Assembly (NCBI GenBank): GCA_003222385.1 | Contig: QHVV01000050.1 | Coordinates: forward strand, 1 to 42,723 | DNA from: Acidobacteriota bacterium | GTDB lineage: Bacteria; Acidobacteriota; Thermoanaerobaculia; UBA5066; Gp7-AA6 | Reading direction: 5' to 3' | DNA length: 42,723 nucleotides | Shown here: positions 1-42,723 of the stretch, in pieces | Layout: each line of letters starts with the position of its first letter | How positions within the stretch are numbered: position 1 is the first letter of the stretch | Translations under genes and position numbers: made by a program | The notes under the pieces: model-generated | Told to the model about the DNA's origin: nothing | Seen by the model: only the letters and a program-made list of their open reading frames with translations | Database searches by the model: none

Positions 1-423
1 GAACCGGAAATCGCCCGAAGTCCACTCGAACGCCGAAAACACGATCTCCTCGACGAGCCGCTTCATCTCCGAGTCGATGGCGGCTTTCGGAAGGAGGCCC
101 CGTTCGACCAGCTTCTTTCCGAAGCGGGTGCCGGACTGCCGCGCGATCTCTGTCAACGCCCAGACCAGGTCGTCGTCGGAGATGCGTCCCCGGCGCTTCA
201 GAAACGAGCCGATCTTCTGGGTCTCTTTGGACGACGTGGCGGTCCGCAGCTCCCCTTTCTCGAAGAAAAGCTGGCGAACCTCATCCCCGTGCGAGAGGGT
301 CAGCGCTCCCTTCAACTGCTCGAGAAAGATCCGCCTCAGGATGTGCGGTAGCGGGGCTTCCTCGAGCGAGCCGTGGAGCTCGGGCTCGGGCGGCGCCGGG
401 CTTGCCGGGGAATGTTGCTCCAA
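1..423 (-). CDS. DUF4388-type protein, N-terminal part (cut by window edge)
   Basis: The frame is open from a proposed TTG at 423 to the left edge, giving 141 codons without a stop. The protein starts with a Pro/Ala/Glu-rich stretch. A compact alpha/beta segment follows with HILRRIFLEQLKGALTLSHG and QLFFEKGELRTATSS, the pattern of DUF4388/PATAN-like domains seen in bacterial signalling and motility proteins. A helical part with FLKRRGRISDDDLVWAL follows. The TTG was chosen because GAGGAGG lies just upstream and no ATG or GTG occurs before the conserved part. It begins 15 bases after the stop of the next gene, which carries a related domain, so the two probably belong to one operon downstream of uvrC. 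The C-terminus is not visible and the exact function is unknown. Confidence 0.6.
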   Translation of the reverse strand, partial: MEQHSPASPAPPEPELHGSLEEAPLPHILRRIFLEQLKGALTLSHGDEVRQLFFEKGELRTATSSKETQKIGSFLKRRGRISDDDLVWALTEIARQSGTRFGKKLVERGLLPKAAIDSEMKRLVEEIVFSAFEWTSGDFRF

Positions 424-437
424 GGGCCTCCTCGATC

Positions 438-2324
438 TCAGGGTAGCAGAGACGCTCGCGGCGAAACGACGGCGGGATGGTTCGTCTGCGTGAAGAAGAA
501 GCGCGGCGCCGACTCTTTGGCGCGGCGCGCCTCGGGCAGCGTCGCGTACCGGCCCCAGAAGACGCGGAAGCAGCTTCTCCCGCTGTGCTCGGCCGCCACG
601 ATCCACATCGTGCCGCCGCGGTCGTACTTCCAGGCTTCTTCCAGCGATGAGAGCTCGCAGACGAGCTCCAGCTGAATGGTGAACGGGGCGGCCGGCAAGG
701 TCGCGCGGCCGCGTTCGGCGAGCGACTCCCAACGCGAGCGGCCCCGGTCCGAAGCCGCGGGCGCGGGGCTCGGGCGGGGAGGCGGAGGGCTCGGCCTCGG
801 CGGCAGGCGAGTCGGGGTCGGCCTCGGCGGGATCGGAGTCCGGGTTGGACGCGGCAGCGCGGTCGGCGGGGCCCGGGTCGGCGAAGGCGGCGACGTCGGT
901 CGAGGAGTCGGCGGCACCGGCGTCGGAGTCGGCGGGACAGGAGTCGGGACCGGCGTCGGCGGGATCGGCGTCGGCGGGATCGGGGTGGGCGGCACGGGAG
1001 TCGGCGGCACGGGAGTCGGCGGGACGGGGGCCGGCGCAAGCGCGATCGGCGGCTCGGATGTCGGAGCGGGGTTCGGCAGCGCCGGAGTCGGCGGCTCGGA
1101 GGTCGGGATAAGCACGGCCGAGAGCGGCGTCGAGCGAATTCCGGCCGGGGCGCCCGCGGAAGAAGTCGGCGTCGGACGCAGCGCGGAGGTCGCAGCTGGG
1201 CCGGGAGCGGTCTCTCTCGCGCGGAAGACGAGGAGGGCGGCGACCGCACCGGCCAGGACGAGCAGCAGCCAGAAGAATCCGAGCCGCGGACGGCTGGACG
1301 CGACGATTTCCCGTTCGGGCACGTCGAGCGGTTGATCGAGCGGTTCGGGCCGGGCGTTTTCCCACCCGATCAAGGCCGGCTCCGGCTCCAACGGCTCGAC
1401 CGGCGCCGGCATCGGCAGGTCGAGCGCGCGCTCGGGCTCTTCCATCACCGGTTCTCCGGTCTCCACCGGCTCGATCGCGGCGGGCGGCCGCGAGGGCTCG
1501 CCTGGCTCCGGCTCGATTTCCGGCGGAAGCTCGCTCTCCGGTTCCCCGCGCGCCGACGCCGGAGGAATTTCTTCGGGCGGCGCCGTTTCCGCCGGAGCTC
1601 GGAGCGCGGCCGGCTCCTCCGACGCATACTCCGGACGCAGCAGGCCGAGGGTCGCGAGCGCCGCGAGGAGCTTCTCGACGGAAAAGGGATCCGGAGGCGT
1701 CCGGCGGGAGATTTCGGCGGCGCTCGCGCGACCGTCGATCGCGGCGACCACCCGGAGGGCGTCGGGCGTCAAGCCGAGGGCCGCGAACTTCTCGTCGAAG
1801 TCGCGGGCGCGCAGGAGCGGCGCGTCCGCCGACGGCAGCGCGTGGTGCACGAACGCCCGGTCCCGCGAGCGGAGGAAGAGCTCGAGGATCAGCCGTTGGA
1901 TTCCGATCTGCAACTCGCCCGGCTCCGGTCTCGCGTCCTCGTCGAACACATAGGAGCCTTCGAGCCAGGAGAGGAGGTGCGACAGGATCTCGACGACGCG
2001 GATTCGCTCTCCCCAGCGCCAGTCCCGTTCCGTGATCAGACCGCGGTCTCGCGCGGCGCGGGCGGGGTCCTCTCCCTTCGGCAGCCGCCCTTCCAGGGCA
2101 TCCTTCTCGAGCTTGCCGGCGCGGACGAGCACCGCGGCCGCTTGGAAATCGGGGTCCGACGCCGAGACGTCGAGGACGTCCCCGTCCGAGATCTCGAACC
2201 GGATCGTTTCTCCCGGCCGGGTGAAGTCGAGAATTCCGCTCGCCTTTTCGGTCCAGAGCGTTGCGAACGCGGCGAGGAGGTCGACGCTCCGGATGGCGCC
2301 CTCGCGCTCGAAGGCCGTCCTCAT
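438..2324 (-). CDS. DUF4388-like N-domain, one TM helix, Pro-Thr linker and SPOR-like C-domain
   Basis: A 628-residue protein. Residues 1-230 form a DUF4388-like region (GILDFTRPGETIRFEISDGD, then helices with QIGIQRLILELFLRSRD). Residues 235-345 are an acidic Pro/Glu linker. One transmembrane helix lies at about 349-367. Residues 380-525 are almost pure Pro/Thr/Val with PPTPV repeats. The end, about 547-610, resembles a SPOR domain (FTIQLELVCELSSLEEAWK ... FRVFWGRYATLPEARRAK), a fold known to bind denuded septal peptidoglycan. Predicted topology is a cytoplasmic N-domain with a rigid Pro spacer carrying the SPOR-like domain across the periplasm. Its ATG overlaps the uvrC stop as ATGA, so translation is probably coupled. 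The SPOR assignment is from pattern only. The role, perhaps linking a cytoplasmic regulator to the cell wall, is inference. Confidence 0.8.
   Translation of the reverse strand: MRTAFEREGAIRSVDLLAAFATLWTEKASGILDFTRPGETIRFEISDGDVLDVSASDPDFQAAAVLVRAGKLEKDALEGRLPKGEDPARAARDRGLITERDWRWGERIRVVEILSHLLSWLEGSYVFDEDARPEPGELQIGIQRLILELFLRSRDRAFVHHALPSADAPLLRARDFDEKFAALGLTPDALRVVAAIDGRASAAEISRRTPPDPFSVEKLLAALATLGLLRPEYASEEPAALRAPAETAPPEEIPPASARGEPESELPPEIEPEPGEPSRPPAAIEPVETGEPVMEEPERALDLPMPAPVEPLEPEPALIGWENARPEPLDQPLDVPEREIVASSRPRLGFFWLLLVLAGAVAALLVFRARETAPGPAATSALRPTPTSSAGAPAGIRSTPLSAVLIPTSEPPTPALPNPAPTSEPPIALAPAPVPPTPVPPTPVPPTPIPPTPIPPTPVPTPVPPTPTPVPPTPRPTSPPSPTRAPPTALPRPTRTPIPPRPTPTRLPPRPSPPPPRPSPAPAASDRGRSRWESLAERGRATLPAAPFTIQLELVCELSSLEEAWKYDRGGTMWIVAAEHSGRSCFRVFWGRYATLPEARRAKESAPRFFFTQTNHPAVVSPRASLLP
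897..1025 (-). repeat. 15-bp-period coding repeat (Pro-Pro-Thr-Pro-Val/Ile)
   Basis: Inside the preceding gene, residues about 434-476 consist of nearly back-to-back PPTPV or PPTPI pentapeptides. At DNA level this is an imperfect 15-bp tandem repeat rich in GGCGTCGGCGGGATC-type units. It encodes an extended polyproline-like spacer. Such arrays slip easily, so its length may vary between strains or be mis-assembled. Confidence 0.85.
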
Positions 2325-4183
2325 GCGGAGCGGGCTCGTCCTCCTTCGTCGGGATCGGTCGAGGCCGGCGCGGGCTCCCGGGGCGCGCGCCCCGCCTCGA
2401 GGTATTCGCGGACCGCGCGGGCCGTCGCGGGTCCGACGGCGTCCTCGACTTCCCGCGGGTCGGCGGACGCGACGCCGGCGAGCGATCCGAAGCGCGTGAG
2501 CAGGAGGCGGGCGCGGGTCGGACCGATCCCGGGGATGTCTCGGAGACTCGTCTCCCGCATGCGCTTGGAGCGGCGGCCGCGGTGGCGCGTAATCGCGAAC
2601 CGGTGGGCCTCGTCGCGCACGCGCTGGATCAGCTGGAGGGCGGGGTCCTTGCGGGAAAGGCGAATGGGGTCCGGCCGCGCCGGCACCCAGATCTCTTCTT
2701 CGCGCTTGGCCAGACCGACCACCGGCACTTCGACCCCGAGCCGGTCGAGCGCGGTCAACGCAGCCTGAAGCTGGCCGCGCCCCCCGTCGACGAGCACGAG
2801 GTCGGGCATTTGACTTCCTTGGTCGCGCAGCTTCCGGAAACGGCGCTCGACCGCTTCGGCCATGCTCCGGAAGTCGTCGGGAGCGAGGAGCTGCTGCGAG
2901 GCGATCCCGAAGAGCCGGTAGTCGGACTTTTTGGGTCGCCCGTCCTCGAAGACGACGAGCGACGCGATCGAATCGGTCCCCTGCAGGTGCGAGATGTCGA
3001 AGGCCTCGATCCGGCGGGGGGCGATCGCGAGGTCGAGCACGCGAGCCAGCCTCTCGACGCCGAGCGCTCCTTCCCCGCCCATCCGCCGGAATCGGACCTT
3101 GTGCCGCTGGCAGGCGTTGTCGGCGGCGAGCTCGACCCGTTCGCGCGCCGGGCCCCGTCGCGGAACGCGGACCGAGACCTTGGCGTTGCGCCGCGACGCG
3201 AGAAACGACTCGAGGAGAGCCGGATCCGAGATCTCGACCGGGAGATGGACCTCCGATGGGAGAAACGGGTTCGCGTCGTAGAACTGGGGGAGGAACGCGT
3301 CCAGGAACGCGGCCGGATCGACTTCCTCCGACTTCTCGAAGAAGAACTCCCGGCGGTCCTGGATCACCCCGCCCCGCACGACGAGAACGCACACCGCGAC
3401 GTCTCCTCCCGACTCGAAAAACCCGAAGACGTCGACGTTGTCTCCCTTGAGCGTGTGGACGACCTGGTGCTCGGAGACGTCTTCGACGGTTCGAAGCGCG
3501 TCACGGTACGCCGCGGCCATCTCGAAGTTCTCTTCCGCCGAGGCCTGCCGCATCTTCTTCTCGAGGCTCGCGGAGAGCTCCCGGTTGCGCCCCTGGAGAA
3601 AAAGGACCACGTCGCCGACCGCCTCGTCGTACGCCTGTTTGGTCGTCAGGCCGGCGACACAAGGTCCCAGACAGGCGTGCAGGTCGTAGTAGAGGCACGG
3701 CCGGGGCAGCGTTCCATCGATTTCGATCGTACAGGTGCGGATCTGGAAGTGGCGCGTGATCATCCGCATGATCCTCCGCGCGAGACCTCCCCAGAACGGC
3801 CCGAAATAAGAGTGACCGTCTTCGACCACCCGGCGGGTGACGAGAGCTCGCGGCCACTCCTCCCCCGTCGTGATCTTGATGTAGGGATAGGTCTTGTCGT
3901 CCCGCAGGCAGACGTTGTAACGCGGACGATGCTTCTTGATGAGCGCGTTTTCCAGCAGAAGCGCTTCGAGCTCGGTGTTGGTGACGATCGTTTCCAGGTC
4001 CTGCCAGGCTCCGAGGAGCGCCTCCGTCTTGGTGGCCTCCGGCCCTTTGGTGAAGTACGAGGCCACGCGCTTCTTGAGCGAGCGAGCCTTGCCGACGTAC
4101 AGGATCTTCCCGCGGCGGTCCTTGAAAAGGTATGCGCCGGGCGCGTCGGGAACGTTCTCGGGAGGGCGGCGGGACTCGGTCAC
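2321..4183 (-). CDS. uvrC: UvrABC excinuclease subunit C
   Basis: A 620-residue protein of normal UvrC length. UvrC makes the 3' and 5' incisions around lesions handed over by UvrB. Residues 16-44 are the GIY-YIG nuclease domain (GAYLFKDRRGKILYVGKARS). A UVR motif (EKKMRQASAEENFEMAAAYR) lies near 205-235 and contacts UvrB. The RNase H-like endonuclease half has IEAFDISHLQGTDSIASLVV and LVLVDGGRGQLQAA. A helix-hairpin-helix pair (LRDIPGIGPTRARLLLTRFG) ends the conserved part. The GTG at 4183 opens directly on the conserved N-terminus. The stop overlaps the next ATG. Its usual partner uvrB lies 3.7 kb away on the same strand, not in the same operon. No defect is seen. Confidence 0.97.
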   Translation of the reverse strand: MTESRRPPENVPDAPGAYLFKDRRGKILYVGKARSLKKRVASYFTKGPEATKTEALLGAWQDLETIVTNTELEALLLENALIKKHRPRYNVCLRDDKTYPYIKITTGEEWPRALVTRRVVEDGHSYFGPFWGGLARRIMRMITRHFQIRTCTIEIDGTLPRPCLYYDLHACLGPCVAGLTTKQAYDEAVGDVVLFLQGRNRELSASLEKKMRQASAEENFEMAAAYRDALRTVEDVSEHQVVHTLKGDNVDVFGFFESGGDVAVCVLVVRGGVIQDRREFFFEKSEEVDPAAFLDAFLPQFYDANPFLPSEVHLPVEISDPALLESFLASRRNAKVSVRVPRRGPARERVELAADNACQRHKVRFRRMGGEGALGVERLARVLDLAIAPRRIEAFDISHLQGTDSIASLVVFEDGRPKKSDYRLFGIASQQLLAPDDFRSMAEAVERRFRKLRDQGSQMPDLVLVDGGRGQLQAALTALDRLGVEVPVVGLAKREEEIWVPARPDPIRLSRKDPALQLIQRVRDEAHRFAITRHRGRRSKRMRETSLRDIPGIGPTRARLLLTRFGSLAGVASADPREVEDAVGPATARAVREYLEAGRAPREPAPASTDPDEGGRARSA

Positions 4184-4197
4184 TTCGGAAGTGTAGC

Positions 4198-4254
4198 GCG
4201 ATCATCTCGGGACCGGGAAAAACCGATCGCGATCTCCTGGCGTAGGATGATCGC
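4198..4254. promoter_or_regulatory. 9-bp inverted repeat in the uvrC / zinc-ribbon divergent gap
   Basis: The 76-bp gap between uvrC (-) and the zinc-ribbon gene (+) carries perfect arms GCGATCATC (4198-4206) and GATGATCGC (4246-4254), 39 bases apart. The right arm overlaps a TAGGAT (4243-4248) that could be a -10 element for the plus gene. This could be a looping operator or chance; no regulator can be named. Confidence 0.3.
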
Positions 4255-4259
4255 ATCCG

Positions 4260-4466
4260 ATGAACGAGTGTCCCTACTGTTACGCGCGCGTCGGGCCCAA
4301 CGACGTCGTCTGTCCCAACTGCGGCAAGGAAATCGAACGGTGGCAGACCGGGTTCTACACGCGCCAACGCTTGCCGACCCGCAAGAGAACCGCGGTGTGG
4401 GCGGTCGCCGCCTTCGCTCTACTCCTGGTCGTCGCGGGATTCGCGAAGGCCTGTCACTGGATCTGA
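4260..4466 (+). CDS. Small zinc-ribbon, single-TM protein
   Basis: A 68-residue protein. Cys4-Pro-Tyr-Cys7 and Cys18-Pro-Asn-Cys21 form a four-cysteine zinc-ribbon of the kind often found at the start of bacterial zinc-ribbon domain proteins. About 20 polar, basic residues follow, then one transmembrane helix near 45-62 and a short CHWI end. The protein is therefore probably anchored with its zinc knuckle in the cytoplasm. It starts with ATG, is transcribed divergently from uvrC and ends 14 bases before the convergent oxidoreductase gene. No specific function is known. The cysteine spacing and clean membrane helix make it a real gene rather than a chance frame. Confidence 0.8.
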   Translation: MNECPYCYARVGPNDVVCPNCGKEIERWQTGFYTRQRLPTRKRTAVWAVAAFALLLVVAGFAKACHWI

Positions 4467-4480
4467 GCTTCCCGGGATAG

Positions 4481-5599
4481 TTACTCCGCCGACGGAGGGG
4501 ACGCGCGCACCAGGTCGGGCTTCCGCACCGGGGGCCGGCGGACTTCCTGGCGGATCGTCGGCCGGCGCTCTTTCTCGTACTCCGCCAGGCGCACCGGGCG
4601 GCCCTCCTCTGCCGAGCGATACAGGGCGCGGATGATCCGCACGTCGGCCAGCCCCTCCCTCCCCGACGGCTCCGGCTCCTTCTCCTCGATCACGCACTCC
4701 GAGAAGCGCAGGATTTCCGGGGCGACCTGGTCGCGTTTCGGAAACGTCTTCTCGGTCTTCTTCTCTCCGATCGTCAGGACGTGCCGGATCGGCTGGGCGA
4801 ACTCGTAGGCGGACTGAACCTCCAGGTCGCCCCGGGTCCCCACGACCCGGTAAGACGCGTGGGCGGCCGCGCCGAAGCTCGAGGTGAAGGCAGCCAGCCT
4901 TTCGTCGGGGAAGCGCAGGACCGCGCTCGTCATCTCGTCGATGTCGCGGAGTTTCGGGTCGCCGCCGTTGGCGCCGAACGCGACGACCTCGGTCGGCTCC
5001 GCGCGAAAGAGGGAGCGAGCCGCGTTGATGCAGTAGATCCCGATGTCGTAGAGCGTCCCGCCTCCCCGGGCGATCGGGTTCAGACGGATGTTGTCCTCGT
5101 CCTCGACGCGCATCGTGAAGACCGAGGAAAACACGCGTGGACGGCCGAGCTTTCCGGACTGGACGATCTCGGCGGCCTTCAGGTTCGCCTCCTCGAAGTG
5201 CAGGCGGTACCCGATCATGAGGCGAACGCCCCCCTCTTCCGCCGCCCGGATCATGTCCTCGCATTGCTGTTCCGTCACCGCCATCGGCTTCTCGCACAGC
5301 ACGTGGACCCCGGCCCTCGAGGCGGCGACGGCGTAATCCCGGTGAAGGTGGTTCGGCAGAGCGATGTACACGGCGTCCACTTCGGCGCTCGCCAGGCAGT
5401 CCCCGAACTGCTCGTAGGAATACGACTTTTCGACGCCGTACTTCTTGCCGAGCTTCTTCCGCTTCGTCGGATCGTCCGAAACGAGCGCCACGAGCTCGCT
5501 GTTCTTCGTCGCATGGGCAAAGGCCGGCAGCACCGCCGTCTGCGCGAAATACCCGAGACCGACCACCGCATAGCGGACCTTTCTGCGCCTCGTCGCCAC
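4481..5599 (-). CDS. Gfo/Idh/MocA family NAD(P)-dependent oxidoreductase
   Basis: A 372-residue protein of normal family length. The N-terminal Rossmann fold starts with YAVVGLGYFAQTAVLPAFAH. VDAVYIALPNHLHRDYAV and HVLCEKPMAV follow, the latter holding the family's EKP lysine. The C-terminal alpha/beta domain includes GGGTLYDIGIYCINAARSLF, typical of glucose-fructose oxidoreductase and related sugar dehydrogenases, so the substrate is probably a sugar or cyclitol. The GTG at 5599 was chosen because GGAGAGGAG lies 5 bases before it and the frame upstream is not protein-like. It converges with the zinc-ribbon gene and diverges from the secreted-protein gene. The exact substrate cannot be told from sequence. 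Confidence 0.92.
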   Translation of the reverse strand: MATRRRKVRYAVVGLGYFAQTAVLPAFAHATKNSELVALVSDDPTKRKKLGKKYGVEKSYSYEQFGDCLASAEVDAVYIALPNHLHRDYAVAASRAGVHVLCEKPMAVTEQQCEDMIRAAEEGGVRLMIGYRLHFEEANLKAAEIVQSGKLGRPRVFSSVFTMRVEDEDNIRLNPIARGGGTLYDIGIYCINAARSLFRAEPTEVVAFGANGGDPKLRDIDEMTSAVLRFPDERLAAFTSSFGAAAHASYRVVGTRGDLEVQSAYEFAQPIRHVLTIGEKKTEKTFPKRDQVAPEILRFSECVIEEKEPEPSGREGLADVRIIRALYRSAEEGRPVRLAEYEKERRPTIRQEVRRPPVRKPDLVRASPPSAE

Positions 5600-5683
5600 C
5601 GGGTCTCCTCTCCGCGCAGACGGATCGCGCGACCGAAAAGGCGGGGCAATATCGGTGCCACGAGAATCGTTGCAGTCTTCGGG

Positions 5684-6031
5684 ATGAAACAGCTCATCCG
5701 TGCGGTCACGGCGGTGGCGGCAACGCTCGTGCTCGCCGCGACCTTTCCGTCTGTCGCCGGAGCGCAGTGGGTCCGGCTCCAGCGCTGCGGTAGCGCTCTC
5801 CCCTGCGCGATCCCTTTCGGCGTGCGGTACGCCCCTGACCCGCTGATCGCCTCGCAATATGGCTATGTCTCGCCGAACGGGATCTCGGGACACTTCTCGT
5901 TCGCGCCGGAGCTCTCTGTCCGGATCGACGAGCCGCACGTCTCGCTCGAGCTCGCCGATTTCAGCGAACAGGCGGCGCGGAAGTTCGTGCTCGCGCACCC
6001 GCCGCCGAACCCGCCGCCCCCTCCGAAATAG
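5684..6031 (+). CDS. Small secreted protein of unknown function
   Basis: A 115-residue protein that I do not recognise. It starts with a clear Sec signal peptide (MKQLIRAVTAVAATLVLAAT, cleavage probably after SVAGA near residue 25). The mature part is about 90 residues with two close cysteines (RCGSALPC) that could form a disulfide, then a Tyr/Ser/Pro-rich segment and a polyproline end ([11 protein letters not shown]). The ATG at 5684 is the only start compatible with the signal peptide; the ribosome site is weak. Its last 71 bases overlap the end of the convergent glycosyltransferase gene. Export to the periplasm or beyond is inferred from the leader. Confidence 0.65.
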   Translation: MKQLIRAVTAVAATLVLAATFPSVAGAQWVRLQRCGSALPCAIPFGVRYAPDPLIASQYGYVSPNGISGHFSFAPELSVRIDEPHVSLELADFSEQAARKFVLAHPPPNPPPPPK

Positions 6032-7871
6032 CCGGGACGCCGCGGGCCGGCGCGGGCGAGACCCGCGAGATGCGGACGGTTCCGGAGCCGTCGGTCGCCG
6101 CCGGCGGACAACGCCACGACGAGCGTTTCAGCGGTTCGAGATCTTCGTCGGAAGCGACATACCAGAACGGCGCGGCGGGCGCGGAGCGAAGCAGCTCCCC
6201 GGGAGTCCGGCGTGGCAGCCTCGGGACGGGAGACCGCGGATCCTCGCCGGCCGCGAGCGTTTCGAAGACGATGGGCCACGAGAGCGCCTTCGGCGCGAGG
6301 AAGATGGGCGCATGACCGAGAGCGCGTGCCATGCGGCCGAGGTCGCTTTCCACGACGCAGAACGAGCCCGCGACGAGAGGATCGCGGGGCCATCGGGCCA
6401 AAAAGGGGACCGTCTCCGAGACGAAAAGGACGGTCAACGCGAGCGCCCAGACTCCCGCCGTCCGGACGGAGAGAGCCCGGGCGGCTGCGGGAATCCAGCG
6501 TTCCAGGCTTTCGGCCGCCCAGAGAGCGGCGATCCCGACGAAGGGATAGATCCGAAGCCCGTTCGGCGCTCCCCCCGGGTTGCCGAGGATTCCCGCCAGA
6601 AGGCTCGCCGCCGCGACGAGCCCGAGGAGTCCCTCTCCCGCGTTTCCCTCTCGGTACTTCCGATACGAAAGCGCGGCGCCGGTGAGCGCGGCGATTCCGA
6701 GCGCCGGGTCGAACGGAGGTCGGTCCGGGAATCCGTGGCGCGCGTTGGGATCGCGGGTCCAGAGAAAGAGTCCGGTGTATTCGACGGTGTTGTAGAGGAG
6801 CCGCAGAGGCGGAGCGCCGGGCCGGTTGCCCCCCGGCACCGCCACGTCCTTCGTCGGGGCGAGAAACGAAACGTCGTGCGCCCGGCCGCCGAGCCGTTCG
6901 GGATAGCGCAGGAATGCGGGCGCGAACGGCAGGAAAGCGAGAAGGGCAGCTCCCGCCGCGGCCCCGACGAGCTTCGCTCCCGCCGGCCGGCGGAGGACTC
7001 CAACGGCGAAGACCGCGAAACCGGCCGCGACCGCCCAGGCCGACACGTACGTGTGGAGCGACAGGCCCGCGAGCAGCCCGGCCACCGCCGCCCACGCGGC
7101 CGACCCGATCCGACGCGCCCGAACCGCCGCCGCGGCGGCGCCGAGAACCAGCGCCGTCAGGAGGGCGCCGGTCCAGGCCCAGCGCGAGAACACGAGCGGC
7201 CATCGGGCAAAGGCGAGGATCGCCATCGCGACGAGGCCGCGGCGCGCCCCGGAGACCTCGCGGCCCAGCCAGTACGCGGCCGGAAGCGCGAGCGTCCCGC
7301 CCACCGCCGACAGCGCGAGAAGCCCGACGTCTCCGCGTCCGAAGATCCGGAACAGGAGCTCGCAGAGCTTGAGATAGAGGTTCGAGACGAGCGCGCTGTT
7401 CGCGAGCCCTTCCACGGCGAGCGGTTGTCCCCCAATCCACGGGATCGACCCGGGATGCCGCAACGCGCCCTCCGCCTCGAAGAGAGCGTCGGCCCAGACC
7501 CCCGGAGGGATCTGTCGCGGCGCGATCCACCGCAGCGCGACCCCGCCCGCCAGGATCGCCGCGAAGAGGAGCACGTGACGCCGACGCGAGGCGGCGTCGT
7601 GCGGGGAGCCGGCCCCGCCGGCCTCTACCCGCGGCAGGGATTCCGTCCAGCGGGCGATCCGGAAGAAGACGAAGAAGGCGACTCCCGCGAGAACCAGGTC
7701 CTTTAACCAGAGCAGCGTGACGAGGAGCCAGGATTCGCTGGTCCACCAGAAGAGCACGGCGAACCGATCCCGACGGGCGAAGAAGACGAACGTCTGGATG
7801 GCGGCGAAGAGCGCGAGCGCGACCGCCGCGCCGTCCTCCCCCGGGCCCCGCTGCCGCGGGACGCCGCTCAC
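5961..7871 (-). CDS. GT39/ArnT-like integral membrane glycosyltransferase
   Basis: A 636-residue polytopic protein with roughly ten to twelve hydrophobic helices. After two N-terminal helices comes [20 protein letters not shown], resembling the first extracytoplasmic loop of GT-C fold enzymes with its acidic residues before the second helix. These enzymes transfer a sugar from a polyprenyl-phosphate carrier to lipid or protein outside the membrane. Later helices ([40 protein letters not shown]) are typical of dolichyl-phosphate-mannose mannosyltransferase-like bacterial proteins. A C-terminal soluble part follows the membrane block. The GTG start overlaps the uvrB stop as GTGA. Acceptor and donor are unknown. 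The last 70 bases overlap the convergent secreted-protein gene. Confidence 0.82.
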
Positions 7872-9952
7872 GGGCGGAAGATCTGCAGTTCCCGCAAGCC
7901 GCGCAGCTCGTCGCGGATCTGCGCCGCGCGTTCGAAATCGAGCTCCTTCGCCGCGGCCTTCATCTCTTTTTCGAGCTCCGCGATCCGGCGGGAGAGCGAG
8001 GCGCCGTCCGGGAGGTCCGGCCGCGAGATGGATGCCGTCGCGTCGTAGTAATCGAGGCTCGCCATCCGCACGAGCGGCGAGTTCACCTCCTTGACGATCG
8101 AAGCCGGCTCGATTCCGTACTCCCGGTTGTAAGCCTCCTGGATCGTCCGCCGCCGGCCGGTTTCCTCCATCGCGCGGCGCATCGAGTCAGTCGTCGCGTC
8201 GGCGTAGAAGAGGACCCTTCCTTCGAGGTTGCGGGCCGCGCGCCCCGCGGTCTGGATGAGCGAGGTCTGGCTGCGGAGAAAACCTTCCTTGTCCGCGTCG
8301 AGAATCGCCACGACCGCGACCTCCGGGAGATCGAGGCCCTCGCGCAAAAGGTTGATGCCGATCAGGCAGTCGAACACACCACGGCGGAAGTCGGTCAGGA
8401 TCGCGACGCGGTCGAGGGTTTCGATGTCGGAGTGCAGGTAGCGGCAGCGCACGCCGACCTCGGAGAAATAGTTCGTCAGCTCTTCCGCCATGCGCTTGGT
8501 CAACGTCGTCACCAGCACGCGCTGTCCTTTGACCGCGGCGTCCCGGACGACGGCAAGCAAGTCGTCGACCTGTCCCTTGACCGGCCGGACCTCGATCCGC
8601 GGGTCGAGCAGCCCCGTCGGCCGGATGACCTGCTCGACGACTTCGCCCCCCGTCTTCTGGAGCTCCTCGGGGCCCGGAGTGGCGCTGACGTAAACGATCT
8701 GGTTCAGCCGGGCCTCGAACTCGTCGTAGGTCAAGGGCCGGTTGTCGAGGGCGGACGGCAGCCGGAATCCGTAGTCCACGAGGACTTCCTTGCGCGAGCG
8801 GTCGCCGTGATACATGCCGTGCACCTGCGGGAGCGTGACGTGCGACTCGTCCACGACGAGGAGGAAGTCGCGCGGGAAGTAGTCGATGAGCGTGGGAGGC
8901 GGCTCGCCCGCGCGGCGGCCCGAGAGATGCCGCGAGTAGTTCTCGATGCCGTTGCAGTATCCGAGCTCCTTGATCATCTCGAGGTCGAACATCGTTCGCT
9001 GATGGAGTCGCTGCGCCTCGAGCAGCCGTCCGGCCGCGGAGAGCTCCGCGAGGCGCGCGTCGAGCTCCGTCCGGATGGACGAGATGGCCCGTTCGAGCGT
9101 CTCCTTCGGGGTCGCGTAGAAGGTCCGCGGGTAGAGGGCGATCCGCTGCACCTTCTGGAGCGCCGTCCCCCGGAGCGGGTCCGTGCGCGTGATCTTCTCG
9201 ACTTCGTCGCCGAAGTACTCGATCCGGACGGCGACGTCCTCGTACGCGGGATGGAGCTCGAGGACGTCTCCGCGAACGCGGAACGTGCCGCGCGCGAGAT
9301 CGAGGTTCGTGCGCTCGTATTGCATCTCGACCAGCTGGGAAAGGAGAGCCCGCATGCCGGAGCGGTCTCCGACTTCGACGTAGGCGAGCATGTCGTAGTA
9401 CGACTCGGGCGAGCCCAACCCGTAAATGCAGGAGACCGAGGCGACGACGATGACGTCGCGCCGCTCGAAGAGCGCCTTCGATGCGGAAAGCCGCAGCTTG
9501 TCGATCTCTTCGTTCCGGGAGGTCTCCTTCTCGATGTACGTGTCGCTCTGCGGGATGTACGCCTCCGGCTGGTAGTAGTCGTAGTACGACACGAAGTACT
9601 CGACCGCGTTCTCCGGAAAGAAGCCGTGGAACTCCTGGTAGAGCTGGGCGGCCAACGTCTTGTTGTGGGACAGGACGAGGGTCGGGCGGTTGACCGCCTC
9701 GATCACCTTCGCCATCGTGAACGTCTTTCCGGAGCCGGTGACGCCCAGGAGCACCTGGTCGCGCCGCCCTTCCTCGATCCCGGCCGTCAGCTTTTCGATC
9801 GCCTGCTTCTGGTCGCCCTGGGCGGTGAAGTCGGTTTTCAGGACGAAACGCCCGCCGGCGCGCGCTTGCGCGTCCAGGTAGGAGCCGGGCTTCGCCGTCG
9901 GCCGGCCCCGGGAAACCGGGGGTTTCGTCTGAGAGCCGGGACGCGGGCTCAA
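7868..9952 (-). CDS. uvrB: UvrABC excinuclease subunit B
   Basis: The 694-residue damage-verifying helicase of nucleotide excision repair. Walker A is [20 protein letters not shown]. The beta-hairpin region holds [20 protein letters not shown]. The Walker B site is [13 protein letters not shown]. Later helicase motifs include [20 protein letters not shown] and [13 protein letters not shown]-terminal UVR domain ([20 protein letters not shown]) for UvrC binding closes the protein. No ATG or GTG lies just before the conserved N-terminus. A TTG at 9952 overlaps the upstream stop as TTGA and is proposed as start, giving about 36 extra N-terminal residues. No strong ribosome site precedes it, so coupling to the upstream gene is likely. 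The downstream glycosyltransferase overlaps its stop. Confidence 0.95.
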
Positions 9953-10416
9953 GGGACGGGGGTCGGCCGGACCGGCGGTCGAGGGGCGGGCGCTCTCTCC
10001 CGCGGACCGCCTCCCTCGGCCGCTCGCCCGCGGGCGTTCGCGGAGGCCTCCCGGAAAACCCGGGTCAATTCGTGAACTTCGTCGCGCCCGACGACCCGCC
10101 CCAGCTTGACGGCATCCCGCACCTTTTCCATGTCTTCCTTCCGGACGCGCTTCTCCTCGAGCGCGGTCCGGAAATCGGCGTACGCCGAGTCGAGATCCGA
10201 CTTGTCGGCATCCGTCACGTCGGTCGCGTATCCGGATCTCACCCGGTCCATCAGGAGGTCGGTCACCGCCGTGGGCTTCTTCTGGATGTAGACGCCCAGA
10301 CCGATGAGCGCCGCGACGCAGAGGACTGCGGCGCCGCCGCAGCCGAGGAGCGCGGCCTTCCAGCAGCCGCGGTTCGCAGGGGGAGCGGCGGGCTCGATGG
10401 GAGGAGCCGTGCTCAC
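9949..10416 (-). CDS. Membrane-anchored hypothetical protein upstream of uvrB
   Basis: A 155-residue protein that I do not recognise. A short Pro/Ala-rich N-terminus is followed by one transmembrane helix at about 19-44 ([20 protein letters not shown]). A charged, mainly helical soluble part of about 85 residues follows ([34 protein letters not shown]), ending in an Arg/Pro-rich tail. It starts with GTG at 10416 and its TGA overlaps the proposed TTG of uvrB, so the two are probably co-translated. The penicillin-binding protein gene diverges 31 bases upstream. The helical domain may be a small protein-interaction region; no catalytic motif is seen. Confidence 0.72.
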
Positions 10417-10447
10417 GAAGGCTCCGCTTATAGCATACGAGGCGACG

Positions 10448-11350
10448 ATGGCTCAAAATGCGAAACGGCAGCCCATGGACCGGGAAAAGACGCTTCTCGC
10501 TCTCCTGCCGCTCGTGATCGCGGCGCTACTGGGCGTCGTCGCCGGAGCCGCCGCGACGAACTTCGTCCGGGTTCCCCGGGTCTCGGAGCTCGAGACTTAT
10601 CGGCCCGACATCATCACCGAGATCCGGGGGGCGAACGGCGCCACCATCGCGCGATACGCGATCGAGCGGAGGATCCTGGTCTCGCGGGGCCAGATCCCGC
10701 CGGTCCTGCGCAACGCCATCATCGCGACGGAAGACAAGAACTTCTTCCGCCACGGCGGCGTGGACGTCGGCAGGACGGTCTCCGCTCTCCTGGCGAATCT
10801 CCGGCAGAAAAGCTACGCGCAGGGCGGCTCGACGCTGACGCAGCAGCTGGCGCGAGCGATCTTTCTTTCGCCCCGCAAGACGATCACCCGGAAGGTCAAC
10901 GAGGCCTTCGTGGCCTTCGAGATCGAGCGGCGGTACTCGAAGGAGCAGATCCTGACGATGTACGCCAACGAGATCTACCTGGGGCACGGCAACTACGGAG
11001 TCGAGGCGGCCGCCCGGTACTACTTCGGCAAGAGCATCAAGGACCTGACGCTCGCGGAGGCGGCGCTGCTGGCGGGGATCGTCCAGAGGCCCGAGGACCA
11101 GTCGCCGTTCCGGAACCCGCAGCTCGCCCGCCGCCGACGGGCGACGGCGCTGGCGCGCATGCGCGCCGAGGGATACATCACGGAGAAGGAACGGGCTGCC
11201 GCCGACTCCGAGCCGCTCCCGACGAGCCCGTCGCTCGAGGAGACGATCGTCGCCCCGTACTTCTGCGAAGAGATCCGGCAGTACCTCGAGCGCACCTACG
11301 GAGAGCAGGAGCTCTATCGGCGCGGCTTGAAGATCGAGTCGACGCTCACT
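10448..11350 (+). CDS. Penicillin-binding protein 1A, N-terminal glycosyltransferase part (frame broken)
   Basis: About 300 residues of a class A PBP, which polymerises lipid II into glycan strands. A short cytoplasmic tail is followed by a membrane anchor at about 15-38. The GT51 domain has [16 protein letters not shown] (catalytic Glu95), [20 protein letters not shown] and [20 protein letters not shown]. The gene starts with ATG at 10448 after GAGGCG. At RGLKIESTL, where a class A PBP continues with a DP.LQ.AAN-type helix, the frame leaves the family; the transpeptidase part resumes one frame over. As read, translation would carry a non-homologous tail up to 12745. The glycosyltransferase domain itself is complete, so it could still be active if the break is real. 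Confidence 0.85.
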
Positions 11351-12824
11351 GAGGCGCCTGGCCCGCCGGCACGGTTTCCGGCGGCCGCGCAATCTCCTCG
11401 AGGAGGGGTATCGGGATCTCGACACGTTCGTGGATCCGTCCTGGGAGGGTCGGGCCGCCGGCGCGGGCGCCGCGGTGCGGGGCGTCGTCCTCTCGGTCTC
11501 GCATACCGGAGCGGACGTCCGCGTCGGAAAGAAGGTCCTGCCTCTGGAGGCCTCCGGCATTGGCTGGACGAACGCGAAGGATCCCTCGAAGATCCTGAAG
11601 CGAGGAGACCTCGTGACCGTCACGATCGAGCCGAAGAAGGACGGGACCGAAGAGCTCTCACTGGAGCAGGACCCGAAGGAGGAAGGCGCCGTCCTGATCG
11701 TCGAGAACGCCACCGGGGCCGTCCGCGCGATGGTGGGCGGATACGACTGGACGCGCTCGAAGTTCAACCGGACCACCCAGGCTCTCCGCCAGGCCGGCTC
11801 GACCTTCAAGCCGTTCGTCTATCTCGCCGCGCTCGAAGCGGGATACACGCCGTCCGACACCGTCTTCGACGGACCGATCTCGATCGTTTTCGATTCCCAC
11901 CAGCCACCCTATCGGCCCACCAACTACGACGGCAAGTTCCGCGGGATCGTGACATTCCGCCGGGCTCTCGAGTATTCCTACAACGTCTCGGCGGTGCGCG
12001 TTTCCGAAATGGTCGGCCGGGCTCACGTCATCGAAGCGGCGCACCGCCTCGGCATCCGCCAGAAGCTCTCCCCCTATCCCTCCGTGGCTCTGGGGGCCTT
12101 CGAGGTGACGCTCGCGGAGATGACGTCGGCGTTCTCGGTCTTCGCGAACCAGGGTCTCGCGTTTCCCATTTACCTCTTCGACCGGATCACGGATTCCAAC
12201 GGGGACGTGCTCGAACAGACCCGTCCGGACGCGCGCGAGGTCGCGAGCCCGCAGGCGTGCTTCCAGCTCCTCCAGATGCTGAAGGGCGTCACGCAGCGCG
12301 GCACCGCGGCTTCCGCAGCGCGCCTGAAGCTGAACATCGCCGGCAAGACCGGCACCACGAACGACTGGACCGACGCCTGGTTCCTCGGGATGACGCCCCG
12401 CTACACGATCGGCGTGTGGGTCGGCAACGACAAGAAGACCGAAAGTCTGGGCAAGGGAATGGACGGCGCGCACGCCGCGGTGCCGATCTGGATCCGCGTC
12501 GTCGAGAAGATGAAGGACGGCGGAGCTCTCGATCCGAAAGAGGACTTCGATGCGCCTCCCAACGTCGTCTTCACCGCCGTGGACTACGAGACCGGATTAA
12601 AGGCGACGCCGGGGAGCCCCCGCCCGATCCTCGAGACCTTCGTGTCCGGTTCCCAGCCGACCGAGGAATGGTCGTCGCGCTGGGAAGAGATCACCCGGCT
12701 GCCCTGGTCCCTCCAGCGGTCCTTCTATCTGCCGAAGAAGGGTGAAGAGTCCGGCGAGGGCGCGCCGGCGCCGGGGCCGACACCCGCCGCGCGACCGACG
12801 CCTGCCGCGGGAAAACCGGGCTGA
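11349..12824 (+). CDS. Penicillin-binding protein 1A, C-terminal transpeptidase part (frame broken)
   Basis: The second half of the same class A PBP, in a different frame. It resumes with [20 protein letters not shown], then an OB-like insert (VRGVVLSVSHTGADVRVGKK), then the transpeptidase domain that crosslinks peptide stems. All three active-site motifs are intact: STFK (Ser at about 11799), SYN in EYSYNVSAVRVSE and KTG in NIAGKTGTTNDWTDAW. A Pro-rich tail ends the protein. The first in-frame start usable alone is GTG at 11430, but that product would lack a membrane anchor. Compared with the family, about 14 residues are missing at the junction, and the frame change fits a deletion of 3n+2 bases (about 41 or 44). 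Either a real lesion or an assembly error. Confidence 0.85.
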   Translation: MRRLARRHGFRRPRNLLEEGYRDLDTFVDPSWEGRAAGAGAAVRGVVLSVSHTGADVRVGKKVLPLEASGIGWTNAKDPSKILKRGDLVTVTIEPKKDGTEELSLEQDPKEEGAVLIVENATGAVRAMVGGYDWTRSKFNRTTQALRQAGSTFKPFVYLAALEAGYTPSDTVFDGPISIVFDSHQPPYRPTNYDGKFRGIVTFRRALEYSYNVSAVRVSEMVGRAHVIEAAHRLGIRQKLSPYPSVALGAFEVTLAEMTSAFSVFANQGLAFPIYLFDRITDSNGDVLEQTRPDAREVASPQACFQLLQMLKGVTQRGTAASAARLKLNIAGKTGTTNDWTDAWFLGMTPRYTIGVWVGNDKKTESLGKGMDGAHAAVPIWIRVVEKMKDGGALDPKEDFDAPPNVVFTAVDYETGLKATPGSPRPILETFVSGSQPTEEWSSRWEEITRLPWSLQRSFYLPKKGEESGEGAPAPGPTPAARPTPAAGKPG

Positions 12825-12828
12825 GCGA

Positions 12829-13287
12829 TTAGGCGGACGCCGCGCCGGCCGGCTGGACGTCCACGGTCAGCTCCGCGACGACGTCTCGGTGCAACCGGAC
12901 GTGCACACGGTGCTCGCCCAGGCGCTTGATCGGCTCGGCGACCTCGATGCGGCGCCGGTCCACTTCGATGCCCCGCTCGCCCAGAGCGTCGGCGATTTCG
13001 GTCGGGGTGACGGAGCCGTAGAGGACGTCCCCTTCCCCCGCCTTCTTCGAGATGGCGATCCGAAGGCCCTCGATCTTCCGCGACGCCTCCTCCGCGACCG
13101 CTTTTTCGCGAAGGTTCTTGTCGTCGTACTTCTTCTTCTCTTCCGTCAACCGGCGCGCGTTCGCCGGCGACGCCTGCCAGGCGAGCCCCTGCGGGAAGAG
13201 GAAATTGCGGGCGTAGCCGGGCTTGACCGCGACGGTGTCGCCGCGGTGCCCGAGTCCCCGGACGTCATCGGCCAGAATTACTTTCAT
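12829..13287 (-). CDS. rplI: 50S ribosomal protein L9
   Basis: A 152-residue protein of normal L9 length. The N-terminal rRNA-binding domain begins MKVILADDVRGLGHRGDTVA and contains VKPGYARNFLFPQGLAWQAS, the L9 signature. A long connecting helix (NARRLTEEKKKYDDKNLREK) leads to the C-terminal domain with GDVLYGSVTPTEIADALGER. The ATG overlaps the stop of the DUF2232 gene as ATGA. It is the last gene of the S6-S18-DUF2232-L9 block and ends 5 bases before the convergent PBP frame. Nothing is unusual. Confidence 0.97.
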   Translation of the reverse strand: MKVILADDVRGLGHRGDTVAVKPGYARNFLFPQGLAWQASPANARRLTEEKKKYDDKNLREKAVAEEASRKIEGLRIAISKKAGEGDVLYGSVTPTEIADALGERGIEVDRRRIEVAEPIKRLGEHRVHVRLHRDVVAELTVDVQPAGAASA

Positions 13288-14279
13288 CTTTTTTCGATCG
13301 CTCCCGCGCCTCGACGGCGAAAATCCACGTACCAGTCGAACAGTCCCAGCAGCGCGACCCCGACGTTCATCGGGAAGTAGGCCACGAGGGTATAGACACC
13401 GACGCGGAGGAGCCAGAACCGGAACCACCTCCGCGCGAAGTGGCAGATGATAGAGAGGCCCGCCACGAAATACAAGGCGCCGAGCGGCAGCAGAATGCCC
13501 CCCATCGCGGGCCGGGCGACCGGGGGAACGAACACCATCCCAGCGCCGGCCGCGACGAAAAGCGGAGCCAGACCCGCCGGCAGCCGCAGCTGCTCGTACC
13601 GTGCGTCCTCCGCGGAGGGAGATGGGCGCGCGAGCCGCGCGCCGGTGTAGAACGAGATCGCTCCACAGAAGACCCAGAGAAGACCGAGCAGGCCGGCCCA
13701 GTAGCGCCGGCTGAACTCGCGCGCCGAGTCGAGCGTCGCGCGCACCCGTGCCACCGTTTCCGCGTCCATTCCGGAGCGCCCGTACGACGCCATCGCCGCC
13801 GGAATCATCCGATCGAACTCGCGCGCGATCTGCTGTCCCACCGGCTGGCCGGACGCGGCCGCGTCGCCGAGGAAGAGGGCCGCGAGCAGGACCGACCCGG
13901 TTCCACAGAGGAGGAGGAACGCGAGCGAGGGCCGCCCGGTTCGCCGGGAGAGAGCCGCGAAACCGGCCGGGAGGACCGCCGTGCCGGCCGCCAACGCGCC
14001 GCGCAACCCGGCCTCCCTTCCGCCTCCGGTCGCGAATGCCACCGCGGCGACGACCGCTCCGGCGAGCGCCGAGGCCAGGATCGCCGCGACGCCGCCCCGG
14101 CGGTGCGCAAGCCGGACCGCCGGAACTCCCGCCAGCGGAAGGCCGATCGCGCCGACGAGCGGCAGCGCGAGAAAGAGCGCGAACGCCAGCGCCGAGGAGC
14201 CGGCGGCCAGCGCGATCTCCCACGCCAGCCCGTGCGGGTGACGCGGGGCGGTCGGCTCGTCGACCGGGTTCGCCTCCAT
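13284..14279 (-). CDS. DUF2232 (YybS-like) polytopic membrane protein
   Basis: A 331-residue hydrophobic protein with about eight membrane helices. Most of the N-terminal half is membrane, followed by an amphipathic segment (QQIAREFDRMIPAAMASYGR). More helices follow (YWAGLLGLLWVFCGAISFYT, ALYFVAGLSIICHFARRWFR). The end, YFPMNVGVALLGLFDWYVDF, is the conserved DUF2232 tail. Members are often found between rpsR and rplI, exactly as here. The family's function is not established. The ATG at 14279 is preferred over a TTG one codon earlier. The spacer from rpsR holds a heptad-repeat hairpin, so its expression may be set separately from S18. Confidence 0.85.
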   Translation of the reverse strand: MEANPVDEPTAPRHPHGLAWEIALAAGSSALAFALFLALPLVGAIGLPLAGVPAVRLAHRRGGVAAILASALAGAVVAAVAFATGGGREAGLRGALAAGTAVLPAGFAALSRRTGRPSLAFLLLCGTGSVLLAALFLGDAAASGQPVGQQIAREFDRMIPAAMASYGRSGMDAETVARVRATLDSAREFSRRYWAGLLGLLWVFCGAISFYTGARLARPSPSAEDARYEQLRLPAGLAPLFVAAGAGMVFVPPVARPAMGGILLPLGALYFVAGLSIICHFARRWFRFWLLRVGVYTLVAYFPMNVGVALLGLFDWYVDFRRRGAGAIEKR

Positions 14280-14282
14280 CAA

Positions 14283-14331
14283 CGGAGTCGGAAATCGGAA
14301 ATCGGAAATCCGATTCCCGATTCCCGTTCAG
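14283..14331 (-). repeat. Heptanucleotide tandem repeat forming a 16-bp hairpin after rpsR
   Basis: The sequence splits into seven consecutive 7-mers: one CGGAGTC, three GGAAATC, two CGATTCC and one CGTTCAG. The array covers the rpsR stop codon (14328-14330). On the transcribed minus strand, 14310-14325 and 14290-14305 pair over 16 positions with G-U pairs allowed and a 4-base loop. No U-run follows, so it is not a standard terminator. It could serve as a processing or stability element between S18 and the DUF2232 gene. Short tandem heptamer repeats are known from some bacterial genomes; similarity to those is by period only. Confidence 0.8.
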
Positions 14332-14612
14332 TCGGTCGCGTACGGCAGGAGCGCGATCGACCGGGCCCGCTTGATCGCGGTCTGGAGCTTGCGCTGATGA
14401 AGCGCGCACGTTCCGGAAATCCGACGCGGCAGGATCTTGCCCCTTTCCGGGATGAATCCCTGGAGGAGCTTGACGTCCTTCCAGTCGACGTACTCGAGCT
14501 TTTCCGCGCAGAACTTGCAGACCTTGCGGCGGCGAACGAAGAACTTCTTACGGGTTCCGGTCTTGCCGTCGCGGCTCGACGCGGTCGACCGTCCGCGGGG
14601 TGCAGGGCTCAC
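14328..14612 (-). CDS. rpsR: 30S ribosomal protein S18
   Basis: A 94-residue protein, slightly long because of an Arg/Ser/Gly-rich N-terminal 20 residues. The core has [40 protein letters not shown] and [20 protein letters not shown], the S18 signature that packs against S6 on the 30S platform. The CxxC plus a later Cys indicates the cysteine-bearing form that can hold zinc. The start is GTG at 14612, overlapping the rpsF stop as GTGA. The repeat array begins at its stop codon. Confidence 0.97.
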
Positions 14613-15040
14613 GAGGGCTCTCCCTTCTCCGCCGGAGCGGAAGCCTCCGCCGACGGCGGGGGGACCGTCGGCGCCATCGGAGCAGGAGGACGAGGCGGCC
14701 GCTTCGCCGCTTTCTCCCGCTGCCGGACCGCCGATTTCGCGGCTCGCTTCAACTCCAGATCGGCGCGGACCGCCAGGTGTCTCAGGACCTGGTCGGAGAG
14801 CTTCATCCTCCGCTCGGTCTCGGCGATCGCGGCGGGTTCCGCCGAGACCTGGAAGTAGTGGTAGTACGCCTCTCTCTTCCGAAGGATCGGAAAGGCCAGC
14901 CGGCGGCGTCCCCAGGTCTCGTCCTTGACGATCTCCGCGCCGCCGTCGGAAAGAATCTTGCGGTATTCGGACGCGACTTTCTGTGCGTCCTCGTCGTTCA
15001 GGTCGGGCGTGACCAGAGCGACGATGTCGTAAAGCCTCAT
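14609..15040 (-). CDS. rpsF: 30S ribosomal protein S6
   Basis: A 143-residue protein. The conserved ferredoxin-like S6 fold starts [20 protein letters not shown] and includes [20 protein letters not shown] and [20 protein letters not shown]. An extended C-terminal tail of about 45 residues, first basic then Pro/Ala/Glu-rich, exceeds the usual length; such tails vary between species. The ATG overlaps the pth stop as ATGA and its own stop overlaps the rpsR GTG, so pth, S6 and S18 are probably translated in a chain. Confidence 0.96.
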
Positions 15041-15663
15041 TCAGTCCTCCTCGTGGATTTCAATCCCGGCTCGTCGGAGCCGGGAGAGGATGGTTTTCGA
15101 TTCGCGAGTCTCATCGCGGCTTCGATCCCGTCGGTGAGCCAGAGCCGAAGCGCCTCGACCGCCCGGCCGATGCTCTTTTCGAACAGTTTCCGCTCGCCCC
15201 TGTGAAACGGCTCGAGAACGTAGTCGCCGAGGTCGTCGCGTTCCCGGGAATAGTGCTCGCCGCGCACTCCCACCCGCAGGCGCGCGAACTCGTTCGTTCC
15301 GAGCCGCTCGATCACCGACCTCATTCCGCGCTGTCCCCCGGCGGTACCCCGGGCCCGCATCCGCAGGATCCCCAGAGGCAGGTCGATGTCGTCGAAGACG
15401 ATGCAGAGGTCTTCGGGACCGATGCCATTCTTTTCGCAAAGAGCTCGAACCGCCTCTCCGGAGGCGTTCATGAAAGTCTGCGGAAGCGCGAGAACGACGC
15501 TTTTTCCGGAAACGTGGCCGCGCCCCACACGGGACCGGCCTTCGCGCGAGCGGATCCGGACGCCGTCCTCCTCCGCCAGCCTCTCGACGACCCGAAACCC
15601 GGCGTTGTGTCGGGTCCCTTCGTACCGGGCGCCCGGGTTACCGAGGCCGACGATCGCGCGCAG
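15037..15663 (-). CDS. pth: Peptidyl-tRNA hydrolase, apparent CTG start
   Basis: Pth frees tRNA from peptidyl-tRNA dropped by ribosomes. From CTG at 15663 the 208-residue product begins (L)[20 protein letters not shown], which holds the family's active-site Asn (GLGNPG) and catalytic His (TRHN). Later motifs are [38 protein letters not shown] and [20 protein letters not shown]. No ATG, GTG or TTG lies between the rplY stop two codons upstream and this region. AAGGAG (15673-15678) sits 9 bases before the CTG. The first conventional start, GTG at 15528, would remove the active site, so it is rejected. The stop overlaps the S6 start. Confidence 0.92.
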
Positions 15664-15666
15664 GCG

Positions 15667-16350
15667 TTACTTCTCCTTCTTCTCTTCCCCCTCTTCCTCG
15701 GTGACCGCCTTGCCCTTGCGCAGGACCTCCGGCTCCGCCGGCTCGGCCGCGGCGATCTCCGCTTCGGGGGCGACCGGAACCTCTTCGTGCGCGGGGTGCG
15801 CGACGTGCACGATGACCTTCTCGAGGTCGTCGACGACCTCGACGCCTTCCGGCGCCCGGACCTCCGAGAGACGGATGGCATCTCCGATCGCGAGCTCGCT
15901 CACCTCGACCGGGAGGTGCTCGGGGATGTCGGTCGGCAGGCACTCGATCTCGATCTCGCGGGTCACGAAGTCGAGGATTCCGCCGTCGACCCTCACCCCC
16001 TTCGCGATGCCGACGACCTCCACGGGGACCTTCACCCGGATCTTCGTGTCCATCCGGACGCGCACGAAGTCGAGGTGGACCGGCCTGCGGGAAACCGGAT
16101 CGCGCTGGAAATCCCGGATCATCGCGTGGCGGGTCTGGTCGGAGCCCTGCAGCTTCAGAAGAAAGATGGCGTTCTCCCCCGCGCCGCCGCGGAAAGCGTC
16201 CGACAGGGCGCGGATTTCGACGGTGACGGGAACAGTTTCCCGCCCCGCGCCATAGACGACGGCGGGAATCTTTCCGGCGGCCCGCGTGCGGCGGGCTTCG
16301 TTCTTTCCGCGGGTCGATCGCTTTTCGACCGTGAGCTCGATCGTTTTCAT
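15667..16350 (-). CDS. rplY: 50S ribosomal protein L25, CTC/TL5 type
   Basis: A 227-residue protein. The N-terminal 5S rRNA-binding domain starts MKTIELTVEKRSTRGKNEAR and continues RAAGKIPAVVYGAGRETVPV. The C-terminal TL5 domain includes VPVEVVGIAKGVRVDGGILD and CLPTDIPEHLPVEVSELAIG, marking the long CTC form rather than the short E. coli L25. An Ala/Glu/Lys-rich acidic tail (EEEGEEKKEK) ends it and its codons supply the AAGGAG ribosome site of pth. Gene order prs-rplY-pth is widely conserved. A GGGAAG ribosome site precedes the ATG. Confidence 0.96.
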   Translation of the reverse strand: MKTIELTVEKRSTRGKNEARRTRAAGKIPAVVYGAGRETVPVTVEIRALSDAFRGGAGENAIFLLKLQGSDQTRHAMIRDFQRDPVSRRPVHLDFVRVRMDTKIRVKVPVEVVGIAKGVRVDGGILDFVTREIEIECLPTDIPEHLPVEVSELAIGDAIRLSEVRAPEGVEVVDDLEKVIVHVAHPAHEEVPVAPEAEIAAAEPAEPEVLRKGKAVTEEEGEEKKEK

Positions 16351-16383
16351 CTTCTTCCCTTTGGGCAGACCCGGTCCGCCATG

Positions 16384-16404
16384 GGCCGGGCCCCGCGCCC
16401 GGCC
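16384..16404 (-). other. GC-rich hairpin in the prs-rplY spacer
   Basis: GGCCGGGC and GCCCGGCC form a perfect 8-bp stem with a 5-base loop in the 69-bp spacer between the prs stop and the rplY ATG. In the direction of transcription the T-run comes before the stem, not after it, so it is not an intrinsic terminator of prs. A role in RNA processing or stability is possible. Confidence 0.35.
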
Positions 16405-16419
16405 GAAAAACGCGACATT

Positions 16420-17357
16420 CTACACAAAAAGGGAAGAAACGGAAGCTCCTTCGTGGATCCGCTGGATCGCCTCCCCCAGGAGAGGCGCCACGGAAAGCGT
16501 GCGGATCTTCCGGCAACTGCTCATCGCGTCGTCCAGCGGGATCGTGTTCGTCACGAAGAGAGTCTCCAGACCGGACTCCTGGATACGCTCGCGCGCCGGT
16601 CCGGAAAAGACGGGGTGGACCGCTGCGGCGAACGTCCTGCGCGCGCCCTGCTCGCGGAGCGCTTCCTCCGCCTGGACGAGGGTTCCGGCCGTGTCGATGA
16701 TGTCGTCCAGGATCAGGACGTTCTTTCCCTCGACGTCTCCGACGACGTTCAGGACCTCGGTCTCGTTCGGTCCGCTGCGCCGCTTGTCGATGATGGCGAG
16801 CGAGGCGCCGAGGCGCTTGCCGAGCCGCCGACGTCCGGAGACACGATCACCAGGTCGTCGACGCCCATCTCGCGGATCGCGTCGAGGAGGACGGGAGCCG
16901 CGAACAGGTGGTCGACCGGGATATTGAAGAACCCCTGGATCTGGAGGGTGTGGAGGTCCATCGTCAGGATCCGGTCGGCGCCCGAGGCGGTCAGGAGGTC
17001 GGCCATCAGCTTGGCCGCGATCGGCACGCGCGGCTTGTCCTTCTTGTCCTGGCGCGCGTATCCGAAATACGGCATGACCGCCGTGATCCGCGAAGCCGAG
17101 GAGCGCCGGAACGCGTCGAGCAGGATCAGGAGCTCCATGATGTGGTCGTTGACGGGAGAGCACGTCGGCTGGACGACGAAGATGTCCGCGCCCCGCACGT
17201 TCTCGTCGATCTGGCAGTAGTTCTCGCCGTCGGAAAAGTTGAAGAGCGTGATCTCGCCCGGCGAGATCCCGAGGTATTCGCAGATCTCTTTCCCGAGCGC
17301 CGGATGCGCCCGGCCCGAGAAGATCTTGAGGTCGCCGTAGGAGAAGTTGGGGGTCAA
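16420..17357 (-). CDS. prs: Ribose-phosphate pyrophosphokinase, interrupted by a frameshift
   Basis: Prs makes PRPP for nucleotide, histidine and tryptophan synthesis. The first part (about 178 residues from a proposed TTG at 17357) has [60 protein letters not shown] and VIVSPDVGG. The frame then changes at about 16823/16824. The second part runs to 16420 with [15 protein letters not shown] and the PRPP-binding loop [20 protein letters not shown]. Family members continue PDVGG with about six residues of the type VVRARAF before the Lys-Arg, which are missing here. The break therefore looks like a deletion of about 19 bases. Since prs is normally essential, an assembly or sequencing error is the simpler reading. 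All other motifs are present. Confidence 0.85.
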
Positions 17358-17373
17358 GCGCGCGAGATTCTAT

Positions 17374-17445
17374 TCGGGGACAGACCACGGTTTCCTGGAA
17401 ATTCGTGCCGAGGCTCGATCCGTCTGGAAACCGTGGTCTGTCCCC
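17374..17445. repeat. Perfect 20-bp inverted repeat, REP/RAYT-like palindrome
   Basis: Arms 17374-17393 and 17426-17445 are exact reverse complements, starting GGGGACAGACCACGG and ending CCGTGGTCTGTCCCC, with a 32-base spacer. The unit lies between the prs start and the 3' end of tRNA-Gln. Palindromes built on a GGGGACAGACCACG core are familiar from REP-associated tyrosine transposase elements; this link is from memory of the motif. No transposase is present, so it would be a non-autonomous copy moved in trans. As RNA it would form a strong stem between tRNA-Gln and prs. Confidence 0.7.
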
Positions 17446-17449
17446 AATT

Positions 17450-17524
17450 TGGCTGGGGCGGGAGGACTCGAACCTCCATTGCCGGCTCCAAAGGCCGGTG
17501 CCTTACCAATTTGGCGACGCCCCA
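17450..17524 (-). tRNA. tRNA-Gln (anticodon TTG)
   Basis: A 75-nt cloverleaf on the minus strand. The acceptor stem TGGGGCG pairs with CGCCCCA. The D-arm has GCCAAATTGGTAAGGC. The anticodon stem CCGGC/GCCGG encloses loop CTTTGGA with anticodon TTG, reading Gln codon CAA (and CAG by wobble). The T-arm has GGAGGTTCGAGTCCTCC. The 3' CCA is encoded. It sits between spoVG and prs in the same direction, so it could be cut from a shared transcript. Confidence 0.95.
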
Positions 17525-17535
17525 ACGCTCGAACG

Positions 17536-17541
17536 ATAGTA
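17536..17541 (-). promoter_or_regulatory. Possible -10 element for tRNA-Gln
   Basis: On the minus strand TACTAT lies 11 bases before the tRNA 5' end, a fitting place for a -10 box with a short leader. No convincing -35 hexamer is found 16-18 bases upstream, so the call is weak and read-through from spoVG is an alternative. Confidence 0.3.
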
Positions 17542-17563
17542 GCGTCGGGGCGGCTGCTGGTGG

Positions 17564-17902
17564 CTAATGCGCGACTTCGTGCGCCGCCGGAACCTCTTCG
17601 GCGACTCCGGCGACTTCCTCGGCCTCGCTCTCCGCGCGGGCGGGGACCTCCGCGCGCAATCTCTCGTACTCCGACAGGATGCGTCGCTCCATCCGCTCGT
17701 GGGTCTCGCGGTTCAAGGGGTGGGCGATGTCCTTGAACTCCCCGTTCTTCTTGCGCTTGGAAGGCATGGAAACGAAGACGCCGTTGGGACCCTGAATCAC
17801 CTTCAGATCCGAAACGAGAAAACAGTCGTCGAGGACGATCGAGACGTAGGCTTTCAGCCTCTCTTCCTCCACGGGGAAGACCTTTACCTGGGTGATCTCC
17901 AT
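17564..17902 (-). CDS. spoVG: SpoVG family RNA/DNA-binding regulator
   Basis: A 112-residue protein. Residues 1-85 match SpoVG: MEITQVKVFPVEEERLKAYV, VLDDCFLVSDLKVIQGPNGV, FVSMPSKRKKNGEFKDIAHP, LNRETHERMERRILSEYERL. SpoVG proteins bind nucleic acid and affect development, capsule or virulence genes in several phyla. They also occur in non-sporulating bacteria, and no sporulation gene is present here. A Glu/Ala/Val-rich tail extends it. The ATG lies inside the end of ispE (19-base overlap), matching the ispE-spoVG-prs order known elsewhere. Local regulation cannot be read from the sequence. Confidence 0.95.
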   Translation of the reverse strand: MEITQVKVFPVEEERLKAYVSIVLDDCFLVSDLKVIQGPNGVFVSMPSKRKKNGEFKDIAHPLNRETHERMERRILSEYERLRAEVPARAESEAEEVAGVAEEVPAAHEVAH

Positions 17903-18780
17903 TGGGAACCTCCCGAAGACTCGGTTCGGCGTCGGTACTCTTCGCGGGTCAGGGTCCGACTGCGAAACACGCGAGCGTCCGGATGCCGTTCGGCGAGACG
18001 CTCCTCGGCGTCCGCCGCCGCGCCCACCAGAACGATCGCGGACCCCGAGCCCGTGATGGCGGATTCGGAAGCGACTGACCGTGCGGAATCCAGCAGAATA
18101 TTCATCTCCACACTCGTCTCTAGCACGGCCAATGCCAGATCGTTCGGGCCGAAAAACTTCCGGGACGAGTCGACTTCGAGGAACCCGGGAAGTCGAGGAC
18201 GGTCGACGGAAGAGCTGGAAGCGAGCCGACGATGGGTCGCATAGACCTCCGCCGTCGAAAGGGGAAACCGGGGGACGAGCACGAGAAGGTCGACCGGATC
18301 GGAATCGGACAGCGGTCGGACGTGCTCTCCCCGGCCCGTCACTTCCGCTTCGCCGCCCACGAGAAAGAAAGGGACGTCGCTGCCGAGCGATGCCGCGATC
18401 ACCCGCAGATCCTGGTCGCTCAGACGGGCGTCCCAGAGCCGCGCGAGGAGCGCGAGCGCGCGGGCGGCGTCGGAGCTGCCTCCTCCCAGACCCGCGCCGG
18501 CGGGGATCCTCTTCTCCAGCCGGATCGCGGCGTCGGCCGGCTGGCCGAGCCGGTTCGCCAGGGCCCGCCCGGCCCGGACGACGAGGTTGGATTCATCCGA
18601 CGGAGCCGGAAGCCCTTCGCACGAGAACGTGAGATCGCCATCGCCCGATTCGACCTCGATCGTGTCCGCGAGGTCGATCGCGACGACACGCGATCGGATC
18701 TCGTGGTATCCGTCGGAGCGGTAACCGCCGACCCGGAGCTCCCGGTTGATCTTCGCCGGGGCCTCCCCGGACAGCTTCAC
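17884..18780 (-). CDS. ispE: 4-diphosphocytidyl-2-C-methyl-D-erythritol kinase
   Basis: A 298-residue GHMP kinase of the MEP isoprenoid pathway; it phosphorylates the 2-hydroxyl of CDP-ME. The N-terminus MKLSGEAPAKINRELRVGG holds the family's PAKIN motif. The ATP-binding glycine loop is RIPAGAGLGGGSSDAARALA. SLGSDVPFFLVGGEAEVTGR carries the catalytic Asp region, and ITGSGSAIVLVGAAADAEER is the third GHMP motif. The GTG at 18780 overlaps the stop of the upstream lipoprotein as GTGA. The LolB-like/ispE/prs order resembles that of proteobacteria. No second MEP gene is in the window. Confidence 0.95.
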   Translation of the reverse strand: MKLSGEAPAKINRELRVGGYRSDGYHEIRSRVVAIDLADTIEVESGDGDLTFSCEGLPAPSDESNLVVRAGRALANRLGQPADAAIRLEKRIPAGAGLGGGSSDAARALALLARLWDARLSDQDLRVIAASLGSDVPFFLVGGEAEVTGRGEHVRPLSDSDPVDLLVLVPRFPLSTAEVYATHRRLASSSSVDRPRLPGFLEVDSSRKFFGPNDLALAVLETSVEMNILLDSARSVASESAITGSGSAIVLVGAAADAEERLAERHPDARVFRSRTLTREEYRRRTESSGGSQWRSPR

Positions 18781-19406
18781 GGAGAAGTCGGAGACGGATC
18801 CGCCGGCTCGCGCGCGACGAGGGTGAGCTCGAGGCGCCGTCCGGTTCGCCGGTCTTCGAGCGCGATCCGCTCCGGCCAGGGATCGAGCCGCCCGGAGTAG
18901 GTCGCCAGGAGGTCGGCCTCGGGGCGCACGATCGAGAGTGTCGCGAGGCGCGCTTGGGAGACCTCGAGGACGCCCTCGACCGCGTCCTTGCCCGAGAAGC
19001 GGAGCAACGTCCGTCCATCCCGCGCCCCGGCCACTCGCGGCTCCGCGCGCCAGACGCCCGCGAGCACGGCGCGAAGCTCCTCCGCGTCGAGCGGGATCGG
19101 CCGGGTGCCGCTCGCCTCCAGGACTCCCGATCCATAGCGGGCGAGCGGCGATCCGAACGGCCCGGAAAGGGTGGCCTCGAGCCGTCCCGGGACTGCCACG
19201 ACCGCGAGCGTGCCCGGCATCCTCACCATCCCCTGCGACATTCGAGCGTCGTAGAGCAGGCGGGCCGGTCCGAGGGAGTCGGCGCGCTGCAGTGCGTCTC
19301 TCCAGGCGTCGAGCGCCCGCCGGGAGTCTTCGATGCCGGCGGGGCCGAAGGTAGGCGTGCGCGACGCGCAGCCCGCGGCGAGAAGCAGCGCGAGGCCGAG
19401 CGACAG
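18777..19406 (-). CDS. LolB-like outer-membrane lipoprotein, start uncertain
   Basis: The first ATG (19241) gives 154 residues, but the same frame upstream is clearly coding. It contains a lipoprotein-type leader LSLGLALLLAAGC and then SRTPTFGPAGIEDSRRALDA, DALQRADSLGPARLLYDARM. No ATG, GTG or TTG exists between the TPR gene's TAG and this leader; CTG at 19406 is the only near-cognate start and leaves almost no basic n-region. The mature part is beta-rich (GTLAVVAVPGRLEATLSGPF, EGVLEVSQARLATLSIVRPE), compatible with LolB or related DUF4292-like lipoproteins. Position directly before ispE, as lolB in gammaproteobacteria, supports the call. The stop overlaps the ispE GTG. Confidence 0.6.
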   Translation of the reverse strand: MSLGLALLLAAGCASRTPTFGPAGIEDSRRALDAWRDALQRADSLGPARLLYDARMSQGMVRMPGTLAVVAVPGRLEATLSGPFGSPLARYGSGVLEASGTRPIPLDAEELRAVLAGVWRAEPRVAGARDGRTLLRFSGKDAVEGVLEVSQARLATLSIVRPEADLLATYSGRLDPWPERIALEDRRTGRRLELTLVAREPADPSPTSP

Positions 19407-19440
19407 CCGGCAGGCGCCGCGAAGGCGCGCGCCCGCCCGG

Positions 19441-19475
19441 TCCGACTCGGAGCTTGGGACTTTGGACTCCTAGCT
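19441..19475 (-). repeat. Heptanucleotide-period repeat over the TPR gene stop
   Basis: Five consecutive 7-mers (TCCGACT, CGGAGCT, TGGGACT, TTGGACT, CCTAGCT) share a GGACT-like core. They cover the TAG of the TPR gene (19470-19472) and run toward the lipoprotein leader. The copies are degenerate, so the call rests on period and shared ends. Confidence 0.45.
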
Positions 19476-21359
19476 CTTCCGGGCGATGCGGGCGAGCTTC
19501 TGCCGGACTCGGTCGGGCTCGTCGTGCTTGAGCGTGAGCGCTCGCTCCCAGTGGGCGATGGCACGGGTCGCGTCGCCCTGGCGTTCGGACAGATCCCCGA
19601 GGTGCTCCTCGATCGTGGGATCGTCCGGGTCGTACTCCTTGGCCGCGGAGAGGTAGTTCGCGGCCTTCTCCAGGCGGCCGAGCCGGAAGTAGACCCATCC
19701 GAGCGAGTCGAGGTACGCGCCATTGCGCGGTTCGCGCGCCACCGCTTTCTCCAGCAGATCCCGCGCCTCTTCGAGCCGGGTCCCCTTGTCCGCCCACATG
19801 TAGCCGAGGTAGTTCTGCGCGGCCGAATCGTTCGGCCTTCCCTGGAGGAGCTTCTGGAAGATCTTCTCCGCCTCGGCGGACGACCCGGTCCTCTCGAGCG
19901 CGGCCCCCAGTCGAAAGAGAGCTTCGCTGCTCTCCGGGAACCGGACGGACGCGTCGCGAGCCACCCGACCTGATCCGGCGAAGTCCTTGACGCGCGCGTA
20001 GACGTCCGCCGCGGCGAGAACGTCGTCGATGTCCTGCGAGGCAGCGAGCTTGCCGAGCGTCTCTTCCGCCTTCTTCTTGTCGCCGGAGCGGTAGAGAAAC
20101 TCCGCGACGAGCGCGGTCCACTCCGGTTTGTCCGGCTCCGCGGCCGCGGCCGCCCGCGCGATCTGGAGTCCGGCCGCGTAATCCTCCTTCTCCCTGGCGG
20201 CGCCGGCATCGATTCGGACGGCCCGCGCGTTGACCGTGCCCTGTTTGACGGCCAGCGGAGCGAGGATCTGCATCCCGCGGGCGTAGTCCTTCTGGAGGAC
20301 CGCGAGGTATCCCAGCTCGACGTTCGCGGCGTCGCGGGCCGGGGTCTTGTGCGGGTCGTCCCCCGCGCGTTTCACGGCGTCGTCGAGGAGCGTCTTCGCG
20401 TCGGGATAGCGGCGCTCCCGCAGCAGCTCTCCGACGAGCGCGCGCCGCGTCACGTCGTCGTCCGGGTCCTCGACGACGAGAGCGCGGAGGATCCTCTCCC
20501 CCTCGGGCGAGCTCCCCTTTTCGAAGAGGACCTGCGCGAGCAGGCGGCGGATCGCCCGATTCTCGGGGCGCTTGGCGGCGAGATCCCGTGCCCGCTTCTC
20601 CGCCTCGGCGAAGCGCCCGGCTCGGGCGAGATCGAGCGTGACCCTCTCGGGAATCGCCGTGTTTTCGGGGTCGGTCTTCTCGAGCATCTGGAGGAGCTCG
20701 AGAGCGCGGTCGAGCCGGTCGTCCTCTTCGTAGAGGTCGATGAGCGCCGCCGACGTCTCGCGGTCGGTCGGGTTGTCCTCGAGAAGGGCGCTGTAGATGG
20801 CTTCGGCCTCCTTGACGCGCCCGCTCTTGGCCTTCGCTTCGGCCGTGAGTCGGGCGAGGATCGGCTGCGAGGGCTCTCCGGCTTCCTCCAGGACGCGTGA
20901 GGCCTCCGCCGGCTTGCCGCGGGAGAGCAGAGCGCGGGCGAGAGGCGCAGCGATCGAGGGATCTCCGGGCGAGAGCTTGCGCGCGGCCTGGAGCTCCGCG
21001 ATGGCGGAGTCCAGCCGGGAGGGATCGCGCTCCGACGCCGCGAGCTCCAGCGCGCCGAGCAACCGGTGCCCCTCCACGAAGCTCGGATCGATCCGCACGA
21101 CCTCCCGCGCTTGCTTGATCGCCTCGTCCGGAACGTTCAGGTCGCGCAGGAGCTGCGCGTACTCGAAGCGCACGACGGCGTCCTGCGGGACGAGCTCGAT
21201 GACTTTCCGGTAGAGGTCGAGCGCCTCCCGGTACCGTCCATCGGCGACGGCCGTCCGCGCGCGGAGAAAAGCCTTGCGGGTGTCGCGGAGATCCGCGGCT
21301 CCGAGCGTTCCCGAAGCGATTGCGAGGACGAGGGCGGCGACCGCGAGGCGTGTCTTCAT
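19470..21359 (-). CDS. Exported tetratricopeptide-repeat protein
   Basis: A 629-residue protein. A Sec signal peptide (MKTRLAVAALVLAIASGTLG, cleavage near residue 21) is followed almost entirely by TPR helices. Examples are AVADGRYREALDLYRKVIEL, EAEAIYSALLEDNPTDRETS, AQNYLGYMWADKGTRLEEAR and LDSLGWVYFRLGRLEKAANY. Such solenoids are protein-protein scaffolds; here in the periplasm or at the outer membrane. It leads the run into the LolB-like lipoprotein and ispE, so a role in envelope assembly is possible but inferred. The ATG at 21359 is fixed by the signal peptide. A TACATT (21402-21407) upstream could be its -10 box. Confidence 0.9.
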   Translation of the reverse strand: MKTRLAVAALVLAIASGTLGAADLRDTRKAFLRARTAVADGRYREALDLYRKVIELVPQDAVVRFEYAQLLRDLNVPDEAIKQAREVVRIDPSFVEGHRLLGALELAASERDPSRLDSAIAELQAARKLSPGDPSIAAPLARALLSRGKPAEASRVLEEAGEPSQPILARLTAEAKAKSGRVKEAEAIYSALLEDNPTDRETSAALIDLYEEDDRLDRALELLQMLEKTDPENTAIPERVTLDLARAGRFAEAEKRARDLAAKRPENRAIRRLLAQVLFEKGSSPEGERILRALVVEDPDDDVTRRALVGELLRERRYPDAKTLLDDAVKRAGDDPHKTPARDAANVELGYLAVLQKDYARGMQILAPLAVKQGTVNARAVRIDAGAAREKEDYAAGLQIARAAAAAEPDKPEWTALVAEFLYRSGDKKKAEETLGKLAASQDIDDVLAAADVYARVKDFAGSGRVARDASVRFPESSEALFRLGAALERTGSSAEAEKIFQKLLQGRPNDSAAQNYLGYMWADKGTRLEEARDLLEKAVAREPRNGAYLDSLGWVYFRLGRLEKAANYLSAAKEYDPDDPTIEEHLGDLSERQGDATRAIAHWERALTLKHDEPDRVRQKLARIARKS

Positions 21360-21446
21360 GGGAGCGCAAACGCCACTGGACCGATCTTCATGCCCGCTCC
21401 GAATGTAGCACGCCCCGGGGCGCCCCAAGTCGCGTCGTTTCAGAGA

Positions 21447-21452
21447 TATAAT
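21447..21452 (+). promoter_or_regulatory. TATAAT -10 box before the HU gene
   Basis: A perfect TATAAT lies 26 bases before the HU ATG, in a 118-bp divergent gap. No clear TTGACA-like hexamer is seen 16-18 bases upstream. The predicted transcript start near 21459 leaves room for the GGAGG ribosome site, which fits. Confidence 0.5.
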
Positions 21453-21477
21453 GCGCCGCGATTTTCCGGAGGGCGCC

Positions 21478-21747
21478 ATGATCAAAGCCGACATCGTCGA
21501 CCTCGTCGTCGACCTCGCGAAGATTCCCCGCGCCAAGGCGGCGACCGCGGTCGAGACGGTGATCGAGTCGATGCGATCCGCTCTCGGGGCGGGCGACCGG
21601 ATCGAGCTGCGCGGCTTCGGCGTCTTCCAGGTCAAGCGCCGCAAGCGCGGCATCGGGCGCAATCCCAAAACCGGCGTGGAGGTGACGATCCCGCCCGGCA
21701 ACACGATTCGATTCAAGCCGGGCAAGGACTTGCGCGACCTGCCGTAG
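21478..21747 (+). CDS. HU/IHF family DNA-binding protein
   Basis: An 89-residue protein of normal HU length. The N-terminal helices are MIKADIVDLVVDLAKIPRAK, followed by VETVIESMRSALGAGDRIEL and the signature RGFGVFQVKRRKRGIGRNPK. The beta-arm Pro is in GRNPKTGVEVTIPPGNTIRF. HU bends and compacts DNA; IHF-like members bind specific sites. Basic arm residues are kept. The ATG at 21478 follows GGAGGGCGCC; an earlier in-frame ATG at 21451 overlaps the -10 box and is rejected. The site-2 protease gene follows 25 bases later. Confidence 0.95.
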   Translation: MIKADIVDLVVDLAKIPRAKAATAVETVIESMRSALGAGDRIELRGFGVFQVKRRKRGIGRNPKTGVEVTIPPGNTIRFKPGKDLRDLP

Positions 21748-21772
21748 ATCGATCCGAGGCGGACTCCACCCG

Positions 21773-22687
21773 ATGGAACCTTCCCCTCCGCCTCCCGAGC
21801 CGTTTCCCTCTCCCCCCCGGTGGGAGAGGAAGAGGCGCTGGAGGATCCCGGAACATCCGCTCTTCCATCTTCTGCTGCTTGCATTGACGCTCGTGACGAC
21901 GACCCTCTTCGGCGGGGCGGTCTTCTCGCGAGGCGGGGGACCTCTCCGCGGAGGACGCTTCACCGACGGATTCGAATTCTCGATTCCGCTGCTCCTGATT
22001 CTCGGAGTGCACGAGCTCGGCCATTACGTGGTCTGTCGCCGCCACGGGGTCGCGGCGACGCTCCCCTACTTCCTGCCGGCGCCGATTCCGAACCTGATCG
22101 GAACGTTCGGCGCTCTGATCCGCATCAAGGAGCCGATCCGCGACAAACGGGCGCTGCTCGAGATCGGCGCGGCCGGGCCGCTTGCCGGCTTCTTCACGGC
22201 GCTGCCGTTCCTCCTCTACGGCGTGACCCGGGCGAAGCCGAACCTCCAGCCGCTCGCTCCCGGCTCGGTCCTGTTCCAATATCCGATCCTCGTGCGCTTC
22301 GCGCAGGATCTGACGGGCGCCGGCCGCTATACGAGCACCACGGTCCAGGAGCACCCCGCATTCATGGCGGCCTGGTTCGGCCTCCTGGTCACCGCCTTGA
22401 ACCTGTTGCCGATCGGACAGCTCGACGGCGGTCACGTGCTCCGGGCGGCTCTCGGCCGCCGTCAGCCGATCGCTTCGTACGGGGTGCTGCTCCTCGCGGC
22501 GCTTTCCGCGACGCGCGGCCCGGTCTGGGCGTTTTTTTCTTTCTTCACGGCGATCTTCCTGGGCGTGGCGCACCCCCCCGTGGAAAACGACGACGAGCCG
22601 CTCCCCTTCTCGCACCAGATGATCGCGCTCCTCTGCCTGGCCGTTTTCCTTCTGTGCTTCACGCTCGTGCCGATCAAGATGATTTAG
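21773..22687 (+). CDS. Site-2 protease family membrane metalloprotease (M50)
   Basis: A 304-residue polytopic protein. A Pro/Arg-rich N-terminus precedes the first helix. The zinc site is HELGH within LLILGVHELGHYVVCRRHGV, and the third ligand is the Asp of LLPIGQLDGGHVLRAALGRR; both are intact. LPAPIPNLIGTFGALIRIKE between them matches the S2P subgroup found in plants and bacteria (EGY-like). Members cut transmembrane segments of regulators such as anti-sigma factors. No PDZ domain is visible and the substrate is unknown. It follows HU closely on the plus strand. Its last 14 bases overlap the convergent dtd gene. Confidence 0.92.
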   Translation: MEPSPPPPEPFPSPPRWERKRRWRIPEHPLFHLLLLALTLVTTTLFGGAVFSRGGGPLRGGRFTDGFEFSIPLLLILGVHELGHYVVCRRHGVAATLPYFLPAPIPNLIGTFGALIRIKEPIRDKRALLEIGAAGPLAGFFTALPFLLYGVTRAKPNLQPLAPGSVLFQYPILVRFAQDLTGAGRYTSTTVQEHPAFMAAWFGLLVTALNLLPIGQLDGGHVLRAALGRRQPIASYGVLLLAALSATRGPVWAFFSFFTAIFLGVAHPPVENDDEPLPFSHQMIALLCLAVFLLCFTLVPIKMI

Positions 22688-23129
22688 GGGGTCCGGTCTC
22701 CATCACGAACGTCGCCGGGCCGTCGTTGACCAGAGAGACCTGCATCATGGCGCCGAACTCGCCCGTCTCGACCGGCACGCCGCGCTCCGCGAGACCCCGG
22801 ACGAACCGTTCGTAGAGCGGCCGCGCTTCTTCCCCGCCGAGCGCCCGTTCGAACCCGGGTCGGCGCCCGCGAGACAGGTCCGCGCCGAGCGTGAACTGCG
22901 AGACGGCGAGGACGCTCCCGCCGACGGCCGCGAGGTCCAGGTTCATCTTCCCGTTCTCGTCGTTGAAGACGCGCAGCCCGGCCACCCGCCGCGCGGCCTC
23001 GTCCGCGGCGGACTCGTCGTCCCCTTTTTCCGCGCCGATCAGCACCAGCAGGCCCCGCCCGATCCGTCCGACGCTTCGCCCTTCGACGCGGACCTCCGCC
23101 TCGCAGACGCGCTGGACGACCAGTTTCAT
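22674..23129 (-). CDS. dtd: D-aminoacyl-tRNA deacylase
   Basis: A 151-residue protein of normal Dtd length. It starts MKLVVQRVCEAEVRVEGRSV and holds the two active-site motifs, SQFTL in VLAVSQFTLGADLSRGRRPG and a variant NDGPATF where the family usually has N.GPVT. GEEARPLYERFVRGL lies between. Dtd removes D-amino acids and glycine wrongly attached to tRNA. It lies directly downstream of murJ on the same strand. Its start codon is inside a 14-bp tandem repeat. Confidence 0.95.
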   Translation of the reverse strand: MKLVVQRVCEAEVRVEGRSVGRIGRGLLVLIGAEKGDDESAADEAARRVAGLRVFNDENGKMNLDLAAVGGSVLAVSQFTLGADLSRGRRPGFERALGGEEARPLYERFVRGLAERGVPVETGEFGAMMQVSLVNDGPATFVMETGPPKSS

Positions 23130-23162
23130 GGACGCAGTTTCACGGACGCAGTTTCACGGACG
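23121..23162 (-). repeat. Three 14-bp tandem repeats at the murJ-dtd junction
   Basis: Three units (23121-23134, 23135-23148, 23149-23162) read CAGTTTC plus ACGGACG or ATGGACG on the plus strand; units 2 and 3 are identical. Unit 1 contains the dtd ATG and unit 3 supplies the murJ TGA. Each minus-strand unit carries a GTGAAACTG or ATGAAACTG that mimics the dtd start, suggesting duplication of an original overlapping junction. Fourteen is twice the seven-base period seen in two other junction repeats. Confidence 0.85.
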
Positions 23163-24779
23163 CGGTCCTCTGCGCGCCACGAGGAGGCGGACGAACTCCC
23201 GCGGCTCGCTCGCCCGCAGGAGAATCGCCGCGCCCAGGTAAACGAGCATTCCGACGAGCGTCGCCGCGGCGAGGAAGAGGAGCCTCTCCCCGGTCGACCG
23301 TGGCGGGTACGTCGCGAGCAGCCAGGCGGCGCCCCGGCCCGCGATCAGGGCCATCGCGGCCGAGGCCGCGAGGACCCGGGCGAGCGTCGCCGCGAGCTCC
23401 TTCAGCCCGAGCCGCCCTTCCCGGTGCCGCAGGAACCCGAGGAGCAGCGCGAAGTTCGCGATGGCGCCGCACGAAGTCGCGAACGCGACCGAGGCGACGC
23501 CCCACGGCCGCAGGGCGATCGACACCGAGATGAAAACCGCCAGATCCGCTGCGGCACAGAAGACCGGCGTCCGCGTGTCTTTCCGGGCGTAGTGAGCGAA
23601 GACGAGAAGGGTGCTCGACGAGATGAAGAAGAGCCCGATCGCGTAGTAGGAGAGGGCCTGGGCGGTGGCGGCGGTCGCGGCCGGGCCGAAGCGGCCTCCC
23701 TGGAAGAGCGCGGCGATGACCGTCTCGCGCAGCACGGCGAGGCCGACCGCCCAGGGGATCGTGACGAATGCGACGAGCCGGAGTCCGAAGCGGAGCGTGT
23801 CCTTGAAAGGGGCGCGGTCGTCTTCGAGCGCCTGGCGGGCCAGGAGCGGGAGGATGGCGGTCGAGACGGAGATGACGAATCCTCCGCGGACGAGCTCGAT
23901 CACGCGGTTCCCGAAGGTCAGGTAGGACACCGCGCCGTCTCCAAAGACCGAGGCGAAGCGCGTGGAAAGGGCGATCGTGATCGCATAGATCCCGAACCCG
24001 AACAGGCGCGGGACGAGCAGGAAGAAGACCGCCCGGACGTCCGGATCCGAGAAGCGCACGTTCCAGCTCCCGATCGCCGACAGCGACCGCGCCGCCGGGA
24101 CCTGGACGGCCATCTGGAGGATCCCGCCCACGAGGACCCCGACTGCGAGGGCGACGGTCGGTTCCCGGAAGCGCGGCGCGAGAACGACCGCCCCGAAGAT
24201 GATCGCCAGATTGAGAAGAATGGGAGACATCGCCGAGATCGCGAACCGCCCGTGCGCGTTCAGGATGGCCTGCAGGAGGGCCGCGACCGAGATGAAGCAG
24301 AGGTAGGGAAACATCAACCGGGTCAGGTAGATCGTGAGCGGAATCTTTCCGGGCGTGGAGGCGAACCCCTTGGCGAGGAGACGCACGATGGCCGGCGCGA
24401 AGAGGATCCCGAGGACCGTGATGGCGGACACGAGAAGTGTCAAGGCCGACAGGATCCGGGCCGCGAAGAGGCGGGCGTCCTCGACCGAGCCGTTTTTGCG
24501 CCGCTCCGCGTAGGAAGGGATGAAGACGCCGGGCAGCGCTCCCTCCGCCACGAGCTGTCGGAGAAGGTTGGGGATGCGGAACGCCGTGTAGAAGACGTCG
24601 GACGCCGCGCTCGCCCCGAAGAAGGCGGCGATCGTCTTGTCGCGGGCGTAACCGGTCAGCCGGGAGGCGAGGGTGAGGAGGGTGATGACCGATGCGGAAC
24701 GGACGAGCCGCCCCCGCGCCTCCTCCGCCGGCAGCGGCGCTTCGGTCACTTCGGGGAGTCGTTCATCGGCTCGCGACAT
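23154..24779 (-). CDS. murJ: Lipid II flippase MurJ
   Basis: A 541-residue MOP-superfamily protein with about fourteen membrane helices, the usual size. MurJ moves lipid II across the inner membrane for peptidoglycan synthesis. The start of the conserved part is [20 protein letters not shown], followed by [20 protein letters not shown] and [20 protein letters not shown], the MurJ/MviN signature with its conserved Arg and Asp residues. Later helices such as [20 protein letters not shown] and [20 protein letters not shown] follow the family. An acidic cytoplasmic N-terminus precedes helix 1. Downstream dtd is probably co-transcribed. No MurJ regulator is visible. Confidence 0.96.
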
Positions 24780-24882
24780 TTTAAGAGTAGAAGCGGTCGG
24801 CGCCGGGCATCCCGCGCCCGGACGTCATTTGTCCCGACGGTGCGGGATATTCTTCGAAGCACATGAAAGGAGAAACGAACAC

Positions 24883-25308
24883 ATGGCCAGCGTCAACAAA
24901 GTCATTCTGATCGGCAACCTCGGGAAGGACCCGGAGCTCCGGACGACCCCGCAGGGGACTTCGCTCGCGAGGTTCTCGGTCGCGACCACGACGGCCTGGA
25001 AGGACGCCTCCGGCGCCAAGCAGGAGCGAACCGAGTGGCACGACGTCGTCGCCTGGGAGCGGCTCGCCCAGATCTGCGGCGAGTACCTGCACAAGGGAAA
25101 AATGGTCTACGTCGAGGGCAGCCTGCAGACCCGGAGCTGGGAGGACCAGAACGGGCAGAAGCGATACAAGACCGAGGTGAAGGCGAACAACGTCGTGATG
25201 CTGTCGCCGCCTCCGCCGCGGTCCGATTCCGTGCGCGCCGCTCCGGCCCGCGAGGAGAGCGAGGCGGCCGAGCCCGTGGCCGCCTACGACGACGATGTAC
25301 CGTTCTAA
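24883..25308 (+). CDS. ssb: Single-stranded DNA-binding protein
   Basis: A 141-residue protein. The OB fold runs from [20 protein letters not shown] through [20 protein letters not shown] and [20 protein letters not shown] to about residue 108. A short Pro/Ala/Glu-rich linker leads to the acidic tip DDDVPF, the standard docking site for SSB partners. AAAGGAG lies 12 bases before the ATG at 24883. It stands alone on the plus strand, divergent from murJ and convergent with nagZ, whose restored end would overlap its stop. Confidence 0.97.
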
Positions 25309-25314
25309 CTTCTC

Positions 25315-26309
25315 TTAGACTGTTTCGCGATCGCGTCGCGTAATTCCGCGACGTCCGCCGCGATCCCCTCCAGGGGACGCCCGGCCGGCGGCGCTGCCGT
25401 CGATCCGCCTGGAAGCTTCCGCGCGGCGCGGCGCCGAGACCTCCGACTCGATCCGGGCGACGCAGTCCGGGTATGCCTCGAGTCGCGAGCACACCAGGAC
25501 GAGGTCGCACCCGGCTCGGACCGCCGCCGCCGAGCGGCCGGACAGGTCTCCGTATTCTTCGAGCGCTCCCATCTCGAGGTCGTCCGAGAGCGCGACGCCT
25601 TCGAAGCCGATCTCGCTCCGCAGGAGTCCGGTCGCGGTGTCGAAAGAGAGAGACGCGGGAAGCCGGTCTCGCGCTCCCGCCGCGTGCGACACCATGATCG
25701 CGCCGGCGGCGTCCTTCAACGCGCGGAAGGGCGCGAGGTCGCGCTCCTCCTGATGCGGGTCCTCCGGAAGAAAGGGCAGCGCCCGGTGCGTGTCCCGCGC
25801 GGCCCGGCCGAGTCCCGGGAAATGCTTCAGGCAGCCGCCGACCCCACGGGACTCGAGGCCATCCAAGAAATCGCGGGCGGCCGGGATGATCCGTTCGGGC
25901 TCCTCCGCCACGGTGCGGTCGCCCAGCACGGTTTCCCCCGCGCCCGGCATCCTCCGGTCGACGACCGGAGCGAGATCGAGCCGGATCCCCAGGCGGGCGC
26001 AGGCCTCCGCCGCCAGCTCCCCCGCGCGGCGGGCGTGCCCGGACCGCGCCGCTTCATGAAACGACGGAAACGGGCCGGCGAGCCCGCGCAGCCGATCGAC
26101 GGGGCCTCCTTCCTGGTCGATCGCGAGAAACGGGCTTTCGGGCAGCGCTCGGATCTCGGTGACGAGGTCCGCGACCTGCCGCTCGCTCTCGATGTTTCGC
26201 ATGAAGAGGACCACCGCGCGCGGCGGATATTTTTCGAGGATGGCGCGCTCGCTCGGGTCCAGAGTCGGTCCGGCGATCCCGACGCCGAAGAGCCGCGACG
26301 CGCCGCCGG

Positions 26310-26313
<4 letters not shown>
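25315..26313 (-). CDS. nagZ: Beta-N-acetylhexosaminidase (GH3, NagZ-like), C-terminal tail probably frameshifted
   Basis: A 332-residue GH3 enzyme that removes GlcNAc from muropeptides in wall recycling. Conserved parts are FLAIDQEGGPVDRLRGL, KHFPGLGRAARDTHRALPFL (catalytic Asp-His pair) and GVALSDDLEMGALEEYGDLS (nucleophile Asp). The GTG at 26313 overlaps the mutS stop as GTGA. The last 30 residues read as low-complexity Arg/Gly. Another frame over about 25305-25398 reads AAPPAGRPLEGIAADVAELR followed by [10 protein letters not shown], which looks like a true C-terminal helix. An indel near 25398-25403 is therefore likely. The catalytic domain is unaffected. Without the indel the gene would end at 25305. 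Confidence 0.88.
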
Positions 26314-28889
<2,576 letters not shown>

Positions 28890-28919
28890 AACCGCGCCCC
28901 GATCCGAGGGTCCGTTCCG

Positions 28920-29555
28920 ATGCAAGTCCTCGCGCTGGACACGGCAAGCCCCGCTCCTTCCGTCACGCTGCTCGCGCACGGCGAGGCGTGGGAGGAGCGC
29001 CTGCCGGACGATCGCCGATCGTCGGAAGAGCTTCTTCCCGCGATCTCGCGTTGTCTCGCCGCCGCCCGAACCGCGCTCGGAGACTGCGAGCGCATCGCGG
29101 TCTGCGCGGGCCCCGGCTCCTTCACCGGGATTCGCGTGGGGCTCGCCACCGCATGGGGCCTCGGGCGCGCCGCGCAGATTCCGGTCGAGTCGGTCTCGAC
29201 GCTGGAAGCCCTCGCGGAAACCGTCCGCGACCTCGGCGCCGAACGCGTCGCGGCGGCTCTCGACGCGGGCCGCGGCCAGGTCGTCCTCGGCGTGTATTCC
29301 CTGCGCGAAGCGCGCGCGCGTCTCGAAGGCGCTCCCGCGCGGCTCCCGCTGGAGGAGGCGCGCCTCGCCATTCGCGGCCTCGCCGGCGTTTTTCTTCCCC
29401 CGGACCTTCTCGGTTCCGACGCGCTGCCGGCGGCTCGATCGGTTTCCCGCGCCCTCGCTCTCGCGATCGACCGCGCGCCCGGACAGACGGCCTCGGCGCT
29501 CGAGGGAATCTACGCGAGACCGAGCGCCGCCGAGGAGAAGCGTGGCGCTCCGTAA
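28920..29555 (+). CDS. tsaB: tRNA threonylcarbamoyladenosine biosynthesis protein TsaB
   Basis: A 211-residue protein. TsaB is the inactive paralogue that forms the core of the TsaBDE complex making t6A37 in tRNAs reading ANN codons. It starts MQVLALDTASPAPSVTLLAH and has AVCAGPGSFTGIRVGLATAW, the TsaB signature, then ESVSTLEALAETVRDLGAER. The ASKHA fold's later half is shorter, as usual. It begins a plus-strand run and overlaps rimI by 14 bases, a common neighbour. No tsaD or tsaE is present nearby. Confidence 0.94.
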   Translation: MQVLALDTASPAPSVTLLAHGEAWEERLPDDRRSSEELLPAISRCLAAARTALGDCERIAVCAGPGSFTGIRVGLATAWGLGRAAQIPVESVSTLEALAETVRDLGAERVAAALDAGRGQVVLGVYSLREARARLEGAPARLPLEEARLAIRGLAGVFLPPDLLGSDALPAARSVSRALALAIDRAPGQTASALEGIYARPSAAEEKRGAP

Positions 29556-30030
29556 ACCGGAACCGGCGCAGTACGCGATCCGGCCGGCCGAGACCGGCGA
29601 CTTGGACGAGATCGCCCGGATCGAGCGGGCGTCGTTCCGGATCCCGTGGAAGCGCGAGTTCTTCGAGAGCGAGCTTCGCGAACCATACCGATTCACGCGG
29701 GTCCTCGGCGGAGACCCGGGACTCGTTCCGAGGATCGCGGGATATCTGTTTGCCGTGTCGCTGTACGAGGAGTTCCACATCAACAAGATCGCGACCGATC
29801 CCCGCGTGCGGCACCGCGGGCTCGGCCGGCGCCTGCTCGAGGACGCGATCGTCCGCGCGCGAAACATCGGAGCGGAGAGCGTCACGCTCGAGGTCCGGCT
29901 CTCCAACCTGCCGGCCCGCGAGTTCTACCGTTCATACGGTTTCCACGAGTCGTTCCGGCGCAAGTCCTATTACCAGGACGGCGAGGACGCCTTCGCGCTC
30001 GTCCTGACGCTCGCGCCGGCTCGGAGATGA
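29542..30030 (+). CDS. rimI: Ribosomal protein S18-alanine N-acetyltransferase RimI-like (GNAT)
   Basis: A 162-residue GNAT protein. It starts at GTG 29542 after GAGGAGAAGC. YAIRPAETGDLDEIARIERA opens the fold, and SLYEEFHINKIATDPRVRHR leads into the acetyl-CoA loop RHRGLGRRLLEDAIVRA (R-x-x-G-x-G/A). TLEVRLSNLPAREFYRSYGF is the RimI-type C-terminal signature with the conserved Asn and Tyr. The tsaB-rimI pairing is widespread and supports the call. RimI acetylates the N-terminus of S18; rpsR lies 15 kb away. Another GNAT substrate cannot be excluded. Confidence 0.9.
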   Translation: MALRKPEPAQYAIRPAETGDLDEIARIERASFRIPWKREFFESELREPYRFTRVLGGDPGLVPRIAGYLFAVSLYEEFHINKIATDPRVRHRGLGRRLLEDAIVRARNIGAESVTLEVRLSNLPAREFYRSYGFHESFRRKSYYQDGEDAFALVLTLAPARR

Positions 30031-30141
30031 AAACGCGGCGGGAACGGTCGGTTGAAACGCCGGTCCCCCGCCGATAGACTTCCGGCGTGACCGGGTCTCT
30101 CCCCTTCTTTCCCCAAAAAACGAACAAGGAGGTCTGATCGG

Positions 30142-30363
30142 ATGCAACACGATCACCTGGAGGCGCCAGACCAGGACCCGGAGTACCGCCGCCTTCACGA
30201 CGAGCATCGCAGCCACGAGGAGCGGCTGCAGGTTCTCGCCGCGAAGCCGCGGCTCTCCGGCGACGAAGAGATCGAGGAAAAACGGCTGAAGAAGGAAAAG
30301 CTCCTGTTGAAGGACCGGATGGAAGAAATCGTCCGGACCCACCGAGAAGGGGTCCCGCACTGA
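30142..30363 (+). CDS. DUF465 (YdcH-like) small helical protein
   Basis: A 73-residue, highly charged protein. PEYRRLHDEHRSHEERLQVL, RLSGDEEIEEKRLKKEKLLL and KDRMEEIVRTHREG match the DUF465/YdcH pattern of two antiparallel helices ending in a KKEKL.LKD motif. The family is widespread but its function is not established. It has a strong AAGGAGG ribosome site 11 bases before the ATG. Its TGA overlaps the CTG proposed as the psd start, so it may serve partly as a leader that couples psd translation. The 111-bp spacer before it has no gene. Confidence 0.9.
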   Translation: MQHDHLEAPDQDPEYRRLHDEHRSHEERLQVLAAKPRLSGDEEIEEKRLKKEKLLLKDRMEEIVRTHREGVPH

Positions 30364-30989
30364 GGATCCCCGTCGCCCGCGAAGGATGGGTCTTCATCCT
30401 TCCTCCCGCGGTGGCGGCCGGCATCGCCGCGGGAATAGGCCACCCGATCGTGGCCGCGTTCCTTTTTGCAATCACGCTCTTTCTGCTCTCCTTCTTCCGG
30501 GATCCGGAGCGCGTGCCGGAAGGGGGCGAAGAGACCATCGTTTCCCCGGCCGACGGCACGGTGCTTTCCGTGGCCCCCGCTCCGGAAGAGCCGCCCGGCG
30601 CGTCGCGGCGGCTCTCGATCTTCATGTCGGTCTTCAACTGTCACGTCAACCGCGCGCCGGTCTCGGGCGAGGTTTCCGGCTACGAGTACACGTCGGGACG
30701 GATGGCCGCGGCGTTTCGCGAGAAGGCGTCGACCGAAAACGAGCAGAACCGCATCACGCTCGCCTCGGAGCGGGGCGGCGTGACGTTCAAACAGATCGCG
30801 GGCGCGCTCGCTCGCCGCATCGTGTTCTATCCCCGAATTGGAGAACGTCTCCGGCGCGGGCAGCGCGTCGGAATGATCAAGTTCGGCTCGCGAGTGGACC
30901 TCTTCCTGCCGGACGACGCCGAAGTCCTGGTCGCGCGCGGAGACAAGGTCAGCGCCGGGCGGACGCCGGTCGCGCGCTGGAAGGTATGA
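30360..30989 (+). CDS. psd: Phosphatidylserine decarboxylase, apparent CTG start
   Basis: Psd makes phosphatidylethanolamine from phosphatidylserine. From CTG 30360 the 209-residue product starts (L)RIPVAREGWVFILPPAVAAG, which matches the usual MRIP..REGW opening of short-form Psd. Two membrane-associated helices follow, then FFRDPERVPEGGEETIVSPA, DGTVLSVAPAP, FMSVFNCHVNRAPVSGEV and VGMIKFGSRVDLFLPDDAEV. The Gly-Ser of FGSR is the self-cleavage site that yields the pyruvoyl group. The next in-frame start, GTG 30411, would remove the conserved N-terminus. The CTG overlaps the DUF465 stop as CTGA, with GAAGGGG 7 bases upstream. The next gene makes its substrate. Confidence 0.93.
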   Translation: MRIPVAREGWVFILPPAVAAGIAAGIGHPIVAAFLFAITLFLLSFFRDPERVPEGGEETIVSPADGTVLSVAPAPEEPPGASRRLSIFMSVFNCHVNRAPVSGEVSGYEYTSGRMAAAFREKASTENEQNRITLASERGGVTFKQIAGALARRIVFYPRIGERLRRGQRVGMIKFGSRVDLFLPDDAEVLVARGDKVSAGRTPVARWKV

Positions 30990-30990
30990 C

Positions 30991-31818
30991 GTGAGCCGCG
31001 AAACGGATCGGGAGGGCGAGGGCGCGGAGCCGCTCGAAGACGCTCTCCTCTTCGCTCCCCCGGAGGGGCCCGGCTCGCGGGCGCCGATCACCGCGCGGTC
31101 GCGCCTGTCCCGGGGGGTCTTCATCCTCCCCACGCTCTTCACGGTCGGTAACCTCTTCTGCGGTTACCTTTCGGTCTGGTGCTCGATCCGCGGCACGTTC
31201 GAGACCGCCGCGATCCTGATCTTCGTCGCCGCGGTCCTCGACCTGTTGGACGGCCGCATCGCGCGGCTCACCAACTCCGCGTCTCGCTTCGGGGCGGAAT
31301 ACGACTCGCTGGCGGACCTCGTCTCCTTCGGAGTGGCTCCGGCGGTGCTGGCATACTCCTGGGGGCTCGCCGACTTTCACCGCCTCGGGTGGATGGCTTC
31401 GTTCCTGTTCGTCGTGTGCGGCTCGATGCGGCTCGCCCGCTTCAACATCCAGACGCGCGTGGTGGACAAGAAGTACTTCATCGGTCTTCCGATCCCCGCG
31501 GCCGCGGCGACGATCTCGGCTCTCGTGCTGGCCACCCCCGAGCGGCTCGTCTCGCAGGTCTGGATGACGGGTCTCCTCGTCCTGACCGTGATCCTGTCTT
31601 ATCTGATGATCTCGACCTTGCGCTATCGCTCGTTCAAGGACCTCGACCTTCGCCGGCAGCGGCGCGCCTGGATCCTGCCCGTGATCGCGCTCGTCTTCGC
31701 GGTCGTCGCGTACCGCCCGGCCGCCACGCTTCTCGCGATCGCGCTCGTCTTCGCGGCCTCCGGGCCGATCGCCAAGATCGTTTCGGTCGCGCGCGATCGG
31801 CGGCGGCGCCCCGCCTGA
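30991..31818 (+). CDS. pssA: CDP-diacylglycerol-serine O-phosphatidyltransferase
   Basis: A 275-residue integral membrane enzyme that joins serine to CDP-diacylglycerol. After a 40-residue hydrophilic N-terminus, FILPTLFTVGNLFCGYLSVW opens the membrane part. The CDP-alcohol phosphotransferase motif DG..AR....G...D...D is complete in DLLDGRIARLTNSASRFGAE and YDSLADLVSFGVAP. IGLPIPAAAATISALVLA is typical of bacterial PssA. GTG at 30991 lies one base after the psd stop. Psd and PssA together give the route to phosphatidylethanolamine. Confidence 0.95.
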   Translation: MSRETDREGEGAEPLEDALLFAPPEGPGSRAPITARSRLSRGVFILPTLFTVGNLFCGYLSVWCSIRGTFETAAILIFVAAVLDLLDGRIARLTNSASRFGAEYDSLADLVSFGVAPAVLAYSWGLADFHRLGWMASFLFVVCGSMRLARFNIQTRVVDKKYFIGLPIPAAAATISALVLATPERLVSQVWMTGLLVLTVILSYLMISTLRYRSFKDLDLRRQRRAWILPVIALVFAVVAYRPAATLLAIALVFAASGPIAKIVSVARDRRRRPA

Positions 31819-31819
31819 C

Positions 31820-33340
31820 CTACCGGGATCCCGGTTCGGGAGTCCGGGGCTTTCCGAGCGCGGGCAGCGCCCAGTCCGTCGCCACCGGCTCCCCTCCGGC
31901 GGCCGGCGAGACATGGGTCCGCGTCCGGCAGCACGGGGACGGCAGGGTTCCCCTGACCGAGACGCGCGCCGGCGAGAAGCGCTCGCGCGGCGCGACGAAC
32001 GTCTCGAAAAGCCGCACGCGGCTCGCGCGGCCCGGCGACACCGGGCGCCCCGAAGCGTCGTAAACCTCCCACCGGTCGAAGGCGCCCGGAAGGACGTCGG
32101 AAATCCGGGCGGGGGCGACGTCGACTTCGACCCAGTTCTCGACGCGGGAGACGAGCGACGCGTTTGCGCCGCCGTTCTCGGCCCCGATCCTCAGCAGGCG
32201 TCCGGTCTCGGCTGACTCCCACACCTGGAGATCCGGAGCTCCCCGCCGCCCCGCGAGCGCCTCCGGCAGAGCGGCGATCGGAAAGACGCGCCCGGCGTCC
32301 GATCGACCATCGAAGACGACGAGCCGCCCGCGCGCGAATCGCCGTCCCTTTCGGTCCGAGTCGAAGCGGGCGAGCATGTCCGCGAGCGAAGGCAGGGAAA
32401 ACGTGACGGCGTCCCCCGGAGAAAGAGCGAGCCCGCCCGCGGTCACGTTGCGCGCCGCGCGCAGCGAGAACTCCCATCCCTTCTCCTCGTTCCACGGGAG
32501 CTCCTGCATGAGCTCCATCCGGGGGTCGTTCGTCAGGGGGTCGAGCGCGCTCTCGGGGACGCGGGGACCGGGCTCGCCCGACTTGCGCCGGACGACGCCG
32601 GCGCCCGACGGCTCGTAGCCCGCCCACCACAGCTTGCCGAGCGAGTCGGTGAAGACCGGATCGGCCCCGTTGTCGTCGCCGAACACGAACGCGACGAAGC
32701 CATCGACCCGGGACGCGAGCGCCTGGATCGCCTGGCGCGGTTTCTTTTCCTTCGGCGGCGGCTTGCGGAAGGACCAGGTCAGGGCGACGTCCCGCGGCAA
32801 CCGCTCGCCGCCGCCGGCGCGGGAAATTCGGCGCGACAGGAGCGACCGTGCGTCTTTCAACGCCGCCGCGTGGGCTTGCGCGGTCGCGCCGGAGAACGGG
32901 ATGTCCAGGTGAACCCCGCGGATCGGGCCGAACGCGGCGCCGCGCGCCACGACCGCTTCGACTTCCTGTGCGAGGAACGCTCCGAAGGTCTTCGACCTCT
33001 CCTTCCGGGCGCCTTCGAGCGGATCGGCCGCCGCCTCGACGACCAAGACGACCGGGATCCGCGAAAGGGGCCGGGCGGGAGCGGGCAGGTCGATCCCCTT
33101 CCATCCGTCGACGCCCGCGACGATCTCCCGAGCCGGAAGAAAAACCGCCGCGCAGCGAAAGGCGGCCAGCGCTTCCTCGCTTCCCGGCTCGTCCGCCGCT
33201 CTGACGTCCGACAACCAGACGGCGTTTCCGCGCAGAGGTTCGAGAGGACGCGGCCCCCGCGCCCGGCGCGAGCAGGCGAACGTCGCGAGCGCGCAGAGAA
33301 GGACGACGAACAGCCCCTTCCGAAACTCCGGGCGTCTCAC
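31820..33340 (-). CDS. DUF3142-like predicted lipoprotein downstream of the giant kinase
   Basis: A 506-residue protein. The basic n-region MRRPEFRKG and hydrophobic FVVLLCALATFACS suggest a lipoprotein signal with Cys near residue 24, though the residues before it are not a canonical lipobox. The next 230 residues read like a TIM-barrel-type domain: FGPIRGVHLDIPFSGATAQA, LPRDVALTWSFRKPPPKEKK, VDGFVAFVFGDD. These resemble DUF3142 proteins; this match is from memory and moderate. The C-terminal half is beta-rich (LRIGAENGGANASLVSRVEN, WVEVDVAPARISDVLPGAFD), perhaps a carbohydrate- or envelope-binding module. The GTG overlaps the kinase stop as GTGA. Function unknown; coupling suggests it works with the kinase. 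Confidence 0.7.
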   Translation of the reverse strand: MRRPEFRKGLFVVLLCALATFACSRRARGPRPLEPLRGNAVWLSDVRAADEPGSEEALAAFRCAAVFLPAREIVAGVDGWKGIDLPAPARPLSRIPVVLVVEAAADPLEGARKERSKTFGAFLAQEVEAVVARGAAFGPIRGVHLDIPFSGATAQAHAAALKDARSLLSRRISRAGGGERLPRDVALTWSFRKPPPKEKKPRQAIQALASRVDGFVAFVFGDDNGADPVFTDSLGKLWWAGYEPSGAGVVRRKSGEPGPRVPESALDPLTNDPRMELMQELPWNEEKGWEFSLRAARNVTAGGLALSPGDAVTFSLPSLADMLARFDSDRKGRRFARGRLVVFDGRSDAGRVFPIAALPEALAGRRGAPDLQVWESAETGRLLRIGAENGGANASLVSRVENWVEVDVAPARISDVLPGAFDRWEVYDASGRPVSPGRASRVRLFETFVAPRERFSPARVSVRGTLPSPCCRTRTHVSPAAGGEPVATDWALPALGKPRTPEPGSR

Positions 33341-36300
33341 GACGACGCGACCGGCGCTTCGCGCGCCGCGGCCGCCTCCGGAAGCTCGAACCGGACGCGG
33401 AACCCGCCGCCCGTCCGATTCTCCGCGGCGATCGTTCCGCCGTGCTCTTCCACGATCTTCTTGGCGATCGCGAGGCCGAGGCCGGTCCCGCCGCTCTTCG
33501 CCGAGAAGTAAGGGTCGAAGAGCCGCGGCAGGATCCGCGGGGCAACGCCCGGGCCCGTGTCGTCGACCGTGACGACGATCCGTCCTTCCCGACGCTCCAC
33601 GGAGAGCCGGATCTCGCCCCCGCCGCCGGAGAGCGCGTCCACCGCGTTGCCGATCAGGTTGGAGAGGACTCGCGCGAGGAGACGCGGGTCCGCCTCCGCG
33701 AGCAGCTCCGGATCGGCGGCGACGGTCCACCGGACGCCCGGAGCGCCGGCGAACGCGGCGGCGGAGTCCCGGATCACGCGGGCGACGTCGGTCGGCCCGA
33801 TCTCCGGCCGCGGCAGGCGCGCATAGTCGGAGAACTCGGAGGCCGCTCGCTTCAGCTCTTCCGTCTGCCGGAGCACGTTCGAGACGCACTCCTCCAGAAC
33901 CCGTTCGAACTCCGGAGTCCGCCCGCCGCTCCGTCTCCACACCTCCCGGAGGTGCTCGACCGACAGCCGGATCGGCGTCAACGGATTCTTGATCTCGTGC
34001 GCGATGATGCGCGCCATCTCCGCCCACGCCTCCAGCCGGTTCGACCGCACGACCTCCGAGACGTCCTCGATCACCGCCATGCGCGCTCCCTCGCCTCCGA
34101 CCGGCAGCGGCACGGTCACGATGCGCCAGCGCTCCCCGGAACGGGGCTCGACCTCGGCGGTCACCGAAGCATCCGTGAACCGGGAGAGCGCTCTTCGCAC
34201 CTCGACCATGCGCTCCCCCGGAAAGACGTTTTCGAGAGTCGCGCCATCGGGGCTGCCGCCGCCGAGCGACGCCGCGGCCGGGTTCGCGAGCAGCACCGCC
34301 CCGTCCGCCCGGTACGCGACGACTCCGGCCGTCAGGTGCGCGAGCAGCGTCGCGAGCCGCTCCTTTTCGCGGGAGAGCGCGTCGGTGTGCTCCTTCAGAC
34401 TCCGCGACATCGAGAGGAAAGCCCGGACGAGCTCCTTCAGCTCTTCGTCGGGAGGCTCCGCGAGACTCGGAGCGAAGTTGCCGCGCGCGACGGCGCGGGT
34501 CCCCTCGACGAGGTCGGCGACGGGGCGGGCGACCCGGAGAGCCAGCCGGCCGGCCACCGCGGCGGAAATCAGGAATACGAGGAGGCTGAACGCCGAGACG
34601 GCCGCCGTCAGCTGCGCCGCCTCCGCTTCCGCGATGCGCTGCTGCGGGAGGAGCAGGACCGACAGCAGCCCGGGGCTGCGGACACCGGGAACCCCGGGGA
34701 GGGCGGTCAGCGCGGTCGTCATCTCTTCGAAGCTTCCGCCGCCCACGACGCGCGATCCGATCTGCTGCCGTGCGCCGGAGAGACCGATCGCGCGATAGAT
34801 CGCGGCGGGGGCACGGTCGGGAAGGAGACCAGCGTCGTAGAGGTCGCGCCGCGAGGTCGCGACGAGCCGGCCGTCGGGGGCGTAGACGGAGAGGTCGTAT
34901 CCCACGGCGTTCGCGAGCCAGCCAAGCAGGGCGTCGTCGAGCAGCCCCAACCTTCCGCGGCCGGCGGTCGCGGACGGCAGGTAGTCGTCCAGGACGCGGC
35001 GCGCCGTCTCGAGGCCGGTGCGCGCGTGGTCGAGCGTGTCGCGAACCGAGCGGGTCTCGATCGCCGACCGGAGAAAGAACGTGACCGCGAGGAGCGGGAT
35101 CATGACCCCCACGACGAAGAGCCCGACCAGGCGTCCGCGAAACGTGCGAAGGCCGCGGGGAAGAACTTCCCGCCGCATCGCGCGCGGCGTCGCCGCGAAC
35201 TTCCAGAGAAGAAGTCCTCCGACCAGGAGATAGAGAACGAGAATGCCGGGAACGAGCAGCGCCGCCGTGAGCGCGCGTCCCAGGAAGTCGGGCACGGGAA
35301 TCGCGACCAGCTGGAAGCCCTCCGGGAGAGAGCGGACTTCGCCGAAGAGCTCGTTGCCCCGGTAGGGCAGCCGGATGCGCACGGCGGGCGATCCCCGGCG
35401 CAGCTTCTCCACGGCGTCCGACGGGAGCGGCGGGCCCTCCTCGCGGGCGGATCCGTCGGGCGCGTACGAGGCGAGGAATGGCCGCACGCGCTCGCCGGTG
35501 TCGCCGCCAGCGCGCGCTCCGAGCACGAGCCGCCGGTAGACCTCGATCCGCGGCGGCAGAGGGTCCCACGTCGGCCAGTCTGCGACCTCGAGCTCGACGC
35601 GACCCCACGGCGCGCCGGAGCTCGCGAGAGCGACGGCGCGGTGAAGGATCGCGAGCCGGTGTCGGTCGATCCGGGCCTCCGTCGGCCGCGTGTCGGAGGG
35701 AGACACCTCCGTTTCGGGGATGAGCGAAAAACGGCTGCGGGAGACCCCGGTCGGGTCGAAGACCTCGTAGGTCATCAAGGGCGACTGCGGGAGCTTCTCT
35801 TCGGCCTCCCGCCAGAGCCGGTAGGCGAGATCGGAGACGTCCGTCCGATCGAGCGGCGCCGGCAACACGGTCGCGAGATCGGTTCGCGAGAGACGGTCGA
35901 CCGCGAGATGAGTCGCGAGGACGGCGCCGGCGGAAACCCTGGCGGGGTCGGGCAGCCGGATGGCGGCCGCGCTGCGATAGGCATCCCGGGCGCGGTCCTG
36001 CTCGTTCAGCGGAGAGGCCGCGAGCACGACGAGGAGCGTCGATCCCACCAGCAGCCGGGTCGCTCCGAAGGTCTCGCCCGTTCGGGCTTCTCCGACGGCG
36101 CGCGACCACAGCTCGAGAGCGACCGTCACCGCCGCGAAGACCGCGACGCGGTACCAGTCGGACGGGACGACCGCCGCCAGGCTCGTGACGATGGCCGCCG
36201 CCGAGAAGGCGAGCGCCGCCGTGATCCAGGTCCGGCCGCGCGACCCTCCCGTCCGCCGCGCCGCCGTCAGCGAAAGGGCCGCGAGGATCAGAGCCGCCAG

Positions 36301-37293
36301 GCCTCCCACGCGCGGCAGGGAAAGCAGGGACTCGCCGAGCGGGGCGCCGAGCTCCGGCGTCTCGAGCCCGCTCGCCGCGTAGAGTCCGGCGGCGAGAAGG
36401 AGATAGCCGCCGAGGGGAGCCAGGCGAGACCGGTCCGAAATCGGCCGGCCCGCGAGCGCCGGCAGCGCGAACGGCAGGACGATCCAACCGAGCGAGAGGG
36501 CCGCGACCGTGCCTGGCGGCAGCGAGTCGATCCCGCCGAAGCGCGTCTCGATCGCGAGGAACGCGAGCGCGAGCGCGATGCCGATCTTGAGCGGGTCGTT
36601 CATCCTCCCCGCGAGCAGCGCGCAGATCACGAGCGCGAGACCGAAGGCCGCGTCGCGGGAGCCGGGATATTCGACCGGAGCGGGCGCGCGCCGCGCCGCA
36701 ACGAGGACGGTGCGGGAATCGGTCAGGAGAGGAGATCCGCCCTGCGCGGTCGGGCGCCACGCGGCGGAAGCGCCCGCGACGCCGAGCGCGCGGGCGAAGT
36801 CCGGCGCCTCGACCGGGAACGAGCGGGAGGAGTAGACGAGACCCGAAAAGCCTCCGTCCCCGACCGGCTTGCGCTGCACCACGACGAGCCGCGTCGCCGA
36901 CCAGCGCACGGCGATCCCCCCGGAGGAAAACTCCAGGCCGACGAGCGGCGGGGCGTCCCCCCACCAGGCGTGCACGTTCCCGGACGGATCGGTCAACGCC
37001 AGGCCGGCGCCGGGGGGCGCGTTCGCGAGAGCGTGGCCGGCCGCGGTGAAGAGGGCCAGCCGGTTGACGGCGATCCCGCCTCCTTCCAGCGAACGCACGA
37101 CGTCCCGTTGCGACCGGAAGTCCGCGGCTCGCCGGCCGAGCTCCCCGACCGCCCTCGAGAACGCGTTCCGCAGCGCGGAGGGGGGCTCCGCCGCCGCCGG
37201 TCGGGTCGGAAGCGACAGGCTGCCGCCCAGAAAGAGGAGGAGAGGCGTTGCGACGAGCGCCGCCGCGAGCGGGGCGCGCAGGCGGCGGATCAC
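33337..37293 (-). CDS. Very large NtrY-like membrane sensor histidine kinase
   Basis: A 1318-residue kinase, about twice the usual NtrY size. A first helix at 8-25 is followed by a roughly 185-residue extracytoplasmic part, then a membrane block at about 213-430, a second soluble part at 430-700 and two further helices. A third sensor segment follows, then a last helix leading into HAMP near 910-960. A PAS-like domain ([20 protein letters not shown]) precedes HisKA with phospho-acceptor His1099 in [14 protein letters not shown]. The ATPase has the N-box [23 protein letters not shown] and [22 protein letters not shown] overlaps the hutU stop. No response regulator is encoded nearby, so the partner is in trans. 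Possible signals are histidine, urocanate or the envelope; this is inference. Confidence 0.92.
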
Positions 37294-38957
37294 CGGAGGA
37301 AAGGCAGCTCCACTCCGCGCTCCTTCGCGGTCGCGATCGCCTCCGGATATCCGGCGTCGGCGTGCCGCATCACGCCGGTGCCGGGGTCCGCCGTCAGAAC
37401 GCGGCGGAGTCGCCGCTCGGCTCCGTCCGTCCCATCGGCGACGACCACCATGCCCGCGTGGATCGAGTAACCGATCCCGACCCCGCCGCCGTGGTGGACC
37501 GACACCCACGTCGCGCCGCAGGCGGTGTTGACCAGGGCGTTCAAGATCGGCCAGTCGGCGATCGCGTCCGAGCCGTCGCGCATGCCTTCCGTTTCCCGGT
37601 TGGGTGAAGCGACCGAGCCCGCGTCCAGGTGGTCGCGCCCGATCACGATCGGCGCGCGGATCTCTCCCCGCCTCACGAGGTCGTTGAAGAGAAGACCGGC
37701 GCGCGCTCTCTCTCCGTATCCGAGCCAGCAGATCCGCGCCGGCAGCCCCTGGAACGCGACCCGCTCCTCCGCCATCTTCAGCCATCGCGCGAGCGCGGCG
37801 TTGCCCGGGAAGAGCTCCATCAGGGCGCGGTCCGTGATCGCGATGTCCTGCGGGTCTCCGGAGAGCGCCGCCCAGCGGAAGGGCCCCTTTCCCTCGCAGA
37901 AGAGAGGCCGGATGTAGAGCGGCACGAAACCCGGGATTTCGAAAGCGTCTCCGACGCCCGCCTTCTTCGCCTGGCCGCGGAGGTTGTTGCCGTAGTCGAA
38001 CACGACCGCGCCGCGGCGCTTCATTTCGAGCAAAGCCCGCACGTGCGCGGCCATCGTCTCGTAAGCGCGGCGGACGTAGAGGGCGGGATCGCGGCGCCGC
38101 AGCTCCGCGGCGCTCTCCCCCGGCTCGAGAATCGGGACGTAGCCGTCGAGCTCGTCGTGCGCGGAGGTCTGGTCGGTGACGAGGTCCGGGACGACGCCGC
38201 GCGCGATCAGCGACTCCAGGAGCTCGACGGCGTTGGCGCGCACGCCGATCGAGGTCGCATCGCGCCGGTCCCGCGCGGCCAGAGCGAGGTCGATCGCGCG
38301 GTCGAGGGACTCCTCGCGTCGGTCGAGGTACCGCGTCGAGAGGCGCCGCTCGATGCGCTCTCCGTCCACCTCGGCGATCAACGCCGTCGCTCCGTTCATG
38401 GTGGCCGCGAGCGGCTGCGCTCCCCCCATTCCGCCGAGGCCCGCCGTCACGACGAGCCGCCCGGAGAGGTCGCCGCCGAAATCCTTCTCGCCGGCGGCGG
38501 CGAACGTCTCGAACGTGCCCTGCAGGATGCCCTGCGATCCGATGTAGATCCAGGAGCCCGCCGTCATCTGTCCGAACATCGTCAGACCCGCGGCCTCGAG
38601 CTTTCGGAACTCGTCCCCCGTCGCCCACGCCGGGACGAGAAGCGCGTTGGCGATCAGCACCCGCGGCGCGTCCTCGTGTGTTTCGAACACGCCGACGGGC
38701 TTGCCGGACTGGACGAGCAGGGTCTCGCGGGCGGACAGCCGCTTCAGGCTCGCGACGATCGCGTCGAAGCACTCCCAGTTGCGCGCGGCCTTCCCGGTGC
38801 CGCCGTAGACGATCAGCTCGTCGGGCTTCTCGGCGACCTCGGGATCGAGGTTGTTCTCGAGCATCCGGAGGGCGGCTTCCTGGGGCCATCCGGAGCATCG
38901 GAGCCCGGTACCCCGCGCGGCGCGGACGACGCGCGGGCCCGAAACGACGGCAGGCAC
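37290..38957 (-). CDS. hutU: Urocanate hydratase
   Basis: A 555-residue protein of normal urocanase length, the second step of histidine breakdown (urocanate to imidazolonepropionate). It contains [60 protein letters not shown], the NAD-binding [20 protein letters not shown] and the signature Cys in [17 protein letters not shown]. The GTG at 38957 starts a short lead-in before the conserved part. It lies 22 bases after hutH and overlaps the kinase start by 4 bp. hutI, hutG and hutF are not in the window. Confidence 0.97.
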
Positions 38958-38979
38958 GGAAGAATTATAGGCGCCGGCC

Positions 38980-40497
38980 CTAGGCGAGGTCCGCGATCAC
39001 GCCGGACATCGCTTCGCCGTCGAGGAACGTCCTCGCGGCCGCGAGGTCGGGAGCGAGCTCGCGGTCCGCCCTCCACGGCCGGACGGCGCGGCGGAAGGCG
39101 CGCCGGACCCGCTCGATCGGCGGCGAAGAGGAGAGCGGGCGCAGGAACTCCATCGCCTGAAAGGCGACGGTCAACTCGATCGAGAGCACGAGCGCCAGGT
39201 TCTCGACGACGCCGGCAAATTTCCGGGCGGCGATCGGCGACATCGAGACATGGTCTTCCTTCGCCGCCGAGGTCGGGATCGAGTCCACCGAAGCGGGATA
39301 CGCGAGCGTCTTGCACTCCGAGACGAGCGCGGCCGCGGCGACCTGCGCCATCATCAGCCCGGAGTGGACGCCGCCTCCCTCGACCAGGAAACCCGGAAGA
39401 TCCGACAGGGAGGGGTTGACGAGCTTCTCGATCCGCCGCTCCGAGATCGAGGCGAGATCGGCGGCCGCGATCGTCGCGTAGTCGAGGACGAGACCGACCG
39501 GCGCGCCGTGGAAATTCCCGCCGGATACGACGTCGCCGCTCTTCGCGAAGACGAGCGGGTTGTCGGTGGCGCTGTTCATCTCCCGCTCGAGCACCTCGCG
39601 CGCGTGAGTGAACGCATCGCGCGCGGCGCCGTGGACCTGCGGCATGCACCGCAGGGAGTAGTTGTCCTGGACCTTGCCGCACCCGCGGTGCGACTCCCGG
39701 ATCGCGCTCCCGGCGAGGAGCCCGCGCAGGTTGCGGGCGCTGGCGATCGCCCCGGGATGCGGCCTCGCGCCGATCACGCGCGCGTCGAACGCGGCGTCGG
39801 AACCGCGCGCCGCGTCGAGCGACGCCGCGCCGACGACGTCCGCGATCCGCGAGAGCCGGATGGCGGTCGAGAGCGCGAGCCCTCCGACGGCGACCGACAT
39901 CTGGACGCCGTTGACGAGCGCCAGGCCTTCCTTGGCCTCGAGCACGACCGGCCGGATCCTTGCGTCCCGGAGCGCGCGCGCCGCGCGGAGGACCCGGCCG
40001 CGGCGGCGCACGAAACCCTCTCCCGTCAGGCCGAGGGCCAGGTGCGCAAGGGGTGCGAGGTCCCCGGAGGCGCCGACCGATCCTTTTTCGGGAACGAGGG
40101 GAAGGACGTCCGCCGCGAGGAGGTCGAGGAGCCGCTCCACGGTCGAGACCCGGATGCCCGACAGGCCCCGCGCGAGCGCGTTCGCGCGCAGGGCGATCAT
40201 CGCGCGCACGGTTTCGTCGGGGAGAGGATCTCCGACCCCGCCGGCATGGCTCCGGACCAGGTTCTGCTGCAGCTCGAGCAGCCGGTCGCGGGGCACGCTG
40301 ACCTCCGCGAAACGTCCGAAGCCGGTGGTGATCCCGTAGACGCGGTCGCCGCGCGCGACCGCGCGCTCGATCGTCTTGCGGGAGGCGGACATCGCGCGGC
40401 GCGCCGCGGAAGCCAGCGAAACGCGGACCCGCCGGCGGGCGACGTCCTCGAGGTCGCGGAGAGTCATGTCGCCGCCGGTCAGGAGGAGGCGTTTCAC
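38980..40497 (-). CDS. hutH: Histidine ammonia-lyase
   Basis: A 505-residue enzyme that turns histidine into urocanate and ammonia. The MIO prosthetic group forms from Ala143-Ser144-Gly145 in [18 protein letters not shown]. The N-terminal catalytic Tyr loop is [58 protein letters not shown] and [20 protein letters not shown] match HutH rather than PAL/TAL. GTG at 40497 is used. It is the first gene of the minus-strand run hutH-hutU-kinase-lipoprotein and is divergent from purA across 38 bases holding a palindrome. Confidence 0.97.
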
Positions 40498-40508
40498 GAG
40501 AGAGGAAG

Positions 40509-40525
40509 CTATCAGCAGCTGATAG
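40509..40525. promoter_or_regulatory. 17-bp palindrome in the hutH/purA divergent gap
   Basis: CTATCAG-CAG-CTGATAG has perfect 7-bp arms and sits in the middle of the 38-bp gap between the GTG of hutH and the GTG of purA. With so little room it must overlap or touch the promoter of one or both genes, as expected of a dimeric repressor site. Which regulator binds is unknown; a hut or purine repressor are both guesses. Confidence 0.45.
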
Positions 40526-40535
40526 TTTTCCTCCC

Positions 40536-41852
40536 GTGAAAGTCGCAGCCGTCCTGGGCGGCCAGTGGGGTGACGAAGGAAAGGGAAAAGTCGTCGACCT
40601 TCTCGCCGACCGTTTCGGAATCGTCGCCCGATACCACGGCGGGCACAACGCCGGCCACACGGTCAAGTTCGCCGACCGCCATTTCGCCCTCCACCTCCTT
40701 CCGGCCGGGATCGTGCGCGGGACGACGTCGGTGATCGGGCCCGGCGTGGTCGTCGATCCGGACGCCCTGCTCGCGGAGATCGACTCGGTCGTCGCGGCCG
40801 GCATCCGCGTCGAAGGCAAGCTCCTCCTGTCCAACCGCGCGCCGCTCATCCTTCCCTGGCACCGCCTCCTCGACGCGGCGCGCGAGAAAGCCGCGGGCGC
40901 GGCAAAGCTCGGGACCACGCTGCGCGGGATCGGTCCGGCCTACGAGTCCGTCGCCTCGCGAAAGGCGGTGCGGGTGGCGGACCTGCCGCGGACCGAGGGA
41001 TTGCGCAACCGTCTGGTTGCGCTTCACGACGAAGTCGCGAGGATCCTGGAGAGCTACGGGACCGACGGCATCCCGTCGCCCGACAACGTGCTCGAGTCGC
41101 TGGCGCGCTCCGAAGAGAAGCTGCGGCCGCACGTGGCCGACACGGGCCGGTGGCTGCGCGATCATCTCGCCCGCGGCGACTCGCTGCTGGCCGAAGGAGC
41201 GCACGGCGCGATGCTCGACGTCTCCGCGGGAACGTTTCCGTACGTGACGTCCTCGTGCTGCACCGCCGCCGGCGTCGCCGCCGGACTCCAGATCCCGCCT
41301 CGCGCGCTCGATGCGTCTCTCGTCGTCCTGAAGGCCTACTCGACGCGCGTGGGCGAAGGCCCCTTCCCGACCGAGCTCCTCGATGCGACCGGCGAACATC
41401 TGAGGACGCGGGGCAACGAGTTCGGGACCTCGACCGGCCGGCCCCGGCGGACCGGCTGGTTCGACGCCGTCGTCGCGCGGACCGCCGTGGAGCTGTCGGG
41501 CGCCGATGCGGTCGCGATCACGAAGCTCGACGTTCTGGACGATCTGGAGGAAATCCCGGTGTGCGTCGCGTACCGGATCGACGGCCGCGAGGTCTCCGAC
41601 GTTCCGGCGCTCGTCGAGGACGTCGCGCGCGCGCGCCCGCGGCTGGAGACGCTGCCCGGCTGGAAAACGAAGACGACCGCGGTGACGCGGTTCGAAGATC
41701 TGCCGCCCGCCGCCCGCGACTACGTGAAGTTTCTGGAAGAGTGCTGCGGCGCGCCGGCCGCGCTGATTTCGACCGGCCCGCGCCGCGAGGAAACGATCTG
41801 GCGGGAAGATCAGGAGTTCGTGACGGCGCTTCCCGCTCCGCGCGGGCAGTAG
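40536..41852 (+). CDS. purA: Adenylosuccinate synthetase
   Basis: A 438-residue protein of normal length that joins aspartate to IMP using GTP in AMP synthesis. The P-loop GGQWGDEGKGKVVDLLADRF is at the N-terminus with its catalytic Asp. GIVARYHGGHNAGHTVKFAD carries the catalytic His. RGIGPAYESVASRKAVRVAD, TSSCCTAAGVAAGLQIPPRA and EFGTSTGRPRRTGWFDAVVA follow the family. The Lys-Leu-Asp guanine-specificity motif is in AVAITKLDVLDDLEEIPVCV. The start is GTG at 40536. The upstream palindrome may affect it. Confidence 0.97.
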   Translation: MKVAAVLGGQWGDEGKGKVVDLLADRFGIVARYHGGHNAGHTVKFADRHFALHLLPAGIVRGTTSVIGPGVVVDPDALLAEIDSVVAAGIRVEGKLLLSNRAPLILPWHRLLDAAREKAAGAAKLGTTLRGIGPAYESVASRKAVRVADLPRTEGLRNRLVALHDEVARILESYGTDGIPSPDNVLESLARSEEKLRPHVADTGRWLRDHLARGDSLLAEGAHGAMLDVSAGTFPYVTSSCCTAAGVAAGLQIPPRALDASLVVLKAYSTRVGEGPFPTELLDATGEHLRTRGNEFGTSTGRPRRTGWFDAVVARTAVELSGADAVAITKLDVLDDLEEIPVCVAYRIDGREVSDVPALVEDVARARPRLETLPGWKTKTTAVTRFEDLPPAARDYVKFLEECCGAPAALISTGPRREETIWREDQEFVTALPAPRGQ

Positions 41853-41918
41853 CGTCGGTTCACCTCGACCGGCGCGTCGGGTGATAGCCTCGATCCGAAA
41901 ACGTCAAAGGAGGATTCG

Positions 41919-42393
41919 ATGAGAGCAAGAAACATCCTGGCGCTTGCGGCGTCCTTTGTGATGGCGGCGGTTCTGGCGCAGGGATCCGGAGAGGCGGCGA
42001 AGGCCAACGAGCCCGTCTTCGTGCCGGCCGGCGATCTGAAGTGGACCGACCTCGATCCCAAAGGCGCTCCGGGCGTCAAGATCGCGGACGTCTGGGGGAA
42101 CCATACGAAGGGCGCGTACGGCGCGTTCATCAAGTTCCCGGCGGGATTCACGACTCCGCTCCACACGTACCCACGCGATGAAGGTCGCGTTTGTCTCGGG
42201 CACCTACATTCAAGCGCCGGAAGGAAAGCCGGAAGTCCGGCTGGGGCCCGGTTCGTACCTGAACCAGCCCGGCGACGGCTACCGGCACACGACGAGCTGC
42301 GACAGCGCCTCGGAATGCGTGTTCTTTGCCCAGAGCACCGGAAAGTTCGACCTCAAGGTGGTGGGAGCGGCGAAGGCCCCCGCGAAGAAGTAG
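41919..42393 (+). pseudogene. Exported cupin-like protein, copy 1, frame broken by 2 bases
   Basis: The first part has a signal peptide (MRARNILALAASFVMAAVLA) and then VFVPAGDLKWTDLDPKGAPG, VKIADVWGNHTKGAYGAFIK and GFTTPLHT. The frame then breaks near 42166-42172. It resumes from 42178 with MKVAFVSGTYIQAPEGKPEV, RLGPGSYLNQPGDGYRHTTS and CDSASECVFFAQSTGKFDLK to a TAG at 42393. Copy 2 shows the intact form HTHTHAMKVAFVS, so copy 1 lacks two bases of the metal-binding His cluster. Read through, it is about a 157-residue single-domain cupin of the DUF4437/ChrR-like type. An AAAGGAGG ribosome site precedes the ATG. Real mutation or sequence error cannot be separated here. Confidence 0.75.
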
Positions 42394-42435
42394 GGGTCTG
42401 GGGGGAGCCCGTAGACTCTCGCGGAGGAGGACTCG

Positions 42436-42723
42436 ATGAGAGCGAGAAACCTGGGGCTGGCGGCGTCCTTTGTAATGGTGGTGGTTCTCGCGCAAGGATC
42501 CGGAGTTGCAAAGCCCAGGGCGGGATCCAGCAAACCAGTCTTCGTGCCGGCCGACGACCTGAAGTGGATTGACCTCGATCCCAAGGGTGCTCCGGGAGTC
42601 AAGATCGCGGACGTGTGGGGAAATCATGCGAAGGGCGGTTTTGGCGCGTTCATCAAGCTTCCGGCGGGATTCACGGTTCCGCTCCATACGCACACCCACG
42701 CGATGAAGGTCGCGTTTGTCTCG
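42436..42723 (+). CDS. Exported cupin-like protein, copy 2 (cut by window edge)
   Basis: 96 codons, open to the right edge. Signal peptide MRARNLGLAASFVMVVVLAQ, then VFVPADDLKWIDLDPKGAPG, VKIADVWGNHAKGGFGAFIK and LPAGFTVPLHTHTHAMKVAF, where the His cluster is the likely metal site of a cupin. It is a tandem copy of the preceding gene, nearly identical in stretches at DNA level, with a slightly longer linker (PRAGSSKP) after the leader. GGAGGAGG lies 5 bases upstream of the ATG. Function unknown; family members often bind metal or anti-oxidant ligands. Confidence 0.85.
   Translation, partial: MRARNLGLAASFVMVVVLAQGSGVAKPRAGSSKPVFVPADDLKWIDLDPKGAPGVKIADVWGNHAKGGFGAFIKLPAGFTVPLHTHTHAMKVAFVS

Follow-up and report, generated by a model that had tools for sequence, protein, structure and literature searches.

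Results

The window, which is the whole stretch of 42,723 nucleotides analyzed in the present study, belongs to the draft genome of an Acidobacteriota bacterium. It carries a PBP1A-family class A PBP gene at positions 10448–12824 on the plus strand, and this gene is encoded in two reading frames. The first half (10448–11347, plus strand) consists of an N-terminal stretch that appeared hydrophobic by eye and the glycosyltransferase (GT51) half; it is in frame from the ATG at 10448, and relatives matched it up to the Leu codon at 11345–11347. The second half (11352–12824, plus strand) lies in a different frame and consists of the remainder of the linker, an OB-like part, and the transpeptidase half. 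Relatives matched it from the AGG at 11352 up to the stop codon of the gene at 12822–12824. An earlier note on this DNA had described the two halves as lying in different frames, with a break somewhere in 11330–11440; we located the frame change between 11347 and 11352 (plus strand), inside that range. The translations of both halves were free of internal stops, and what we take to be the catalytic motifs of each half are visible in them.

The domains on either side of the break were recognized as intact, as the earlier note had also proposed. The first half matched the glycosyltransferase 51 domain (PF00912) with 213.9 bits (cut-off 27), and the second half, in the second frame, matched the transpeptidase domain (PF00905) downstream of it with 113.1 bits (cut-off 22.1). 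The OB-like domain PF17092 scored 25.6 bits in the second half, just under its cut-off of 27. The two halves resemble the PBP1A family (TIGR02074; PF00912 plus PF00905) in that the parts of the model they match are complementary and correctly ordered (positions 1–230 for the first half and 253–532 for the second). Singly, they score 267.6 and 306.2 bits, both below the cut-off of 508.75. The assembly differs from the family in lacking 44 bases where the halves meet; with this gap and the frame change, the two domains and the linker segment do not lie in one continuous frame in the assembled sequence. We also considered whether the first half represents an MtgA-type monofunctional peptidoglycan glycosyltransferase. 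It matched TIGR02070 with 138.3 bits; however, this value is below the cut-off of 182.65, and the PBP1A model scored higher (267.6 bits). This assignment was rejected. In a search of 59 relatives, the first half showed 77% and 76% identity to two same-family relatives. The nearest named records for this half, in a scan that may omit the window's own genome, were two Acidobacteria metagenome bins (L037 and L038, 77%) and a Thermoanaerobaculia bin (L039, 57%).

The size of the loss was examined in an alignment of 29 loci, one each from 29 of the 59 relatives searched. We selected the alignment because open-frame lengths do not prove that relatives are intact, as the broken gene of the window also reads 817. 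At the break (11347 to 11352), 4 bases are present in the window, versus 16 residues in 28 of the 29 aligned relatives, counted between the position aligned with L300, which closes the first half, and that aligned with the opening residue of the second half. The 29th locus (L021) stops short of the break at a contig end, and another (L020) is likewise cut by its contig end shortly past it. In the DNA of the 27 relatives other than these two, 16 codons occupy the place of the 4 bases, which puts the apparent loss at 44 bases. The earlier note had suggested approximately 41 or 44 bases, and the larger value was upheld. All 28 relatives that could be read here were free of a break: 27 extend across the second half, and the remaining one runs into the end of its contig. 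The break was also set at 11347 by a frame scan based on codon usage, with both halves among the genes that seeded the codon table.

The window does not contain any run of N. We did not find a repeat bracketing the 44-base loss at 11347; two direct-repeat families (9 and 15 bases) are present in 11230–11480, and the collapse of a repeat at the junction was rejected as neither family flanks a 44-base loss. The edges of the loss were judged from the bases that relatives conserve there, and these gave no hint of shared ends. We infer that edges of this kind make a simple repeat collapse less likely and favor either an end-to-end join or a real end-joining event. The same genome yielded no second intact copy of the locus, and plasmid records did not match 11200–11600. 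The 59 relatives searched did not include a genome of the same genus.

The two halves were then compared for signs of decay. Identity to the same-family relative G002 was 73.5% for the first half and 73.0% for the second half. Changes unique to one sequence numbered 12 in the window, 7 in G002, and 17 in G001 for the first half, and 22, 19, and 35, respectively, for the second half. Therefore, the changes peculiar to the window in the transpeptidase half were not above the range of the two intact relatives. Since an old loss would have allowed this half to drift and no excess of its own changes was detected, any loss is recent, which fits both a very recent deletion and an assembly error.

Set against the corresponding contigs of G001 and G002, the window showed one further frame change in a real gene, prs (ribose-phosphate diphosphokinase), 5.5 kb from the PBP break on the same contig. 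The N-terminal part of prs (16824–17369, minus strand) matched PF13793 with 177.5 bits and positions 2–176 of TIGR01251. The C-terminal part (16426–16824, minus strand) lies in another frame and matched PF14572 with 105.2 bits and positions 174–308 of TIGR01251. In DNA alignments with G001 and G002, relative to both of these genomes, 19 bases are missing at approximately 16823–16826, without a gap and with a change of frame. These two adjacent pieces are the sole matches to TIGR01251 above the cut-off in the window's genome; four further matches are weak and fall short of it. Apart from the broken gene, no full-length prs was found in this draft, which is 95.3% complete and in which some contigs are all N (four of 20 sampled), such that a second prs may, with low probability, be hidden. 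The TIGR01251 family was present in 14 of 14 control genomes. A cell lacking a working prs is not expected to live. In-frame losses of at least five residues versus the relatives were few in the window, and were found in poorly conserved genes or differed between the two relatives. The window was chosen for its break; therefore, the local rate of breaks is biased upward.

An HU-type DNA-binding protein gene in the window (21451–21741, plus strand) was 95% identical to that of G001.

We also examined 20 stretches of the window's draft (G000), four of which were all N; the remaining 16 comprise 217,412 non-N bases. A frame scan of these 16 readable stretches flagged 12 places, and two of these, in rapZ and mgtE, were upheld against one relative each. 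The frame change in rapZ (L109 at about 8338; G000:C122, minus strand) is gapless and 8 bases short of G001, the only relative used for this gene because the G002 match covers only query residues 4–83. The frame change in mgtE (L113 at about 19099; G000:C169, plus strand) is gapless and 28 bases short of G002, and G001 did not have a close mgtE match for comparison. In both genes, domains are present on both sides of the break. Four other flagged places coincided with N runs (two in L098, L105 near 3502, and L111). The six remaining flags were L103 14822, L105 754, L110 17611, L113 3031 and 4911, and L115 5484, some of which resemble plain gene boundaries. Ten internal N runs of 5–249 bases were present in the 217 kb sample (L098, L105, L108, L111, and L117), and their varied lengths resemble those that may be left by scaffolding with estimated gap sizes.

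Relatives were scanned in the same manner; a G001 contig of 50 kb received one flag, and a G002 contig of 33 kb received four. The scan is neither specific nor complete, as it missed a break in uvrC of G002. This uvrC (G002:C99; L088 12766/12767) is 256 bases short of the window (3295–3550) and of G001, with a change of frame. Taken together, short clean losses recur in the window's draft, in prs, rapZ, and mgtE, one of which is a single-copy universal gene, and are present at least once in the draft of a relative. We regard the similar breaks as a supporting sign and not as a definition of an error.

Two other observations concern the contigs compared. The rapZ gene of G002 (G002:C74; L119) also looks broken, with its C-terminal part in a 101-residue frame. 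Between uvrC and uvrB, the window carries at 4484–7871 (minus strand) a Gfo/Idh/MocA-type oxidoreductase gene and a gene for a protein with a sub-threshold match to the PMT_2 glycosyltransferase; neither had a match in the compared contigs of G001 and G002.

Discussion

The 44-base loss is very probably an assembly error in an otherwise ordinary PBP1A-type class A PBP gene of an uncultured Acidobacteriota bacterium. We favor this explanation because the same draft contains other gapless losses, including that in the only prs found, as well as N runs of the scaffolding type. On the best reading of the data, the losses in prs, rapZ, and mgtE, the N runs, the uvrC break in G002, the lack of decay in either half, and the absence of a break in the 28 readable relatives all count in its favor. 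On the other side, the window has no N run and hence no visible scaffold join at 11347, the junction has no repeat, the genome yielded no second intact copy of the locus, and the loss would be survivable. In an assembly error of this kind, two assembled pieces may have been joined end to end with a wrong gap size, or a join may have been made without read support. The 44 bases would then be lacking in the assembly alone, and the cell itself would make the normal anchored bifunctional glycosyltransferase-transpeptidase.

According to Chen et al. (2020; PMC7111523), incorrect genes enter public databases through local assembly errors and scaffold gaps in metagenome-assembled genomes, and 13 local errors are reported there in one 1.13 Mb genome. 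The present case resembles the errors in that text in its short clean losses inside genes and in the N runs of the same draft. However, errors were tested there by read support, whereas the likeness here is drawn from assembled sequence. A literature search on class A PBPs with a frameshift did not yield anything related.

A real deletion of 44 bases would also produce the observed arrangement. It may be a recent event in the sampled strain, or in a fraction of its population, after which the glycosyltransferase half would still work and the transpeptidase would be dead or lack its anchor; we consider this unlikely. At the same low probability, the proposal holds that the cell tolerates the loss because it still has a second class A PBP and the RodA/FtsW systems at work. 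Survival does not argue against it because the genome encodes a second class A PBP on C53 (an open frame of 801 aa), two SEDS proteins, and two other transpeptidase proteins, which provide redundancy in principle. The junction also lacks a repeat that would explain a simple assembly collapse, and the window lacks an N run. However, the same type of lesion is present in prs, rapZ, and mgtE, and several fresh lesions without other decay are improbable. Moreover, the transpeptidase half did not show relaxed evolution, although a very recent loss would look alike. It is also extremely unlikely that the split is functional, with the halves working as two separate proteins or with ribosomal frameshifting joining the frames into an enzyme with a short linker. 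The domains of both halves score above their cut-offs, and the transpeptidase frame is open from 11331, such that a shift before 11352 is possible in principle. However, such a shift would not restore approximately 15 linker residues that all 28 readable relatives have, and a separate second-half protein begun at its first listed start (GTG at 11430) would be without an anchor. A programmed frameshift gene was rejected, as a break conserved in relatives was found in none of the 28. An RNA element and a DNA hairpin were likewise rejected: Rfam gave no match at the gathering score in 9500–14500, and the DNA fold at the break was not unusual (z −0.98).

The earlier note had left the choice between a real split and an assembly error undecided. 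The deletion, its size, and the domains on either side held, and an assembly error is better supported than a real split. We find it very doubtful that the organism truly possesses a split class A PBP with its two activities uncoupled, the glycosyltransferase ending in a long out-of-frame tail and the transpeptidase being separate or lost. If the sequence is real, the glycosyltransferase would carry about 465 out-of-frame residues (the frame is open to 12745), and the transpeptidase, from its GTG start, would be unanchored.

The complement of glycosyltransferases also differed from that of a relative. In G001, a third match of the glycosyltransferase type lies in a 232-residue frame (G001:C39:37133-37792), whereas the window's genome has only two PF00912 matches. 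The smaller number may reflect loss or incompleteness.

With an assembly error as the preferred explanation, the present results indicate that this draft holds short losses that are not marked by an N run and that break genes in a manner resembling biology. Claims of gene loss or gene splitting based on this draft need to be checked against reads first. If the split in this bacterium were real, it would be a natural experiment on whether a class A PBP can have its two activities separated.
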